From an uncultured Pseudanabaenaceae cyanobacterium (GTDB lineage Bacteria; Cyanobacteriota; Cyanobacteriia; Pseudanabaenales; Pseudanabaenaceae): a stretch of DNA of 64,000 bases. The translations under genes and the position numbers were made by a program. Positions within the stretch are counted from its first letter, which is position 1. Every line of letters starts with the position of its first letter. The notes below the pieces were generated by a model. It was not told the origin of the DNA. It worked only from the letters and a program-made list of their open reading frames with translations, and did not search any database. The stretch covers positions 1 through 64,000 of the forward strand of contig CALGKB010000009.1 of the NCBI GenBank assembly GCA_937927915.1, read 5' to 3'. Of the stretch, positions 1 through 64,000 are shown in pieces.

Positions 1-8
1 TCTCAACT

Positions 9-149
9 ATGACCAAGCGAACTCTCGAAGGTACTGCCCGCAAGCGTATTCGTGTCTCTGGCTTCCGTGCCAGGATGCGCTCCCCAGGCGGCAGAAAGGT
101 TATCAACAACAGACGCAGAAAGGGCAGACTCAGAATATCTATTAGCTGA
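9..149 (+). CDS. rpmH: 50S ribosomal protein L34
   Basis: A 46-residue, very basic protein that begins [13 protein letters not shown] and continues with the L34 signature (SGFRARM, then [10 protein letters not shown]). L34 is a small protein of the large ribosomal subunit, and the length is normal for the family. It is too short for a default gene-length cut-off and is read directly from the sequence. In most bacteria rnpA follows immediately; here the next 115 bases hold no rnpA and the next recognisable coding remnant lies on the other strand. The upstream region is outside the window. Confidence 0.97.
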
Positions 150-264
150 GAACTAACTGTTTTGAAACGAAGGGAGGGTTGTATTCTGTTTTTATGTGTA
201 ACTGAGGTAGCCCTCTCTTAAGGAGGATCATTCTCCATGGGGCAGCTACAGAGAAATTCTATAT

Positions 265-729
265 CTAAATCAGGGAAAGGTCGAATTTTTCCCTACTTTT
301 CATATCTACTTTCTTGTAGATAGTAAGTTTGGATTTGTTCTCTTGCCAAGACCATACTTCTGGTATGCCGCGTAACTGGTACTTACATACTTTGTCAGTA
401 TTGGCACTGCAAATTACTACTTCAATGCATAGATCAGGTACTTCTTTGTCTACTTCAAAACTGTAGGAGAGATCACCTTGAAACTGGACTTTGCCTTCTA
501 CTATTTGGGAGTAAGCACCACTAGGGAAAAACTTTGGATGTTTGTGTAAGCAGATAAGTTCGTGCTGCTTACTAATGGGCATAATTTCTAACCATCCTTC
601 CCAGTAATTTAAGCGTAAATTGGGTACTACTTCTAATGCCTTCTGAATAGATAAGAATTGCTCCTAACTGATGCCCTGGCACACGATCGTTTGTTCTTGT
701 ATATCAGTGTTTCTAGGCACTGCTAGCAT
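265..729 (-). pseudogene. Decayed Uma2-family (PD-(D/E)XK-like) gene
   Basis: The reading starts at ATG 727-729 and runs MLAVPRNTDIQEQTIVCQGIS, then hits an in-frame TAG at 664-666 where family members have Trp. It continues EQFLSIQKALEVVPNLRLNYWEGWLEIMPISKQHELIC and on to the end. The second half (from 582 down) remains open for 105 codons and keeps the family features PSGAYSQIVEG, PDLCIEV and YQLRGIPEVW. About 15 residues also seem to be missing after HELIC. Uma2 proteins are a large cyanobacterial family with a restriction-endonuclease fold and no settled function. The stop plus the internal deletion argue for a dead copy. Confidence 0.75.
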
Positions 730-786
730 TTTTGTCGCTTTGTATAGTCGAGGTCAAACTCACATCTTGGCTCGCAAGTTGCTTTT

Positions 787-1356
787 CTATTTTAGAAATT
801 CTATGTCCCCCTGACGCAAAATTTGCCATTGATTGTTTTCCCATTTGACTACGGTGGAGGGCTTACCACTGCCCAAAGCCCGATCGGTTTCGCCGTCACC
901 CCAAACAAATACGGTGGGGAAAGTTTTGGTAATTGAATGCATGGTTTCTAGGGAGTCTGTGCCGCTGCGGTTGGCACTAGTTGTTAGTAATGCCCCTGTC
1001 TGTTGCAAAATCCCTAGAGCAATGGGTGAGGCAGGAATGCGAACACCGATCGTGTCAATTTGATGGAGGCTTTGCCCTAAACGGCTGGCGGGTAAAACCA
1101 TGGTCAGGGCACCGGGAAAATATCTGTCGCGCACTGCTTGCCAGGCGGGATGGCTACCATCAAGGTAGGGTTGCAGTTCTGCCCAGGTAGCTGCCATGAG
1201 AATTAGGGGTTTGTCCTGGGGACGCTGTTTGAGCTGATAAATCTTCTCCCCCTGTCCTGGTAAAACTGCGAGGGCAGGGACAGTATCGGTGGGAAAAGAG
1301 ATGACAAAACCCGATCGGGCTAGTGCTACTAGGGTAGGCGTGTTAACGAGGGGCAT
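787..1356 (-). CDS. tsaC: L-threonylcarbamoyladenylate synthase (TsaC/Sua5/YrdC)
   Basis: Makes threonylcarbamoyl-AMP from threonine, bicarbonate and ATP, the first step of the t6A modification at position 37 of ANN-decoding tRNAs. A YrdC domain fills the 189 residues: PTDT at 22-25, KQR at 43-45, GVRIP near 104-108 and TTSANRSG at 125-132. I chose ATG 1356 (MPLVNTP); an upstream in-frame TTG at 1380 would overlap sqdX. The ATG lies 4 bases after the sqdX stop, so the two are probably co-transcribed. It has the short TsaC form, without the C-terminal Sua5 domain. Confidence 0.93.
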   Translation of the reverse strand: MPLVNTPTLVALARSGFVISFPTDTVPALAVLPGQGEKIYQLKQRPQDKPLILMAATWAELQPYLDGSHPAWQAVRDRYFPGALTMVLPASRLGQSLHQIDTIGVRIPASPIALGILQQTGALLTTSANRSGTDSLETMHSITKTFPTVFVWGDGETDRALGSGKPSTVVKWENNQWQILRQGDIEFLK

Positions 1357-1360
1357 TTTC

Positions 1361-2479
1361 TCAGAGGGTGCTGTTGGCAATCACTTTGTCGTAGTAGTGC
1401 TGCAATTGTTTGGTGGCGGCTTCCCAACTCCATTTTTCTGCTTCTAGTCTAGCCCGTTCCCTGAGGGAGGTGGTGTCCTGTCCTAGTAAAGCTTGGGTGG
1501 CCTTGATTAAGCCGTCTTCCTGCTGGGGGTCAAAAAGATAGCCATTCTCACCATCCGTGACAATATCGGGAATACCCCCCGCTCGCGCTGCTACCACCGG
1601 ACAACCGGCTGCCATTGCTTCTAGGAGGACTAAGCCGAGAGTTTCGGTGCGGGAGGGAAACAAAAAGACATCGCTGGAGGCAAAGGCACTGGCTAGTTCA
1701 TCTCCCTGTAAATAGCCCACGAAATGGGTCGGGGTGCCGCTGAAAATCTGTTCCAACTCCGAGCGGTAGGGACCATCTCCCACCAGGGCAAGGCGGCTAT
1801 GGGGAATTGCCTGTAATACGGGCAGAATGCGCTGAATTTCCTTCTCAGCAGATAAACGCCCCACATAGAGGAGGAGATGGTCTTCGGGGTGCCCCTGGGT
1901 GAGGCGGCGACGCATCTCTAGGGACCGAAAGCGGGGATGGAACTGCTCTGTGTCTACCCCCCTCTGCCAGAGGTCAACCACTTCTACCCCGTGCGCCCGC
2001 AGTTCTGCCACCATAGCAGTTGAGGTGCAGAGGTTAAGGGCAGCGCTGTTGTGGGCGGTCTTAATCAGTTCCCACATGGTGCCTTCCAAAAAGCCCAGTC
2101 CGTAGTGCTGTAAATATTTGGGTAAGTGGGTGTGGTAGGAGGCAATCAGGGGTATGCGCATAGCTTTGGCGAAAAAGAGACCTCCCAAGCCCAGGACAGC
2201 GGGATTGACGACATGGATAATGTCAGGACGGAATTGTTCTAGTTTGGCGCCGATGCCAGGGTGGGGAATCGCTAGTTTGAGTTCTGGATAGAGGGGCAAG
2301 GGAAAGCCAGAAATGCCGTACACCTCTGCGCCCTTGTACTCACTAATGCCCCCGTCAGGGGCAAATACAATCACGGCGTCCCCTAGTCGTACTAGATATT
2401 CCACTGTGTATTTGAGGCGGGTGACAATGCCATCCACCTTGGGCACAAAAGTTTCTGTAAAAATAGCAATGCGGCGCAT
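1361..2479 (-). CDS. sqdX: Sulfoquinovosyltransferase SqdX (glycosyltransferase family 4)
   Basis: Transfers sulfoquinovose from UDP-sulfoquinovose to diacylglycerol, giving the thylakoid sulfolipid SQDG. The 372-residue GT-B protein has the N-terminal acceptor motif FTETFVPKVDGIVTRL, the central HTHLPKY and LYVGRLSAEKEI, and the C-terminal nucleotide-sugar signature SRTETLGLVLLEAMAAGCPVV with E-x7-E. The stretch THFVGYLQGDELASAFASSD is very close to known cyanobacterial SqdX/SQD2. The partner gene sqdB is not adjacent. It diverges from ssb across a gap of about 66 bases and is followed 4 bases later by tsaC. Confidence 0.9.
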   Translation of the reverse strand: MRRIAIFTETFVPKVDGIVTRLKYTVEYLVRLGDAVIVFAPDGGISEYKGAEVYGISGFPLPLYPELKLAIPHPGIGAKLEQFRPDIIHVVNPAVLGLGGLFFAKAMRIPLIASYHTHLPKYLQHYGLGFLEGTMWELIKTAHNSAALNLCTSTAMVAELRAHGVEVVDLWQRGVDTEQFHPRFRSLEMRRRLTQGHPEDHLLLYVGRLSAEKEIQRILPVLQAIPHSRLALVGDGPYRSELEQIFSGTPTHFVGYLQGDELASAFASSDVFLFPSRTETLGLVLLEAMAAGCPVVAARAGGIPDIVTDGENGYLFDPQQEDGLIKATQALLGQDTTSLRERARLEAEKWSWEAATKQLQHYYDKVIANSTL

Positions 2480-2545
2480 CTGTTATGTCGGCAGGTTGGA
2501 TTAAAATAATGACACAAAATCTACCCTTTGTGCTGGAGTCAGCCT

Positions 2546-2956
2546 ATGAATTCTTTTACGGTGGCAGCGGAAATTTTAAGTGAGCCAGAACTGCGGGCGA
2601 CCCCCGATGGTCAAATTCCTGTGACGTCTTTTCTGGTGCAGTTCCCTGCTGCTAAACCCGAGGACCCCCCCAATCGTCTTAAGGTCACCTGCTGGCGGAA
2701 TTTGGCAACGGTAGTCCATGAAAACTACCATCGCGGCGATCATGTGCTCATTGAAGGGCGATTGCAGATGAATATGGTTGACCGGGGCAACTACAAGGAA
2801 AAAGTGGCAGAACTGGTGGCACAGAGGGTATATCCCCTGGGACAGACTCTGCCGGTGAGTTCCCCCAAGGCTGTAGCAGAGGCTACTCCTATTTACGAAC
2901 CCCTACCTGTTCCGCCGCCCCTGGAAGCATTGCCGCCCGATGAGGTGCCTTTTTAG
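2546..2956 (+). CDS. ssb: Single-stranded DNA-binding protein
   Basis: Binds single-stranded DNA in replication, recombination and repair. An OB fold occupies residues 1-105 (MNSFTVAAEILSEPELR, TCWRNLA, GDHVLIEGRLQ). A short Pro-rich tail ends in PPDEVPF, matching the acidic-Pro-Phe tip that SSBs use to recruit partner proteins. I chose ATG 2546; an earlier in-frame non-ATG codon at 2528 would add residues unlike the family. GGAG lies about 9 bases upstream. The end overlaps the next gene by 17 bases. At 136 residues it is a little short but complete. Confidence 0.93.
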   Translation: MNSFTVAAEILSEPELRATPDGQIPVTSFLVQFPAAKPEDPPNRLKVTCWRNLATVVHENYHRGDHVLIEGRLQMNMVDRGNYKEKVAELVAQRVYPLGQTLPVSSPKAVAEATPIYEPLPVPPPLEALPPDEVPF

Positions 2957-3392
2957 CCTTGGTCTAGTTGTTTTTTTGTTACTAAGTTGTAGTGCCAGGG
3001 ATGAGGAAACGGAACGGGCACGGGAAGCTGTCACTCTCATTTGTCGTTCCCAGGTGGCTTTCTATGTGGAAAAAGGCAGACTGACCGATCGTCTTTCAGA
3101 ATTGCGCATTGAGTGGCTCAACCTCAGCCAAACCACCCCCCACTACACCTACAGTATCCAACTCCTGCCCCTAGGCTCTCCCCAGACGGCGGTCACTCTT
3201 GCTGTGGATAAGCGCGATCGCTTACATTTTATGGGCATTGTGCGCAAACAGCAGGAGGGTCACCAGTTTCAGACTATTATTTGTCAGGGAAAGACTTTGC
3301 CTTCTAGGGTAGAAGAATTTAGTGCACATTCAACAGCACCTCGTCCAGATTGCCCAGCAGGCTTGCAACTCGCAGCTAGTGTTATAAATTAG
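2940..3392 (+). CDS. Lipoprotein with type IV pilin-like (G/H) globular domain
   Basis: A predicted lipoprotein of 150 residues: MRCLFSLGLVVFLLLSC places a lipobox (LLSC) with Cys at residue 17. The remaining part (AREAVTLICRSQVAFYVEKGRLTDRLSELRI, later TPHYTYSI) resembles the globular domain of cyanobacterial type IV pilin-like G/H proteins: a helix with Q.AFY, then a short beta-rich region with a YSI motif. It lacks the prepilin peptidase site and the pilin helix. The start overlaps the 3' end of ssb by 17 bases in another frame, implying translational coupling. Function is unknown; envelope anchoring is inferred. Confidence 0.65.
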   Translation: MRCLFSLGLVVFLLLSCSARDEETERAREAVTLICRSQVAFYVEKGRLTDRLSELRIEWLNLSQTTPHYTYSIQLLPLGSPQTAVTLAVDKRDRLHFMGIVRKQQEGHQFQTIICQGKTLPSRVEEFSAHSTAPRPDCPAGLQLAASVIN

Positions 3393-3415
3393 CTTTGGTG
3401 ATTATAAAGGCGTTA

Positions 3416-4276
3416 ATGGCAACAGCAATTCTTTTGATTTCCTGTCCTGATCAGCGGGGGTTAGTCGCCAAAATTTCTAACTGGGTGTTTGCCCATAATG
3501 GCAATATTATCGATGCTGACCAGCACGTCGACCAGGAGGCTGGTTTATTTTTAATGCGCTTGGAATGGGATTTGGCGGATTTTAGCATTCCCAGGGAAGC
3601 TATAGCATCAGAATTTCAGGACTTAGCCACCGCGATCGGTTTGAGTTGGCAATTGTATTTTTCCGATCGTGTCCCCCGCCTAGCAATTTTTGTCTCCAAG
3701 CAGGAGCACTGTCTGTATGATTTAATTTTGCGGCAGAAAGCGGGGGAAATTAACGCCCATATCCCTGTGGTGATCAGCAATCACCGCATCTTGGAACCCA
3801 TTGCCCATGATTTTGACATCAACTTTCACCATATTCCCATCACGCCAGAGACGAAACTAAAAGGGGAGGGGGAGCAACTGGAATTACTGCGCCAGTATCA
3901 AATTGACCTCGTGGTTTTAGCTAAATATATGCAAATCCTCAGTACCAATTTTCTGCAGGCGTTTCCGGAGGTTATCAACATTCACCACTCCTTTTTACCC
4001 GCTTTTCCGGGGGCAAATCCCTACCAGCGCGCTCACCAGCGAGGGGTGAAAATCATCGGTGCCACTGCCCACTACGTCACAGAGGACTTGGATGAGGGAC
4101 CAATTATTGAGCAGGATGTCATCAGGGTCTCCCACCGCGATACGGTTGCCTCTATGATCCGCAAGGGTAAGGACTTGGAACGCATTGTGCTGGCACGGGC
4201 AGTGCGACTGCATCTGGAACGACGGGTATTGGTCTACGGCCAGCCAGAGGCAAGACGGACAGTCATCTTTGAGTAA
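3416..4276 (+). CDS. purU: Formyltetrahydrofolate deformylase
   Basis: Hydrolyses 10-formyl-tetrahydrofolate to formate and tetrahydrofolate, balancing one-carbon pools. It has an N-terminal ACT domain (about residues 4-80, starting ATAILLISCPDQRGLVAKIS) and a C-terminal formyl-transferase domain. Catalytic elements are NIHHSFLPAFPGANPY (Asn and His) and the Asp of TEDLDEGPIIEQD. The 286-residue length from ATG 3416 is typical. An in-frame TTG at 3395 is possible but adds seven residues without a counterpart. It lies 23 bases downstream of the lipoprotein gene. Confidence 0.94.
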   Translation: MATAILLISCPDQRGLVAKISNWVFAHNGNIIDADQHVDQEAGLFLMRLEWDLADFSIPREAIASEFQDLATAIGLSWQLYFSDRVPRLAIFVSKQEHCLYDLILRQKAGEINAHIPVVISNHRILEPIAHDFDINFHHIPITPETKLKGEGEQLELLRQYQIDLVVLAKYMQILSTNFLQAFPEVINIHHSFLPAFPGANPYQRAHQRGVKIIGATAHYVTEDLDEGPIIEQDVIRVSHRDTVASMIRKGKDLERIVLARAVRLHLERRVLVYGQPEARRTVIFE

Positions 4277-4365
4277 TTCAGCACTAAGGTCTAGGCTAGG
4301 GAGCACTAGCTGTCCTATATTGGTAGTGTTAAGAAATTTCAAGCAAAAACGGGGGAGTAAGGTGC

Positions 4366-5253
4366 ATGGGTCAAGTCAGTCGTATCATGCTGGGACTGCA
4401 CATCGGGTCTATGGTGTTTGGTGTAGTGGGGCTGCTGTGGGTATTGCCTAACCCTGACTTTGTGGCGCACCTTTCTGAGTTTGGTCTGCAGATTTTTGCC
4501 TGGGGCATGACGGGGGGCGGTGCAGTCTACATCATCCTAGGAGCGATCGCGGTGGCTCTCTACGGCTGGCAGACATTAGGGGCAAGGCGGCTGTTGACTT
4601 TTGCTGTTCCCTCTATTCTTCTCTCCCTGGGCAGTGAGTTGCTGGGTACCAGTACCGGCTTTCCCTTTGGTCACTATGCCTACCTGGAAGGGCTGGGCTA
4701 CAAAATTGCGGGCTTGGTCCCCTTTACTATTCCCCTCTCTTGGTTCTACATGGGTTTTGTCTGTTATCTCCTGGGGCGGGCGGCTCTCTCTGCTAGGAGT
4801 ATCAATGGTATGGCACAGGTGGTGGGGGGAATCACGATCGGGGCAGTGCTGCTAACAGCTTGGGATTTTGTCCTTGACCCTGCTATGAGCCAGGCGAGCT
4901 ATCCTTTCTGGGAATTTCACGATGTGGGAGAATTTTTTGGGATGCCCTACCGCAATCTGACGGGGTGGCTAGGGACAGGGGCACTGTTTATGGCGGCGGC
5001 TTCTCTGTTCTGGCGTACAGAACCCCTCCAACTCCGTCGCTCCCAGTTGCTCTTTCCCCTGCTGGTGTACTTGGTAAATTTTGCCTTTGGTGCTACTATT
5101 ACTCTCCTACAGCTGGGGACTGCCTTTCTTCTACCCACCCTCTTGGCAATCCTGTTAGGAGTTATCCCTGCCCTTCTCCTGGTTAGCCTAGTACCTCAAC
5201 AGCCTCAGTCCCCCCTTTTGGAAACTCCCATGGCAGTCAGTGTGACGAAATGA
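4366..5253 (+). CDS. cruF: Carotenoid 1',2'-hydratase-type protein CruF
   Basis: CruF hydrates the psi end of gamma-carotene-type carotenoids on the way to myxoxanthophyll and related glycosides in cyanobacteria. This is a 295-residue membrane protein with about seven or eight hydrophobic segments. It shows the family motifs SELLGTSTGFPFGHYAY, LDPAMSQASYPFW and GMPYRNLTGWLGTG, which carry conserved acidic and aromatic residues facing the membrane. The usual partner glycosyltransferase gene cruG is not adjacent. Its stop overlaps the ATG of thiS (ATGA). Confidence 0.88.
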   Translation: MGQVSRIMLGLHIGSMVFGVVGLLWVLPNPDFVAHLSEFGLQIFAWGMTGGGAVYIILGAIAVALYGWQTLGARRLLTFAVPSILLSLGSELLGTSTGFPFGHYAYLEGLGYKIAGLVPFTIPLSWFYMGFVCYLLGRAALSARSINGMAQVVGGITIGAVLLTAWDFVLDPAMSQASYPFWEFHDVGEFFGMPYRNLTGWLGTGALFMAAASLFWRTEPLQLRRSQLLFPLLVYLVNFAFGATITLLQLGTAFLLPTLLAILLGVIPALLLVSLVPQQPQSPLLETPMAVSVTK

Positions 5254-5453
5254 TTACCCTCAAAGTCAACGGGGAGGCAAAGCAATGCCCCCCCCAGTCC
5301 ACCCTCACTCAAGCCCTGCAATTTTGGGGTATTAATCCCCGCCTGGTGGCAGTGGAATATAATGGAGAAATTCTACACCGCCAGTTTTGGGAGACGACGA
5401 TCTTGCAAAAGGATGACCGTCTGGAAGTAGTAACGATCGTAGGGGGAGGCTGA
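5250..5453 (+). CDS. thiS: Sulfur carrier protein ThiS
   Basis: A ubiquitin-like sulfur carrier for the thiazole ring of thiamine. The 67-residue protein begins [15 protein letters not shown] and ends with the diagnostic GlyGly (VVTIVGGG), whose C-terminal Gly is thiocarboxylated. It overlaps cruF by 4 bases and ends 1 base before the guaA ATG, so it is translated within that operon. The other window gene for the same ring, thiO, lies 37 kb away. No TPP riboswitch is visible in front of it. Confidence 0.9.
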
Positions 5454-5454
5454 G

Positions 5455-7020
5455 ATGGGCAGTACACCTATCATTGCCATTTTGGATTTTGGCTCCCAGT
5501 ATTCCGAGTTGATTGCGCGACGGATTCGGGAAACCCAAGTTTATTCAGAGGTGTTGCCCTACACTACGCCTGCTACTAAACTGCTAGCCCTAGGGGCAAA
5601 GGGGATTGTCCTGTCGGGAGGTCCCAACTCTGTCTATGACGCGGGGGCACCCCACTGTGATGAACAAATCTGGCACCTGGGCATTCCTGTTTTGGGTGTC
5701 TGCTACGGGATGCAATTGATGGTGCAGGCTTTGGGCGGTAAGGTAGTCAAGTCTGAGCGGGGGGAGTATGGCAGAGCGCCTTTGACGATCGATGACCCTA
5801 CGGATTTGCTGACCAACGTGGAAGATGGCACGACGATGTGGATGAGTCACGGTGACGCTGTCGAGGTTTTGCCCCCTGGCTTTTCCCGTCTTGCCCATAC
5901 GGACAACACCCCCTATGCCGCGATCGTGCACCATGGGAAGCGCCTATATGGCGTGCAGTTCCATCCGGAAGTCCACCACTCGGTGGGGGGGATGGCGGTC
6001 ATTCGCAATTTTGTCTATCACATCTGCGGCTGTGAGCCAACCTGGACAACCGATGCTTTTATCGAAGAAGCTATCTTAGACATTCGCCAACAGGTAGGGG
6101 ATAAGCGGGTCTTGCTGGCACTCTCCGGGGGAGTGGACTCTTCTACTCTGGCATTTTTGCTCCATCGTGCCATTGGCGATCGCTTGACCTGTGTATTCAT
6201 TGACCAGGGCTTTATGCGCAAACACGAGCCAGAGCGCTTGTTAAAGCTGTTTGAAGAGCAATTTCATATCCCTGTGGAGTATGTCAACGCCAGTGAGCGC
6301 TTTTTAGCGCGGTTGCGGGGAGTGACTGATCCAGAAGAAAAAAGGAAGAGGATTGGTTACGAATTCATAAAGGTGTTTGAGGAGGAATCCCAGCGGCTGG
6401 GTCCCTTTGACTTCCTTGCCCAGGGTACGCTCTATCCCGATGTCATTGAGTCGGCGGGTACCAATGTTGACCCTGCCACAGGTAAGCGCATTGCTGTCAA
6501 AATTAAAAGTCATCACAATGTAGGGGGATTGCCGCCCAATTTGCGCTTTGTGCTGGTGGAGCCTTTGCGCAAGCTGTTCAAGGATGAAGTACGGAAGGTA
6601 GGGAAAGCCCTCGGACTGCCTGATGAGATTGTGCGCCGGCAGCCTTTTCCCGGTCCTGGTCTTGCCATCCGCATTATTGGCGAAGTAACACCAGAGCGCC
6701 TAGAGATGCTGAGGGAAGCGGATATGATTTTGCGCCAGGAGATCAACCGCTCGGGTCTCTACAATTCTCTCTGGCAGGCGTTTGCCGTTTTGTTGCCTAC
6801 GATTCGTACGGTGGGGGTGATGGGGGATAAACGCACCTATGCCCATCCGGTGGTTTTACGCTTTGTCACCAGTGAGGATGGCATGACGGCTGACTGGGCA
6901 AAAATTCCCTACTCTGTCCTAGAGACGATTTCTAATCGCATTGTCAATGAAGTGCCAGGTATCAATCGCGTTGTTTTAGACATCACTTCTAAACCCCCCG
7001 GCACCATCGAGTGGGAATAA
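5455..7020 (+). CDS. guaA: GMP synthase (glutamine-hydrolysing)
   Basis: Converts XMP, ATP and glutamine to GMP. The N-terminal class I glutamine amidotransferase has nucleophile Cys83 in GVCYGMQ and His170/Glu172 in QFHPE. The ATP pyrophosphatase P-loop SGGVDSS lies at 224-230. The C-terminal dimerisation domain ends with PPGTIEWE, the normal family terminus. 521 residues is standard length. It sits one base after thiS and 7 bases before the permease gene, in a run of plus-strand genes. Confidence 0.97.
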
Positions 7021-7027
7021 CTCTTTT

Positions 7028-7930
7028 ATGCTGGAGTTTCTGCGTACTTACAGCTTTTTATTTGTCTCTGTCTTTTTGGGTGCTATTTTGGGTCTGTCTC
7101 TCTATCTGCCTTTGATGGGGGGACAGTTGTCCCTAGCCACACCAGGCTTCTACAGTATTGGGGGCTATACGGCTGCCATTTTATCTACTAGAGTTTTCCC
7201 CCGATCGTCCCCTTTTCCCCTGGTTTATGTGCTGGTGGAAATGCTGTTGGGTGGTCTGTTAGCAGGGTTATGCGCTCTGTTGGTTGGCATTCCTTCCCTT
7301 AGGTTACGGGGAATTTATTTTGCCATTGCCACGATCGCTTTTGTGGAAGTTTTGCGGGTGTTAGCCCTCACTTTAGAAATCACAGGTAAGGCTATTGGTA
7401 TCAGCAATATTCCCCAACCCTTTAGCAATACACTGGGCTATCTGTGGTTAGTTTTGCCCTTACTGACCCTAGCGATCGCTGTGACAACTTATATCGAAAA
7501 AATTAGGATGGGGAGGGCACTGCGGGCAATCCGATCGGATGAAATTGCAGCGCAAGCAGTGGGGATTAACAGTAATTACTACAAGATTTTTTCTTTTACC
7601 CTGGGGGCAATTCTAGCAGGCATGGCAGGGGCGATCGGTGCCCATTTTTTGAATACGTGGAATCCCCGCCAGGGGGGCTTTGATAGTAGTATTACCCAGC
7701 TTGCCTTTGTCATTATTGGTGGTTCCCGCACTGTGTGGGGACCGGTGCTAGGGGGCATATGTCTTACTGCTCTGCCAGAAATTTTACGCCAATTGGGGGG
7801 CATAGACTTTTTCCACCCCTTCCTGCGCCAGTTTTTGCAGGAGGGAAGGTTAATTATCTTTGGTTTGTTGTTGATCCTCGGCAGTATTTATTTCCCCCAG
7901 GGCATCATCCAACCGCAGTCTAAACCTTAA
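7028..7930 (+). CDS. Branched-chain amino acid-type ABC transporter permease (LivM/NatD family)
   Basis: A 300-residue inner-membrane permease with about eight to ten hydrophobic segments and the LivM signature block [21 protein letters not shown], which contacts the ATPase, then [15 protein letters not shown]. It probably belongs to a neutral amino acid (Nat) uptake system, or possibly urea uptake. The substrate cannot be read here because the binding protein, second permease and ATPases are absent. It lies 7 bases after guaA. Its stop region overlaps the convergent chemoreceptor gene by 11 bases. Confidence 0.85.
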
Positions 7931-10163
7931 ACTGTTTGGTTGTCTCTTGCAGAGATTGTGCCAATTGCAACAGCTGCCCGAAGGATGCTGCTACAGTCTC
8001 CGATTTGTGTGCCGTGTCTTCCGCGATCGTGTACACAGTTTCTACGGTTTCTTGCACCTTTTGGGATGTCTGTAACTGTCTGCTGGCTGCCGAGGCAATT
8101 TCCTGCACCAGCTCACTAATTTGTTTACTTACCTCTGCAATTTGTTGCAGCTTTTGCCGCGACTCTTCTACCAGTTTTGTCCCTTCTACTACCTGGTCGG
8201 TCCCCTCTTCCATTGCTAGGACTACTTCCCGCGTCTGTGCCTGAATTTCTTCTACCAACTCCTCAATTTCCGCTGTTGCTGTAGCTGATTGCTCCGCCAA
8301 GCTCCTCACTTCATCGGCAACTACCCCAAACCCCCGTCCTGCTTCCCCCGCCCGGGCTGCCTCGATCGCCGCATTCAATGCCAGGAGGTTTGTCTGCGTG
8401 GCAAATTCACTAATCAGGTTCACTACCTTGGAAATCTTTTGGGACGCTTCCCCTAGGCGTTTTACCTTCTTCGCTGTCTCGGAGACCGTCTCCCGAATCG
8501 AGGAAATACCCTCTACGGTACGGTTCATCGCTTCGTCACCCTCTGTTACTACCTTGTTTGCCATCTCCACCTGTTGTTGCGCTGATAACGCCCGCTCGGT
8601 CACACTCTTGCTGGAATCAGCTAGCTCTTTCAGAGACTCCGTTGCCTGTTTCAAGGTCTCCACCTGCTTGAGGTACTCCTCCACAATCGTGCGCACCGAC
8701 AGCTCGTTTTCCTGAGAAGTCTCAAACACTGACCCCGCTGCTGCTTGTACCTGTTGCACAATTTGCCGCAAACTGCGGATGATAGCATTGTAGGAGTCAG
8801 CGATCGTGCCGATTTCATCGGGGGTCACCTTAGCGCGGATAGTCAAATCCCCTCTGCTCACGGGGTCAACTTCCAGTAACAGTTCCAGAGCACGTTTTTG
8901 CAGAAATTCCTTTGCCTCCTGTTGTTCTTTTGCCCGTAGCTCTGCTTCTAGTCTGGCTTCCTGGCGAGCGATCTCAATCCGTTCCACCTCTTTTTCTTTT
9001 TCTTCCAACAACTCTTTCAACTCCTCTGCCAGTTTGTTGATGTTATCCGCCAAAATCGCCAGCTCATCTTCCCCTTCTACCTGCACCTTGACATCGAGAT
9101 TGCCTGTTCCAATTGCCTTAACTGCCTCCGTTGCTGCCAAGACGGGACGCAGAGTTCTGTCTACTGCGTAGGCAATGGCAATAGTGATGGCGACAATAGC
9201 AAATAGACTACCAACAACAAACAACAGCCGCAGACGGTATAGGGGAGCAAATACATCAGACTCCTTAGAAACCGTGACTAGTTTCCAGCCCAGGTCTTCA
9301 CTAAACCTTTCTAAAGCACCGATAGAGTATTCTCCCAAAAACTTAATGTCAGGTCGGGAGTTGATCTCTTCCCAGTTAGGTATAAATTCAGTGATGCTCT
9401 TACCAACAAACTCGGGACGAGAAGACAGGAAAATGATATTGTTACGATCGAACAAGAGGTAGTCTCTCCTCTCTTCCTTTACAATGTCAGCAATCGCATT
9501 AGTCAAAACTTCAGGGTTGAGATCACATAACAGCACGCCATAGACTTCCCTGTTCCAGTTGCGCACCATTTTAGCAATGTAAATCCTGGGCTTCTGCTGT
9601 CCAGGCTCTAACCGAACGTCTAATATTGCTTTTTCCTCAGAGGAGGATAGTGCCCGTTTAAACAATTGATCATCTGCGTAGTTTTTAATGAGAGCGCCTC
9701 GACTGTAGAACAGGGGCACACCGTTAGTGCCTATAAATTGTATAGATAAAAAGCCACCCTCCGAACCGTCGACGAAATCCTGCATTGCCTGGCTTTTCTG
9801 TTGCAGAGTGAGGGACCTATTGACTGCTTCCACCCGAAACAAACGCAGCCGTGACAGAGGACCAGAGTCAGAAATACGCTCTACTACAATCTGTTCTAGG
9901 GTTTCCTTGTCATGCTCAGCCAGCCGTCTTTGGGTAGTTAAGACAACCCTTTCCAACTCCTGGGAGACGAAAATGTAAACCCCCGTAGCAGCTATGCTAA
10001 CCGTCAATAAGCTAACACCTACCGTCAATGCAGTTGCCTTGTTGCGGATACTACTCAAAAATTTCTGCAGCCAACCTTTTTCGCCACCTGCAGGTGTAGG
10101 AGCACCGGACTCCATTAAACCTTCGGTAATATCAACAACTTGAGGCTTGTTTTCGGTAAGCAT
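7920..10163 (-). CDS. Methyl-accepting chemotaxis protein with dCache-like sensor
   Basis: A 747-residue chemoreceptor. There is a cytoplasmic N-terminal tail, TM1 at about 45-66, a periplasmic sensor of about 240 residues resembling dCache/PAS-type domains, TM2 at about 312-334 and a HAMP at 335-388. A charged coiled coil (about 378-430) and a second HAMP-like repeat ([21 protein letters not shown]) follow. The signalling domain carries the hairpin tip [25 protein letters not shown]. With pilus genes elsewhere in the window, a PilJ-like role in twitching or phototaxis is plausible but inferred. Its che partners are not here. AGAGG precedes the ATG. Confidence 0.9.
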
Positions 10164-10321
10164 GGCTGACCTCTGCTAATTTTGGTAGAATCCTCGCCTA
10201 ATCGTACCACAGAACGGGAACGTTTGGCTAGTGTTAAGTTTTGCTGCTAAGGGCAGACTGCCTGGGGGATGAGGGCTTTGCTAGGATAGGGGCACTTGAG
10301 AATTAGTGAGTGAGAGTGAGT

Positions 10322-11683
10322 ATGCAAGACCAGCTATTGTCCCTGATTCAATCCTATAGCAGTGCTGTGGATTACCTGGAAGTGCGCTTGGAAGAGAGTG
10401 AATCTACTCTCATTTCCTTTCAAGGCAAAGAACTGCATGCCGTCGATCGTTCCCTGGGTCTTACGGGTGGCATCCGTGCCTGTCATCGGGGGGGATGGAG
10501 TTTTGTCACGTTTAATAGTTTGGCAAATCTTAGGGATCGCATTGAAACCGCCATCAGTCAAGCGAAATTGGTAGGCAAGGAGAAAACTACCCTAGCAGAA
10601 GTGGCACCAGTAGTGGATACGGTGAGAGCAACGATCAAAGATGACCCCAGGGGTTACTCTCTGCAACAGAAGAAGGAGTTACTCGCCTATTACAATGATT
10701 TGCTCCTACACTATGACGATCGTATTCAAACTACGATGACTTCTTACCGCGATCGTTTTTCCACTACTTATTTTGTCAATTCCCTCGGTACCGCAATTTG
10801 CCAGGAACGGTTGGATGTGTCGGGGCGGTTTGGGGTTGTTGCCCGCAATGGGGTAGTGCGCCAGGGGTTTGAGTCTATCCATTCCCGCTCGGATTACGGT
10901 GTCCTGCGCCATAAAGAAGAAACTGTCTTGTCGGCAGCAAAAAGAGCGATCGAGCAATTGGAAGCTAGACCTGTGAAAGGGGGACAATACACAGTCATTC
11001 TTGACCCCTATCTGGCGGGGGTGTTTATCCATGAAGCCTTTGGGCATCTGTCAGAGGCGGACTTTGTCTATGAAAATCCCCGTCTACAGGAGATTCTCAC
11101 CCTCGGTAAACCCATTGCCACCCCTAGCCTCAATGTGATTGATGATGCCACCCTGCCTGATCTCCCCGGCACCATGCGCTACGATGATGAAGGTGTACCA
11201 GGACAGCGTAAATATCTAATCAAAGAAGGAGTGCTCACCCAAAGACTGCACAATCTGGAAACGGCGGGCAAAATGCGGGAAGCTGCCACTGGTAATGCCA
11301 GAGTGTTAAATGCCTCCTACCCCCCGATCGTGCGCATGACCAATACCGCCATTGAACCAGGGTCCTACAGTTTTGCCGATATGGTCAAAGATATTGACCT
11401 CGGTGTTTACGCGATCAAGATGCTAGGGGGCAACACGAATGGTGAAATGTTCACCTTTGCCGCCGCGGCGGGCTACATGATCCGCAACGGAGAGCTAGCG
11501 GAACCTGTCAGTGACATCACTTTGAGTGGCAATGTCTTCCAAACGCTGCAGGATATTGATGCCATTGGCAATGATACGCAATTTGCCTACGGCGGTTGTG
11601 GTAAGGCTAACCAAATCGGGCTACCTGTTAGTGTGGGGGGACCCCATGTGCGCATTCGCAATGTTGTAGTCGGTGGTCGGTGA
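10322..11683 (+). CDS. tldD: TldD/PmbA family metallopeptidase, TldD-type
   Basis: TldD forms the catalytic half of a TldD-TldE protease that digests unfolded peptides (for example microcin and CcdA maturation or degradation in E. coli). The zinc motif HEAFGH (HExxxH) is at about residues 237-242, followed by the family blocks KYLIKEGVLTQRLHN and MLGGNTNGEMFTFAA. From ATG 10322 the protein is 453 residues, usual for the family. An in-frame GTG at 10310 is an alternative start. The TldE/PmbA partner is not in the window. The Nudix gene follows after 33 bases. Confidence 0.93.
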   Translation: MQDQLLSLIQSYSSAVDYLEVRLEESESTLISFQGKELHAVDRSLGLTGGIRACHRGGWSFVTFNSLANLRDRIETAISQAKLVGKEKTTLAEVAPVVDTVRATIKDDPRGYSLQQKKELLAYYNDLLLHYDDRIQTTMTSYRDRFSTTYFVNSLGTAICQERLDVSGRFGVVARNGVVRQGFESIHSRSDYGVLRHKEETVLSAAKRAIEQLEARPVKGGQYTVILDPYLAGVFIHEAFGHLSEADFVYENPRLQEILTLGKPIATPSLNVIDDATLPDLPGTMRYDDEGVPGQRKYLIKEGVLTQRLHNLETAGKMREAATGNARVLNASYPPIVRMTNTAIEPGSYSFADMVKDIDLGVYAIKMLGGNTNGEMFTFAAAAGYMIRNGELAEPVSDITLSGNVFQTLQDIDAIGNDTQFAYGGCGKANQIGLPVSVGGPHVRIRNVVVGGR

Positions 11684-11716
11684 TATGATAAGGGGGTACA
11701 CTCTCCCCCTACTGCT

Positions 11717-12268
11717 ATGCCCATCGTCCCTTTTGTCCTCCTGCACAACCGTCTCACCTACCAGGGACGCAAATACAAAATACGCATCGATCGTTTACAA
11801 TTGCCCAATGGCAAGGAGGGGGAGTATGAATATATTGTGCATCCAGGGGCGGCGATGGTGGTGCCTGTAACGGCAGAGGGCAAACTGGTGATGATCAAAC
11901 AGTATCGTTTTGCTGTGCAGAGGTATCTTTTAGAATTTCCCGCTGGTACCCTAGAACCCGCTGAAGACCCTGAGACAACGATCAAACGGGAGATAGAGGA
12001 AGAGACAGGTTATCGTGCCCACAGTTGGCAGAAATTGGGTGCCTTTTTCCTCTGTCCTGGTTATTCCGATGAAATCATTCATGTTTATCTGGCAAAGGAT
12101 TTGGAAAGACTAGCAGAACAACCCCCCGGTGATGAAGATGAAGATATTACAGTGCAGTTGTACGATCGTAGCCAGATAGAAGACCTCATTCACACTGACT
12201 CCCCTACCTTAGTTGACAGCAAGAGTATCACTGCCTGGCATATGGCGTTGCCCTATTTGCAAAGTTGA
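11717..12268 (+). CDS. Nudix hydrolase, ADP-ribose pyrophosphatase type
   Basis: A 183-residue Nudix protein with the full box G-x5-E-x7-REIEEETGY at residues 77-99 (RE at 91-92). The context EFPAGTLEPAEDP is typical of ADP-ribose/ADP-sugar pyrophosphatases. Such enzymes split ADP-ribose into AMP and ribose-5-phosphate. The substrate is inferred from family likeness. A hairpin with AGGGGG/CCCCCT arms at 11691-11710 lies just before the ATG; no ordinary ribosome-binding site is obvious. The alanine dehydrogenase start follows 13 bases after its stop. Confidence 0.88.
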   Translation: MPIVPFVLLHNRLTYQGRKYKIRIDRLQLPNGKEGEYEYIVHPGAAMVVPVTAEGKLVMIKQYRFAVQRYLLEFPAGTLEPAEDPETTIKREIEEETGYRAHSWQKLGAFFLCPGYSDEIIHVYLAKDLERLAEQPPGDEDEDITVQLYDRSQIEDLIHTDSPTLVDSKSITAWHMALPYLQS

Positions 12269-12281
12269 GGCGATAAAATTT

Positions 12282-13385
12282 ATGCGAATTGGTGTCCCTA
12301 AGGAAATCAAAGACCAAGAGTTTAGAGTCGCGTTAACTCCAGGGGCGGCAGGACAGTTGGTGGCTAGGGGACATAGAGTCACGATCGAGACAGGAGCAGG
12401 CGTGGGGGCAGGTTTTCGGGATGAGGATTACCGAAATCAGGGGGCAGAAATTGCCAGAACCGCAGAGGAAATCTTTGCCCAGGAATTGGTCTTGAAGGTG
12501 AAAGAACCCCTGCCCCAGGAGTACAAGTTCTTACACGATCGTCTTATTTTGTTTACCTATCTCCATCTAGCAGCCAGTCGGGAATTAACGATCGCTTTAC
12601 TAGAAAGTGGCTGTACTGCCTTTGCCTACGAAACCGTGCAATTGGATAATGGGCAGCTTCCCCTCTTGACACCGATGAGTATGATTGCGGGACGTTTGGC
12701 GACCCAATTTGGCAGTCACTTGCTGACTAAACAACAAGGGGGCATGGGGCTACTGTTAGGGGGTATTCCCGGTGTGCGTCCTGGCAGGGTGGTGATTTTA
12801 GGGGGAGGTACCGTCGGCACCGAGGCAGCAAAGATGGCAGTAGGTTTAGGGGCAAGGGTGCAGATTCTGGACATCAACATCGATCGGCTAAATGAACTCT
12901 CCCAGCTGTTTGGGGCAAGGGTGGAGTTATTGTACAGCAGTCCCAGTATGATCGCTGAAGTCATACCTGCTGCCGATTTGGTAATTGGAGCGGTGTTAGT
13001 GCCAGGAGAAAAAGCGCCGCTCTTAGTTGGGCGGGAGTTAGTTAAGCAAATGCGCCCAGGGGCAGTAATTGTCGATGTAGCAGTGGACCAAGGGGGCTGT
13101 ATTGCTACTGTCAGACCGACTAGTCACAGTCAACCGACCTATGTGGAAGAAGGGGTGTTACACTACGGCGTACCCAATATGCCCGGGGCAGTTCCCTGGA
13201 CAGCAACCCAAGCCCTCGTCAATGCTACGCTCCCCTACGTTATGCAGTTGGCAGAAGGGTTAGATAAACTCGATCGCTATCCCGTCCTACAGCGGGGCTT
13301 GAATATTTATCAGAAAAAAATTGTCCATCCCGTCATTGCTAAGGTATTTCCCGAACTGCCCGCTGACTTGGGGGTTGCCTACTAG
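12282..13385 (+). CDS. ald: Alanine dehydrogenase
   Basis: NAD-dependent interconversion of L-alanine and pyruvate plus ammonia. The 367-residue protein starts MRIGVPKEIKDQEFRVALTP, the family N-terminus. It has the NAD-binding Rossmann motif VILGGGTVGTEAAKMAVGLGA near the middle and the conserved MSMIAGRLATQ and GVPNMPGAVPWTAT. I chose ATG 12282; a longer in-frame reading from 12213 would run inside the Nudix gene. The stop shares a CTAG with the convergent DUF1537 kinase gene. Confidence 0.95.
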   Translation: MRIGVPKEIKDQEFRVALTPGAAGQLVARGHRVTIETGAGVGAGFRDEDYRNQGAEIARTAEEIFAQELVLKVKEPLPQEYKFLHDRLILFTYLHLAASRELTIALLESGCTAFAYETVQLDNGQLPLLTPMSMIAGRLATQFGSHLLTKQQGGMGLLLGGIPGVRPGRVVILGGGTVGTEAAKMAVGLGARVQILDINIDRLNELSQLFGARVELLYSSPSMIAEVIPAADLVIGAVLVPGEKAPLLVGRELVKQMRPGAVIVDVAVDQGGCIATVRPTSHSQPTYVEEGVLHYGVPNMPGAVPWTATQALVNATLPYVMQLAEGLDKLDRYPVLQRGLNIYQKKIVHPVIAKVFPELPADLGVAY

Positions 13386-14707
13386 AGCAAATTACGACTG
13401 AGGCGTTGATAGACCGTCACCAAACTATCCCGATCGCCCACATTGCCAGGGAAAAGCACTACCGGCAGGTCAGGGAAGCGGGGATGATCGGAGTTTGTGC
13501 GCACCACTGATACCCCCGGCAGAATTTGTCCCAGCAGACGCACCGCCCGCAACGCCAGACCCTTACTCAACACATCGTTGGAAGTAATACCACCTTTGCT
13601 GATCAAAAAACCAATTGTAGGGGGCAAATTAGCCACGATCGTCATCAACAAGTCCGATACTTTAGTGCCAAAAGCTAATCTTGCTGCCAGGTCAGGAAAA
13701 GTGATTTCTTGCCTACTAGTGAAGATGACGGGTGTCAATCCCCTTTGCAAACTGTCAGCTACCTTCTCCAACACCTCCTGTTGTAATGCCTGAAATTCTT
13801 TGCTTTCCCCAGCCTCCGATAACAGACGTCCTACCTTTACCTCGATGGGTTGGACAGTATCCAGCGCCAAGAGAGCTTGCAATTGTGTAGTTGTCTTTTG
13901 CACATGGGAACCCACCAAGATCACTCCCCTGTTTTGCACATCTTTACCCATATCTACGGCGGCAACTGGTTGGGGGGGCAACTGCGCCAAAGCCGTCAGC
14001 AAACTAGCAGCACTGCGGAACAAAAAACGCTTCCCTTCTCCACTCACTGTTAACACAGCCTGGGCAAAGCGATCGAGGTCTTGCTGTTCCTTGGCATCTA
14101 CCACCACACAGACATTGCCCTGCAACTGCCGCAGTTTATCCTCTACGCCCCATCGGATATCCGCTAACAGCAGACGTACAACCTGGTCAGCCTTGATTCT
14201 CCCCTTTGTCTTCTCTTCCACATAGGCAGGTAAATAACTAGTAGAATAACCAAACACCGAGTCCTTGGCAAATTCCGTCAGGTGGGTAGGCGTCGGCACA
14301 CCATCAACCAGCAAATAGTGAATACTGTCTTCCGTAAAACGACCGCCCTCCAAAAAAGCAGGCACCAGAAAATGGGCATCAAAATTCCCCAGCTCCTCGG
14401 CAATGACATCCGTCTCAATGGGGTAATGCCCCCGCAGAGTAGAATCCGATCGGCTGACAATTAAAAAATTTGCCACCCCCTCTTCCTGCAACACCGCCCG
14501 CAGATTGCGACAGACCTCCCTGGTAATAGCCGCCGCCCGATCGGGGGTCACCGCCCGCGTATTGGTCAGCACAAAAAACAAAGGGGAACTATCCCGTACT
14601 CCCAGGCGTAGAGTTTCTTTGTCCCACTGCGTCAGCAACAGACAACTATGGACCGTCTGGGAACCCGTCGGGTCATCATCCAGCACAACAACTAGAGGGC
14701 GTACCAT
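13382..14707 (-). CDS. Four-carbon acid sugar kinase family protein (DUF1537)
   Basis: A 441-residue protein of the OtnK/YgbK/DtnK kinase family, which phosphorylates D-threonate, D-erythronate and related acid sugars. The N-terminal domain has LDDDPTGSQT and SRSDSTLRGHYP, a substrate-binding signature. The C-terminal nucleotide-binding part has ISKGGITSNDV and VVLFPGNVGD. The usual catabolic partners (4-phosphate dehydrogenase, aldolase) are absent, so the substrate is open. I chose ATG 14707 over an in-frame TTG at 14722. It converges on ald, sharing CTAG, and diverges from the K+ channel gene across 57 bases. Confidence 0.85.
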   Translation of the reverse strand: MVRPLVVVLDDDPTGSQTVHSCLLLTQWDKETLRLGVRDSSPLFFVLTNTRAVTPDRAAAITREVCRNLRAVLQEEGVANFLIVSRSDSTLRGHYPIETDVIAEELGNFDAHFLVPAFLEGGRFTEDSIHYLLVDGVPTPTHLTEFAKDSVFGYSTSYLPAYVEEKTKGRIKADQVVRLLLADIRWGVEDKLRQLQGNVCVVVDAKEQQDLDRFAQAVLTVSGEGKRFLFRSAASLLTALAQLPPQPVAAVDMGKDVQNRGVILVGSHVQKTTTQLQALLALDTVQPIEVKVGRLLSEAGESKEFQALQQEVLEKVADSLQRGLTPVIFTSRQEITFPDLAARLAFGTKVSDLLMTIVANLPPTIGFLISKGGITSNDVLSKGLALRAVRLLGQILPGVSVVRTNSDHPRFPDLPVVLFPGNVGDRDSLVTVYQRLSRNLL

Positions 14708-14764
14708 TAGCAACAACCGCAAACTTGTTTAATGATAACCTAAACAGAGGGGCGCCAAACTAGC

Positions 14765-15808
14765 ATGAACCTGGAAGAGCAACTATTTACAGGGCAAATT
14801 CTCAAAAAAGAAAACCTCTCCCTCGTCTTGCTCCTAATTACAGGGATTGTCCTAGTGAGCGCTGTCATCATGGCCGAAATAGAACCCAACTTTACTTTTC
14901 CCGACGCCCTGTGGTGGAGCATTGTTACTCTGACAACTGTCGGCTATGGCGACCTCACCCCCCGCACTCCCCTGGGCAGACTGATTGCCGTTATCATTAT
15001 GGTCTTAGGTATTGGTTTGCTGACCACTGCTAGTATCACCATCAGCGCCACCGTTGCCAGTAGCCTTATCCATCGCCGCCTCAAGGAAGAACAGGGGATG
15101 AACTCCTATCAGTTTGAAAACCACATCATCTTCTGCGAATGGAACTACCGCGTCCGCTCCATCCTGCACCAATTTCGCAGCACCCCCACCACCAAAAATA
15201 CCCCCATTGTCCTCATCTCTGATGCCGAACGGCGACCGATCGAAGACCGCAACTTTTTTTTCATTCGCGGGGAAGTGACGGATGAAACTTTACAACGGGC
15301 GAACATTCAGCAAGCCAGCACCGTCATAATCCTGGGGGATGAACGCCTTGCCCCCGAAGCCCGCGATGCCAAAGTCGTCCTCTCAACTCTAACGGTAGAA
15401 AGCCTAAACCCCCATGTGTACACGATCGTGGAACTGTCTGACCAGCGGTACCTACAGCACTGCCAGCGGGCTAACGCCGATGAAATTATTGTCAGAAGCG
15501 ACCTCAGTGCCATGCTCATCTGTCAAGCCGCTCTCAATCATGGCATCAGCCACCTGTTTAATGAACTCCTCTCCCCTGCCATCGGCAACCACACCCACAT
15601 TGTGCCGGTCCCCCCTGATTTGGTCGGTAAAACTGTGTTAGAAGCCATGCCCCTCCTAAAGGCTAATTGCCACAGCACCCTCATTGGCGTTCAAGCCCCT
15701 ACAGGGGAAATCCTGTGCAACCCCGATGGCAATTACTGTCTCCAACCCCAAGACCACCTCGTGTTAATTATGAAGGAAAGCCTAAGCCCCACCCGCCATA
15801 ACCTGTAA
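14765..15808 (+). CDS. Two-TM potassium channel with RCK/TrkA-N domains
   Basis: A 347-residue channel of MthK/Kch type: TM1 at about 18-37, pore helix, selectivity filter TTVGYGD at 57-63, and TM2 at about 73-100. Then come a TrkA-N (RCK) domain from about 120 (NHIIFCEWNYRVRSIL, a Rossmann-like start in which the usual G-x-G is replaced) and a TrkA-C-like end. It is expected to gate K+ flow in response to a cytoplasmic ligand. The variant nucleotide-binding loop (CEWN instead of GxGxxG) suggests a ligand other than NAD or ATP; that is inference. Confidence 0.88.
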   Translation: MNLEEQLFTGQILKKENLSLVLLLITGIVLVSAVIMAEIEPNFTFPDALWWSIVTLTTVGYGDLTPRTPLGRLIAVIIMVLGIGLLTTASITISATVASSLIHRRLKEEQGMNSYQFENHIIFCEWNYRVRSILHQFRSTPTTKNTPIVLISDAERRPIEDRNFFFIRGEVTDETLQRANIQQASTVIILGDERLAPEARDAKVVLSTLTVESLNPHVYTIVELSDQRYLQHCQRANADEIIVRSDLSAMLICQAALNHGISHLFNELLSPAIGNHTHIVPVPPDLVGKTVLEAMPLLKANCHSTLIGVQAPTGEILCNPDGNYCLQPQDHLVLIMKESLSPTRHNL

Positions 15809-15818
15809 TTAATCCCTC

Positions 15819-15859
15819 CTTTACCTTTGCTTAACTTTAGGCATATATCCTGATAACTA
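15819..15859 (+). promoter_or_regulatory. Candidate Pho box upstream of phoX
   Basis: Repeats with an 11-base period lie between the K+ channel stop and phoX: CTTTACCT at 15819, CTTAACTT at 15830 and GATAACTA at 15852, with one degenerate unit at 15841. This fits the cyanobacterial SphR/PhoB-type box (PyTTAAPyPyT/A repeats with 3-base spacers). Only one core is a perfect TTAAC, so the match is moderate, but the phosphatase downstream supports it. The phoX ATG is 115 bases beyond the last unit. Confidence 0.6.
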
Positions 15860-15974
15860 ACGTGGTTAAGGTACTTGGACAGGTCCAGGTTAATACCGAT
15901 CGGTCTGAGTAGCTGTATTAGCCAATACCCTTAACGTTTTTCCCGCTGTAAACTCTAGTTTGAGAGGAAGTTCC

Positions 15975-18386
15975 ATGTCCGATCTATCCCGCAGAAAACT
16001 GCTTGCGTTTTTTGGCGTGGGTGTGGGTACTACTGTTGCTGTACTTTCTGACGTGGTAAGTGAGCAATTCTTCAGTGCCTCTACCCAATCCGTAAGCGGT
16101 CTGAAGTTCACCCCCGTCCGCCTGCCCAGCCCTCTGCCCATTTACCGTACTACCCCTTCCTTCCTAGCTACAGGCTTTGGTGGACAAGGGCGGATTGTTG
16201 AACCTTCCAGCGATGGCAGATTGACTAGCTACACCGTCATCGATGACGTAGTTATTCCCCCTGAGTACGAGTATTACCTAATCATTGCTTGGGGCGATCG
16301 GGTATTTCCCAATCCTGAGGAATACGTGGGCTTCAATTCTGACTTCAATGGCTACATCCCCATCAATGGCAATGTAGAGGGTTGGCTGTGGAACAACCAT
16401 GAATACGTCTGCTATCCCATTTCTCCTTTAGCTCCTGGCACTCCTACTGGTCTAAACAATCCCCAATTCCCCGATGCCTTTGAGCCTGTGATTGGGTTCA
16501 AACTGCCTAATGCCTCTAGTTTGAGTGCGTTGAGCCAGCAAGACCGTCTTCTCCTCAATGGGGAGTTTGCATACAACCAAGGGGGGTCGGTAGTCCGCAT
16601 TCGTCGCAATGCCAGTGGCAGATTTGAGCCTGTTAACGACCCTAGAAATCGTCGCTATCACTTGCTCTCTGGTCTGGCAATCAATGCGGAGCGCACTGAC
16701 CGCTATAGAACTGTTACTTCCTGGGGTCCCCGCAGCTACCAGAAGGGTGACAACAACTTCTTGATTGGTACTGGTCCTGCTGCCCGCGATGTGTTTGAAC
16801 GGGTAAATGCTGATGGTCTAGGCAACCGTATCATCGGTACTGGTTTCAACTGCTCTGGCGGTGTCACTCCCTGGGGGACAATTATGTCCTGCGAAGAAAA
16901 CTTCCAGGCTGATTCCAACGTTTTCTACAACGGTGTACAGGAACAGGTATTGCCCAACGGTACGCAAGTTGGTTATCTGCCCAACACCACAGGGGAAATA
17001 TTTGGTCTGGTAGGTGAGAAGTATGGCTGGGTGGTAGAGATTGACCCTGCTGACCCTGACTTCCGTGCCCGCAAGCACACTGCTCTCGGTCGTTTCCGTT
17101 GGGAAAATATCACTATCCGTGCGGAAGCTGGTAAGAGACTGGTCTGCTACATGGGGGACGATCGCCGTGGTGGTCATACTTGGAAGTACGTCTCCCGCGG
17201 TACTGTTACTAACCCCAGAGACAAGGCTAACAGCCGCTTACTGGAAGATGGTATCCTCTACGCTGCGCGCTACAACCCCGATGGGACGGGGGTTTGGATT
17301 CCTTTGACTCTGGATACGCCCACCAATCCTATTCGTCCTTCTGAGTTGTCGGCGGTGCCCTTTGAGTCGGGGCTGTTTGATGCCAGCAACCGTTTGAATC
17401 TGGGTCTTATTAAGTTGCCTCGCCGCAATGGTATTGCTGGTCAGACTGTTGATGGTGGTACCTTCGACTGCACCCGTGGTCCGGCAGAGGATGCTGCTTT
17501 TGTGACTGGTCCTACGGGCTATTTGGGCAAGCGTCTGCGGGACTTCTATCCCACCCTGGGGGCAGTGCTGGTAGATGCCTTCCGCGCCGCTAACCTGGTG
17601 GGGGCTACGCCTACTGCGCGTCCTGAGGACTTGGAAATCAATCCTCGCAACCCCAGAGAAATCTTTGTTGCTTACACTGATAGTGCTCCTGGTAGCGATG
17701 GCTATCCTGACTCTCGCATCTTTAATGTTGCTAAGTTGTCGGAAGACCCCCGTGCCCAACAGCAGTCCGGTGCTCTCTTCAAGATCATTGAGGATTCGGA
17801 GGATGGTACTGGTTTGACTTTCCGGTGGGAGCGTTTCCAACAGGGTGGTGAAGCTGGTTCCTTCGGTGGCTCTGGTTTTGCTAACGTGGACAACCTTGTC
17901 TTCGATGACCAAGGCAACATCTGGGGTGTAACGGATATGTCCACTAGCACCCACAATGGGTTTAACGTCGGTCCCACGCGGCTGGAAAATACTATCAACC
18001 ATAGGGCTGTCGGGGATGTATCTGCCTTCACGGGTGTATTTGGCAACAACTTTGTGTTCTATATCCCTGTAACTGGTCCCAATGCTGGTCAGGTAGTGCC
18101 TTTTGGCTATGGTCCTAACCGCACGGAGTGTACTGGTCCTTACTTTGTGGGTGATACTTTCCTCTTGTCTGTACAGCACCCTGGGGAAGATGAACCCTAT
18201 AGCCCCGCGGTAACCTATACCCGCACTATCCCCATGCTGGACTTGAACGGTCAGGTGTATAACCAAACCCGTACTGTTAGTCGTGGTAGTACCTGGCCCC
18301 GCAAGGGTGGTAATGTGCCCCGTTCTGGGGTAATTGGTATCCGGCGCAAGAACAGCACTAATCCTAACGGTTCTTTCCTGGGCTAA
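15975..18386 (+). CDS. phoX: PhoX-family (DUF839) alkaline phosphatase, Tat-exported
   Basis: An 803-residue secreted phosphatase of the PhoX type, a Fe/Ca-dependent monoesterase releasing phosphate from organic esters outside the cytoplasm. The N-terminus MSDLSRRKLLAFFGVGVGTT is a twin-arginine signal (SRRKLL). Family blocks include WNNHEYV, NCSGGVTPWGTIMSCEEN and YMGDDRRGGHTWKYVS, which carry metal ligands of the active site. I chose ATG 15975 because AGAGGAAG precedes it; a TTG at 15960 is in frame. A Pho-box-like array lies upstream and an intrinsic terminator follows 25 bases after the stop, so it is probably monocistronic and induced by phosphate starvation. Confidence 0.9.
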   Translation: MSDLSRRKLLAFFGVGVGTTVAVLSDVVSEQFFSASTQSVSGLKFTPVRLPSPLPIYRTTPSFLATGFGGQGRIVEPSSDGRLTSYTVIDDVVIPPEYEYYLIIAWGDRVFPNPEEYVGFNSDFNGYIPINGNVEGWLWNNHEYVCYPISPLAPGTPTGLNNPQFPDAFEPVIGFKLPNASSLSALSQQDRLLLNGEFAYNQGGSVVRIRRNASGRFEPVNDPRNRRYHLLSGLAINAERTDRYRTVTSWGPRSYQKGDNNFLIGTGPAARDVFERVNADGLGNRIIGTGFNCSGGVTPWGTIMSCEENFQADSNVFYNGVQEQVLPNGTQVGYLPNTTGEIFGLVGEKYGWVVEIDPADPDFRARKHTALGRFRWENITIRAEAGKRLVCYMGDDRRGGHTWKYVSRGTVTNPRDKANSRLLEDGILYAARYNPDGTGVWIPLTLDTPTNPIRPSELSAVPFESGLFDASNRLNLGLIKLPRRNGIAGQTVDGGTFDCTRGPAEDAAFVTGPTGYLGKRLRDFYPTLGAVLVDAFRAANLVGATPTARPEDLEINPRNPREIFVAYTDSAPGSDGYPDSRIFNVAKLSEDPRAQQQSGALFKIIEDSEDGTGLTFRWERFQQGGEAGSFGGSGFANVDNLVFDDQGNIWGVTDMSTSTHNGFNVGPTRLENTINHRAVGDVSAFTGVFGNNFVFYIPVTGPNAGQVVPFGYGPNRTECTGPYFVGDTFLLSVQHPGEDEPYSPAVTYTRTIPMLDLNGQVYNQTRTVSRGSTWPRKGGNVPRSGVIGIRRKNSTNPNGSFLG

Positions 18387-18411
18387 TTAGGTTAATCTCT
18401 GGACTCGATCG

Positions 18412-18440
18412 CTGTCCGCCTGCGGGTGGGCAGTTTTTTT
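18412..18440 (+). terminator. Rho-independent terminator after phoX
   Basis: A 9-bp stem, CTGTCCGCC paired with GGTGGGCAG (two G-T wobbles), with a TGCG loop, is followed by a run of seven T. It lies 25 bases after the phoX stop and separates the phosphatase from the DUF3134-mraY-recQ-miaA run. Confidence 0.85.
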
Positions 18441-18463
18441 ATGGCTTGTTCAAACTGGCTCGG

Positions 18464-18469
18464 TATAAT
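18464..18469 (+). promoter_or_regulatory. Candidate -10 element before the DUF3134 gene
   Basis: A perfect TATAAT, preceded by GG, lies 31 bases before the ATG at 18501 and just after the phoX terminator, where a new promoter is needed. No convincing -35 hexamer is seen at the right spacing. Confidence 0.4.
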
Positions 18470-18500
18470 AGCAGTGAGTGTTGGCAAGGTGTGTGTTGCT

Positions 18501-18761
18501 ATGATTTACAATCCCATGTTGCGCGAAGAACCCCGTAATCGCCCGGCGGGTATTTTACCGAAACCCCAAACGGAATCCATCTTGGACTGGCTGGAGCGAA
18601 CAGGGCGTATTGCTGCCCGCACCCCAGAGGTTAGTGTGATTTACGATGAAGATATTGATGAATTGAATGAAATCATTGGCGATGATACTAGCTACTACGA
18701 TGAGGAAGATGATGACCTAGTAGCTGATTTAACGGGAGAGGAAGAGGAAGATTTACTCTAA
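18501..18761 (+). CDS. DUF3134 family protein (small acidic cyanobacterial protein)
   Basis: An 86-residue protein starting MIYNPMLREEPRNRPAGILP, with SILDWLERTGRI near residue 30 and a strongly acidic tail ending in EEEEDLL. This layout matches the DUF3134 family, conserved in cyanobacteria and of unknown function. I chose ATG 18501, with AAGGTG about 10 bases upstream; longer readings would start inside the terminator. Its stop abuts the mraY ATG (TAAATG), so it is translationally linked to mraY. Confidence 0.75.
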   Translation: MIYNPMLREEPRNRPAGILPKPQTESILDWLERTGRIAARTPEVSVIYDEDIDELNEIIGDDTSYYDEEDDDLVADLTGEEEEDLL

Positions 18762-19856
18762 ATGGAAGAGGCGACAGTTACAAAACCTAATTTCTTCACA
18801 GGGAGAGCTATCTCTCTGTCTTTGTTTGTCATCCTGGCAAGTGTAGTTGGGGGGCAGACTTGGCTCCTGCCTCCTCAGAACAAGGGGGACTTTCTACTGC
18901 CTTGGTTTTTAAGTTTGCTGGGAGTTATAGGCAGCGGCACGATCGTTTTACCATGGCTGCGGCAACTGAAAGTGGGACAGGTGATTCGGGAGGAGGGACC
19001 GCAAAGTCATTTACAAAAGGCAGGTACACCGACAATGGGGGGAATTTTTGTTGTCCCCATCGCTCTTTTGGTAGCTGTGCTCTGGACAGGGGTTGCGAGG
19101 GAGGTTATTGCGACTGTCCTTTTGACATTAGCTTTCATGGTGGTTGGTTGGTTAGATGACTGGCTGATTCTGCGCTACAAGTCTAACAAGGGGATTTCCC
19201 CTAGGATGAAGATGGTCTTATTGGGGGTTGCTTCCCTTGTCTTTTGTCTCTGGGCAAGCTGGCAGGGTTTGTCAACAACGGTGGGTTTACCTTTTCATTG
19301 GTCTTTACCTTTGGGTTGGTTCTTTTGGTTCCTAGCTATGTTTGTTTTGTTAGGTAGTAGCAATGCTACCAATTTGACGGATGGTTTGGATGGTTTGGCG
19401 GGGGGCACAGGAGCGATCGCGGCTTTGGGTCTGGCATTTTTGTTGTATCCTGGGCATACTCCTCTGGCTATCTTTTGTCTGTCTGTCAGTGGTGCTTACC
19501 TGGGGTTTCTCTGGCACAATCACAATCCCGCGCGGGTGTTTATGGGGGATACGGGTTCTCTAGCCTTGGGGGGAGCGTTGGCAGGGGCGGCTATCCTGGG
19601 GGACAAGCTCTGGGGCTTGTTGATCTTGGGTTTGTTATTTGTCTGGGAATCCCTGTCTACAATCCTACAAGTGGCGTACTATAAGGCGACGAAGAACGAA
19701 GAGGGGATAGGCAAACGCCTGTTTAAGATGGCTCCCTTCCATCATCATTTAGAACTCAGTGGCTGGAGTGAGTTGCAGGTGGTGGCTACATTCTACGCTG
19801 TGGGCTTGTTGCTCTTGGCAGTCACCCTGGGGATCAAAACGATCGGTGCGGGTTGA
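18762..19856 (+). CDS. mraY: Phospho-N-acetylmuramoyl-pentapeptide transferase
   Basis: Forms lipid I by transferring phospho-MurNAc-pentapeptide from UDP to undecaprenyl phosphate at the inner membrane. The 364-residue polytopic protein has the key motifs GTPTMGG, the catalytic DDW followed by KSNKGISPRMK, NATNLTDGLDGLAGG and HHHLELSGWSE. It has about ten membrane segments and normal length. It directly follows the DUF3134 gene without a gap and overlaps the recQ ATG by one base. Other mur/fts genes are not adjacent. Confidence 0.95.
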   Translation: MEEATVTKPNFFTGRAISLSLFVILASVVGGQTWLLPPQNKGDFLLPWFLSLLGVIGSGTIVLPWLRQLKVGQVIREEGPQSHLQKAGTPTMGGIFVVPIALLVAVLWTGVAREVIATVLLTLAFMVVGWLDDWLILRYKSNKGISPRMKMVLLGVASLVFCLWASWQGLSTTVGLPFHWSLPLGWFFWFLAMFVLLGSSNATNLTDGLDGLAGGTGAIAALGLAFLLYPGHTPLAIFCLSVSGAYLGFLWHNHNPARVFMGDTGSLALGGALAGAAILGDKLWGLLILGLLFVWESLSTILQVAYYKATKNEEGIGKRLFKMAPFHHHLELSGWSELQVVATFYAVGLLLLAVTLGIKTIGAG

Positions 19857-21289
19857 TGGAGTGGGAGGAGGTCAGGACCAAGTTTAAACAGGTATGGGGT
19901 TATGGGGATTTTCGCCCCCCCCAGGGGGAAGTGATTGCTAACTTACTGGCAAAGCGGGACGGGGTGGTTATTTTGGCAACGGGGGGTGGTAAGTCCATCT
20001 GTTTTCAATTGCCGGCTCTTTTACAGTCCGGTTTGACTTTGGTCATTTCTCCCCTGGTGGCTCTCATGGAAGACCAGGTGCAGGATTTGCAAAGACGACA
20101 GCTCCCTGCTGCTACTATCCACAGCAATATGACAAAAAACGATCGGTGGCAGGTGTTAAAGAACTTTGGGCAGTGGCGCTTGCTTTATCTTTCCCCCGAA
20201 ACTCTCTTTTCGCCCCCTGTATGGGAAAAGTTATGTCATCCCAAGTTAGCAATTGCCGGCATTATGTTGGATGAAGCCCATTGTTTGGTGCAGTGGGGGG
20301 ATACTTTTCGCCCTGCCTACAGAAGACTGGGGGCGTTGCGACCTGCCTTGTTAAAACACAAAGAGAAAAACCATCCCCCCATTCCCATTGCTGCTTTTAC
20401 TGCTACCGCTGATCCCCAAGTCCAGTCGGAGTTATGCGCTTGTTTACAGTTACAAGACCCCCATGTCATTCTCACTTCCCCCTATCGGCAAAATTTAGCT
20501 CTCCACGTAGAAATCAGTTGGAGTCCTCAGGGCAGAAAAGAGCGATCGATAAAATACATTCGTTCCCAACAGGGGGAGGTGGGTTTGGTCTATGTGAGGA
20601 CGCGCAAAGACAGTGAGGAACTTGCCGCCTGGTTTAACAGCCAGGGCTTAAAATGTACCTACTATCACGGCGGTATGATCCCAAAAGAGAGAAGACAGAT
20701 AGAAAAAGCCTGGTTGGAGGGAGCTTATTCTTTTGTTGTGTGTACCTCCGCTTTTGGTGTGGGCATAAATAATCCCAAGACGCGCTGGGTGTTGCATTTC
20801 CAGTCTCCTTTAACGATCGCTGAATATGTACAAGAAGTGGGCAGAGCGGGCAGAGATGGCAAAGCCGCTGCAGCCTTGATGTTAGTAAGTGAACCGACAG
20901 GGCTGTTGGACAATACCGATCGTAATCGTTATCAATTCTTCCTTCAGCAACAGCGCAAAATTGTGCAGAGAGCACGTCAACTCCTACCCAAGCTCCCCCG
21001 CCAAGGCACCTATGAGGAGGTGAGTCGCATGGATGCAGATGCTCCCGCTGCCCTGGGATTACTGCACAGAGCTGGTAAGTTGGTGTGGCATGACCCCTTC
21101 CACTACGAAATTCTCCCTGATGCTTGCTCTCTCCCCGCTGTAGATGAAACTGCCACAATGCAGATGCAACAATTCATCAGGACAAGAAGATGTCGTTGGT
21201 CTTTTTTGCTAGAAGTATTTGGTTTTGTAGCGGAAGCAAAAACTATGCATTGCGGCATTTGTGATAACTGTCTCAGACAGAAGCAATGA
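19856..21289 (+). CDS. recQ: RecQ family ATP-dependent DNA helicase
   Basis: A 3'-5' superfamily 2 helicase used in recombination repair and replication-fork maintenance. The 477-residue protein has an aromatic FRPPQGEVI (motif 0), Walker A ATGGGKSICFQLPALL, DEAH in LDEAHCLVQWG, FTATADPQV and the C-terminal QEVGRAGRDGK. The zinc-binding end is CGICDNC. It is shorter than E. coli RecQ and lacks a recognisable HRDC domain, a common short form in cyanobacteria. ATG 19856 overlaps the mraY stop by one base; its own stop overlaps miaA (ATGA). Confidence 0.92.
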   Translation: MEWEEVRTKFKQVWGYGDFRPPQGEVIANLLAKRDGVVILATGGGKSICFQLPALLQSGLTLVISPLVALMEDQVQDLQRRQLPAATIHSNMTKNDRWQVLKNFGQWRLLYLSPETLFSPPVWEKLCHPKLAIAGIMLDEAHCLVQWGDTFRPAYRRLGALRPALLKHKEKNHPPIPIAAFTATADPQVQSELCACLQLQDPHVILTSPYRQNLALHVEISWSPQGRKERSIKYIRSQQGEVGLVYVRTRKDSEELAAWFNSQGLKCTYYHGGMIPKERRQIEKAWLEGAYSFVVCTSAFGVGINNPKTRWVLHFQSPLTIAEYVQEVGRAGRDGKAAAALMLVSEPTGLLDNTDRNRYQFFLQQQRKIVQRARQLLPKLPRQGTYEEVSRMDADAPAALGLLHRAGKLVWHDPFHYEILPDACSLPAVDETATMQMQQFIRTRRCRWSFLLEVFGFVAEAKTMHCGICDNCLRQKQ

Positions 21290-22209
21290 AAGAGCCAGGG
21301 TTGATTGTCATCTTTGGTGCTACTGCCACAGGAAAAACAAAATTAGCTATCAACTTAGGCAAGGAACTTCATCTCCCCGTTCTCAACGCTGATTCCCGGC
21401 AGGTCTATCGTTACTTTGACATCGGCACTGCCAAACCCACCCTAGCAGAAAGGCAGGGGGTGCCCCATTATTTGCTGGACATTGCTGACCCTGACCAACC
21501 TATAACCATTGCTGACTATCAAAAACAGGCGTCTGCCCTCATCCAGTCATTTCACTGCCGGGGAATTACCCCCATTCTGGTCGGTGGCTCTGGCTTTTAT
21601 CTCCGCTCCATCACCCACGGTGTCACTATTCCCCCTGTGCCGCCCCAACCCCAACTGCGCCAACAACTAGACCAGATGGCATCCCCCCTCCTCTACCAAC
21701 TTTTGCAACAAATAGACCCCGCTCGGGCAAAGGTGTTACATCCTAACGATCGGTTTCGCATCACCCGCGCCCTGGAAATCTTTTACACCACTGGACAACT
21801 ACCTTCCCAATTAGGAAAACCCAAACCCCCCCCCTTTCCCATCTACCCCATTGGTCTCCTCCCCCCTGACCCCGTGACCTACCAAACCAGAATCCGACAA
21901 AGAGTCCTGCAAATGCTCGATCGGGGCTGGCTAGAGGAAATAAAATACATCCAAAGTAAATTTGGCAACACCCTACCCCTCCTAGAAACTTTGGGCTACC
22001 GCGAAATGCGCCAGTACTTGGCAGGCAAAATTAGTAGAGAAGAGGCGATCGGGCAGACCGTCAAACACACCCTGCAAATGGCAAAGCAACAGAAAACCTG
22101 GTTCAAATCTCCAGACAATCTGTTGCCGAATACAAAGTGGATAGAAGCAGAATACAACCTACTTGATCTCATCCATGATCTTAAAGATGGGCAAATACAT
22201 ACCTGCTAG
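21286..22209 (+). CDS. miaA: tRNA dimethylallyltransferase
   Basis: Adds a dimethylallyl group to A37 of tRNAs that read UNN codons. The 307-residue protein has the P-loop GATATGKT near the N-terminus, DSRQVYRYFDIGTAKP, VGGSGFYLRSI, and the tRNA-binding part with GWLEEIKYI and LETLGYREM. It overlaps recQ by 4 bases. The last 51 bases (about 16 codons after LPNTKW) overlap the convergent pilC coding sequence, so its non-conserved tail is constrained by the PilC C-terminus on the other strand. Confidence 0.94.
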   Translation: MKEPGLIVIFGATATGKTKLAINLGKELHLPVLNADSRQVYRYFDIGTAKPTLAERQGVPHYLLDIADPDQPITIADYQKQASALIQSFHCRGITPILVGGSGFYLRSITHGVTIPPVPPQPQLRQQLDQMASPLLYQLLQQIDPARAKVLHPNDRFRITRALEIFYTTGQLPSQLGKPKPPPFPIYPIGLLPPDPVTYQTRIRQRVLQMLDRGWLEEIKYIQSKFGNTLPLLETLGYREMRQYLAGKISREEAIGQTVKHTLQMAKQQKTWFKSPDNLLPNTKWIEAEYNLLDLIHDLKDGQIHTC

Positions 22210-23367
22210 AATTGAACCTACGAGACCACCGAGGAACAAAATCATAAACGGTTCCATGATACTAGTGAGAGCTTTGATCGCTTCCTCCACCTCATTTTCA
22301 TAGAAGTCAGCAATCTTCATCAACATCTTGTCTAGCTCACCCGTCTCCTCCCCGATCGCTAACATTTGGATTGCCATCGGCGGAAAGAGCTTTTGTCTCT
22401 CTATCGCTGGCGTTATCTGTCCCCCTTCTTTCACTTCCTCCCTAGCCGCTGCGAGGGCATTTTCAATCACCACATTACCTGCCGTTTCCCCTGTGATTTC
22501 CAGAGCACTGAGAATAGGTACACCTGCACGGGACAGGGAACCAAAGGTACGAGAGAAGCGGGCTACTGCTGTCTTAATCACAAGATCACCAAATAGGGGC
22601 AATTTTAGGAATATTCTGTCCATGACCAACCTGCCAAAGGGAGTGGCATAGAACATTTGGTAGCCGGTGATAAGAGCAAAAATTCCAATTGGGATCAGCC
22701 AAAACATCCAACTGTTGAGGAAGTTACTAACATTGACTAAAAATTGGGTAAAAGCTGGTAATTCACTCCCTAGTTCTTTGAAAATACCATCAAACACAGG
22801 GATGATAAATTTGCACATCCCAATAAAGATTGCTACTGCAATAAACGTCACAACTGCCGGATAGGTCATAGCTGACTTGATTTGGTTCTCCAAGCGCGCT
22901 GAATCCTCCAGTAGCTTTGCCAAGCGATTCAATACGTCATCTAACACACCACCCGTTTCCCCTGCCTGCACCATCGCCACATACAGACGATCAAAAATAT
23001 CCGGATGTTTGCGCAGAGCATCGGAGAAGTTAGTCCCCTGTTCTACATCAGCCAGAATTTCCTTGAGTGCCCCCTTGAGTTTAGGATTGGTGGCTTGGTC
23101 AGTCATTACCCCCAAACCTCGTACCATCGATACACCCGCATTGACTAGGGTAGCTAACTGGCGAGAAAATAAAGCCTTGTCCTTGGTCGAAACACTTACC
23201 AAGCTAATTTTTTGCCAATTAAACCCCGTCTTAACTGCCGAGATTTCAATTACCGTAAACCCCTTCTGCCGCCAAATCTCCCGTGCCTTGGCAGGGGATT
23301 CTGCCTCGATCGTTTGGGAGACAGATTTACCAGCGGGGTCTTTTAACTTTGCCTTGAACTTAGCCAT
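22159..23367 (-). CDS. pilC: Type IV pilus inner-membrane platform protein PilC
   Basis: The inner-membrane platform on which the pilin polymer is assembled and retracted (GspF family). The 402 residues contain two GspF domains with about three membrane segments (for example ITFIAVAIFIGMCKFIIPVF and a C-terminal segment). The SRQLATLVNAGVSMVRGL and FSRTFGSLSRAGVPILSALE blocks are diagnostic. It is the third gene of pilB-pilT-pilC, 11 bases after pilT. The C-terminal GMYLPIFKIMDEIK overlaps the end of miaA on the other strand by 51 bases. Confidence 0.95.
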   Translation of the reverse strand: MAKFKAKLKDPAGKSVSQTIEAESPAKAREIWRQKGFTVIEISAVKTGFNWQKISLVSVSTKDKALFSRQLATLVNAGVSMVRGLGVMTDQATNPKLKGALKEILADVEQGTNFSDALRKHPDIFDRLYVAMVQAGETGGVLDDVLNRLAKLLEDSARLENQIKSAMTYPAVVTFIAVAIFIGMCKFIIPVFDGIFKELGSELPAFTQFLVNVSNFLNSWMFWLIPIGIFALITGYQMFYATPFGRLVMDRIFLKLPLFGDLVIKTAVARFSRTFGSLSRAGVPILSALEITGETAGNVVIENALAAAREEVKEGGQITPAIERQKLFPPMAIQMLAIGEETGELDKMLMKIADFYENEVEEAIKALTSIMEPFMILFLGGLVGSILAGMYLPIFKIMDEIK

Positions 23368-23378
23368 AGCACACCTAC

Positions 23379-24539
23379 CTAGCCACTAATAGAACGAGAC
23401 TTGATCATTTCCTGGGATTTGGGATCGTAGGAACCCTTAGGACGCTTCAAGTTAGGCGGATTGGGACCCACTAAGCGATGGATTTCCTCGGGGCGAGAGG
23501 TCTTGGACAGTGCCGCCTCAAAAGTAATTTCCCCTTCGTTGTAGAGGTTGACAAGGGCTGTCTCTAGGGTTTGCATCCCCTCCTTACCCCCTGTTTGAAT
23601 CATGCCGTAGATTTGGGCAGTCTTCCCTTCCCGAATCAAGTTGGCAATAGCCGGTGTCACAATCATCACTTCTTGACACATCACCCGTCCAAATTGACCA
23701 GGCTTGGGATTAGCACGGGGAACTAGGGTCTGGCTCAGCACTGCCTTTAGAGAGTTGGATAACTGTACCCGAATCTGTGCCTGCTGTTCAGGGGGGAATA
23801 CATCCACAATGCGGTCTACAGTTTGTGCCGCTGAACTGGTGTGCAATGTGCCAAATACTAAGTGCCCCGTCTCCGCTGCCGTCACTGCTAACTGAATGGT
23901 CTCCAAGTCCCGCATCTCCCCTACCAGAATGACATCGGGGTCTTCCCGCAGGGCACCCCTAAGGGCGTTGGCAAAACTCTTGGTGTCTTCCCCTACCTGC
24001 CGCTGGTGAATCACACTCTTGACAGATTCGTAGACAAACTCGATCGGGTCTTCGATGGTAAGAATGTGCTCTGGGCGATCGAGGTTGATACTGTTGATCA
24101 TGGCAGCCAGGGTAGTACTCTTCCCCGAACCTGTGGGACCCGTCACCAGCACTAACCCTCTGGGCAAATGGCACAGGTCCTTCACTACAGGAGCAACCCC
24201 CAAATCATCTATGTCAGGAATCTTGGAACTCAGTGCCCGTAGACAGGCTGCCACTGTCCCCCTGTCCTTGTAGACATTGACGCGGAAACGTGCCAACCCC
24301 TTGATCCCATAGGAGCAGTCCAACTCCCAATTCTGCTCAAACATCTTTCGCTGGTTGTTGTTGAGCATGGCATAAATGAGCCGCTGGCACTCCTCAGGGG
24401 TGAGGGGATCCCTATCTGTTGGCGTCAATCTGCCATTAATGCGGATATAGGGAGGTAAGCCTGCAGAAATGTGCAAGTCCGAGCCTTTGCGCTCGATCAC
24501 CTCCTCCATCAAATCCTCGATAATGTAGTCTAGAACCAT
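23379..24539 (-). CDS. pilT: Type IV pilus retraction ATPase PilT
   Basis: A hexameric ATPase that depolymerises pili for twitching motility and DNA uptake. Its 386 residues show GSDLHISAGLPPYIRINGRL near the start, Walker A GPTGSGKST at about 131-139, the Asp box with EDPIEFVYE and the His box GHLVFGTLHTSSA. The AIRNLIRE-type retraction motif appears as AIANLIREGKT. It lies between pilB (13 bases) and pilC (11 bases), evidently one operon. Confidence 0.95.
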   Translation of the reverse strand: MVLDYIIEDLMEEVIERKGSDLHISAGLPPYIRINGRLTPTDRDPLTPEECQRLIYAMLNNNQRKMFEQNWELDCSYGIKGLARFRVNVYKDRGTVAACLRALSSKIPDIDDLGVAPVVKDLCHLPRGLVLVTGPTGSGKSTTLAAMINSINLDRPEHILTIEDPIEFVYESVKSVIHQRQVGEDTKSFANALRGALREDPDVILVGEMRDLETIQLAVTAAETGHLVFGTLHTSSAAQTVDRIVDVFPPEQQAQIRVQLSNSLKAVLSQTLVPRANPKPGQFGRVMCQEVMIVTPAIANLIREGKTAQIYGMIQTGGKEGMQTLETALVNLYNEGEITFEAALSKTSRPEEIHRLVGPNPPNLKRPKGSYDPKSQEMIKSRSISG

Positions 24540-24552
24540 CCTTTGCTACTCC

Positions 24553-26577
24553 TTAAAACGTACGGGGTGTAGTGCAGTAGGGACACTCCAGCATCTCTGG
24601 TTTGAGAATTGCCCCACAACCAGTACACTCTAGGGATTTACTGCGACGCATCCGCTCCTCTGCCTCTCTGCCCTTGTCGGTGTAAACAACGCGTAACACT
24701 TCCTCTAGGGTGGTGTAGCCCTGGCGCACGAGGTCAAAAGCATAGTACATCAGGGTCTTCATCCCCTCCTTCACTGCAATTTCCTTGAGGGCATCGGCAG
24801 TCGCTCCTTTGTTGATGGCACTAGCCAGGGCTTCACTGTTCTTCATCACCTCGTAAACCCCCACCCTGCCCTTGTAGCCGTTGCCACCACACTTGGGACA
24901 GAGCTTTTTCCCCTTTGCCTGGGCCTCGATGATCTCCTCCCGACTGAGGCGGTTAGCCTTGTAGAAGGTCCGCTCCAAGTCACTAGAGGGTAAGCCAAAC
25001 CGATCGAGTTCCTCCTGCGTTGGCTTGTAGGGAATGCGACAGACATCACAGACCCTCCGCATCAAGCGCTGGGCACATACCCCAATCAGAGCGGTGCTGA
25101 CCATCACGGGGTCAATCCCCATTTCCTCCAGTCGGGCAACTGCCCCAGGGGCATCGTTAGTGTGTAGGGTGGTCAAAACTAAGTGTCCCGTCAGAGCTGC
25201 TTCGATCGCTGTCTTGGCTGTTTCATAGTCCCGCGTTTCCCCTACCAGGATGACATCGGGGTCCTGGCGCAAAAATGCCCGTAGAATGGAGGCAAAGTCC
25301 ATGCCCTTCTCCCGAATCACTTGACATTGGGCGAGACCGGGTAAGTTGTATTCAATGGGGTCTTCCGCTGTACTGATGTTGATGCCGGGGTCGTTTACCT
25401 CCGCCAGGGCAGAATAGAGAGTTGTTGTCTTCCCTGAACCCGTTGGACCAGTCACCAGAATCAAACCATAGGGGCGACTCACCATGTCCTTCACCTTTGC
25501 CAGGGTTTCCGGGTCAGTAATCAGACGATCGAGACCCAGCTGGGTATTGGAGTTGTCCAGAATCCGTAGTACAATCTTTTCCCCGTGCTGTGTCGGACAG
25601 GTGTTAACGCGGAAGTCCACCCGTCTGCCTTGGAACATCCGTTTTAACTTGCCGTCCTGAGGCTTCCGTCGTTCCGCAATGTCTAGGTTGGAGATAATCT
25701 TAAAGCGGGAAATGACAGCGGGGATAATGCTCTTGGGCAACTGCTTTTCATTGGGGGGAATCATCTCCCGTAGCACCCCGTCCTTGCGGAAGCGCACCCG
25801 TAGGTACTTCTCCTGCGGTTCAATGTGAATGTCCGAGACACCATCCTTGAGGGCACGCACCAAAATTTGGTCTACCAGTTTGATAATGGGTGCAGAATTC
25901 TCACTTACTGCCTTGGTGAGGTCATTTTCTTGGTCCGCTACATCCTCCAGCTCTTCATCCCCAAAGATGTCCTGCTGGATTTCCAATACCTTTTCGTCAA
26001 TTTCTGTCCCCCCTGCCACTGCCTTCTGCTTAGCAACTTGGTAGGCCACTACAGCATCGAGGGTCTCCAGGAAATCTTCCCTGGTGATCACCCGAATTGT
26101 GGGGGTCAAGCCCGCTTTGTTCGTCGCCCGCAGCAGTTCATCCCGATGGCGGAAGTTATCAGGGGAAACCATCCCCACCAGTACGTGGGTGTCTGTCCGC
26201 GCCAGGGGCAACATTTCACAGTCTTTGCAAACATTGATGGGCAGGATAGCCTCCATGAGGGCACTGACGTTCTCCGCCGCAAATTTTTCCTCTTCAATGG
26301 CAGGATCGATCGTCTCAATGCCGTGTAATACCCGCAACTCAAATAGCTGCAGAGTCTTGTAGTAGCGCACCACATCGGGGGGCAGGGGGTTGTTGATAAT
26401 ACTTTCTAAGGCGGCGATGAAGGGTGTCCCCTCCTCCTTGCTCAGCTTCAGTGCCTGGTCGTACTGCTCTGGCGTGGCATGACCGCCGTTGATTAGTTTT
26501 GTCTCAAAGGGAGTACGTCCACCGCGGAGGGTAAGCTCTCTGCCTGCTCTTCTTCTGGGGGTATTTTCGGTTTCCAT
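24553..26577 (-). CDS. pilB: Type IV pilus assembly ATPase PilB (GspE family)
   Basis: The extension motor of the type IV pilus. Over 674 residues it has an N-terminal MshEN/GspE-N domain, the N2 domain (SDIHIEPQEKYLRVRFRKDG), Walker A GPTGSGKTT at about 375-384, GHLVLTTLHTNDA, and the tetracysteine zinc motif CDVCRIPY...CPKCGGNGYKGR. The last 25 residues add a second four-Cys knuckle, CTGCGAILKPEMLECPYC, which E. coli/Pseudomonas PilB lack. It is the first gene of pilB-pilT-pilC. The pilM-O genes are not in the window. Confidence 0.95.
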   Translation of the reverse strand: METENTPRRRAGRELTLRGGRTPFETKLINGGHATPEQYDQALKLSKEEGTPFIAALESIINNPLPPDVVRYYKTLQLFELRVLHGIETIDPAIEEEKFAAENVSALMEAILPINVCKDCEMLPLARTDTHVLVGMVSPDNFRHRDELLRATNKAGLTPTIRVITREDFLETLDAVVAYQVAKQKAVAGGTEIDEKVLEIQQDIFGDEELEDVADQENDLTKAVSENSAPIIKLVDQILVRALKDGVSDIHIEPQEKYLRVRFRKDGVLREMIPPNEKQLPKSIIPAVISRFKIISNLDIAERRKPQDGKLKRMFQGRRVDFRVNTCPTQHGEKIVLRILDNSNTQLGLDRLITDPETLAKVKDMVSRPYGLILVTGPTGSGKTTTLYSALAEVNDPGINISTAEDPIEYNLPGLAQCQVIREKGMDFASILRAFLRQDPDVILVGETRDYETAKTAIEAALTGHLVLTTLHTNDAPGAVARLEEMGIDPVMVSTALIGVCAQRLMRRVCDVCRIPYKPTQEELDRFGLPSSDLERTFYKANRLSREEIIEAQAKGKKLCPKCGGNGYKGRVGVYEVMKNSEALASAINKGATADALKEIAVKEGMKTLMYYAFDLVRQGYTTLEEVLRVVYTDKGREAEERMRRSKSLECTGCGAILKPEMLECPYCTTPRTF

Positions 26578-26670
26578 GACAGCCCTAGGGAATTTCTAGT
26601 GGCATTCTAGCGCAGATTGACCGATCGGAGCAATAAATAATTCTTAACCCCGATCGATCCCTAGCCCTAC

Positions 26671-27597
<927 letters not shown>

Positions 27598-27655
27598 TTA
27601 CCATTATGTGTCTTACCATCCTAACTTTTTTTTGTGCCCCACTTGCCTTTTTTCT

Positions 27656-28492
27656 TTAACTTTTGTGCGGGATTGCCAGTGCCTCTGCCATAACTGCGAT
27701 GGGGGCTTCTACTCCTAACCAGTAAGTAAATGCCAGTGCTCCCTGGTAGAGTAACATCTGCAGTCCATCGATCGTAGTTAGTCCCCTGGTTTCCGCCATG
27801 TGCAGGAGGGGGGTGGGGCGGGGGGTGTATAGAAGGTCATAGACGATCGTGGTGGGGGGGAGTTGAGCTATTTGCCCAGGCGTAAGGGGGGATTGGTTGT
27901 CCATACCGACGGGTGTACAGTTTACCAAAAGGTCAATATTTTCGAGGGCTTGATCCAGCTGTGCCCAAGGGCAAATATGGATATTGAATTGTTGTCCTAA
28001 AATTTCCAGTTTGTCTAAACTTCTGCCCACAGCGGTAATGTTTTGTATACCTAGTTTTTGACAGCCGACAATCACGGCTTTGGCAGCGCCCCCACTCCCC
28101 AAAATTACTGCTTTTTGTAATTGCAGCTTGCTACTTTGCAGGGGATAAATGAAGCCATCTACGTCAGTATTGGTGCCCACCCAACCTTTCTCCGATCGTT
28201 TTACAGTATTGACTGCACCCACAGTTCGGGCAAGGGGGGTCATGTCTACTAGGTAGGGGAGAATTTCCTGTTTGTGGGGAATGGTGAGGTTAAATCCCAT
28301 AATTGACTCACAGGCAAATAGCCCCCTAATGGCAACAGAAAATTGCTCCATCGGTACAGGTAAGGGCACATAGACGTAATCTAAACCGAGGTGTTCTAGT
28401 GCGCGGTTGTGCATGACGGGGGAGAGACTATAGGTGACAGGATAGCCCATCACCCCCAAAATTTTAGTTGTGCCACTAATCCTAGGAGTCAT
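27656..28492 (-). CDS. aroE: Shikimate dehydrogenase
   Basis: Reduces 3-dehydroshikimate to shikimate with NADPH in aromatic amino acid synthesis. The 278 residues begin ILGVMGYPVTYSLSPVMHNRALEHLGLDYVYVPL, with the substrate site S.SP. The catalytic Lys lies in NLTIPHKQEILPYLV, and the NADP loop is VILGSGGAAKAV. C-terminal QMLLYQGALAF is conserved. The ATG overlaps the end of the preceding nuclease-like gene by 11 bases. Confidence 0.94.
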   Translation of the reverse strand: MTPRISGTTKILGVMGYPVTYSLSPVMHNRALEHLGLDYVYVPLPVPMEQFSVAIRGLFACESIMGFNLTIPHKQEILPYLVDMTPLARTVGAVNTVKRSEKGWVGTNTDVDGFIYPLQSSKLQLQKAVILGSGGAAKAVIVGCQKLGIQNITAVGRSLDKLEILGQQFNIHICPWAQLDQALENIDLLVNCTPVGMDNQSPLTPGQIAQLPPTTIVYDLLYTPRPTPLLHMAETRGLTTIDGLQMLLYQGALAFTYWLGVEAPIAVMAEALAIPHKS

Positions 28493-29102
28493 GGTGATTT
28501 TCGTTGAGTAAAATTGCTACTAAAATCGGCATCAAATCCTCTAAATCAGCGGGCACGCGGTATAAATTTAGGTCCTGGGTGACTAATTGCTGCCCCCGAT
28601 CGAGTACCCCTAATTGCCAAATTGTCCCTGTGGAAACTGCACCATAAATTAGTGTTCGGGGGGAATCTAACCACCGATCGAGGGCAATTAATGCCACTGC
28701 CAACTGCACCAATCCCTGCTCCAGGTCTTCATTTTTTGCCGCAATTACCACAAGAGTTGACCGCCCTTGTAACAAATAATCCAATGTCCCTTGCAGTTGT
28801 GGACTGACAAAAATGGGATACTCTACTCTAATTTCTGGGGGTGTGTAGTGCAAGAGGTCAATCACAACAGGGGCAATTAAAAATTCCCACCTGGCAATTT
28901 CTGTAGTGAGACTGAAACGGGGCAAATACCCTTGTATACAATTTTTTAAGTCCCACTCACCACTGTAACGGGGCAAATACAAGTAGTCCCGCCGCAGGGA
29001 ATAGCCAAAGTAGGACAGAATATCGGGGGGGGCAAAATGGAGCTTAAAAAAATCAGCAAAGGTATAGGAGGCTTGGGGGTCAATAGTGGCTAACTTGGGC
29101 AT
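28482..29102 (-). CDS. Conserved cyanobacterial protein with PD-(D/E)XK-like fold
   Basis: A 206-residue protein of unknown function resembling a family I recall from other cyanobacteria. The central block looks like a restriction-nuclease core: GTLDYLL (Asp108), a beta strand ending VVIAAKNEDL (Lys123), and QLAVALIAL (Gln133) on a following helix. In the canonical D-(D/E)xK pattern the acidic residue would be at 121, but here it is Ala, so a catalytically impaired protein is possible. The second half (IYGAVSTGTIWQLG, LNLYRVPADLEDLMPIL) is also characteristic. It lies between mlaD (7-base gap) and aroE (11-base overlap) and is probably co-transcribed. Confidence 0.6.
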   Translation of the reverse strand: MPKLATIDPQASYTFADFFKLHFAPPDILSYFGYSLRRDYLYLPRYSGEWDLKNCIQGYLPRFSLTTEIARWEFLIAPVVIDLLHYTPPEIRVEYPIFVSPQLQGTLDYLLQGRSTLVVIAAKNEDLEQGLVQLAVALIALDRWLDSPRTLIYGAVSTGTIWQLGVLDRGQQLVTQDLNLYRVPADLEDLMPILVAILLNENHHDS

Positions 29103-29109
29103 TTCTATC

Positions 29110-30249
29110 CTACCTTATCTCTAGTTTTTCCCCCTTAGTTTGGGCAACAGCTGTAGCTGGGATTAACTCATTCCCCGTCGATACTAAATTGCTCAAACCA
29201 TTCACCAACCGCCGTAAATCCGATCGGAATTTGGGGTCGCCTGTTAACTCATTTAAGTCCGTTGTAATTTTTTGGGCGTTGGCAAAGGTGGCGCGGGCAG
29301 AGTCCAAAGTTTCCCGTAGTGCCACGATCGTGTTGGGGTCATTGGCAGTGTCGGTAATCTGGCGTAAATTGCGGGCGGTTTTTGCCGCATCTTCCGAGAG
29401 GGTTTGCAGATTCTCAATAAACTTGCCATTGTTAAACAAGGGACGGGCATCGGCTAATAATTTCTGGGCTTCTCTAGCAGTATCACTGATAGAGTCTAAA
29501 GTTGTGGCTAGGCGCTGTTTATTTTCCATAATTAAACTGTCCGCACTTTTAGCAGTTTTGCTAAGCTGTTGGGCAGCGTCACTAATAGATGCCGCCGTTT
29601 TACCAAAGGACTCGATCGTTTCCCCCAGTTTGTCAAAGGGATTGCGAATGGCATCAATGATACTAGAGGCTTGCCCTGTTAACTTTTCTACCCCCTGGGC
29701 GGCTCTGCCGGCACTCTTAATTGTGGTGTTGAGATTTTCTAATATCTTTTCCTCCCGTATTTTACGCAATAGATCAGAACCCTCCTGTAACAGAGCGGTA
29801 AAACTCGGACCTGGTTGCCCCGCAATTGTATCCCCATTACAAATTACTTTTTCACGGTCACAGTCAGCACTCATGGGGTTAGATGCCATGCCTGGGGGTA
29901 GGTCTTCCTGGGGCACAATTTGCACGATCGTGTTACCAAGAATGCCGGTTTCAAAGGTACGCACGCTGGAGTTTTTGGGAATCACTAAACTGCTGTCGGT
30001 GATGGTAATAACCACATCTACGCCGTTGGGTTTGGGATAGATTTTTTGCACCTTTCCCACGGGAACACCGCGATAGCGTACCGCTGCCCCTTCGACTAAA
30101 CCATCGGCAAGGGGAAACTGGGCAGTAAACTTAAATCTACTACCGCCAAATTCCCGCCCCCGCACCCACAAAATGCCCAAAATCGCACCACTGACTGTCC
30201 CCAAAATAAACAGCCCCAGTAAACCATCCCGCAGCAATTTTTTCTGCAT
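29110..30249 (-). CDS. MlaD family protein (MCE domain)
   Basis: A 379-residue membrane-anchored MCE protein: one N-terminal TM (LLGLFILGTVSGAILGILWV), an MCE domain at about 40-125 (AAVRYRGVPVGKVQKIYP), and a long helical part of about 200 residues rich in Ala, Thr and Asp. It is expected to bind lipid for an ABC system moving phospholipids between membranes (Mla/TGD-like). I chose ATG 30249 with GGGAGG 8 bases upstream; the longer reading overlaps the ATPase gene. It starts 2 bases after the mlaF-like gene. No MlaE permease is in this cluster. Confidence 0.87.
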   Translation of the reverse strand: MQKKLLRDGLLGLFILGTVSGAILGILWVRGREFGGSRFKFTAQFPLADGLVEGAAVRYRGVPVGKVQKIYPKPNGVDVVITITDSSLVIPKNSSVRTFETGILGNTIVQIVPQEDLPPGMASNPMSADCDREKVICNGDTIAGQPGPSFTALLQEGSDLLRKIREEKILENLNTTIKSAGRAAQGVEKLTGQASSIIDAIRNPFDKLGETIESFGKTAASISDAAQQLSKTAKSADSLIMENKQRLATTLDSISDTAREAQKLLADARPLFNNGKFIENLQTLSEDAAKTARNLRQITDTANDPNTIVALRETLDSARATFANAQKITTDLNELTGDPKFRSDLRRLVNGLSNLVSTGNELIPATAVAQTKGEKLEIR

Positions 30250-30251
30250 TT

Positions 30252-31034
30252 TTACACCTCCCTGCCGAGAAATTGGATGGGACCCTCTGTGCTCCCTGTG
30301 AAGAATTGCCGTAGATAGGGGTTGTCTGCCCTGTCCACCTCCGCCGTTGCCCCCTCCCACCTAATTTTACCCTGGTATAACAAAATTACCCGATCGCTTG
30401 TGCGCCGAATTGTGCTGTGTTGATGGGTAACAACGACATAACTGTCACAGACCTGCTGTTTTACCTTGAGGTCGCGGATTAAATCTTCAATAATTGTGGA
30501 AGCAATGGGGTCAAGGCCGGCTGTTGGTTCGTCGTAGAGTAGGATTTTTTGTGCCGTTTGGGAACAGCGAGGGTCTTCGGTAATCGCTCTGGCAAAACTC
30601 ACCCGCTTGCGCATGCCGCCTGATAACTGATTGGGATAGCGGTCTAGGATACCACTTAAGCCCACCATCGCCAATTTTTGTTCCACGATTTTTAAGATTT
30701 CCTGCGGTTTGAGGCAGCCATTTTGCCACAGGGTAAACCCCACATTTTCTGCCACCGTGAGGGAATCAAATAATGCCGCCTGTTGAAATACCATGCCCAC
30801 ATGGACAGAACTAGTTCCCCCCACTTCCTTGATTTTTTCGCCGTTAATCCATACCTCCCCTGCATCGGGTTCTAAGAGACCGCACATGATTTTCAAAATA
30901 GTGGATTTGCCTGTGCCTGAGGGTCCAATAATAGCTACAGCTTCCCCTGCATAAATGTCTAAATTGATGCCATCTAGCACCACATTTTTACCAAAACTTT
31001 TGCTGACATCTCTGAGAGAAATGAGGGCAGTCAT
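30252..31034 (-). CDS. ABC transporter ATPase, MlaF type
   Basis: A 260-residue ATP-binding subunit with Walker A GPSGTGKST, Q-loop VFQQAALFDSL (the MlaF-style Q-loop), signature LSGGMRKRV and Walker B ILLYDEPTAGLDPI. Together with the MCE protein just downstream it should power lipid trafficking between envelope membranes. I chose ATG 31034; a TTG at 31049 is also in frame. The permease partner must be encoded elsewhere, a split known in other cyanobacteria and in the plant TGD system. Confidence 0.9.
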   Translation of the reverse strand: MTALISLRDVSKSFGKNVVLDGINLDIYAGEAVAIIGPSGTGKSTILKIMCGLLEPDAGEVWINGEKIKEVGGTSSVHVGMVFQQAALFDSLTVAENVGFTLWQNGCLKPQEILKIVEQKLAMVGLSGILDRYPNQLSGGMRKRVSFARAITEDPRCSQTAQKILLYDEPTAGLDPIASTIIEDLIRDLKVKQQVCDSYVVVTHQHSTIRRTSDRVILLYQGKIRWEGATAEVDRADNPYLRQFFTGSTEGPIQFLGREV

Positions 31035-31081
31035 AGCACCGATGGACAAATGCTGCCCCCAATTTTAACAGAAGGCTGTAT

Positions 31082-31591
31082 CTAAAAATCGGGCTTGCCT
31101 AAGTAATCCATCTTACCTAACTCTACCCCATTGTGGCGCAAAATGTCGTAGGCGGTGGTGACATGGAAGTAAAAGTTGGGCAGGATAAAATATAGTAGAA
31201 AGTCAATCCCCCGCAGTGTCAGGGTGGTATCCCGCAGGGGCAGGGTAATTTCTGCTGCTTCCTTACCGTTGATTTGTTCTGGTGTGAGGGTTTGTAGCCA
31301 AGCGATCGTGCTGTTGATGCGATCGATCAATTCCCCAAAGCTAGTTTCTTTGTCTTCCATTACTGGTGCTTCTATGCCTGCCAATCTCCCTGCCCCCCGC
31401 CGCGCTATATCTGTGGCGATTTGTACCTGCCTCACCAGGGGAAACATATCGGGGAACAACCGCCCTTGCAGTAAAACACTGGGGTCAATCTTCTTTGCCT
31501 CGGCGTAGGCAGCCCCCTTCTCCAGGATGTGGGTGAGGTTTGTGAGAGAGCGCTGCAAGGACATCAGCACTTGAAACATGGAAATTGACAT
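31082..31591 (-). CDS. DUF1993 family protein
   Basis: A 169-residue protein matching DUF1993: N-terminal MFQVLMSLQRSLTNLTHILEKG, then LFPDMFPLVRQVQIATDIARRG and the C-terminal LPNFYFHVTTAYDILRHNGVELGKMDYLG. The fold is predicted to be a DinB-like helical bundle with His residues. The function is unknown. The ATG follows the protease stop with a one-base gap (TGATATG), so the two are coupled. Confidence 0.8.
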   Translation of the reverse strand: MSISMFQVLMSLQRSLTNLTHILEKGAAYAEAKKIDPSVLLQGRLFPDMFPLVRQVQIATDIARRGAGRLAGIEAPVMEDKETSFGELIDRINSTIAWLQTLTPEQINGKEAAEITLPLRDTTLTLRGIDFLLYFILPNFYFHVTTAYDILRHNGVELGKMDYLGKPDF

Positions 31592-31592
31592 A

Positions 31593-32498
31593 TCAGTTCT
31601 CTATTTCTACTCCTATCATTCTTATTCTCCGATCGCGGGCGATCGTTAGCACAATGACTTTGGGATTTTGTTCTAACACCTCGATCAATTCCTGCACATC
31701 CCTAAGAGGCTGATTGTTTACCGCTAGGATTTTATCCCCTGGACGCAGACCAATCCTACTGGCAAGGGAACTGGGATTGATAGCTTGGATGGTAAAAGTT
31801 TGGGCATCGATCGTGATCCCCCAGCGTCGTCCGCTTTTCTCTGGCGGGGTTGTAGGACGGTTGGCTACCTGGTTGAGGAAATTACGGGCGGTAAGAGCGC
31901 TAGTGGCAAAACCAATGCCCTGTCCATTCCCCATGATCGCTTTGTTCACTCCAATCAATTCGCCCCTGGAGTTGAGGAGCGGTCCGCCGGAGTTGCCTGG
32001 GTTGATGGCAGCATCTGTCTGTAAATCGCCATTGGGAGCAATTCGGCTGAGAATACCTGTGGTCAATGTCCCTGCCAAACCAAAGGGAGCGCCAATGGCA
32101 AACACCCGCTGTCCTACTTGGATGCCACTAGCCTCTGCTAAACGGAGAAAGGGAAACTTCTCGTTGCTGCGTACTCGCAGGAGGGCAAGGTCATTTCGCC
32201 GATCAGTGGCGATCACATCGCCGATAAATCTACGTCCGTCCTGGGTGCGTACCTCTACTTGACTAAGTCGGCCCACCACGTGTTCATTGGTGAGAATGAG
32301 ACCGTCTGCACTGATAAAGCTGCCCGAGCCTGTTGTGCCAATCCCCCTGATAGTAACCACAGCGGGTAAAGCCGCCTTGTAGACGTTGATGGTAATTTGT
32401 TCGTCACTGGTAAAGGCAAAGGTGCGGGGGGGAAGGGCTACAGATAGAGTAGCAGCTAAAAAACCGATCGTCAGTAACCTTTGCATAGTCCCAACCAT
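31593..32498 (-). CDS. HtrA/DegP-like serine protease with PDZ domain
   Basis: A 301-residue exported trypsin-like protease. The signal peptide is residues 1-28. The catalytic triad is His73 (NEHVV), Asp103 (RNDLALLR) and Ser170 (GNSGGP). A single C-terminal PDZ domain contains SRIGLRPGDKILAVN. It is shorter than typical cyanobacterial HtrA/HhoA/HhoB (about 400 residues), with a reduced linker. A second in-frame ATG at 32486 is an equally good start and still keeps the signal peptide. It is probably periplasmic, in protein quality control. Confidence 0.87.
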   Translation of the reverse strand: MVGTMQRLLTIGFLAATLSVALPPRTFAFTSDEQITINVYKAALPAVVTIRGIGTTGSGSFISADGLILTNEHVVGRLSQVEVRTQDGRRFIGDVIATDRRNDLALLRVRSNEKFPFLRLAEASGIQVGQRVFAIGAPFGLAGTLTTGILSRIAPNGDLQTDAAINPGNSGGPLLNSRGELIGVNKAIMGNGQGIGFATSALTARNFLNQVANRPTTPPEKSGRRWGITIDAQTFTIQAINPSSLASRIGLRPGDKILAVNNQPLRDVQELIEVLEQNPKVIVLTIARDRRIRMIGVEIEN

Positions 32499-32538
32499 CT
32501 AATCACTGTCCTAGACGGAATTTAACTCTAGTAGTTTC

Positions 32539-33699
32539 TTAGACCGTGACCAATTGCGATTGCACAAATTGCCTTGCCCACCGATCGGCTTCTAGTATGT
32601 CCTCTAGGCGGGGTTGGGAAATACAATCGTGTGCCTGGCAAGCAGCTTCTATCAGTTTGGGAATGTCCATAAAGCCTATTCTAGCGCTGAGAAAGAGAGA
32701 AACTGCCTCTTCATTGGCTGCATTTAACACCGCTGTCATGGTTCCCCCCGTTCTGCCCGCTCTGTAAGCTAACTCCATACAGGGATATTTGCGATGGTCA
32801 GGGGCACGGAATGTCAAACTGCCACATTTCACTAAATCCAAGCGTTGCCAGTTGGTAGTCAACCGATCGGGGTAGGAGAGGGCGTACAAAAGGGGGAGCC
32901 GCATATCCGGCAGTCCCAGTTGGGCTAGGACAGAGGTATCCTGCAATTCAATCAGGGAGTGAATAATACTTTGGGGATGGATGACAATCTCAATGCAGTC
33001 ATAGTCCAAACCGAATAGATAATGTGCCTCGATCACCTCTAGCCCCTTGTTCATCAGGGTTGCAGAATCGATCGTGATCTTTTTCCCCATACTCCAGTTG
33101 GGATGTTTGAGGGCATCGGCAACGGTGACATAGGGCAACTGTTCAATGGGCAAATCGCGGAATGCTCCCCCCGAAGCTGTGAGAATAATGCGCGCCAAGC
33201 CCCCTGCTGGCACCCCCTGTAGACACTGGAAAATCGCCGAATGTTCGGAATCAGCGGGCAACAACTTGACCCCGTACTCCGCTACCAGGGGATTGATCAC
33301 TGGTCCCCCCGCAATGAGAGTCTCTTTGTTTGCTAAGGCTATGTTTTTCCCCGCCTTAATTGCCGCGATCGTGGGCAACAGACCAGCACACCCCACTATG
33401 CCCGTCACCACCGTCTCTGCTGCCCCATAACTAGCTACTGTCTCTAAGCCCTGCGCTCCTCCTACCACAATGGGCATGGGGTCAAGACCGCTCAGCGCCT
33501 CCCGTAATTCCCCTAACTTTTCTTCCTTGGCTATCCCCACTATTTCAGGGCGGAAACGCCGTACCTGGTGTGCTAGTAACTCCACATTGCTGCCTGCCGC
33601 CAGACCGACAACGCGAAACCGATCGGGGTATTGCGCTACGATGTCTAGAGTTTGGGTACCGATCGAACCAGTGGAACCAAGGAGGGTAATGGGCTTCAT
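32539..33699 (-). CDS. dxr: 1-deoxy-D-xylulose 5-phosphate reductoisomerase
   Basis: The first committed step of the MEP isoprenoid pathway (DXP to MEP, NADPH). The 386 residues start [21 protein letters not shown] with the NADPH loop. [17 protein letters not shown] supplies metal ligands Asp and Glu, and [23 protein letters not shown] is the substrate lid. Length is normal. The pathway's last enzyme, ispH, is also in the window at 58.3 kb. It is the promoter-proximal gene of the minus-strand run ending near 22 kb, although that run is likely several transcripts. Confidence 0.95.
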
Positions 33700-33809
33700 A
33701 AATTCTTTAGATTTTATTTTTTAATTTAGCATCAAACCTGCCCCTCCACCAACCTCGGGGAGTCAATTCGTGTTTATGCCCTAGGGCAGATGACTTGTTA
33801 TGGCATTGA

Positions 33810-33983
33810 TTATGTCTGTGCGTCTTTTTCCCCTAGGCGATCGGCTTGTGCGGCACTAAATGTGTGGAGATTGGGGTTTGCTCTCGTTTGTGCGGCTAGT
33901 AATTCGATCGTTTTTTGGTCATGGCGATGAGCCAAAACATACCGTCTCAGCTCTTGGGGGGTCATTTTCTCCAGGTCAGACAT
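33810..33983 (-). CDS. Small DUF6887-like protein
   Basis: A 57-residue reading frame, MSDLEKMTPQELRRYVLAHR then HDQKTIELLAAQTRANPN and an end DAQT. It resembles the tiny cyanobacterial proteins that I recall as DUF6887 (M.xxELxxYVLxHRxD), which are typically encoded directly after a DUF6888-type partner. Here the ATG overlaps the TGA of just such a partner by 8 bases. The function of the family is not established; the paired arrangement has suggested a toxin-antitoxin-like module but this is inference. Confidence 0.55.
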   Translation of the reverse strand: MSDLEKMTPQELRRYVLAHRHDQKTIELLAAQTRANPNLHTFSAAQADRLGEKDAQT

Positions 33984-34149
33984 ACTGCCATTCTCCAGAG
34001 GTATTGATAAAAATTTCTGTTTCTTCCCCCGCTAAAACATAGATCGTACCATCTGCCATAATACTAACTAACTCGATCGATCGATAGTATTGCCTTAGTT
34101 GCCAGGTAAGACGGAAGTAAGTTTGCAGTTGCCGAAGGGTAGGAAGAAG
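33976..34149 (-). pseudogene. 5'-truncated DUF6888-like gene
   Basis: An open stretch with no start codon until late: LQTYFRLTWQLRQYYRSIELVSIM, then DGTIYVLAGEETEIFINTSG and EWQYV before TGA. The tail IYVLAGEETEIFIN..GEW is typical of DUF6888-like proteins. Upstream the frame hits TAA (34150-34152), and the usual N-terminus (a Cys-Val-Arg-Val-Cys-like helix) is missing. The first in-frame ATG would leave only about 26 residues. It is therefore probably a broken copy beside its intact-looking partner. Confidence 0.5.
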
Positions 34150-34346
34150 TTAGGCAAGATGATCCTACCTCCTACAATAGACGTCAATGCCAGCTAGAGG
34201 GGTATGTAACACAAACTTCACCGCTCGTCCCTCACAAGGCGAGGTTGGGGGCTACTCTCTTCTAATTCCCTGTTTTTAGGCATGGTGATGCTAGTTGTTT
34301 GACACCCTCCGCCAGGGTCGAAATGACGGCAGGTTGGTTTTATTCC
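34150..34346. other. Intergenic stretch without recognised genes
   Basis: About 200 bases upstream of the nitroreductase gene. Apart from a weak GC-rich repeat near 34230-34255 and the promoter element that follows, I see no open frame with family likeness, no tRNA and no convincing terminator. It may be debris of the decayed DUF6888-like locus. Confidence 0.5.
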
Positions 34347-34352
34347 TATAAT
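34347..34352 (+). promoter_or_regulatory. Candidate -10 element of the nitroreductase gene
   Basis: A perfect TATAAT 29 bases before ATG 34381. A weak -35 (TGACGG at 34324) is 17 bases upstream of it. This spacing also argues for the ATG at 34381 as the true start rather than the ATG at 34351, which overlaps the element. Confidence 0.45.
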
Positions 34353-34380
34353 GCAAAGAAGAAAACTACTGACCTACGGC

Positions 34381-35031
34381 ATGGATACCTTTATCGCACC
34401 CCAACAGCTGGTTAGCAATCTGAAATGGCGCTATGCCACCAAAAAGTTTGACCCCACCCGCAAAATCCCCTCGCCTATCTGGGAAGCCCTGGAAGATAGT
34501 TTAGTTCTGGCTCCCTCTTCCTTTGGTCTGCAGCCCTGGCACTTTTTTGTCATTGAAGATGTTGACCTCCGCCAACAGCTCCTCCCCCATTCCTTTAACC
34601 AAACCCAGGTCGTGGAAGCTTCCCATTTGGTGGTCTTTGCCATCAAGATCAACTTGGATACGGACTATGCCGATCGGTATCTGCAGCGCATGGCAGAGGT
34701 ACAGGGTGTCCCCCTAGAAAAATTGGCAGGTTTTGGCAATATGTTGAAGGGCTTTATTGAGAATCCCCCCTTTGACCTAGAAGTATGGGCAACCAAACAG
34801 ACCTACATTGCCCTAGGACAATTTATGACAGCAGCAGCCATGCTGGGCGTAGACACTTGCCCTATGGAAGGATTTATCCCCGCTAAGTACGATGAGATTT
34901 TGCAGTTGCCCCAGCGGGGTTACCGATCGGTGGTACTATGTGTGGCGGGGTATCGGGCAGCAGACGATAAAAATGCCCTCCGTCCCAAGGTGCGCTTTGC
35001 CAAACCTGATGTTGTGACCTACCTGCCCTGA
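34381..35031 (+). CDS. Nitroreductase family NAD(P)H-dependent oxidoreductase
   Basis: A 216-residue FMN enzyme of the NfsB/NfnB class: LKWRYATKKFDPTRKIP with the FMN-phosphate contact, APSSFGLQPWHFFVIED, and AMLGVDTCPMEGFIPAKYDE near the C-terminus. It reduces nitro compounds, quinones or similar; the physiological substrate is unknown. I chose ATG 34381 because a -10 element overlaps the upstream ATG. The ndhD start follows the stop after 1 base. Confidence 0.9.
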   Translation: MDTFIAPQQLVSNLKWRYATKKFDPTRKIPSPIWEALEDSLVLAPSSFGLQPWHFFVIEDVDLRQQLLPHSFNQTQVVEASHLVVFAIKINLDTDYADRYLQRMAEVQGVPLEKLAGFGNMLKGFIENPPFDLEVWATKQTYIALGQFMTAAAMLGVDTCPMEGFIPAKYDEILQLPQRGYRSVVLCVAGYRAADDKNALRPKVRFAKPDVVTYLP

Positions 35032-35032
35032 A

Positions 35033-36487
35033 ATGATGTTGAGTCTAGTCCTGTGGTTTCCTGTCTTGTGGGCAGTGGTTTTAGCCCTAATGCCAGAGGG
35101 GAAAAATAGGGTCAGAAATCTTGCTCTGGTGGGAGCAGGGGGGTTATTGGGGATAACGCTGTTCCTTTTGACTCGTTTTGACCCTAGTCAATCTGGTTTG
35201 CAGTTAGAGGAAAATCTGCCCTGGATTGGGGTTTTGGGCATCTCCTACCACCTGGGCATCGATGGGATTGCCCTGCCCTTGGTTTTGCTCAACAGCTTTT
35301 TGACTGCTATTGCCATTTACAGTACGCCCCCAGGTATCAGTCGTCCCCAGCTCTACTACGCTCTGTTGTTTTTGTTGGCAGGGGGGGTAGCCGGGGTTTT
35401 CCTGGCACAGAATGCCCTCCTGTTCTTCCTGTTTTACGAAGTGGAGCTGATCCCCCTCTACTTACTAATTGCTATCTGGGGCGGTGGCAGACGGGGCTAC
35501 GCCTCTACAAAATTCCTCATTTTTACTGCTCTGTCAGGGATTCTCCTCCTGGGGGGCTGCTACGGTATTGTGGGCTTGAGTGAAAACAATTTGCCCCTCA
35601 GCTTTGATTTCCAGGATTTGCAAGCACGGCAATTTTCCCCCTCGGTGGCGGCTCTCCTGCTGATTATCTTTCTCCTTGCCTTTGGGATTAAAATCCCCCT
35701 CGTTCCTCTGCATACCTGGTTGCCCGATGCCCATGTGGAAGCCTCTACCCCTATATCGGTTTTGCTGGCGGGGGTCTTACTGAAATTGGGTACCTATGGA
35801 CTTTTGCGCTTTGGGGTGGGACTGTTTCCCCAGGCATGGCAACGCTTTGCCCCCCTGCTGGCGACCTGGGCAGTGGTGTCCGTCCTCTATGGCTGTCTGG
35901 TGGCAATCACCCAGAAAGATATGAAGAAGATGGTGGCTTTTAGCTCCATCGGGCACATGGGCTATATCCTACTGGGGTTAGCGGCGGGTACGCCCCTGGC
36001 AATTACAGGCGTCACAGTGCAAATGGTCAGTCATGGTCTGATTTCCGCCCTCTTGTTTCTGCTGGTGGGGGTGATTTATAGCAAACTGGGCACTAGAGAC
36101 CTCGATCGTTTGAGCGGCTTATTCAATCCGGAACGGGGCTTACCCCTGATTGGCAGTTTGAGTGTCCTGGGGGCGATGGCCAGCGCTGGGATCCCTGGCA
36201 TGATGGGGTTTGTAGCGGAATTTTTGATCTTTCGCGGCAGTTTTCCCGTCTTCCCGCTGCAGACACTGCTATGTATGGTGGGGACAGGTTTGACGGCGGT
36301 TTACTTTTTAATCCTCCTCGATAGGGCATTCTTTGGTCGTCTCTGCCAGGACAATATCCCCGCTGTCACCTGGTCTGACCGCCTGCCCGCCATTGCCATT
36401 AGCACGATCGTGGTCTTCCTGGGCATTCAACCCCAAACCCTGCTGCACTGGATCACCGCTACTACCCAAGTCTGGGGCAGTCACTAA
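35033..36487 (+). CDS. ndhD: NAD(P)H-quinone oxidoreductase subunit D (NdhD/NuoM family)
   Basis: A proton-pumping membrane subunit of NDH-1, 484 residues with about 13-14 TM helices. Diagnostic elements are FLFYEVELIPLYLLIAIWGG (Glu in TM5), KIPLVPLHTWLPDAHVEAST with Lys and His of the proton channel, and TQKDMKKMVAFSSIGHMGYI. Cyanobacteria carry several ndhD copies serving respiration/cyclic flow or CO2 uptake. Without the neighbouring ndhF or cup genes I cannot assign which. It is translationally tight with the nitroreductase gene (1-base gap). Confidence 0.9.
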   Translation: MMLSLVLWFPVLWAVVLALMPEGKNRVRNLALVGAGGLLGITLFLLTRFDPSQSGLQLEENLPWIGVLGISYHLGIDGIALPLVLLNSFLTAIAIYSTPPGISRPQLYYALLFLLAGGVAGVFLAQNALLFFLFYEVELIPLYLLIAIWGGGRRGYASTKFLIFTALSGILLLGGCYGIVGLSENNLPLSFDFQDLQARQFSPSVAALLLIIFLLAFGIKIPLVPLHTWLPDAHVEASTPISVLLAGVLLKLGTYGLLRFGVGLFPQAWQRFAPLLATWAVVSVLYGCLVAITQKDMKKMVAFSSIGHMGYILLGLAAGTPLAITGVTVQMVSHGLISALLFLLVGVIYSKLGTRDLDRLSGLFNPERGLPLIGSLSVLGAMASAGIPGMMGFVAEFLIFRGSFPVFPLQTLLCMVGTGLTAVYFLILLDRAFFGRLCQDNIPAVTWSDRLPAIAISTIVVFLGIQPQTLLHWITATTQVWGSH

Positions 36488-36522
36488 AATAGTTACAAAG
36501 CATTAAGTTTTCTTAATTTTTT

Positions 36523-37425
36523 ATGCAAACTTGGCAGTGGCGAGGTGCAGCGGCTTCAGGGAGCGGTTATAGGATTAGCTATCAGGCAGCAGGGCAACTA
36601 GAGGAGAGGGAGAAACCCGCCCTAGTGTTAATTCATGGCTTTGGAGCTTGCAGTGGACATTGGCGGAAAAATATCCCCTACCTAGCGCAGTGGGGGCGGG
36701 TGTATGCATTAGATTTGTTGGGCTTTGGGGCTTCTGCCAAACCTTCCCCCAGTCCTAACCTTAGCTATACTTTTCCCACCTGGGGCAAGCTGGTGGTGGA
36801 CTTTGTGCAGGAAGTGGTGGGTACCCCTGTAACCCTGGCGGGGAATTCCATTGGCGCGATCGTGGCAATGCAGGCTGCCCATTTTGCCCCCTCCCTCGTG
36901 GACAGGACAATTTTAATCAACTGTTCTCTACGGCAATTACATGAGAAAAAGCGCGTCCACCTGCCTTGGTATCAGTCCCTGGGGGCGCAGGTGATGCAAA
37001 CTTTACTGACATTCCGCCCCTTTGCCCAGCTATTTTTTGCCCAAGTGCGGCAACCCCAAACTATTCGCCGTATCCTCCACCAGGCTTATGCCCAAAAGAG
37101 CGCCATCACCCCTGACCTGATTGAGATGCTCAGGCAGCCCGCCTATGACCCTGGTGCCTTGGATGTGTTTGTGGCATTTGTGCGCTATAGCGGTGGACCT
37201 ACCCCCGAAGAGCTGCTGGACACCCTCCCCTGTCCCGCCATCTTGCTCTGGGGCAAAGAAGACCCCTGGGAGCCGATCAAGATTGCCCAAACCTGGCAGC
37301 GATATCCCGCCGTGCAAGCATTTATTCCCATTGAGGGGGCTGGTCACTGTCCCCAGGACGAACTCCCTGGGGTGGTCAATCCTCTCCTCCTGCAATACTG
37401 GCTAGGGCAAGAGGGGGATACCTAA
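36523..37425 (+). CDS. Alpha/beta fold hydrolase
   Basis: A 300-residue alpha/beta hydrolase: LIHGFGACSGHWRKNIPYL carries the oxyanion HGFG, the nucleophile Ser is in GNSIGA, an acid residue is likely in LWGKEDPWEP, and the catalytic His is in GAGHCPQDE. The layout is that of cyanobacterial/plastid esterases and pheophytinase-like enzymes. The substrate is unknown. It begins 35 bases after ndhD, and its last 24 bases overlap the convergent MBL gene. Confidence 0.88.
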   Translation: MQTWQWRGAAASGSGYRISYQAAGQLEEREKPALVLIHGFGACSGHWRKNIPYLAQWGRVYALDLLGFGASAKPSPSPNLSYTFPTWGKLVVDFVQEVVGTPVTLAGNSIGAIVAMQAAHFAPSLVDRTILINCSLRQLHEKKRVHLPWYQSLGAQVMQTLLTFRPFAQLFFAQVRQPQTIRRILHQAYAQKSAITPDLIEMLRQPAYDPGALDVFVAFVRYSGGPTPEELLDTLPCPAILLWGKEDPWEPIKIAQTWQRYPAVQAFIPIEGAGHCPQDELPGVVNPLLLQYWLGQEGDT

Positions 37426-38364
37426 ACTGCGGGAGAACTGGTCGTAGGCGGAGTCCAGATTACTCTGCAGCCCTGTATTGGGATTGCCCCCGTAGAGACC
37501 CTGAAACTTGTAGTCCCTGTAGGCAGGAGGAATTTCTTGCGCCTGGGCGATCGCCTGTTCCTTGGTCAGACCCTGGGCCTTCCAGGACAACGCCAACTGT
37601 TCCAGGAAATTAAAGTAGGCAAACTGCGCCCGCAACATAGACACATCCCCTACCTCCCCGTGGCCTGGCACCACTTTGGCATCAGGATAGGTGGTAATTA
37701 GGCGGTAGAGACTGCCCTGCCATTCCTTGATGTTGCCGTCCCCCGTGAAGGGAAATCGCTGGTTAAAGACCATATCCCCCGCAAACAACACCTTGGCATC
37801 GGGGACATAGACCACCAAATCCGTCCCTTTGGCGTGCCCCTCTACCCGCTCCACCTTGACTCGGCGGTCCCCCAGCCAAAATTCCGTCTCACTGTTGATA
37901 ATCACATTGGGAGGAACCAGTTGGGGATTAGCCTTAGCCATCAGCTCCCGAATGCGCCCCCGTCCCACGATGGGGATATTTTGTTTAGCAGCCACAGCAT
38001 TGCCCCCCGTGTGGTCAGGATGGAAGTGGGTGTTGAGGACATAGAGAATGGGTTTATCCGTGAGGGATTTAATCGTAGCAAACAGCAGCTCTGCCAACTG
38101 GGGACTAGAGAGAGTATCAATAACTAGCACTCCCTCACTGCCGATAACAAACCCCGCATTGACAAAAGCCCGATCGGGGGGCGGCGGAATATCTTCTTGT
38201 CCCACCAGGGCATAGACCCCCCTTCCCACCTCCTGTAGCTGTAGACCCGCCGGCGCCAAATCCAGCCCTGCCTTCGGTTGTGTCCAACCCATACTCCAAC
38301 TCCAGGCAAAAGCCAAAATTGCCAGCAGCAATGCCCCCACTCCCCTGTACCACAACCTTGCCAT
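37402..38364 (-). CDS. Exported MBL-fold metallo-hydrolase
   Basis: A 320-residue metallo-beta-lactamase-fold protein. An N-terminal signal or anchor (about 10-28) is followed by the zinc motif HFHPDHTGG (His113, His115, Asp117, His118), the third ligand His in VEGHAKGTD, and Asp in LFAGDMVFN. It resembles periplasmic MBL hydrolases of the class B beta-lactamase-like type; the substrate is unknown. It ends inside the alpha/beta hydrolase gene (24-base overlap). Upstream, 83 bases separate it from divergent grpE. Confidence 0.85.
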   Translation of the reverse strand: MARLWYRGVGALLLAILAFAWSWSMGWTQPKAGLDLAPAGLQLQEVGRGVYALVGQEDIPPPPDRAFVNAGFVIGSEGVLVIDTLSSPQLAELLFATIKSLTDKPILYVLNTHFHPDHTGGNAVAAKQNIPIVGRGRIRELMAKANPQLVPPNVIINSETEFWLGDRRVKVERVEGHAKGTDLVVYVPDAKVLFAGDMVFNQRFPFTGDGNIKEWQGSLYRLITTYPDAKVVPGHGEVGDVSMLRAQFAYFNFLEQLALSWKAQGLTKEQAIAQAQEIPPAYRDYKFQGLYGGNPNTGLQSNLDSAYDQFSRSLGIPLLP

Positions 38365-38411
38365 ACCAAAATCCTGTCAGCGATCGCCTCAAATAGTGTA
38401 ATCTATGGAAA

Positions 38412-38417
38412 TATAAT
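38412..38417 (+). promoter_or_regulatory. Candidate -10 element before grpE
   Basis: A perfect TATAAT 30 bases before the grpE ATG in the divergent MBL/grpE gap. No consensus -35 lies at 17 bases and no CIRCE inverted repeat is seen, so the type of heat-shock control cannot be read here. Confidence 0.4.
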
Positions 38418-38447
38418 TTTTAATAGCCCATCTGTGTGAGAGACGCA

Positions 38448-39149
38448 ATGACAGAAGAAATGTTGCAAGATAACGAAAACAACGAAGAACTGCAAGACCT
38501 CGCGGAGGAAGAAGAGATTAACCTCGGCGAACTGATAGACGTAGTGGAGGCAGCAGAGGCAACAGCAGGAGTCGCGAGCACAGAGGAACCCCAGGCAGCG
38601 GCGGAAGACATAGAGGCGCTCAAGCAAAAACATGAGCAAAAAGTCGCCAATCTCACCAATCAGATCATGGAATTGACCAAGCAACTAGAGGAGAAAGACA
38701 ACCAGTACAAACGCCTCTACGCTGACTTTGACAACTACCGCAAACGGACGCAGCGGGAAAAACAGGAGGAGGAGGAGCGCATCACCCTCAAGTTATTGCG
38801 CAAAATTCTGCCCATTGTCGACGACTTTGAACGGGCACAACTGCAGATCAAGCCCAACAACGACGGTGAAGCAAAAATCCACAACAGCTATCAGTCTGTC
38901 TATCGCAACTTTACCAAGAGTCTAAAAGACCTCGGCGTTTCGCGGATGCAGGTAGTTGGACAGCCCTTTGACCCCAATCTGCAGGAAGCGATCGCCCAGG
39001 AGGAGACAACAGAATATGCAGAGGGCACCGTAGCAGTGGAAGTACAGCCAGGCTATATGCTAGGGGAAAAAGTACTGCGCCATGCCCTAGTGAAAGTGGC
39101 TATCCCGCCGGCGGCAAAACCTGTAGCCAACGAAGGTACAAATGGGTAA
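38448..39149 (+). CDS. grpE: Nucleotide exchange factor GrpE
   Basis: Exchanges ADP for ATP on DnaK. The 233 residues have an acidic N-terminal arm (about 1-60), a long helix (LKQKHEQKVANLTNQIMELTKQ) for dimerisation, DFDNYRKRTQREKQ, and a C-terminal beta domain with DPNLQEAIAQEETTEY and ALVKVA. I chose ATG 38448; an in-frame GTG at 38436 is possible. dnaK follows 26 bases downstream, forming a chaperone operon without dnaJ. Confidence 0.95.
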   Translation: MTEEMLQDNENNEELQDLAEEEEINLGELIDVVEAAEATAGVASTEEPQAAAEDIEALKQKHEQKVANLTNQIMELTKQLEEKDNQYKRLYADFDNYRKRTQREKQEEEERITLKLLRKILPIVDDFERAQLQIKPNNDGEAKIHNSYQSVYRNFTKSLKDLGVSRMQVVGQPFDPNLQEAIAQEETTEYAEGTVAVEVQPGYMLGEKVLRHALVKVAIPPAAKPVANEGTNG

Positions 39150-39175
39150 ACTGAAGGATATGTAGGGGCAGACAT

Positions 39176-41023
39176 ATGGGCAAGATCATCGGCATTGACC
39201 TCGGTACGACCAACAGTTGCGTTGCCGTGTTGGAGGGCGGCAGACCTGTAGTCATCGCTAGTGCGGAAGGGGGACGCACTACCCCTAGTATCGTAGGCTT
39301 CCTCAAGGACGGCAAGGAACGGGTAGTAGGGCAGGTGGCAAAGCGCCAGATGATCACCAACGCTGCCAACACGGTTTACAGTATCAAGCGGTTTATCGGC
39401 AGGCGGTGGGACGAAACGGAGGATGAGCGCTCCCGTGTCCCCTACAATCTGACTATGGGCAAGGACGGCACCGTCGATGTGGTGATCGGGGACAAGACCT
39501 ACACACCGCAGCAAATTTCCGCCATGATTTTAAGCAAGCTGAAGGAGGATGCGGAAAACTACCTGGGGGAAAAGGTAACGGAGGCGGTGATTACCGTACC
39601 TGCCTACTTTACCGATGCCCAACGGCAAGCCACTAAGGATGCGGGGCAGATTGCTGGTTTGGATGTGAAGCGGATTGTGAATGAGCCGACGGCGGCTGCC
39701 CTTGCCTACGGCATGGATAAGCAGGACAAGGGACAAAAGATTCTGGTGTTTGACCTGGGGGGGGGCACTTTCGATGTCTCCATTCTACAGTTGGGGGATG
39801 GGGTATTTGAGGTCATTTCCACCTCTGGCAACAATCACTTGGGGGGGGATGACTTCGATGCCTGCATTGTCAACTGGTTAGTGCAGAATTTCAAGGAAGA
39901 GCATGGCATTGACCTCAGGGAGGATAAATCAGCGATGCAGCGGCTGCGGGAGGCAGCGGAAAACGCCAAAATTGAATTGTCCCGATCGCCCATATCTCTC
40001 ATCAACCTGCCCTTTATTGCGGTGGATGCCAGTGGACCCAAGAACCTGGAGGTGGAACTAACACGGGCAAAATTTGATGAACTGACTGCCCATTTGGTGA
40101 AAATGACCTTAGACCCCACTGCCCAAGCTCTTAAGGATGCTGGTTTGACGATCAAAGAAATCGATCGGATTATCCTGGTGGGGGGGTCGACGCGCATTCC
40201 CGCTGTACAAGAGGCAATCACCAAGTTCTTTGATGGCAAAAAGCCGGAGCAGTCCGTCAACCCTGACGAAGCAGTAGCGATCGGGGCAGCAGTGCAGGCG
40301 GGCATTTTGGGGGGCGAAGTAAAAGACCTGTTATTGCTGGATGTCATTCCCCTGTCCATCGGGCTGGAGACAATGGGGGGTGTATTTACAAAAATTTTGG
40401 AGCGCAACTCCACTATTCCCACGAGCAAGACTCAGATATTCTCCACGGCGGTGGACAACCAGTCAACGGTGGAAATTCACATCCTGCAGGGGGAACGGGC
40501 AATGGCAAAGGACAACAAGACCCTGGGGCGGTTTGAACTTACGGGTATCAGACCAGCTCCCCGCGGCGTCCCCCAGATTGAAGTCTCTTTTGATATTGAT
40601 GCCAATGGCATTTTGAAAGTCTCTGCCCGCGATATAGACACAGGGGTAGAGCAGAGCATCAGTATCACTAACACAGGGGGCTTAAGCCCAACGGAAATCC
40701 AAAAGGCAATCATGGAAGAGGAAGTCTATCGCGAAGAAGACATGAGGCGCAAAGAGATTGCCAATATGCGGAACATCTCAGCCAGTTTGATTCGCAGTGT
40801 GGAGCAAATACTGGCAGACCACGGACCGGTCGTCATCACCGAAAGTCTGCGCAATCCTGCCAAGCAAAATCTGGCGGCCCTGAAGGAACTGTTAGAGCAA
40901 GAGGAAATCGAACTAGAGGAAATCCGCGAAAAACACAAAGCATTGCAGCAAACTCTCTTTGACCTCACCCAAGCAGTGGAGTGCTATTCCCAGGTACAGC
41001 GGGTAGAAAACCCTAGTGTCTAG
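39176..41023 (+). CDS. dnaK: Molecular chaperone DnaK (Hsp70), short C-terminus
   Basis: An ATP-driven Hsp70. The 615 residues show [26 protein letters not shown], the [10 protein letters not shown] loop and the linker [16 protein letters not shown] before the peptide-binding domain. The lid ends at VENPSV. The disordered Gly/Ala-rich tail with its acidic end (DVIDAEF type) found on most DnaK proteins is missing, so the protein is some 20 residues shorter than usual. It follows grpE. The stop shares a CTAG with convergent galT. Confidence 0.96.
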
Positions 41024-42024
41024 GGAAAGGGGGGAATGACCACATCCCGCAGAAATTGGGCGCTGTCCTCTGGTAAGGAGGTATTGATATACATCCCTGT
41101 CCCCAATTCAAAGCCAGCAGTGCGATTGACTCTGGGCACAATAGAAATGTACCAATGATAGTATTCCGTATCTCTTTCCCCTGTGGGGCTGGAACGCAGG
41201 ATGAAGTTGTAGTCAGGGTTGCCTAAACCCCAGTAGAGGCGGGCAAGGACTTCCTGCAGGACGAGGGCAAGGTCTGTCAGTTCCGCGGGTTGGATGTTGC
41301 TAAAACAACTGAAATGACGGCGGGGGAAAATCCAAATGTGAAAAGGGGAGAGGGCGGCATAGGGAATAAAGGCGACGAAATGGTGGGAGAGGGTAATAAT
41401 TCGCTTTTCTTTTTCTATCTCATCGGCAATGGTGTCGCAAAACAAACACTGCCCATTGTCATCAAAATACCGAATCGCTACATCAATCCGCATCCGCAAA
41501 TGAAAAGGCACGATCGGTAATCCCGCTAACTGGGAATGGGGGTGTTCCAAAGAGGTACCCGCCTTGCTGCCGTGATTTTTGAAAATAACGATCGTTTCAA
41601 TGCGGTGGTCTGCCAGGATTTGGCGGTAGCGGAGCAAGTAGGCGGTTAAAATGTTCTCCACCTCCGACACAGAAAAAAGGGCAAAATGACGATTGTGTTC
41701 GGGATGTTCAATAATTACTTCGTGGTAGCCAAAGCCCGTCACACTGTGATAGATGCCGCCCCCCGATCGGATTCTTTCTCCTATAGGGCGCAGAGCAGGG
41801 AACTTATTGTGCACCACCCGCACTTGCCAATTATCCCCCCCTAGGCGGAGAGTTTCGGTAGTGTTGTCCAGGTATTCGTTGCCGCGACAAAAGGGACAAT
41901 TAGCGCGATAGACAGGCAGAGGGGGAAGGGGCTGGGTGTCGACAAACTCGTGGGGGCGCTTGGCCCGTTCCGGCGCAAAAATTACCCAATCCTTAGTGAT
42001 GACGTTCTGGCGAATTTCCGACAT
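41020..42024 (-). CDS. galT: Galactose-1-phosphate uridylyltransferase
   Basis: Interconverts UDP-glucose and galactose-1-phosphate (Leloir pathway). In 334 residues: zinc Cys43 and Cys46 (CPFCRG), VVHNKFPAL, and the active site HPHSQ with His161 and His163, where the second His is uridylylated. C-terminal HWYISIVPR is conserved. Some members of this class act as ADP-glucose phosphorylases, so the donor is not certain. No galK or galE is adjacent. The stop shares CTAG with dnaK. Confidence 0.87.
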
Positions 42025-42104
42025 AGATAAATCACTCCCAGGTATGGTGGGGGGATAAATAATTCGGGGTACTCTTACTTTACTGCAATAACTCTCATTC
42101 CCCC

Positions 42105-43154
42105 ATGACAGCGGACGTATTAATAATTGGCGGCGGTATTATTGGTATTGCCACAGCCCTGGAATTGACAAAGGCAGGTGTAAAGGTTTCAGTGGTAGAA
42201 CGGGGCATCTGCGGGCAGGGGGCTTCCTGGGCGGCGGCGGGTATGTTGGCTCCCCAGGCGGAGCAGTTGACAGGGGACTTACTCACCCTCGGTATTAAAA
42301 GTCGTGACTTCTATCCCCAGTGGATCAAGGAAATTCAGGCGATCACGGGGCAGTCCTGTGGCTACTGGTGTTGTGGTATCCTTGCCCCCCTGTTTAATGG
42401 GGAGGTAACACCGTCGGAATACTACCGCGATCGATCGCAGCTGCTGCAACGGCAACCGGAACTAGGGGAAAAGGTGACGGGGGGAATGTGGTATGCCGCC
42501 GATGGACAGGTGGACAATCGTCTGTTGATGCAAAATCTCCTGCTGGCAGCGCGGTTAAAGGGCGTAGAAATTCAGGAAGGGGTGAATGTCGTAGGATTTA
42601 ACAGTAGCAACGGCAAGGTCGCCAGTGTACAAACAGCTCAAGGGGAATTAGTGGCAGGGCATTATCTCCTCGCCGCGGGAGCCTGGTCGCGGGAATTACT
42701 GCCAGTGCCGGTACAACCCCGCAAGGGGCAGATGCTCTCCTTCTTTGACCCCCACCGCCGCCTCCGGCAGGTGATCTACGCTCCCGGTGCCTACATTGTC
42801 CCGCGGCAAGATGGCACGATCGTTTTAGGGGCAACGGTAGAAGATGTGGGCTTTTTACCGGGCATCACAGCGGGGGGGATTAACAGCCTCCTCAGTAACG
42901 CTATTGCTGTCTTACCCTTCCTGGCAGATTTACAAATCACAGAAACTTGGTGGGGCTTCCGTCCCCATGCTCCTGCAGAAATCCCCTTGCTGGGGGCAAC
43001 TAAATACGAAAACTTAACGATCGGTACTGGTCACTACCGCAATGGCATCCTGTGGGCACCCCTGAGCGCCCATCTCCTCAGTCGCTGGATTTTGGGTCAG
43101 CTAGACGACCCCCTCGTACAAGAGTTCCTGCCCCTCCTGCAGGGGAAGGTTTAA
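42105..43154 (+). CDS. thiO: Glycine oxidase ThiO
   Basis: An FAD enzyme oxidising glycine to the imine used in thiazole (thiamine) synthesis. The 349 residues start with the dinucleotide fold VLIIGGGIIGIATALELTKAG, followed by GASWAAAGMLAPQAE, and end with the DAO-family block GTGHYRNGILWAPL. It is far from thiS (5.2 kb) and unlinked to other thi genes. No TPP aptamer is visible in the 80 bases before it. Its stop codon already lies inside the Pho-box array of the next gene. Confidence 0.9.
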   Translation: MTADVLIIGGGIIGIATALELTKAGVKVSVVERGICGQGASWAAAGMLAPQAEQLTGDLLTLGIKSRDFYPQWIKEIQAITGQSCGYWCCGILAPLFNGEVTPSEYYRDRSQLLQRQPELGEKVTGGMWYAADGQVDNRLLMQNLLLAARLKGVEIQEGVNVVGFNSSNGKVASVQTAQGELVAGHYLLAAGAWSRELLPVPVQPRKGQMLSFFDPHRRLRQVIYAPGAYIVPRQDGTIVLGATVEDVGFLPGITAGGINSLLSNAIAVLPFLADLQITETWWGFRPHAPAEIPLLGATKYENLTIGTGHYRNGILWAPLSAHLLSRWILGQLDDPLVQEFLPLLQGKV

Positions 43155-43210
43155 CAATTGTTTAACTGTCTTTAACCTTCCCTTAACTAAACTCGCATCT
43201 AACCTTAACC
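43151..43210 (+). promoter_or_regulatory. Pho box array upstream of phosphatase/phytase-like gene
   Basis: Five TTAAC cores start at 43151, 43162, 43172, 43183 and 43205, that is at steps of 11, 10, 11 and 22 bases. The sequence around each core reads PyTTAAC(C/T)(T/A). This is the tandem-repeat form of the cyanobacterial SphR (PhoB-type) binding site and is better preserved than the one before phoX. The array ends 45 bases before ATG 43255 and overlaps the thiO stop. Confidence 0.8.
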
Positions 43211-43254
43211 TATAGGAAGTATGTTAGGGGGACTGGCATTTATGAGCTGTAATT

Positions 43255-45606
43255 ATGACTACCAGAACAGTACGGTTTGCCCAATTCAACATATACACAG
43301 CCGAACTGCATAGAAGAGAAGGACAGTTTGCGGAGGTATTGTCCAACCCCGATAACCAGCAGTTACGCAATGTGGGGGAGACTATTCAGCGGATCAACCC
43401 CGATGTTATTTTGCTCAACGAGTTTGACTACCTAGCTAGTGATCCCCTGCGTCCTGTGCGCCTCTTCCAACAAAATTACCTTTCCCGCTCCCAAAATGGC
43501 GCTTCCCCTGTGGAGTTTCCCTTTGTCTATGTTGCTCCTGTGAACACAGGTATTCCCTCTGGGTTTGACCTCAACAATGATGGTCGTGTTGTCACTACCC
43601 CTGGCACCGTGGAGTACGGTAATGATGCCTTTGGGTTCGGCTTCTTTCCTGGGCAGTACGGCATGGTGGTTCTATCTAAGTTCCCCATTGATACGGCTAA
43701 CGTGCGCACCTTCCAAAACTTCCTGTGGAAGGATATGCCCAACAACTTACTGACCAATGACCCCACTCCCGATAACCCTGCTACTCCCGTCAACGAAAAC
43801 CTGCGGGGGTTCTACAGTCAGGAAGAAATCAATGTCCTGCGTCTTTCTTCCAAGAGTCACTGGGACGTACCCATTAACGTCAACGGCACGATCGTGCATC
43901 TCCTTGCTAGTCACCCGACTCCCCCGGTATTTGATGGTCCAGAGGACCGCAACGGCAAGCGCAACTACGATGAGATTCGTTTCTGGGCGGATTACATTAA
44001 TCCCGCCGCTAGTGGCTACATCTACGATGACAATGGCAAACGGGGGGGCTTACCCGCAGGACGCAGTTTTGTCATTGCCGGTGACTTCAATGCTGACCCC
44101 TTTGACGGCGATAGCTATAACTTTGCTGCCCGCCAGTTGACGGAAAATCCCCGCATCAACAACCGCGTTGTTCCCTCTAGTTTGGGCGGTCTGGAAAATG
44201 CCGAAGACGGTGGCGTCAACGATTTACACCGTGGCGATCCCCGCTTTGATACTACAGATTTCAACGATCGTCCTGGTGGTCCTGGCAACCTGCGCATTGA
44301 CTATGTGTTGCCCTCTGCTGATTTGAATATCCGCAGGGCGGAGGTGTTCTGGCCCCCCAGCAATGACCCCCTCTTCCCTCTGGTGGGTTCCCGCGGCGAT
44401 GCCTTTACGCCCTTTACCCCTGACCTGCAGCCTACCTCTGACCACAGTGCTGTGTTTGTGGATGTGGATGTCCCGATCGGTCCTGGCGGTGCCCGCAACA
44501 CGGTAACTAATCTACGGTTTATTGGGCAGGCAACTTTCTTTGGGCGCAGTGTTGATGTGGCGAACACGGAGTTTGCAGGCATTTCGGGGATTGCCTATGA
44601 ACCTCTGACCAAAACCTTCTATGCCCTCTCCGATGCCCGCACAGAGGATGAAGGTCCTACCCCCCGCTTCTACACCCTCAAGCTGGACCTGAACCCCACT
44701 GCCTTTGGTAACGCCAACGTCAAGTTTGGCAATGTCACTATCCTCACGGACAGCCAGGGCAGAAATTTTGCCCCTCTCTCCCTTGACCCCGAAGGTATTG
44801 CCCTCAGCGGTCGCGGTACGGTCTTTATCAGCTCGGAAGGGGAAGCCAGTGCTGCCAGGGTGACAGCGCCGTTTATCAAGGAATTTGACCTCTTCACCGG
44901 CAGGGAAATCCGATCGTTGCCTATCCCGGATAAGTACATCCCTAACGGTTTTGGCGCTAATCAGACGCGGGGCGTACGCAACAACCTTGCCTTTGAGAGC
45001 CTAGCCTTGACCCCCAATGGTCGTCAACTCTACACAGCCACAGAAGGTGCCCTAGTACAGGACGGTCCTGAGGCAACCGCCACTAATCCCACCCGCGCGC
45101 GCATTCTCCGCTATGACCTCCTCACAGGTAGACCGGATGGGGAATTTCTCTACATTGCTGATCCCGTAGTCCAGGCACCGACCGGCAACAATTTTGCTGT
45201 CAGTGGTTTGGTGGATTTACTGCCCCTCGATGACCGTGGTACTCTGTTGGCATTAGAGCGCTCCTTTACGGCAGGGACACCAGGGACGGGCAATTCCATC
45301 AAGCTCTACGAGATCACCCTGGACAAAGCCACGGACATCAGCCGCATTGATTCCCTCAAGGCTTTGCCGGAGCAGGAACTCAACGCCATCAGACCTGTAG
45401 AAAAGCGGTTGTTGTTGAACTTCGACACCCTGCGTCTGCCCACCGGCTTAGACAACATTGAGGGGATGGTATTTGGTCCCGTGTTGCCCAATGGTCAGCA
45501 GTCCCTGATCATCATCAGCGACAACAACTTCAACAAGTTCAACCCCAACCCCACGCCTACTTTCACCCAGATCATGGCCTTCGCTGTTGATATAGGACCG
45601 CGTTAG
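43255..45606 (+). CDS. Endonuclease/exonuclease/phosphatase domain fused to phytase-like esterase domain
   Basis: A 783-residue two-domain protein. Residues 1 to about 405 form an endonuclease/exonuclease/phosphatase fold: FNIYTAE with Asn12, LLNEFDY with Glu56, AGDFNADP near 277 and SDHSAVFVDV near 395. Residues about 415-783 resemble the 'esterase-like activity of phytase' beta-propeller (GISGIAYEPLTKTFYALSDAR, DNIEGMVFGP). It likely cleaves organic phosphate esters or diesters. The Pho-box array upstream supports a phosphate-starvation role. No signal peptide is visible at the chosen ATG, which is odd for a scavenging enzyme. No clear ribosome-binding site is present. Confidence 0.85.
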   Translation: MTTRTVRFAQFNIYTAELHRREGQFAEVLSNPDNQQLRNVGETIQRINPDVILLNEFDYLASDPLRPVRLFQQNYLSRSQNGASPVEFPFVYVAPVNTGIPSGFDLNNDGRVVTTPGTVEYGNDAFGFGFFPGQYGMVVLSKFPIDTANVRTFQNFLWKDMPNNLLTNDPTPDNPATPVNENLRGFYSQEEINVLRLSSKSHWDVPINVNGTIVHLLASHPTPPVFDGPEDRNGKRNYDEIRFWADYINPAASGYIYDDNGKRGGLPAGRSFVIAGDFNADPFDGDSYNFAARQLTENPRINNRVVPSSLGGLENAEDGGVNDLHRGDPRFDTTDFNDRPGGPGNLRIDYVLPSADLNIRRAEVFWPPSNDPLFPLVGSRGDAFTPFTPDLQPTSDHSAVFVDVDVPIGPGGARNTVTNLRFIGQATFFGRSVDVANTEFAGISGIAYEPLTKTFYALSDARTEDEGPTPRFYTLKLDLNPTAFGNANVKFGNVTILTDSQGRNFAPLSLDPEGIALSGRGTVFISSEGEASAARVTAPFIKEFDLFTGREIRSLPIPDKYIPNGFGANQTRGVRNNLAFESLALTPNGRQLYTATEGALVQDGPEATATNPTRARILRYDLLTGRPDGEFLYIADPVVQAPTGNNFAVSGLVDLLPLDDRGTLLALERSFTAGTPGTGNSIKLYEITLDKATDISRIDSLKALPEQELNAIRPVEKRLLLNFDTLRLPTGLDNIEGMVFGPVLPNGQQSLIIISDNNFNKFNPNPTPTFTQIMAFAVDIGPR

Positions 45607-45617
45607 TGGCAGAATCC

Positions 45618-45633
45618 CCCGCCTGCGGGCGGG
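45618..45633. terminator. Hairpin between convergent phosphatase and ntcA genes
   Basis: A perfect 6-bp stem (CCCGCC/GGCGGG) with TGCG loop lies in the 37-base gap between the two stops. There is no T-run on either side, so it would be a weak or bidirectional terminator, or an RNA 3'-end stabiliser. Its core is the same as the stem tip of the phoX terminator. Confidence 0.45.
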
Positions 45634-45643
45634 TGGCACTTGA

Positions 45644-46309
45644 TCAGGCAAACTGTTGTCCTAGACTGATGGGGTCGTGGACGGTGATGTGCTTTTGGGA
45701 AATAGAAATCAGCTTCTTATCCCGCAGTTCTCCCAGGAGGCGAGTGACAGTGACACGGGTAGAACCGATCGCTTCGGCAATGGCTTGATGGGAGAGTTTG
45801 AGGTCAATTTTGACCCCCCCCTGGGGGGTAGGCTCGCCAAAGTCGCGGCAGAGGATGAGCAAAAAGCTGACCAAGCGGGAACCCATATCGCGGTGGGCTA
45901 GGGTTTCAATCATCATCTCCGTTTGCAAGATGCGGGAGGAGAGTCCCCTCAGTAACATCATGGGCAAGTCGGGGTTCTCCTTGAGGGCAACTTCCACCTG
46001 CTCAATGGGCACAGAGATCAACTGCACAGGGGTAAAGGCAACGGCGTGGTAAAAACGATCGGAGCGATTGCCAGTAATCAGAGAGAGCACCCCAAAAATA
46101 CTGTTTTCCCGCAGCAAAGCAACAGTAATTTCCTCCCCCGACTCGTACACGCGGGAGAGCTTCACCGCCCCCGACACCAGAAAATAAAAGCGCTCCGCTG
46201 GGTCACCGGGGAAGAAAATGGTCTTACCCCGTTCGTACTTTTCAATGGGGGTTTGACTGCCGCCAATCTCCCGAAACACCTCTATCATGGGACGTTCATC
46301 ACCAAACAC
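45644..46309 (-). CDS. ntcA: Global nitrogen regulator NtcA
   Basis: A CRP-family activator responding to 2-oxoglutarate. The cyclic-nucleotide-like domain includes [16 protein letters not shown] and [15 protein letters not shown]. The long helix is [20 protein letters not shown]. The HTH is [25 protein letters not shown], nearly identical to known NtcA. I kept the GTG start (46309) because upstream residues [13 protein letters not shown] align with other NtcA proteins; ATG 46288 is the alternative. It is transcribed alone, facing the phosphatase gene. Confidence 0.95.
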
Positions 46310-46363
46310 GCCGGACCTCCAACCAGTGCAAAAACTTAAATTATGTCACAAACAATTGTGGCT

Positions 46364-46403
46364 AGAGTAGCTAGTCTGCTAGATTTAGCGTAGCACTTTG
46401 TAT
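46364..46403 (-). promoter_or_regulatory. Candidate NtcA-activated promoter of ntcA
   Basis: Read on the minus strand, ATAcaaagtgcTAC (46403-46390) matches the NtcA site GTA-N8-TAC except for its first base. Twenty bases further is TACTCT (46369-46364), a TAN3T-type -10. This is the class II NtcA promoter geometry, and predicts a start near 46357, about 48 bases before the coding region. Autoregulation of ntcA is known in other cyanobacteria. Confidence 0.55.
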
Positions 46404-46439
46404 TAGGGATTACCAAAGCCGAGGGAGGGGTAAAAATTT

Positions 46440-46982
46440 ATGCCTACTGTACTAGTGCCTTTGATCGACGGGTTTGAGGAAATGGAGGCAATTACCATCA
46501 TTGATGTCCTGCGGCGGGGCGAGATTGCTGTGATTACAGCGGGGGTGAAGGGGAAAGAGGTGACGGGGTCCCACCAGATTACGGTGATTGCCGATAGGCT
46601 CCTCCAGGATGTCCAACCCCAGGAATTTAACGCCATTGTCCTCCCCGGTGGTCCGGGGGTGAAGGAGTTAAAAGAAAACCAGCTCCTGCGCCAGCTGCTG
46701 CAAGATAATTACCGCGCTGGTCAACTCACCGCTGCTATCTGTGCCGCTCCCTTGGTGCTTTCGGAGGCGGGCATCCTAGAGGGGAAACGGGTGACTTCCT
46801 ATCCCTCTGTGCAAGACCAACTCCACTGTGGCAGCTATGTCACTGAGGCGGTCGTCCAGGATGGGCATCTCCTTACTAGTCGCGGTCCCGGTACTGCCAC
46901 CAGCTTTGCCCTGGCTTTAGTACGGTATCTGGCGGGGGAAGAAAAAGCCCGATCGGTGGCTACTGCTATGTTGGTGACCTAG
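46440..46982 (+). CDS. DJ-1/PfpI family protein
   Basis: A 180-residue protein of the DJ-1/ThiJ/PfpI superfamily: [21 protein letters not shown] with conserved Glu15, [14 protein letters not shown], and the nucleophile elbow Cys101 in [10 protein letters not shown]. Relatives include YajL-like chaperones and deglycases as well as glyoxalases. The exact activity is unresolved. The gene diverges from ntcA across about 130 bases and shares a CTAG stop overlap with prfC. Confidence 0.88.
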
Positions 46983-48589
46983 GCGGACACTTGGTCAAAG
47001 CCCACTACAGGTGCGATCGCGCTTAGTTTTAACTTGGGGTGGTCTTGCATCACCTGTTCCAGGTTCCACTGGTTTTTGAACAGTAGGACGGGGCGTTCCC
47101 AGCGGTCTTTCACGACCATCGTGTTGAATAACCTGCCAGCGGCTTCTAGGGCAGACCAACCATCCACCACCCAGCGCGCGACACTGTAGGGCAGAGGTTG
47201 CAGCTTAGTCTCCACGCCATATTCCGACTGCAGACGATACTGTACCACTTCAAACTGCAACTGTCCCACTGCCGCCAGGATGGGTTCTCTTTTACTGTCG
47301 TCGACGGAGTACATAATTTGAATTGCCCCCTCTTCTTCCAACTCCGATACCCCTTTGCGGAATTGCTTAAACTTAGAAGGCTCAGGGGACTGCAGATAGG
47401 CAAAGAGTTCGGGGGAGAAACTGGGAATGCCGGCAAAAAAACGCTTCTTCCCCACACAGATAGTGTCCCCAATGGCAAAGGAGCCAGGGTTATTCAACCC
47501 AATTACATCGCCAGCATAAGCAGTCTCGATGGCTTCCCTGTCCTGACCAAACAGTTTTTGGGCGTGGGAAAGGCGGATGGTTTTGCCGGTACGCATATGG
47601 GTTACGGTCATATCTTTTTCAAACTTGCCAGAACAGATGCGAATAAAGGCAATGCGATCGCGGTGTTTGGGGTCCATGTTTGCCTGTAACTTGAAGACGA
47701 AGGCGGAAAACTCTTCCTCCGTGGGTTTCACCTTGCCCAGATTGCTCTCATGTTCCCCTGGGGGCAACGCCTGCTCCAAAAAGGACTTCAGAAACAGTTC
47801 CACACCAAAGTTGGTCATGGCAGAGCCAAAGTAGACGGGAGTCATCCTGCCTTCTCCCACAGCAGCAGCATCCCACTGCGCCCCCAATGCTTCGATCATC
47901 TCCCACTCCTCTTGGAACTGTTGCCACCGATCGGGATGGATGATCTCCTGGAGGCGGGGATCGAAGCGGGACAACACCTGTACCCCTGCTTCTGTACTGC
48001 CGTGAGCCGTGCGTTCAAACAAATGTACTGTCTGACTATGGCGGTCATACACCCCCTGGAACTGATCCCCCGTACCGATGGGATAGTTCATCACGTAGGG
48101 AATGATGCCCAACTGCCGTTCAATTTCATCCAGGAGGGCGAGGGGTTCTTTAGTTGGTCTGTCCATCTTGTTGATGAAGGTAAAAATGGGCAAGCGCCGC
48201 AGACGACATACCTCAAATAGCTTCAGGGTCTGGCTTTCCAAGCCCTTGGCGCCGTCTAACAACATTACGGCATTGTCTACAGCTGCCAACGTGCGATAGG
48301 TGTCTTCGCTGAAATCCTTGTGCCCTGGCGTATCCAACAGATTGACACAGTAGTTGTGGTAGTTGAACTGCAGGACAGTAGAGGTGATGGAAATACCCCG
48401 CTGTTTTTCCAGTTCCATCCAGTCGGAGGTGACATGACGCTGGGCTGCCTTTGCCTTCACTGCCCCCGCCAGATGGATTGCCCCCCCGTAGAGCAATAAT
48501 TTTTCCGTCAGAGTTGTCTTCCCGGCGTCCGGGTGGGAAATAATAGCAAAAGTACGGCGGCGGCTAACCTCCCGTTCTAATTCCGTCAT
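46979..48589 (-). CDS. prfC: Peptide chain release factor 3
   Basis: A GTPase that recycles RF1/RF2 after termination. From ATG 48589 it has 536 residues: G1 [13 protein letters not shown], switch I region with [10 protein letters not shown]3 [15 protein letters not shown]4 [12 protein letters not shown], then RF3-specific domains with [20 protein letters not shown] longer in-frame GTG start at 48604 is possible. The stop shares CTAG with the DJ-1 gene. Confidence 0.95.
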
Positions 48590-48709
48590 ATCCCAGCTAC
48601 ACACATAATAGGAGTATATTCATTGTGCCTAAATTCTAAAAAGATGTGGAGATTTTGCCCCTGCGGTAGGGGATCGCGCTAAGTTATGACCAAATTCCTC
48701 TAGGTGGCT

Positions 48710-50197
48710 ATGCAACTCCCCCGTGCTAGTGGTATCTTGCTACACCCTACCTCTTTGCCCAGTGCCTATGGCATCGGTGATTTAGGTAGTAGTGCCTACC
48801 GTTTTATCGATTTTTTACAGCAGAGTGGACAGAAGTTCTGGCAGGTGCTGCCCCTTACCCCCACAGGGTATGGTCATTCTCCCTATATGAGTTTCAGTGC
48901 TATTGCGGGCAATCCTCTTCTCATCAGTCCTGAGCTGTTGATCCAGGAGGGGCTGGTAGAACCCGATCGCTATCACCGCCCCTTCCCCGCCGATGTGGTG
49001 GACTTTGACCAGGTAATTCCCTACAAGCAGCAGATTCTGCAGGATGCCTACACCCATTTCCTCAGCCAGGAACACCTGCAGGAGGAGTTTACAGAATTTT
49101 GTGAGGCACAGGCGGATTGGCTGCATGACTATGCCCTGTTTATGGCTCTGGCGGCAACCTATCCCCACAAGTCTTGGCACCAGTGGCAGCCGGAACTAGC
49201 CCGCCGGGACCCCCAAGCCCTGGCAGCGGCACGGGAAAAATTGGCAGACACGATCGGTTTTCATCAGTTCCAGCAGTATTGCTTCTACAAGCAATGGCAG
49301 AATTTACGGCAGTACGCCAACGAGCGGCAGATACAAATTATTGGCGATATTCCCATCTATGTTGCCCACCATAGCGCTGATGTCTGGGCACACCCAGAAA
49401 ATTTTGCCCTTGACCCCGAAACCCTAGATGTGGCATGGATGGCAGGCGTTCCCCCCGATTACTTTAGCCCCACAGGGCAGCTATGGGGCAATCCCATCTA
49501 CAACTGGGAGTTTATGGAGCAAGACGGCTTTCGCTGGTGGATTAACCGTTTTCAGCATTTGACCAAGCTGGTGGACTGGATACGTATTGACCATTTTCGC
49601 GGCTTTGATACCTATTGGCAGGTGCCAGCGGGGGAGACAACGGCGATCAAAGGGGAATGGCAGGAAGCCCCAGGGGAAAAGTTTTTCACGATCCTCCTGG
49701 ACAAATTGGGGAGTTTGCCCATCCTAGCGGAGGATTTGGGGGGTGACCTGCGCCCTGAGGTGGCGATGCTACGGGAAAAGTTTGGCTTCCCCACGATGAA
49801 GGTATTGGTGTTTGCCTTTGGCGGTGACAGCAGTAATGCCCATCTGCCCCACCATTTCCAGGAAAATACAGTGGTATACACGGGTACCCACGATAACGAC
49901 ACGGTGTTGGGGTGGTGGTTGAAAATTGGTAGTCACGAACGATCGCGCCTAGTGGACTACTGGGGCTTACCAGGGATGCCCAGAGCAGAAGATGTCCCTT
50001 GGTTGTTAATCCGTATTGCCCTAGCCTCGGTGGCGCGCCTGTGTATCATTCCCCTGCAGGATGTTTTGGGGCTGGACAACAGTGCCCGCATGAATCGCCC
50101 TGGTTTGGCGGCTGGCAATTGGGCGTGGCGCTATACCCACATCCCTGAGGGCACCGCAGAAAAATTACGCCATCTCACCCATCTCTATAGCCGATGA
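48710..50197 (+). CDS. malQ: 4-alpha-glucanotransferase (amylomaltase)
   Basis: A GH77 enzyme that moves alpha-1,4-glucan segments during glycogen turnover. It has 495 residues: RASGILLHPTSLPSAYGIGDLG at the start, PLTPTGYGHSPYMSFSAIAGNP, the nucleophile Asp in DWIRIDHFRGFDTYW, the acid Glu in LAEDLGGDLRPEV and the third Asp in THDNDTVLGWW. I chose ATG 48710; GTG at 48704 is also in frame. The nuclease gene starts inside the stop (ATGA). Confidence 0.95.
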   Translation: MQLPRASGILLHPTSLPSAYGIGDLGSSAYRFIDFLQQSGQKFWQVLPLTPTGYGHSPYMSFSAIAGNPLLISPELLIQEGLVEPDRYHRPFPADVVDFDQVIPYKQQILQDAYTHFLSQEHLQEEFTEFCEAQADWLHDYALFMALAATYPHKSWHQWQPELARRDPQALAAAREKLADTIGFHQFQQYCFYKQWQNLRQYANERQIQIIGDIPIYVAHHSADVWAHPENFALDPETLDVAWMAGVPPDYFSPTGQLWGNPIYNWEFMEQDGFRWWINRFQHLTKLVDWIRIDHFRGFDTYWQVPAGETTAIKGEWQEAPGEKFFTILLDKLGSLPILAEDLGGDLRPEVAMLREKFGFPTMKVLVFAFGGDSSNAHLPHHFQENTVVYTGTHDNDTVLGWWLKIGSHERSRLVDYWGLPGMPRAEDVPWLLIRIALASVARLCIIPLQDVLGLDNSARMNRPGLAAGNWAWRYTHIPEGTAEKLRHLTHLYSR

Positions 50198-50847
50198 TCT
50201 GCCTCAGTGCTGCTAGCCTGGACGTTTACAGCCTTTGCCCCCGCAAGTTCTTTTATACCTACCTTGCCCCCGACAAACTCGCCGTCCCTCTGGCAAACTA
50301 CAGCAAATTAGGTAACCAATTCCATCGCCTGGTGGAGATACTTACCCCCCTCCCTCCCTCTAAGCGCCAGCCCTGGCTCGACCGGGTAGACAGGCAAGTG
50401 GGCATTTGGTGGCAGAATTTCTGCCGATCGGGTTTAGACCAAGTAGAAGGCAGGGTGTACAGTGAATATCCGGTGCGCTGGCAATATCGTGGCTGGGAAC
50501 TACAGGCGCGGTACGATCGGTTAGTGATTACTGCCACTGGCTACGCAATTTGGGATTGGAAGACAGGGAAAGAAAAAGTGTCCTGGCAACAGAGTCTGTA
50601 CCCTTTGTTGTGGCATTGGTACACAAATACCCCGCCAGAGACAATTTCCCTCAACTTCTGGTATGCGCCAGAGAGTAGGATAGTTTCTTTTGCTTATAAT
50701 AAACAACAGCAAGAAGAAGACCAAGCAAAGCTCGATCGAGTTTTAGATCAACTAGAAGAAAACCAATTTCCCCCTACACAGGATACCAGCCATTGTGTCG
50801 ACTGTTTCTTTCGTTATCACTGTTGGGGTAGAGGCGAGATTGCCTAA
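50194..50847 (+). CDS. PD-(D/E)XK nuclease-like protein with predicted Fe-S cluster (Cas4/AddB type)
   Basis: A 217-residue protein with the Cas4/AddB/RecB nuclease layout: SAASLDVYSLCPRKFFYTYL with Cys15, LGNQFHRLVE (His44, motif I), ARYDRL (Asp108), IWDWKTGK (Asp121-x-Lys123) and Gln132. The C-terminal Cys trio is CVDCFFRYHC (201, 204, 210). One N-terminal plus three C-terminal Cys is the 4Fe-4S staple. All catalytic residues are present, so an active exonuclease is likely. No cas genes or CRISPR are in the window. The gene overlaps malQ by 4 bases. Confidence 0.8.
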   Translation: MICLSAASLDVYSLCPRKFFYTYLAPDKLAVPLANYSKLGNQFHRLVEILTPLPPSKRQPWLDRVDRQVGIWWQNFCRSGLDQVEGRVYSEYPVRWQYRGWELQARYDRLVITATGYAIWDWKTGKEKVSWQQSLYPLLWHWYTNTPPETISLNFWYAPESRIVSFAYNKQQQEEDQAKLDRVLDQLEENQFPPTQDTSHCVDCFFRYHCWGRGEIA

Positions 50848-50858
50848 AACTAAAGGGA

Positions 50859-50880
50859 TTGTGAAAACCGCTGGTCACAA
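50859..50880. promoter_or_regulatory. Inverted repeat TTGTGA-N10-TCACAA
   Basis: A perfect 6-bp inverted repeat with a 10-base spacer just after the nuclease gene and about 45 bases before the AhpD-like gene, near where its -35 would lie. CRP-type sites have TGTGA-N6-TCACA, so the wider spacer does not fit that family well. Confidence 0.35.
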
Positions 50881-50892
50881 ACAGTAGGATGA

Positions 50893-50920
50893 TATACTTA
50901 CTAATATGATTTGTCATATT
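50893..50920 (+). promoter_or_regulatory. Candidate -10 and operator palindrome before AhpD-like gene
   Basis: TATACT at 50893-50898 is a plausible -10. Immediately after it lies a perfect palindrome AATATGA-TTTG-TCATATT (50903-50920), ending 5 bases before ATG 50926. Its position across the transcription start fits a repressor operator or, in the RNA, a hairpin that masks the start codon. No ribosome-binding site is otherwise visible. Confidence 0.5.
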
Positions 50921-50925
50921 GTTCT

Positions 50926-51267
50926 ATGAGTTACAAAGAAAAGATACAGAAAATTCGACAACAGACGGCAAAGATGCAGGAGGCGCTGCCCGATGTGATG
51001 AAAGCATTTTATAGTCTCAGTAGAAGTGCCAGTGCTAGCGGTGCTTTAGACGCAAAAACCAAAGAGTTGATCTCTTTAGCCCTAGCGGTCAACAGTCGTT
51101 GTGATGACTGTATTGCTTTTCACACCCAAGCCGTTTTGAAGGAGGGAGCCACGCAACAGGAAATTATGGAAACCCTAGCGATCGCTGTGTTTATGGGAGG
51201 TGGACCTGCCCTCATGTATGCTGCCCATGTCCTAGCAGCCCTAGAGGAATTCCAATCTAATCAATGA
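50926..51267 (+). CDS. Carboxymuconolactone decarboxylase (AhpD-like) family protein
   Basis: A 113-residue protein with the AhpD redox motif Cys59-Asp-Asp-Cys62 followed by His66 (CDDCIAFH). Such proteins act as small disulfide reductases or peroxidases in oxidative stress defence. The flanking sequence KTKELISLALAVNSRC and GGGPALMYAAHVLAALEEF is typical. I chose ATG 50926; the earlier in-frame TTG lies inside the operator palindrome. Its last 11 bases overlap pilQ on the other strand. Confidence 0.88.
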   Translation: MSYKEKIQKIRQQTAKMQEALPDVMKAFYSLSRSASASGALDAKTKELISLALAVNSRCDDCIAFHTQAVLKEGATQQEIMETLAIAVFMGGGPALMYAAHVLAALEEFQSNQ

Positions 51268-53299
51268 TTTTGGGAGTAATTAACACAATTACTTCCCGTC
51301 TTTCTTTTGCCGTTGTTGTGGCGCGGAACAGACTGCCAATTAAGGGAATATCCCCTAACAGAGGAGTTTTGAAGACATTCTGCCGATCGATTTCTTGAAT
51401 AATCCCTGCCAAAAAGAGAGTCTGTCCATCTCGCAGACGGATATTGCCCGTATCTAAACGGCGACGATTCACTAACTGCTGAATTAAGACCTGATCTGGA
51501 CCGCGAATGGGGTCACCGGGGGAACTAACTTCTGGGGAAACCGAGAGAGTAATAAAACCATTGTCATCGATTTGTTCCACTGCAATATTAAGAATTACCC
51601 CCACATCGATCGGTTCTCGGGGGTCAGAAATAGTACGGGGTTGATTACCCGGACCTGTTTCCGAAATAGTCCGCAGACCGGCAAATACCTGGGTAGTTAA
51701 ATTCACCTGGGAGGCGCTTCCTTCTTGCACAATGAGGGTGGGGTCGGTTAAAATTTTAGCCCTATTATTTTTAATTCTGGCTTGCAGATTGGCGAGGAAC
51801 TTCGCAGGAAATTGGAACGTATTAGGCTGTCCTGGTTGGGGAACATTGGTACTGTTGATTGTAGGGGGGCTAAACAGACTGGAGGGACCCTGGGCGCCAT
51901 CGGGAGTAGGGACAGGGGGAACAAAGGTGGGGTTGATGTTGCCAAAATTGCCCGTAATCTGTCCCTGGCTGCCGCTAAAGAAACTATCATCAATGCCAAA
52001 GGAAAAACTACTGCCAAAATTCTCCTGGTCGTCAAGGGTAACTTCTATAATTTTCACATTGACTGACACCTGGCGACTGCGCACATCCACCTGTTTCAAG
52101 TAATCAATGGCAGCATCTACTAGGTTGGGTGTACCGATTAATGTCACGGAATTAGTGCGATTATCTGCTGTCACCTGTAGACCCTCAAAAATTTGTGGTT
52201 GTTGTGCCCTCCCCTGGGCGGGGGGTGTGCGAGGTTGTGTGCCACCGCCATTAGCACCAAGGGCTTCCAGGAGCTGTTGTGCGCCTTTAATGGGAATTTG
52301 TCTTTGTAAAGAAGTAGTGCGACTGAGCTGACTAGTAGTGACATTGGTCTGCCCTGCCCCCACACTGCCGCCCCCACTAGAAATACTAGAGGCACTGTTA
52401 GTAGTGGTGTTAATTCTTACCTCTGGCAAACTTGCTTTGATTTGATTTAACCTGACAGTTTTGACTACCAAACCTTTGGCAGTTAGCGGTAATTCTTTGC
52501 CGATTAAGATAGTATTACCTATGCGACTGGCTTGCAAATTGCTGACCTGCAAAATGTAATTGAAGACATTTTCTACCGTTTCGTTTTTGATCTCCATAGA
52601 AACAGTGGTAGGGGCGGCTTTACTATCCCCTTCTGCCCTCTCCACAAATACAGTATTCAAACCCACAGTCATCGCTAAAACAGATAACACATCTTCCACC
52701 GGTGCGGACTTGAGAACTAAAGTGGGGATACGTTCACTAGAACCCAAACTGATGCGCAAGGGGGCAAAAGGTAAAGGACTGATCGCCACATCTCCCGGCA
52801 GGGGCGCGATCGCTTTAGGCACAAAGGGAACAGCAGGAGGAGGAGAGGGTTGTACAGGGGGAGGGACAGGGGGGGTCAGCCGACCTTTGTCAGTGTTCTT
52901 TTCCTGGGCAAGGGGAAACTTGAGGACAATACCACTAAGATTTTGCCCTACTTCTACACGGTTGCCAGGCTGGGTAGGGGTAAAGATGACTTGCACTGTC
53001 CGATCGTCTAAAGGCAGAATGGTCACAGCACTGATGCCAGGGGCGGGATTAGCACGGAAAAAGGTGTTGCCCTCTGGTAGTTGCAGGGTGGTATCGCTAA
53101 TCTCTACAACCCAATTTTTGCCCCGTTGATTAGTGGTGATGCGGGGTAGTTGGGTGGTTTGAGTCTCTAAAACTACTTCTAGGGCGGTATCTGTCACTCG
53201 CAGTTGCGCTTTGCGGATCGTGTTGGCAAAAACTGGACGGGCAAGACAAGTAAAAGCCACTACTGTCCCGATCGTTAAATACAGCGGCAGTCTTCCCAT
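51257..53299 (-). CDS. pilQ: Type IV pilus secretin PilQ (AMIN + secretin domains)
   Basis: The outer-membrane channel for the type IV pilus. The 680 residues contain: signal peptide 1-25; a peptidoglycan-binding AMIN domain about 28-130; a Pro-rich linker about 138-165; an STN-like domain around 190-260; an N1/NolW-type repeat interrupted by a Gly/Ser/Gln-rich loop; and a C-terminal secretin domain (VEQIDDNGFITLSVSPEVS, NIRLRDGQTLFLAGI, TPLLGDIPLIGSLFR). pilM, pilN and pilO, usually just upstream of pilQ, are not next to it here. It lies 42 bases after the cobT-like gene. Confidence 0.93.
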   Translation of the reverse strand: MGRLPLYLTIGTVVAFTCLARPVFANTIRKAQLRVTDTALEVVLETQTTQLPRITTNQRGKNWVVEISDTTLQLPEGNTFFRANPAPGISAVTILPLDDRTVQVIFTPTQPGNRVEVGQNLSGIVLKFPLAQEKNTDKGRLTPPVPPPVQPSPPPAVPFVPKAIAPLPGDVAISPLPFAPLRISLGSSERIPTLVLKSAPVEDVLSVLAMTVGLNTVFVERAEGDSKAAPTTVSMEIKNETVENVFNYILQVSNLQASRIGNTILIGKELPLTAKGLVVKTVRLNQIKASLPEVRINTTTNSASSISSGGGSVGAGQTNVTTSQLSRTTSLQRQIPIKGAQQLLEALGANGGGTQPRTPPAQGRAQQPQIFEGLQVTADNRTNSVTLIGTPNLVDAAIDYLKQVDVRSRQVSVNVKIIEVTLDDQENFGSSFSFGIDDSFFSGSQGQITGNFGNINPTFVPPVPTPDGAQGPSSLFSPPTINSTNVPQPGQPNTFQFPAKFLANLQARIKNNRAKILTDPTLIVQEGSASQVNLTTQVFAGLRTISETGPGNQPRTISDPREPIDVGVILNIAVEQIDDNGFITLSVSPEVSSPGDPIRGPDQVLIQQLVNRRRLDTGNIRLRDGQTLFLAGIIQEIDRQNVFKTPLLGDIPLIGSLFRATTTAKERREVIVLITPKIID

Positions 53300-53341
53300 A
53301 GGTTTTGTCGATGGAGTCCCACTTAGTATAGCGAGATTGGT

Positions 53342-54412
53342 CTAATCCTTAAGCACACCTTGGGCGAATGTAGTTTCAATTTCCTGCAACAATTGTTCTT
53401 GCCCCCACTGGGCGTAGAGATGACTGACGATGGCACTGGCACCTGCCCCCACGCCCTCCTTCACAAAACCCTCCTCATAACAGCGCAACTGGGGATACTG
53501 ACTATTGCGGAAATGCAACTCACTACAGACTAGAGGTATGCCCAACTCTGTCGCCAACTCTGCCACACCACAACTGGGGTCATCGATGACCCACCGTGTC
53601 GTAGCCACCACAAACCGATCGGGTTGCCATGGCAGTCCATAATACTGCGCCAACTGCTGCGCCAAGACATAAACCGCCACCATCTGACTGCCACCCCCCA
53701 ACAGTACCCCCCCCTTAGCCCCGATCATCATCCCTGCCACTACCGGTTGCATGGGGTCACCGACAGCAGCCACGATCGAGAGGGGGTTATCCGTACATTC
53801 TGCCCTGGCTAAACCCTGTTGCACTACCTCCCACTTCTGCTCATGGTTACAGATGGGATGGGAACTGCTGACCTTTGTGCGTGCCTCGATGCCCAAAGCC
53901 GTGAGGACAGCCAACGCCGTAGTTGTGCCCCCCGCTACACATTCACTCAGGAGGAGGTAGGGATAATCCAGGCTCAGTTTTTTCCCCCACTCTAAACCCT
54001 GCTGCAATAACCTCTCCACCGTTGCCAAATCCTGGGCACTACCCGTAGTCAGACACCTGGCAGGGGCACCGCCGAGATTAATAACAGGCACAGTAGGCGA
54101 TCGGGGTAAGCCACTGTCAAAGATATAAAGAGGTAGCCCTAACCCCCCTACCACCGCTCTGGTAATCACCACTGGGGAAGCCCCCGCCATGAGAGGAGGG
54201 AGAGGAAAGTCCAAGTTTTTACCCCTGTAGAGGAACTCCCCATCCGCGATCGCTGTAGTTTGCCGACTGGCAGGAGTAGCCCCCGCCGCTGAAATCCCGT
54301 CCATCAGACAGGTGGCAGTAAAGCCCAACACCAGGACAAAAGCAGGTTTTAGTCCTCGATACCGTTGCAGCCACCCCTGGGCACGATCGCCGCCACTGAC
54401 AACCCTGATCAT
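53342..54412 (-). CDS. CobT-like nicotinate-nucleotide phosphoribosyltransferase
   Basis: A 356-residue protein of the CobT-like family found in archaea and cyanobacteria. CobT activates the lower-ligand base of cobamides using nicotinate mononucleotide. Visible marks are LLSECVAGGTTTALAVL and VGDPMQPVVAGMMIGA, both family blocks with phosphate-binding Gly. It begins at the pnp stop (TAATG, one-base overlap), so it is co-transcribed with pnp. No cobalamin riboswitch precedes it. Cyanobacteria usually make pseudocobalamin with adenine, so the substrate may differ from dimethylbenzimidazole; this is inference. Confidence 0.8.
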   Translation of the reverse strand: MIRVVSGGDRAQGWLQRYRGLKPAFVLVLGFTATCLMDGISAAGATPASRQTTAIADGEFLYRGKNLDFPLPPLMAGASPVVITRAVVGGLGLPLYIFDSGLPRSPTVPVINLGGAPARCLTTGSAQDLATVERLLQQGLEWGKKLSLDYPYLLLSECVAGGTTTALAVLTALGIEARTKVSSSHPICNHEQKWEVVQQGLARAECTDNPLSIVAAVGDPMQPVVAGMMIGAKGGVLLGGGSQMVAVYVLAQQLAQYYGLPWQPDRFVVATTRWVIDDPSCGVAELATELGIPLVCSELHFRNSQYPQLRCYEEGFVKEGVGAGASAIVSHLYAQWGQEQLLQEIETTFAQGVLKD

Positions 54413-56550
54413 TAGAGGGCATTTGCTTGGGCTTGGGCAGCCTCTTCCGGATGGATACCCAACCTGGTCAGGTTAAACCGCCCCTTTTGGTCGATCTCCC
54501 GCACCTTGACCACAATATTGTCCCCCACATCGATGACATCTTCTACACGGGCAACCCGATTCTCCGACAGCTGGGAGATATGCACCATCCCTTCTTTACC
54601 AGGCAAAAACTCCACAAACGCCCCAATCGGAATAATCCTGGTCACCTTGCCGAGGAAGACATCCCCCACCGTAATTTTGCGGGTCATGGACTCAATCATC
54701 AGCTGGGCTTTGCGTGCCCCCTCGCGGCTGGTAGAAGCGATCGTGACTGTACCATCATCACTGATGTCAATTTTTGCCCCTGTCTCCTCAATGATGCCCT
54801 TGATATTTTTGCCCCCAGGACCAATCACCAAGCCAATTTGATCGGGATTGATCTTCATAGTGGTCAGACGGGGTGCGTAGGGAGACAGTTCAGGACGGGG
54901 TTTCGGTAAAGTTTGCAACATCTTGTCCAGGATAAACAACCGCCCTGCCCGCGCTTGGTAAATCGCCTCCTTGAGAGTCTGCAGGGAGATATTGGTGATC
55001 TTCATATCCATCTGCAGGGCAGTAATACCCGTATCTGTCCCCGCCACCTTAAAGTCCATATCCCCTAGGAAGTCTTCAATGCCCTGGATGTCCGTCAGAA
55101 TGCGCACTTCATCCCCCTCTTGCACTAAGCCCATCGCCACCCCTGACACAGGCTTCAACAGAGGAACACCTGCATCCATCAACGCGAGGGTAGAGGCACA
55201 CACAGACCCCATAGAAGTAGAACCATTGGAGGACAGCACCTCCGACACCACCCGCAACACATAGGGGAAATCTTTCTCCGAGGGAATCACAGGCACCAGG
55301 GCACGTTCTGCCAGCGCTCCATGCCCCACCTCCCGCCGACCAGGCGATCGTAAAGGTTTGACTTCCCCTACGGAGTAAGGTGGCATATTGTAGTGGTGGA
55401 GATAGCGTTTTTTCTCTTCCACATAGAGTTCGTCGGACATATCCTGGGCATCCTCACTTGTCCCCAAGGTTGCCACAGACAACACCTGGGTCAGACCCCG
55501 ATTAAACAAGGCGCTGCCATGCACCCTGGGCAATACCCCTACCTCACAGGTAATGGGACGAATTTCATCTAGCCTGCGCCCATCAATACGGATGTTTTGC
55601 TCGATCACCTGGCGGCGCATTAGCTTCTTCGTCAACTCCTTGAAGGTGGCATTAAACACATCGCCACTGATGGCACGGAAGGGATGGTCCTCTGGCAATG
55701 CCTCGATCGCTAATTTCACATCTTCTTTGATGGCATCAAGTTGGGCATCTCTGACCAGACGGTCTTTTTCACAACTGGCAATCACTGCCTGTACCCGATC
55801 GGTGGCTTTTTCCGCCATGAACTGTTCAAAATCCGTATAGGCATTGGGAGGAGGCGTTAAATCAGGGGGTTCAATCCCTAACTCTGCCATAATCCGCTGC
55901 TGTGCCTTTACCAATTCCTCCACTGCCTCGTAGCCAAACTCGATCGCTTCGATCATGTCCTGTTCGGGGAGTTGGTTTGCCCCTGCTTCCACCATGATTA
56001 CCCCCTCTGGCGTACCCGCTACAACGAGGTCAAGGTCGCCGGACTCAATTTCCGCAAACGTGGGGTTGATAATAAACTCGTCCTGGTGCAGTCCTACCCG
56101 TACCCCCGCCATTGGTCCCTTGAAGGGCAATTTTGCTAGCCAACAAGCCACAGAAGCTCCTGTTACCGCCAAGACATCCGCCGGCACCTTTTCATCCAGA
56201 GATAGAGTAGTAGCCACCACTTGAATTTCCTCCCGCACCCAGCTAGGGAACAGGGGACGCAAAGGGCGGTCAATCAAACGACAGGTCAAAATGGCTTTCT
56301 CTGGGGGTTTCCCTTCCCGCTTCAAGAAGCCCCCTGGAATCCGTCCAGCAGCATAGAGCCGTTCTTCGTAATCCACCACGAGGGGGACAAAATCAATACC
56401 TTCCCGCACTTCCCCCTTAGTTGCCGTCACCAATACCGCCGTATCACCGCACTGGATTAGCACACATCCGCCCGCCTGGGGGGCAAACTTGTTGATAAAC
56501 AGCTTGATCTCTCTGCCAAAAAAGGGGATAGTTTTCTCTATAGCACTCAT
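54412..56550 (-). CDS. pnp: Polyribonucleotide nucleotidyltransferase (PNPase)
   Basis: A phosphorolytic 3'-5' exoribonuclease of 712 residues. Two RNase PH domains ([22 protein letters not shown]..., and the active one with [21 protein letters not shown]) are joined by a helical domain. Then come KH ([21 protein letters not shown]) and S1 ([33 protein letters not shown]). Length and order are normal. It is the first gene of pnp-cobT. The leader carries inverted repeats. Confidence 0.97.
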
Positions 56551-56608
56551 TGCGCTCTGCTTTTCTCTCTACTTGTTCCTAGGCTCATCCTAACACTGTT
56601 AGTCCCCC

Positions 56609-56630
56609 CTGGGGCATTATTTTTCCCCAG
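56609..56630. repeat. Hairpin in the pnp leader region
   Basis: A 6-bp inverted repeat CTGGGG/CCCCAG with a 10-base loop lies 59 bases before the pnp ATG, with a smaller perfect palindrome TAACA-C-TGTTA at 56591-56601. E. coli pnp is autoregulated through a 5'-leader stem; a similar role here is only a guess. Confidence 0.35.
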
Positions 56631-56717
56631 TGCTAAATCTCCTACCTAGGACGTATGATTTGCATAGGCAAGCAAAGGAAGGGGCACCCCGCAATAGATT
56701 TATATGCCAGGAATTTG

Positions 56718-56928
56718 ATGACACTTGCTGCCCCAGTGCCTCCTGAGGAGATAGAAAATAAAACTATCCATCATTTTACCCCCTATATTGCCCCCTGACA
56801 ATTGGCATAAATCCTTTAACAGCACCAAATTTCAAAAACTTTCACTCCCAGAGTACCGAGAATGGTTGGCATCTTGGTTACTTAAGTTATTGCGCGTCCT
56901 GAAACCCACAGCATCGGTGTACATTTAT
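56718..56928 (+). pseudogene. Remnant of a DNA (N6-adenine/N4-cytosine) methyltransferase gene
   Basis: Two frames carry pieces of one protein. From ATG 56718: MTLAAPVPPEEIENKTIHHF then TPYIAP and TGA at 56796, matching the start of cyanobacterial DNA methyltransferases (ENKTI followed by the acidic region before motif IV). In the next frame, from 56788: PPDNWHKSFNSTKFQKLSLP then EYREWLASWLLKLLRVLKPT and ASVYIY. This matches the region after motif IV (DPPYN..KSFN..KF, then EYxxWLxxWL....LKPxASIYI). Motif IV itself now reads LPPD instead of DPPY. A deletion of about 20 residues and a frameshift explain both. The remnant ends where FkbM-like sequence begins. Confidence 0.65.
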
Positions 56929-57873
56929 GAGTTCTATCCTAAGAAAATAGCAGCGCAAATTGACTATTTGCAACGGGTCAAGAGCAGTATTGGCAAAGTA
57001 AATCTGCAGTATAATGAGCGTCATTATGGGGTAGGGGGGAATATGGCATATACACTCAAGGGCAGTCATGTGGGGATTACGTTTGCTGGTCCTCAAGGTA
57101 GTCCCTTGTCACTGCAGTTGTTTTTAGATGGTAGGGAGTTTACGCAGAAGTTGATGCTAACCTGCTTTAGCAAGGGCAAACTTTATGAGCCAGAAGTTTC
57201 GCGGTTATTTTTAGCGTTTTTAACAGAGGGAGATGTAGTAATTGATGTGGGTGCCCATGTGGGCTATTTCTCCCTGCTAGCGGCAACTTTGGTGGGTAAT
57301 TCAGGTAGGGTGATTGCCTCTGAGATGTGCAGAGATAATATTATGCGCTTGTTCTACCACTGCCAACTCAACTCACTGCCCAATATCCAAATCGTGGAAG
57401 GAGCGATCGGTAATTGTCAGCAGGAGGTTAGTTTTTATGTCAATCAAGATAACGATGGCGGTCACGCCCTCTGGGATGTAGGTAAGCACCCCTACAATCA
57501 AAAAAGTGCCAGTAATCCTGTGCAAAAAAGGGTGACTATGCGGACTTTGGATAGCATTACTAGAGAGTTAAATATAGATAGGATTAAATTAATAAAGATG
57601 GATGTGGAGGGAGCAGAGCCTTTGGTATTAGAGGGAGGAAAAACAACGATCGTTAACTGTAAGCCCCCCTTTGTTATCTGTGAGATCAATAAATTTGCCC
57701 TGCAACAGATGGGCTATGACCCCATGATTGTGCGCCATTTCTTTTCCGACCTGGGCTATGATAGTTATTTAATTACCGATCGATTATTACCTCTGCCGGC
57801 GGGGGAAAACTATGGGCAGGGTTTGTATAATTTGCTGTTTGCTCGCGGGGATATAGCTAAAGATTTACTTTGA
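56917..57873 (+). CDS. FkbM family methyltransferase, 5' end fused to a methyltransferase remnant
   Basis: An SAM-dependent methyltransferase domain of the FkbM type: VIDVGAHVGYFSLLAATLVGNSGRV (motif I, GxHxG-like), NIQIVEGAIGN, and IKLIKMDVEGAEPLVLEGG. It is probably an O-methyltransferase for a sugar, lipid or polyketide-like product; the substrate is unknown. The frame is open from 56755 but the first about 47 codons after TTG 56788 are DNA methyltransferase debris. I suggest the in-frame GTG at 56917 (before YIYEFYPKK) as start, but no ribosome-binding site supports it, so the gene may have lost its own 5' end. Its tail overlaps a decayed minus-strand gene. Confidence 0.6.
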   Translation: MYIYEFYPKKIAAQIDYLQRVKSSIGKVNLQYNERHYGVGGNMAYTLKGSHVGITFAGPQGSPLSLQLFLDGREFTQKLMLTCFSKGKLYEPEVSRLFLAFLTEGDVVIDVGAHVGYFSLLAATLVGNSGRVIASEMCRDNIMRLFYHCQLNSLPNIQIVEGAIGNCQQEVSFYVNQDNDGGHALWDVGKHPYNQKSASNPVQKRVTMRTLDSITRELNIDRIKLIKMDVEGAEPLVLEGGKTTIVNCKPPFVICEINKFALQQMGYDPMIVRHFFSDLGYDSYLITDRLLPLPAGENYGQGLYNLLFARGDIAKDLL

Positions 57874-58250
57874 GCAGCGGTAGGGCTTGGGTAATAATTA
57901 AATTCGCCACCTCTTCTGCATCCTACTGCCCCCTTGCTACTTCTAGGCAGGCTTGGTAAGGGCATTGGGCAATGCTTCCTTTGCTGAGGTAGTGCTCCTG
58001 GTGTTTGTAGAGACTTCCCAGGCTTTGGTCTTCTGTTTTTCCACTATTTTTAACAGGATGACAGCATAACTAATGATGTTGTTGATCTTGTCCTCTTTGC
58101 TCATTTCTTCCAGTACAGGGACCAGTTGGAGGAAGGCGTTGATCCCGTGCTCAGACCTATTGTTCCATACTTCGACTGCTGTGTTAACGCTCGGGCATAA
58201 GACAACACGTATACCATTGATTGACAGATTTCTATGGTGATCAAAGGAGG
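57857..58250 (-). pseudogene. Decayed gene of unknown family
   Basis: Read on the minus strand from about 58250: SYPSFDHHRNLSINGIRVVL then CPSVNTAVEVWNNRSEHGIN, AFLQLVPVLEEMSKEDKINN and IISYAVILLKIVEKQ. Near 58040 the sense continues in another frame as GKTEDQSLGSLYKHQEHYLS then KGSIAQCPYQACLEVARGQ, a TAG, and DAEEVANLIITQALPLLK before the last stop at 57857. There is no start codon at the front. The pieces read like ordinary helical protein, and the frameshift plus internal stop indicate decay. I do not recognise the family. Confidence 0.45.
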
Positions 58251-58294
58251 GATAGGATTGTGCTTTGCTACCGATCGGCTTTTGTTATCTCCAC

Positions 58295-58300
58295 TATAAT
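58295..58300 (+). promoter_or_regulatory. Candidate -10 element of ispH
   Basis: A perfect TATAAT 32 bases before the ispH ATG, at the end of the decayed intergenic patch. No good -35 hexamer at 17 bases is visible. Confidence 0.45.
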
Positions 58301-58332
58301 AGTAAGCAATTTTACGGTTTTTACCCCCACCT

Positions 58333-59544
58333 ATGGAAACTTCTTATATTGATACGCAGTCTTGGCGCAGAGAGCTACAAAAGTCCGAACTTTACTATCG
58401 GCGCGGCTTTGGGCATACGGAAGAGGCGGAGGCACAGATGGTCTCGGAGTACCATAGCCCCCTGATTCAAAGGATTCGACAACAAAACTACCAGTATAAC
58501 GAAGGCAGGGTGACTATCCACTTAGCGGAGGCGTTTGGTTTCTGCTGGGGGGTAGAGCGGGCAGTAGCAATGGCTTACGAAACTCGCAGTCAGTTCCCCC
58601 ATCACAGAATATGGATTACCAATGAGATTATTCACAATCCCCTGGTCAATGAGCGGTTGCGACAGATGGAAGTAGAGTTTATCCCCGTTGTCGATGGGAT
58701 GAAGGATTTTTCTGTGGTGCAAAAAGGGGAAGTGGTGATTCTCCCTGCCTTTGGGGCTAGCTATCAGGAGATTTCCTACCTGCAAAGTGTGGGAGCTACG
58801 ATCGTTGACACTACTTGTCCCTGGGTATCCAAGGTGTGGAATCGAGTGGAAAAGCACAAAAAGGCGGACTTTACTTCCATCATTCACGGCAAATATAACC
58901 ACGAAGAAACGATCGCTACTAGTTCCTATGCCAAACGCTATCTGATTGTCTTAAATTTAACAGAGGCAGAGTATGTGGCAAATTACATCCTGCATGGTGG
59001 CGATCGGGAGGAGTTTTTAGGCAAGTTTGCCAAAGCTATGTCCCCTGGCTTTGACCCCGATCGGGATTTAGAGAGAATTGGTGTGGCAAATCAAACCACT
59101 ATGCTTAAGAGTGAAACAGAAGCGATCGGGAAGCTGTTTGAGCGGACGATGATGCAAAAATACGGCGTGGAAAAGCTCAACGAGCACTTCTTGGCGTTCA
59201 ATACCATCTGTGATGCCACCCAGGAGCGCCAGGATGCGATGGTAAAACTGTTGGAACACGACCTCGATTTGGTGATTGTGATTGGGGGCTTCAACTCCTC
59301 TAACACCACCCACCTACAGGAGATGGCAAAGGAAAAGGGCTTGGCTTCCTTCCATATTGATAGTGCTCAACGCCTGCTCTCCCGCTCGGAAATCGAACAT
59401 AAACCCCTGCACAGGGACGTGACCCGCACTAAAGGTTGGCTACCCGCTGGCAATATCCAGGTGGGAGTGACCTCTGGCGCTTCTACCCCCGATCGCATTG
59501 TGGAAGAGGTGATTGTACGGCTCTTGGAGTTGGCAAATACCTAG
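58333..59544 (+). CDS. ispH: 4-hydroxy-3-methylbut-2-enyl diphosphate reductase
   Basis: The last step of the MEP pathway, giving IPP and DMAPP; it carries a 4Fe-4S cluster. Over 403 residues the three cluster Cys are Cys71 ([10 protein letters not shown]), Cys162 (DTTCPWVSK) and Cys293 ([13 protein letters not shown]). Substrate contacts include IIHNP and the C-terminal [10 protein letters not shown]. The form is the long cyanobacterial/plant one (E. coli about 316). The stop shares CTAG with the convergent ugd gene. Confidence 0.96.
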
Positions 59545-60887
59545 CGCCCAATGGCAATGTACTTGAATCCAGCGGCTTCCAGGCGAGCACGATCGAGGTA
59601 GTTCCTGCCATCAATAAACAAAGGCTGGTGCATAAGGGTAGCTAGGGTAGGGTAATCCAAGTTCTGGAACTGGGGCCAATCCGTCACCAACACCAGGGCA
59701 TCACAGCCATCTGCCAAGCGTTCCACATCCGTTTCCACTGCCACATGGGCAATACCATCCCGTAAGCCTGATTGGGAGACAATGGGGTCATAGGCTTTGA
59801 CCTTCGCCCCTAGGCGGTGGAGATGTTCAATGATGGTGAGGGAGGGGGCATCCCGCATATCGTCCGTGTGGGGTTTGAAGGTGAGTCCCAGCAGACCGAT
59901 CGTTTTTCCCTTGAGAATCTTCAGTGACTGCTGCAACTTCTCAATTACTAGGAGGCGTTGTTGTTGATTGACCTTGACTGCCGCCTGCAGGATTTCCGCC
60001 GTGTAGCCGTAGTCCGCCGCTGTGTGAATAAGGGCTGCCACATCCTTACCAAAGCAGGAGCCGCCCCAGCCCACCCCCGCCTGCAAAAACTTCTGCCCAA
60101 TGCGACTGTCTAAACCGATCCCCCTCGCCACTTCCTGCACATCCGCCCCCACCCGATCGCAGATATTGGCAATTTCATTGATGAAACTAATTTTTACCGC
60201 CAGAAAGGCATTGGCAGCATATTTGATCATCTCCGCTGAACTGATGTCTGTAATTACTACAGGTACAGGAGGTAGGGTCTTATCTGCCCCATAGGTACGA
60301 TCGATAATACCCTGATAGAGAGTTTGCATCTTCTCAAGGGCGACGGCGGAATTGCCCCCCAGGACAATGCGATCGGGATTGAAAGTGTCATAAACCGCTG
60401 AGCCTTCCCGCAGAAATTCCGGGTTGCTAACGATGTCAAAGTGGGGGGGGTGAGGGTTAGCTGCCGCCTGCATCGCGTCCAAGATCACCATGCGCACCCA
60501 ATCCCCTGAGCCAATGGGCACCGTAGACTTATTGACAATGATGCGGTAATCACTGTCCAGATGTCTACCCAGACTGCGGGCAACTGCTTCGACATAGCGC
60601 AAATCCGTCCGTCCATCCGGGAGGGGGGGAGTTCCCACCGCAATAAAGATGACCTCACCGTGGTGAATGCCCGCTCCGATGTCGGTAGTAAAGGCAATCA
60701 AACCCTGGGCTAGCACCTGCTGCAGTATCTCTGGCAAGCCTGGTTCATGGATGGGACATTGCCCCGATCGCAGTAACTCTACCTTTGCCTCGTTATTGTC
60801 AACGCAGACCACCTCATTGCCCATGTAGGCAAGACAAGCCCCCGTCACCAAGCCCACATAGCCCGTACCAATCACACAGACGCGCAT
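59541..60887 (-). CDS. ugd: UDP-glucose 6-dehydrogenase
   Basis: Oxidises UDP-glucose to UDP-glucuronate for exopolysaccharides and glycolipids. The 448 residues begin [23 protein letters not shown] with the NAD loop. The catalytic Cys is in [16 protein letters not shown], and the C-terminal sugar-binding part has [17 protein letters not shown]. It starts 4 bases after the ctaB stop, so it is the last gene of ctaA-ctaB-ugd. Its stop shares CTAG with ispH. Confidence 0.95.
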
Positions 60888-60891
60888 AGCT

Positions 60892-61812
60892 TCATCCTAG
60901 AACCGATCGGTGCAGCAGGGGGAGACTGTCCAGTGCCATTGCCCCACACAGACAAGCCATGTACAGGATGGAATACTTAAACACATCCACAGCTATAGCC
61001 CGTTCCTCTGGTTGGCACACCAACTGCCAAGCCTTCCCCACAAAAGCCAGACCTAAAACGAGCGCTGCCCAGCAATATAGCTCCCCCATCACCCCCAGGG
61101 GAAACACCAGGAGCAAACTGACAGGAATCAACAAAACTGTGTAGAACAAAATCTGCCATGCAGTCGTGACTTTTCCTGACACTACGGGCAACATGGGCAC
61201 CCCCGCCCTGGCATACTCCTGTTCAATCATCAGGGATAGTGCCCAAAAATGGGGAGGAGTCCAGATGAAAATGATAGCAAACAACACCCAGGCTGTCCAA
61301 TCCAAACTGCCTGTTACCGCCGCCCAACCCACCAAGGGAGGAATTGCCCCCGCTGCCCCGCCAATGACAATGTTTTGCGGACTCGATCGTTTTAGCCACA
61401 GGGTATAGACACCCACGTAGGTAGCAATGCCCGCCATTGCCAGAGTTGCTGCCAGGAGGTTAGCCCAAGCAGCTAGGAGGAGAAAGGACAGAGTTGCCAA
61501 GGTAAGAGCAAACAGCAGTGCCTGCCGCGGCGTGATTTTACCAGCAGGGATAGGTCGCCAGCGCGTCCTTTCCATCAAAAAGTCAATATCACAGTCGTAG
61601 ATACAGTTGATCGTGTTGGCTGCTCCCGCCGCTAACGCCCCCCCCACCAAGGTCACCAGCAGTAACCAAGGATTGACCTGTCCCTGTCCTGCAATCTCCA
61701 TCGCCCCTGCCGTTGTAATCAGCAGCAGAACAATAATACGGGGCTTCGTCAGTTGCAAATAATCGTAAACCCTCTGTCCCCAGGGAGAACCATAGCTCAA
61801 GGAGTTGGTCAT
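60892..61812 (-). CDS. ctaB: Protoheme IX farnesyltransferase (heme O synthase)
   Basis: Attaches farnesyl to heme B, giving heme O. The 306-residue UbiA-family membrane protein has the Asp-rich site [23 protein letters not shown], and the second site region with [12 protein letters not shown]. About eight or nine TM helices are present. It overlaps the ctaA stop by 4 bases (ATGA). The terminal oxidase genes are not in the window. Confidence 0.95.
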
Positions 61813-62690
61813 ACCCCTTTGCCCTTAACTGCCAAAACCGTCACTGCCCAGCAGGCACCGAACAGAAGAGCTGCCCCCATTTGATGCAACACTGTCACTA
61901 CTGGCACAGACAACTGCAATTGGTAGGTTGCTACCCCCAGCAGAATTTGCACCGTTAGCAGAACACCGATCCCTTGTGCCCCCAGGTGAATCAAGCCCGT
62001 AGCAGCGGGAGTCCGCCAGACAACAATGGGCACCAAACTTGCCCCCACTGCCGCCGGAACTATGCCCCACAGATGGTTATGCATCACCTGACAGAGGGTA
62101 CTATTAGCTAGGCACTGATGCAACGCCCATTGGGAAGCCACCAGGGCACCCAACACACTCTGCCCATAGACCAGAGTTGCAGCTACCGCCCCCACTACTG
62201 CTAAACGACTCGCCCCAGGGAAAACCAGCTGCTGTTCCATGCCCAGAGCGATACCCAGCCAAATTGCCCAAAATGCCATTCCCGTTGCCAAGTGGGCAGT
62301 GACAATGTCAAACCGCAACAACTCCGTTACTGTCAAGCCTCCCAAAATGCCCTGCCAAACTACCACTGCTACTGCCAACGTCCCACTCCAGGGCACCCAT
62401 CTGGGCAAGCTCTCCCGCTGCCACCAAGCTGATACAGCAAACCCGATCGTCAACAATCCCACACCACTAGCAATCAGGCGGTGAAACCACTCTAAAAAAA
62501 CCTGTAAATTCATCTGCGCTATAGGCACAACCTCCCCATAGCAGAGGGGCCAATCAGGGCAGGACAGACCAGCATTCATAACTCTAGTGGCACTGCCCAC
62601 AGCCATCAACAGCAAAGTCAAGCCTGCCATAATCCAGGCATAACTGCGTAGCCAGCTACTATTTTGTACTAGCGGTAGGGTTCTCGTCAT
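61809..62690 (-). CDS. ctaA: Heme A synthase
   Basis: Oxidises heme O to heme A for cytochrome c oxidase. It has 293 residues and eight predicted TM helices. Conserved His lie in the two halves ([45 protein letters not shown]), and the extracytoplasmic Cys pairs include [10 protein letters not shown] and a loop near CLANSTLC. A strong GGAGGG lies 4-9 bases before the ATG. It is the first gene of ctaA-ctaB-ugd. Confidence 0.94.
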
Positions 62691-62771
62691 TTTCCCTCCT
62701 GTATCCTTCGTTGTAAGAATGTTAAGGGAAGGAAGAGCAGCAGGGACGAGATCGATCGGTTTTCTTAACGA

Positions 62772-63764
62772 TCAACGGAACATGACACTGACGGAGGAGT
62801 CTTCATGGACGCGCCAGATGGTTTCCCCTAGGAGATTAGCCACCGAGAGAATACGCAGTTGAGGGAAGCGTTTTGCCTCCGGCACAGGGATCGTATTGGT
62901 GACAATCACTTCCTGGAAGACTCCACTGGAGAGGCGTTCATAGGCAGGGTCAGAGAAGACGGCATGGGTAGCGCAGGCATAGATTTCCTTTGCCCCGTGG
63001 TCTAGCAACAACTTCCCCGCCTCAAAAATCGTGCCCGCCGTATCAATCATATCATCCACCAGGATGGCAGTCTTACCTTTCACGTCCCCGACAATATTGA
63101 CCACCTCCGCCTCGTTATGGTTTTGGCGGCGCTTATCCACAATGGCAATAGGGGCATCATTTAGCTTCTTAGCAAAAGCCCTTGCCCGTGCCACCCCCCC
63201 CACATCGGGAGAGACCACCACTACATCCTCCAATTGTTTTTCCTGCAGATAGCTAAGGATCACAGGAGCACCGTAGACATGATCGCAGGGAATGTCAAAA
63301 TAGCCTTGAATCTGCGCCGAATGTAAATCCATTGCCAGGATGCGATTTGCCCCCGCCTCCACAATGATATTCGCCACCAACTTAGCTGTGATTGCCTCCC
63401 TCCCTGCCGTTTTGCGGTCCGCTCTGGCATAGCCGTAGTAGGGTAACACTGCCGTAATTTGCCGTGCCGAAGCGCGTCGACAGGCATCGATCATAATCAA
63501 CAGTTCTGTGAGATGGTCATTGACAGGACGACAGGTGGGTTGAATTAAATAGACATCACAGCCGCGAATGGACTCCTGCACCTGCACATAAATTTCCCCG
63601 TCGGCAAAAGTCTTACGCACCATAGGACCCAAGCCCATACCCAAATAGCGGGCAATCTCCTGCGCCAGGGGGATATTAGCCGAACCAGAAAACAGCCTTA
63701 ACTTGTCCTCATGCCGCCGATCGGCAGGGAACTCGTGGGTGAATCTAGGAATAGAGAAAGTCAC
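62772..63764 (-). CDS. prs: Ribose-phosphate pyrophosphokinase
   Basis: Makes PRPP from ribose-5-phosphate and ATP. The 330 residues contain FSGSANIPLAQEIARYLG near the start, FADGEIYVQVQESIRG, the flexible loop YYGYARADRKTAGREAI, DLHSAQIQGYFDIP and the PRPP loop VDDMIDTAGTI. The start is GTG at 63764; no ATG lies nearby. It follows ftsZ after 35 bases on the same strand. Confidence 0.95.
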   Translation of the reverse strand: MTFSIPRFTHEFPADRRHEDKLRLFSGSANIPLAQEIARYLGMGLGPMVRKTFADGEIYVQVQESIRGCDVYLIQPTCRPVNDHLTELLIMIDACRRASARQITAVLPYYGYARADRKTAGREAITAKLVANIIVEAGANRILAMDLHSAQIQGYFDIPCDHVYGAPVILSYLQEKQLEDVVVVSPDVGGVARARAFAKKLNDAPIAIVDKRRQNHNEAEVVNIVGDVKGKTAILVDDMIDTAGTIFEAGKLLLDHGAKEIYACATHAVFSDPAYERLSSGVFQEVIVTNTIPVPEAKRFPQLRILSVANLLGETIWRVHEDSSVSVMFR

Positions 63765-63799
63765 CGCCGTTGCCAGAACAATCTAATAGCATCCTAACA

Positions 63800-64000
63800 T
63801 TAAATTCGTGGTCTGCGTCGTTGTAAAAAGTCAGGTATATCCAAGTCCGGTTTACTGATGGGATTGTCTGGTTCGGGGGGGGACGGTGGAGAAGGGGGAG
63901 TAGGCGGGGCTTTAGTAGCACCGGGCTTTTTCAGGGGGACATTGGTCGGTCCGTTTTTGCCGGAAAACCCTGTGGCAATCACCGTCACCGTTACTTCCCC
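63800..64000 (-). CDS. ftsZ: Cell division protein FtsZ, C-terminal part (runs off the window)
   Basis: The last about 66 codons of ftsZ: EVTVTVIATGF at the end of the tubulin-like core, a Pro/Ser-rich linker (PPTPPSPPSPPEPD), and the conserved C-terminal peptide DLDIPDFLQRRRPRI that binds FtsA/ZipN-type partners. The 5' part, including the GTP-binding domain, lies beyond base 64000. Confidence 0.93.
   Translation of the reverse strand, partial: GEVTVTVIATGFSGKNGPTNVPLKKPGATKAPPTPPSPPSPPEPDNPISKPDLDIPDFLQRRRPRI

What the first reader, a model, noticed from the sequence alone, without database searches (positions are those of the whole stretch)
56718..57873. Chimeric reading frame: DNA methyltransferase remnant fused in frame to an FkbM methyltransferase
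The open frame beginning near 56755 encodes residues of a DNA amino-methyltransferase (from just after motif IV to the LKPTASVYIY strand) and then, without a stop, an FkbM-type O-methyltransferase. The 5' piece of the same DNA methyltransferase is readable in another frame from ATG 56718. Motif IV has changed from DPPY to LPPD. This looks like a deletion that joined two unrelated methyltransferases, leaving the FkbM gene with a foreign 5' end and no clear start codon. It marks a lost modification gene and possibly a new fusion protein.
Basis: partly seen in the sequence, partly recalled or inferred. Interest (0 to 1): 0.72.

Follow-up and report, generated by a model that had tools for sequence, protein, structure and literature searches.

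The report
Dead restriction-modification operon before FkbM gene
The odd 'chimera' is the wreck of a small bacterial DNA-defence operon (a DNA methyltransferase plus its partner restriction enzyme) that decayed by deletions just upstream of a normal FkbM methyltransferase gene, so it is an ordinary genomic fossil and not a new fusion protein.

Summary
An open frame, 56755-57870, runs from a DNA methyltransferase fragment into an FkbM methyltransferase, and more of the 5' end of the same DNA methyltransferase is readable in other frames. The intact relative is a methyltransferase gene followed immediately by a HincII-like restriction endonuclease gene. One intact copy lies elsewhere in this genome (contig C4), and others occur in cyanobacteria and many other phyla. 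The window keeps, in order: MTase residues ~13-49 in two frames, MTase residues 70-114, then (after ~1.25 kb lost) the last ~30 residues of the endonuclease, with a frameshift, down to its own stop codon at 57012. FkbM starts 28 nt after that stop, at ATG 57043. That ATG aligns with the starts of the FkbM genes beside pnp in both same-genus genomes, and it has a strong Shine-Dalgarno sequence (-9.8 kcal/mol; other in-frame starts down to 57120, -4.5 or weaker). The in-frame 'fusion' is therefore most likely an accident of decay upstream of an intact FkbM gene. Low interest; the relic is a new example of a familiar phenomenon.

The parts
56666..56698 (+). MTase relic, extreme N-terminus: RQAKEGAPRNR (family ...KERAPRNRTIT)
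   Evidence: Frameshift-aware alignment to the intact MTase of this genome; weak hit of the family HMM in this frame
56693..56698 (+). Deletion junction 1 (AATAGA; ATAGA shared by both readings, compatible with microhomology). About 29 bp lost, frame shifts
   Evidence: N and I codons are 30 nt apart in the intact gene and 1 nt apart here (sequence; alignment). The ancestral sequence is not known, so the microhomology is inferred
56694..56774 (+). MTase relic: IDLYARNLMTLAAPVPPEEIENKTIHH
   Evidence: BLASTP E 1e-7 to intact MTase residues 23-49
56775..56790 (+). Deletion junction 2: 16 nt where the intact gene has 60 nt, so net -44 nt and frameshift; removes the approach to motif IV and its Asp
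56791..56928 (+). MTase relic: PPDNWHKSFN...LKPTASVYIY (motif IV to following strand)
   Evidence: 69% identity over 45 aa to the intact MTase; family HMM E 8e-13; dN 0.20, dS 1.89
56925..56929 (+). Deletion junction 3: rest of MTase and most of the endonuclease lost
   Evidence: The two flanking points are 1250 bp apart in the intact C4 copy and 3 nt apart here
56929..56982 (+). Endonuclease relic: EFYPK-(3 aa missing)-KIAAQIDYLQRVK
   Evidence: BLASTP E 7e-5; frameshift-aware score 79 for the whole tail, null maximum 42 in 399
56985..57014 (+). Endonuclease relic after a frameshift: QYWQSKSAV and its stop codon TAA (57012-57014)
   Evidence: alignment and frame; family ends HWENKSE* / YWEKKPEI*
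57043..57873 (+). Intact FkbM-family methyltransferase gene, 276 aa, start ATG 57043
   Evidence: TIGR01444 97.5 bits; start aligns with same-genus orthologues; Shine-Dalgarno -9.8 kcal/mol
54412..56550 (-). Polynucleotide phosphorylase gene (pnp), divergent left neighbour, conserved next to FkbM in both same-genus genomes
   Evidence: gene name from sequence (own knowledge)

Best explanation
A type II restriction-modification operon (N6/N4 DNA methyltransferase gene followed by an overlapping HincII-like endonuclease gene) once lay between pnp and FkbM. It was inactivated by at least three deletions and a frameshift, leaving ~350 nt of fossil sequence. The fossil MTase and endonuclease pieces keep their old frames. 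By chance, one of these is in register with FkbM, so a single open frame spans all three. FkbM is translated from its own ATG at 57043. Shown: identity and order of the pieces, the missing segments, the relic endonuclease stop, the conserved FkbM start. Inferred: that it was once active; that the related intact R-M copy elsewhere in this genome made its loss harmless; that no protein is made from the relic.
For: All pieces are collinear with the intact M-R operon of the same genome (C4) and with its relatives: of 80 endonuclease loci from many phyla, 46 show an M gene just upstream, overlapping or within 4 bp. Endonuclease tail score 79, null mean 23, sd 4, maximum 42. In the two same-genus genomes pnp and FkbM are only about 130-137 nt apart, against 492 nt here, and FkbM begins at the aligned Met, with frames open only 3 codons further. 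ATG 57043 Shine-Dalgarno -9.8 kcal/mol against +3.6 for TTG 56788.
Against: No transcript or protein data. No relative was found with the intact operon at this locus, so arrival by insertion (rather than loss in the two sister genomes) is inferred. The two same-genus FkbM genes themselves have no Shine-Dalgarno pairing, so a Shine-Dalgarno is not required for a start in this genus. The pieces are short; the extreme N-terminal one alone would not be significant.
Confidence: 0.94

Rival explanations
1. A real new fusion protein: the MTase/endonuclease remnant is translated as an ~85-residue N-terminal extension of FkbM.
For: The frame is open for 96 codons upstream of ATG 57043, and a TTG at 56788 could start it.
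Against: No ribosome-binding site at TTG 56788 (+3.6 kcal/mol) and a very strong one at ATG 57043. No FkbM relative found shares the extension. The remnant lacks all catalytic parts of both enzymes.
Confidence: 0.03
2. A single deletion fused an orphan DNA methyltransferase directly to FkbM, with no restriction gene involved.
For: Solitary MTases of the same family are common in cyanobacteria (170 of 390 genomes hit; several without a partner endonuclease).
Against: The segment 56929-57014 matches the endonuclease C-terminus through to its stop codon, in the right order. The MTase part alone needs two further frameshifting deletions.
Confidence: 0.02
3. The frameshifts and gaps are assembly errors in an otherwise intact operon.
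For: The genome is a 13-contig assembly, so small errors are possible.
Against: About 1.25 kb is missing at one junction and tens of bases at two others, while the neighbouring genes are intact. The only other MTase match in this genome is the C4 copy.
Confidence: 0.01

Closest known systems
Type II restriction-modification operon with N6_N4 (beta-class) MTase and HincII-like endonuclease (intact copy in this genome, C4: about 571.9-573.6 kb)
   Same: Gene order, MTase sequence (69% over 45 aa), endonuclease C-terminus and its stop
   Different: Window copy is a fossil with most of both genes deleted
Decayed restriction-modification systems and orphan methyltransferases (e.g. the patchy R-M distribution in Halobacteria, PMC6471742, title and abstract only)
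   Same: Loss of the restriction gene, often piecemeal; the same endonuclease is broken or fragmentary in five other cyanobacterial genomes
   Different: Here the methyltransferase has gone too
FkbM-family methyltransferase beside pnp in the same genus
   Same: Start codon, length and neighbour; 55-64% protein identity
   Different: Only this genome has relic DNA between pnp and FkbM

Membership tests
Type II R-M system (as ancestor of the relic) | DNA methyltransferase gene | tested here: met
   Three collinear MTase fragments
Type II R-M system (as ancestor of the relic) | Adjacent partner endonuclease gene | tested here: met
   C-terminal tail with stop codon, score 79 against null maximum 42
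Functional type II R-M system (present state) | Intact catalytic motifs of MTase and endonuclease | tested here: not met
   MTase residues beyond ~114 and endonuclease residues before ~190 are absent; motif IV DPPY reads LPPD
FkbM-family methyltransferase (57043-57873) | FkbM domain above the curated cut-off | tested here: met
   TIGR01444 97.5 bits against 37.7; PF05050 89 bits against 22.7
FkbM-family methyltransferase (57043-57873) | O-methyltransferase activity on a substrate | not testable with these tools
   Needs biochemistry
HincII-like endonuclease (intact C4 partner) | Similarity to HincII catalytic core | tested here: inconclusive
   Pfam Endonuc-HincII E 0.018, below the curated cut-off; PDB 1kc6 E 0.71

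The most novel reading that the evidence does not exclude
The fossil R-M sequence has been taken on as an expressed N-terminal extension of FkbM, a new protein made from parts of two dead DNA-defence genes.
Probability: 0.03. Interest if true: 0.45.

Novelty: new member of a known kind. Interest (0 to 1): 0.14.

Why it matters
It warns against annotating this open frame as a 361-residue fusion methyltransferase; the FkbM protein should start at ATG 57043. It also documents loss of a whole restriction-modification operon in a genome that keeps a related intact one. In that setting losing the methyltransferase need not be harmful if the other system has the same specificity, which was not shown.

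Tried and rejected
Target sequence of the R-M family from site avoidance: GGCC is strongly avoided in this genome (17 against 306 expected), which suggested a GGCC system. The avoidance is as strong in relatives without the endonuclease (G002, G014, G023) and absent in some that have it, and the pooled endonuclease-bearing loci show only 0.78; rejected. Six-base palindromes gave no clear candidate. A profile of the full-length endonuclease against the six-frame window found nothing, because the tail is split by a frameshift; the frameshift-aware alignment was needed. No plasmid record holds the endonuclease. dN/dS of FkbM against its orthologues could not be computed (silent sites saturated).

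Full report
Observation. The + strand frame is open from 56755 to 57870, with its first possible start at TTG 56788. Its residues 2-46 are a piece of an N6/N4 DNA methyltransferase: 69% identical over 45 residues to an intact 340-aa methyltransferase on contig C4 of the same genome, and recognised by the PADLOC type II MTase models. The C-terminal part is an FkbM methyltransferase well above curated cut-offs.

In the intact C4 copy the methyltransferase is followed, overlapping by 4 bp, by a 220-aa endonuclease with weak HincII similarity. Its C-terminus reads EFYPKEVGKIHERIDYFKRVKQHWENKSE-stop. The window reads EFYPK-KIAAQIDYLQRVK directly after the MTase fragment, and then, after a frameshift, QYWQSKSAV-stop. 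A frameshift-aware DNA-protein alignment of this segment scores 79; 399 random stretches of the window from both strands have mean 23, sd 4 and maximum 42. So the sequence between the MTase piece and FkbM is the end of the partner restriction gene, including its stop codon at 57012-57014.

The R-M family. Eleven of 390 sampled cyanobacterial genomes, this one included, carry a full-length or near full-length endonuclease, and five more carry broken or fragmentary copies. A scan of the genome collection gave 80 loci in many phyla, 46 of which show the MTase gene immediately upstream, overlapping or within 4 bp. The MTase family also exists without the endonuclease in many cyanobacteria. The signature EFYPKEIxKIxxRIxxFxxVKxxW at the endonuclease C-terminus is shared by nearly all.

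Anatomy of the relic. Alignment with the intact MTase gives: RQAKEGAPRNR at 56666-56698; a 29-bp loss at a junction where ATAGA serves both readings; IDLYARN...ENKTIHH at 56694-56774; a net 44-bp loss at 56775-56790 that removes the approach to motif IV; PPDNWHKSF...SVYIY at 56791-56928; then a jump that spans 1250 bp in the intact copy to the endonuclease tail at 56929-57014. 'LPPD' is thus the junction Leu, the conserved PP and a Y-to-D change. The divergence between the relic piece and the C4 copy is mostly silent (dN 0.20, dS 1.89; only 45 codons), which fits long purifying selection before a fairly recent decay and does not fit a recent duplication of the C4 copy.

FkbM. Both same-genus genomes have FkbM beside pnp in the divergent arrangement, with about 130-137 nt between them against 492 nt here. 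Their FkbM starts align with the ATG at window 57043, and their frames extend only 3 codons further upstream. At 57043 the Shine-Dalgarno pairing is -9.8 kcal/mol; the other in-frame candidates from 56755 to 57120 are -4.5 or weaker, and TTG 56788 is +3.6. The two same-genus genes have no such pairing at their own starts, so this is supporting evidence and the aligned start is the stronger argument. The 96-codon open extension is explained as about 64 codons of fossil coding sequence in their old frame, 12 codons before them, and about 20 codons open by accident after the frameshift. FkbM is therefore most likely an ordinary intact gene, and the fusion is only apparent.

How it probably arose. 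An R-M operon occupied the pnp-FkbM gap in this lineage (insertion inferred, since the two sister genomes lack it). It then decayed by deletions. Losing a methyltransferase before its endonuclease is normally harmful (established R-M biology); a single deletion that took both, or protection by the related C4 system if its specificity is the same, would avoid that. The specificity is not shown: avoidance of GGCC was tested and does not track the endonuclease.

Verdict: a genuine but ordinary pseudogene; annotation should start FkbM at 57043 and mark 56666-57014 as an R-M relic.

Noticed in passing
window 1-64000 and L146 (G000:C4): GGCC is almost absent (17 against 306 expected in the window; 3 against 99 in a second 20-kb stretch), as in several but not all relatives; it does not track this endonuclease.
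   Followed up: partly
G052, G057, G064, G110, G164 (L045-L052): The same HincII-like endonuclease is broken or fragmentary in five other cyanobacterial genomes (stop codons, split matches or frameshift); in G057 the upstream methyltransferase is still an intact open frame.
   Followed up: partly
window 57880-58250, - strand: 460 bp between FkbM and the next gene holds short minus-strand frames that look protein-like (MSKEDKINNIISYAVILLKIVEKQKTKAWE...), perhaps another relic; no Pfam hit and no second copy in the genome.
   Followed up: partly
L065-L144: The MTase plus HincII-like endonuclease operon is spread over many phyla (Chloroflexi, Planctomycetes, Patescibacteria, Acidobacteria, cyanobacteria), yet the endonuclease has no NCBIfam or PADLOC model match.
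   Followed up: no
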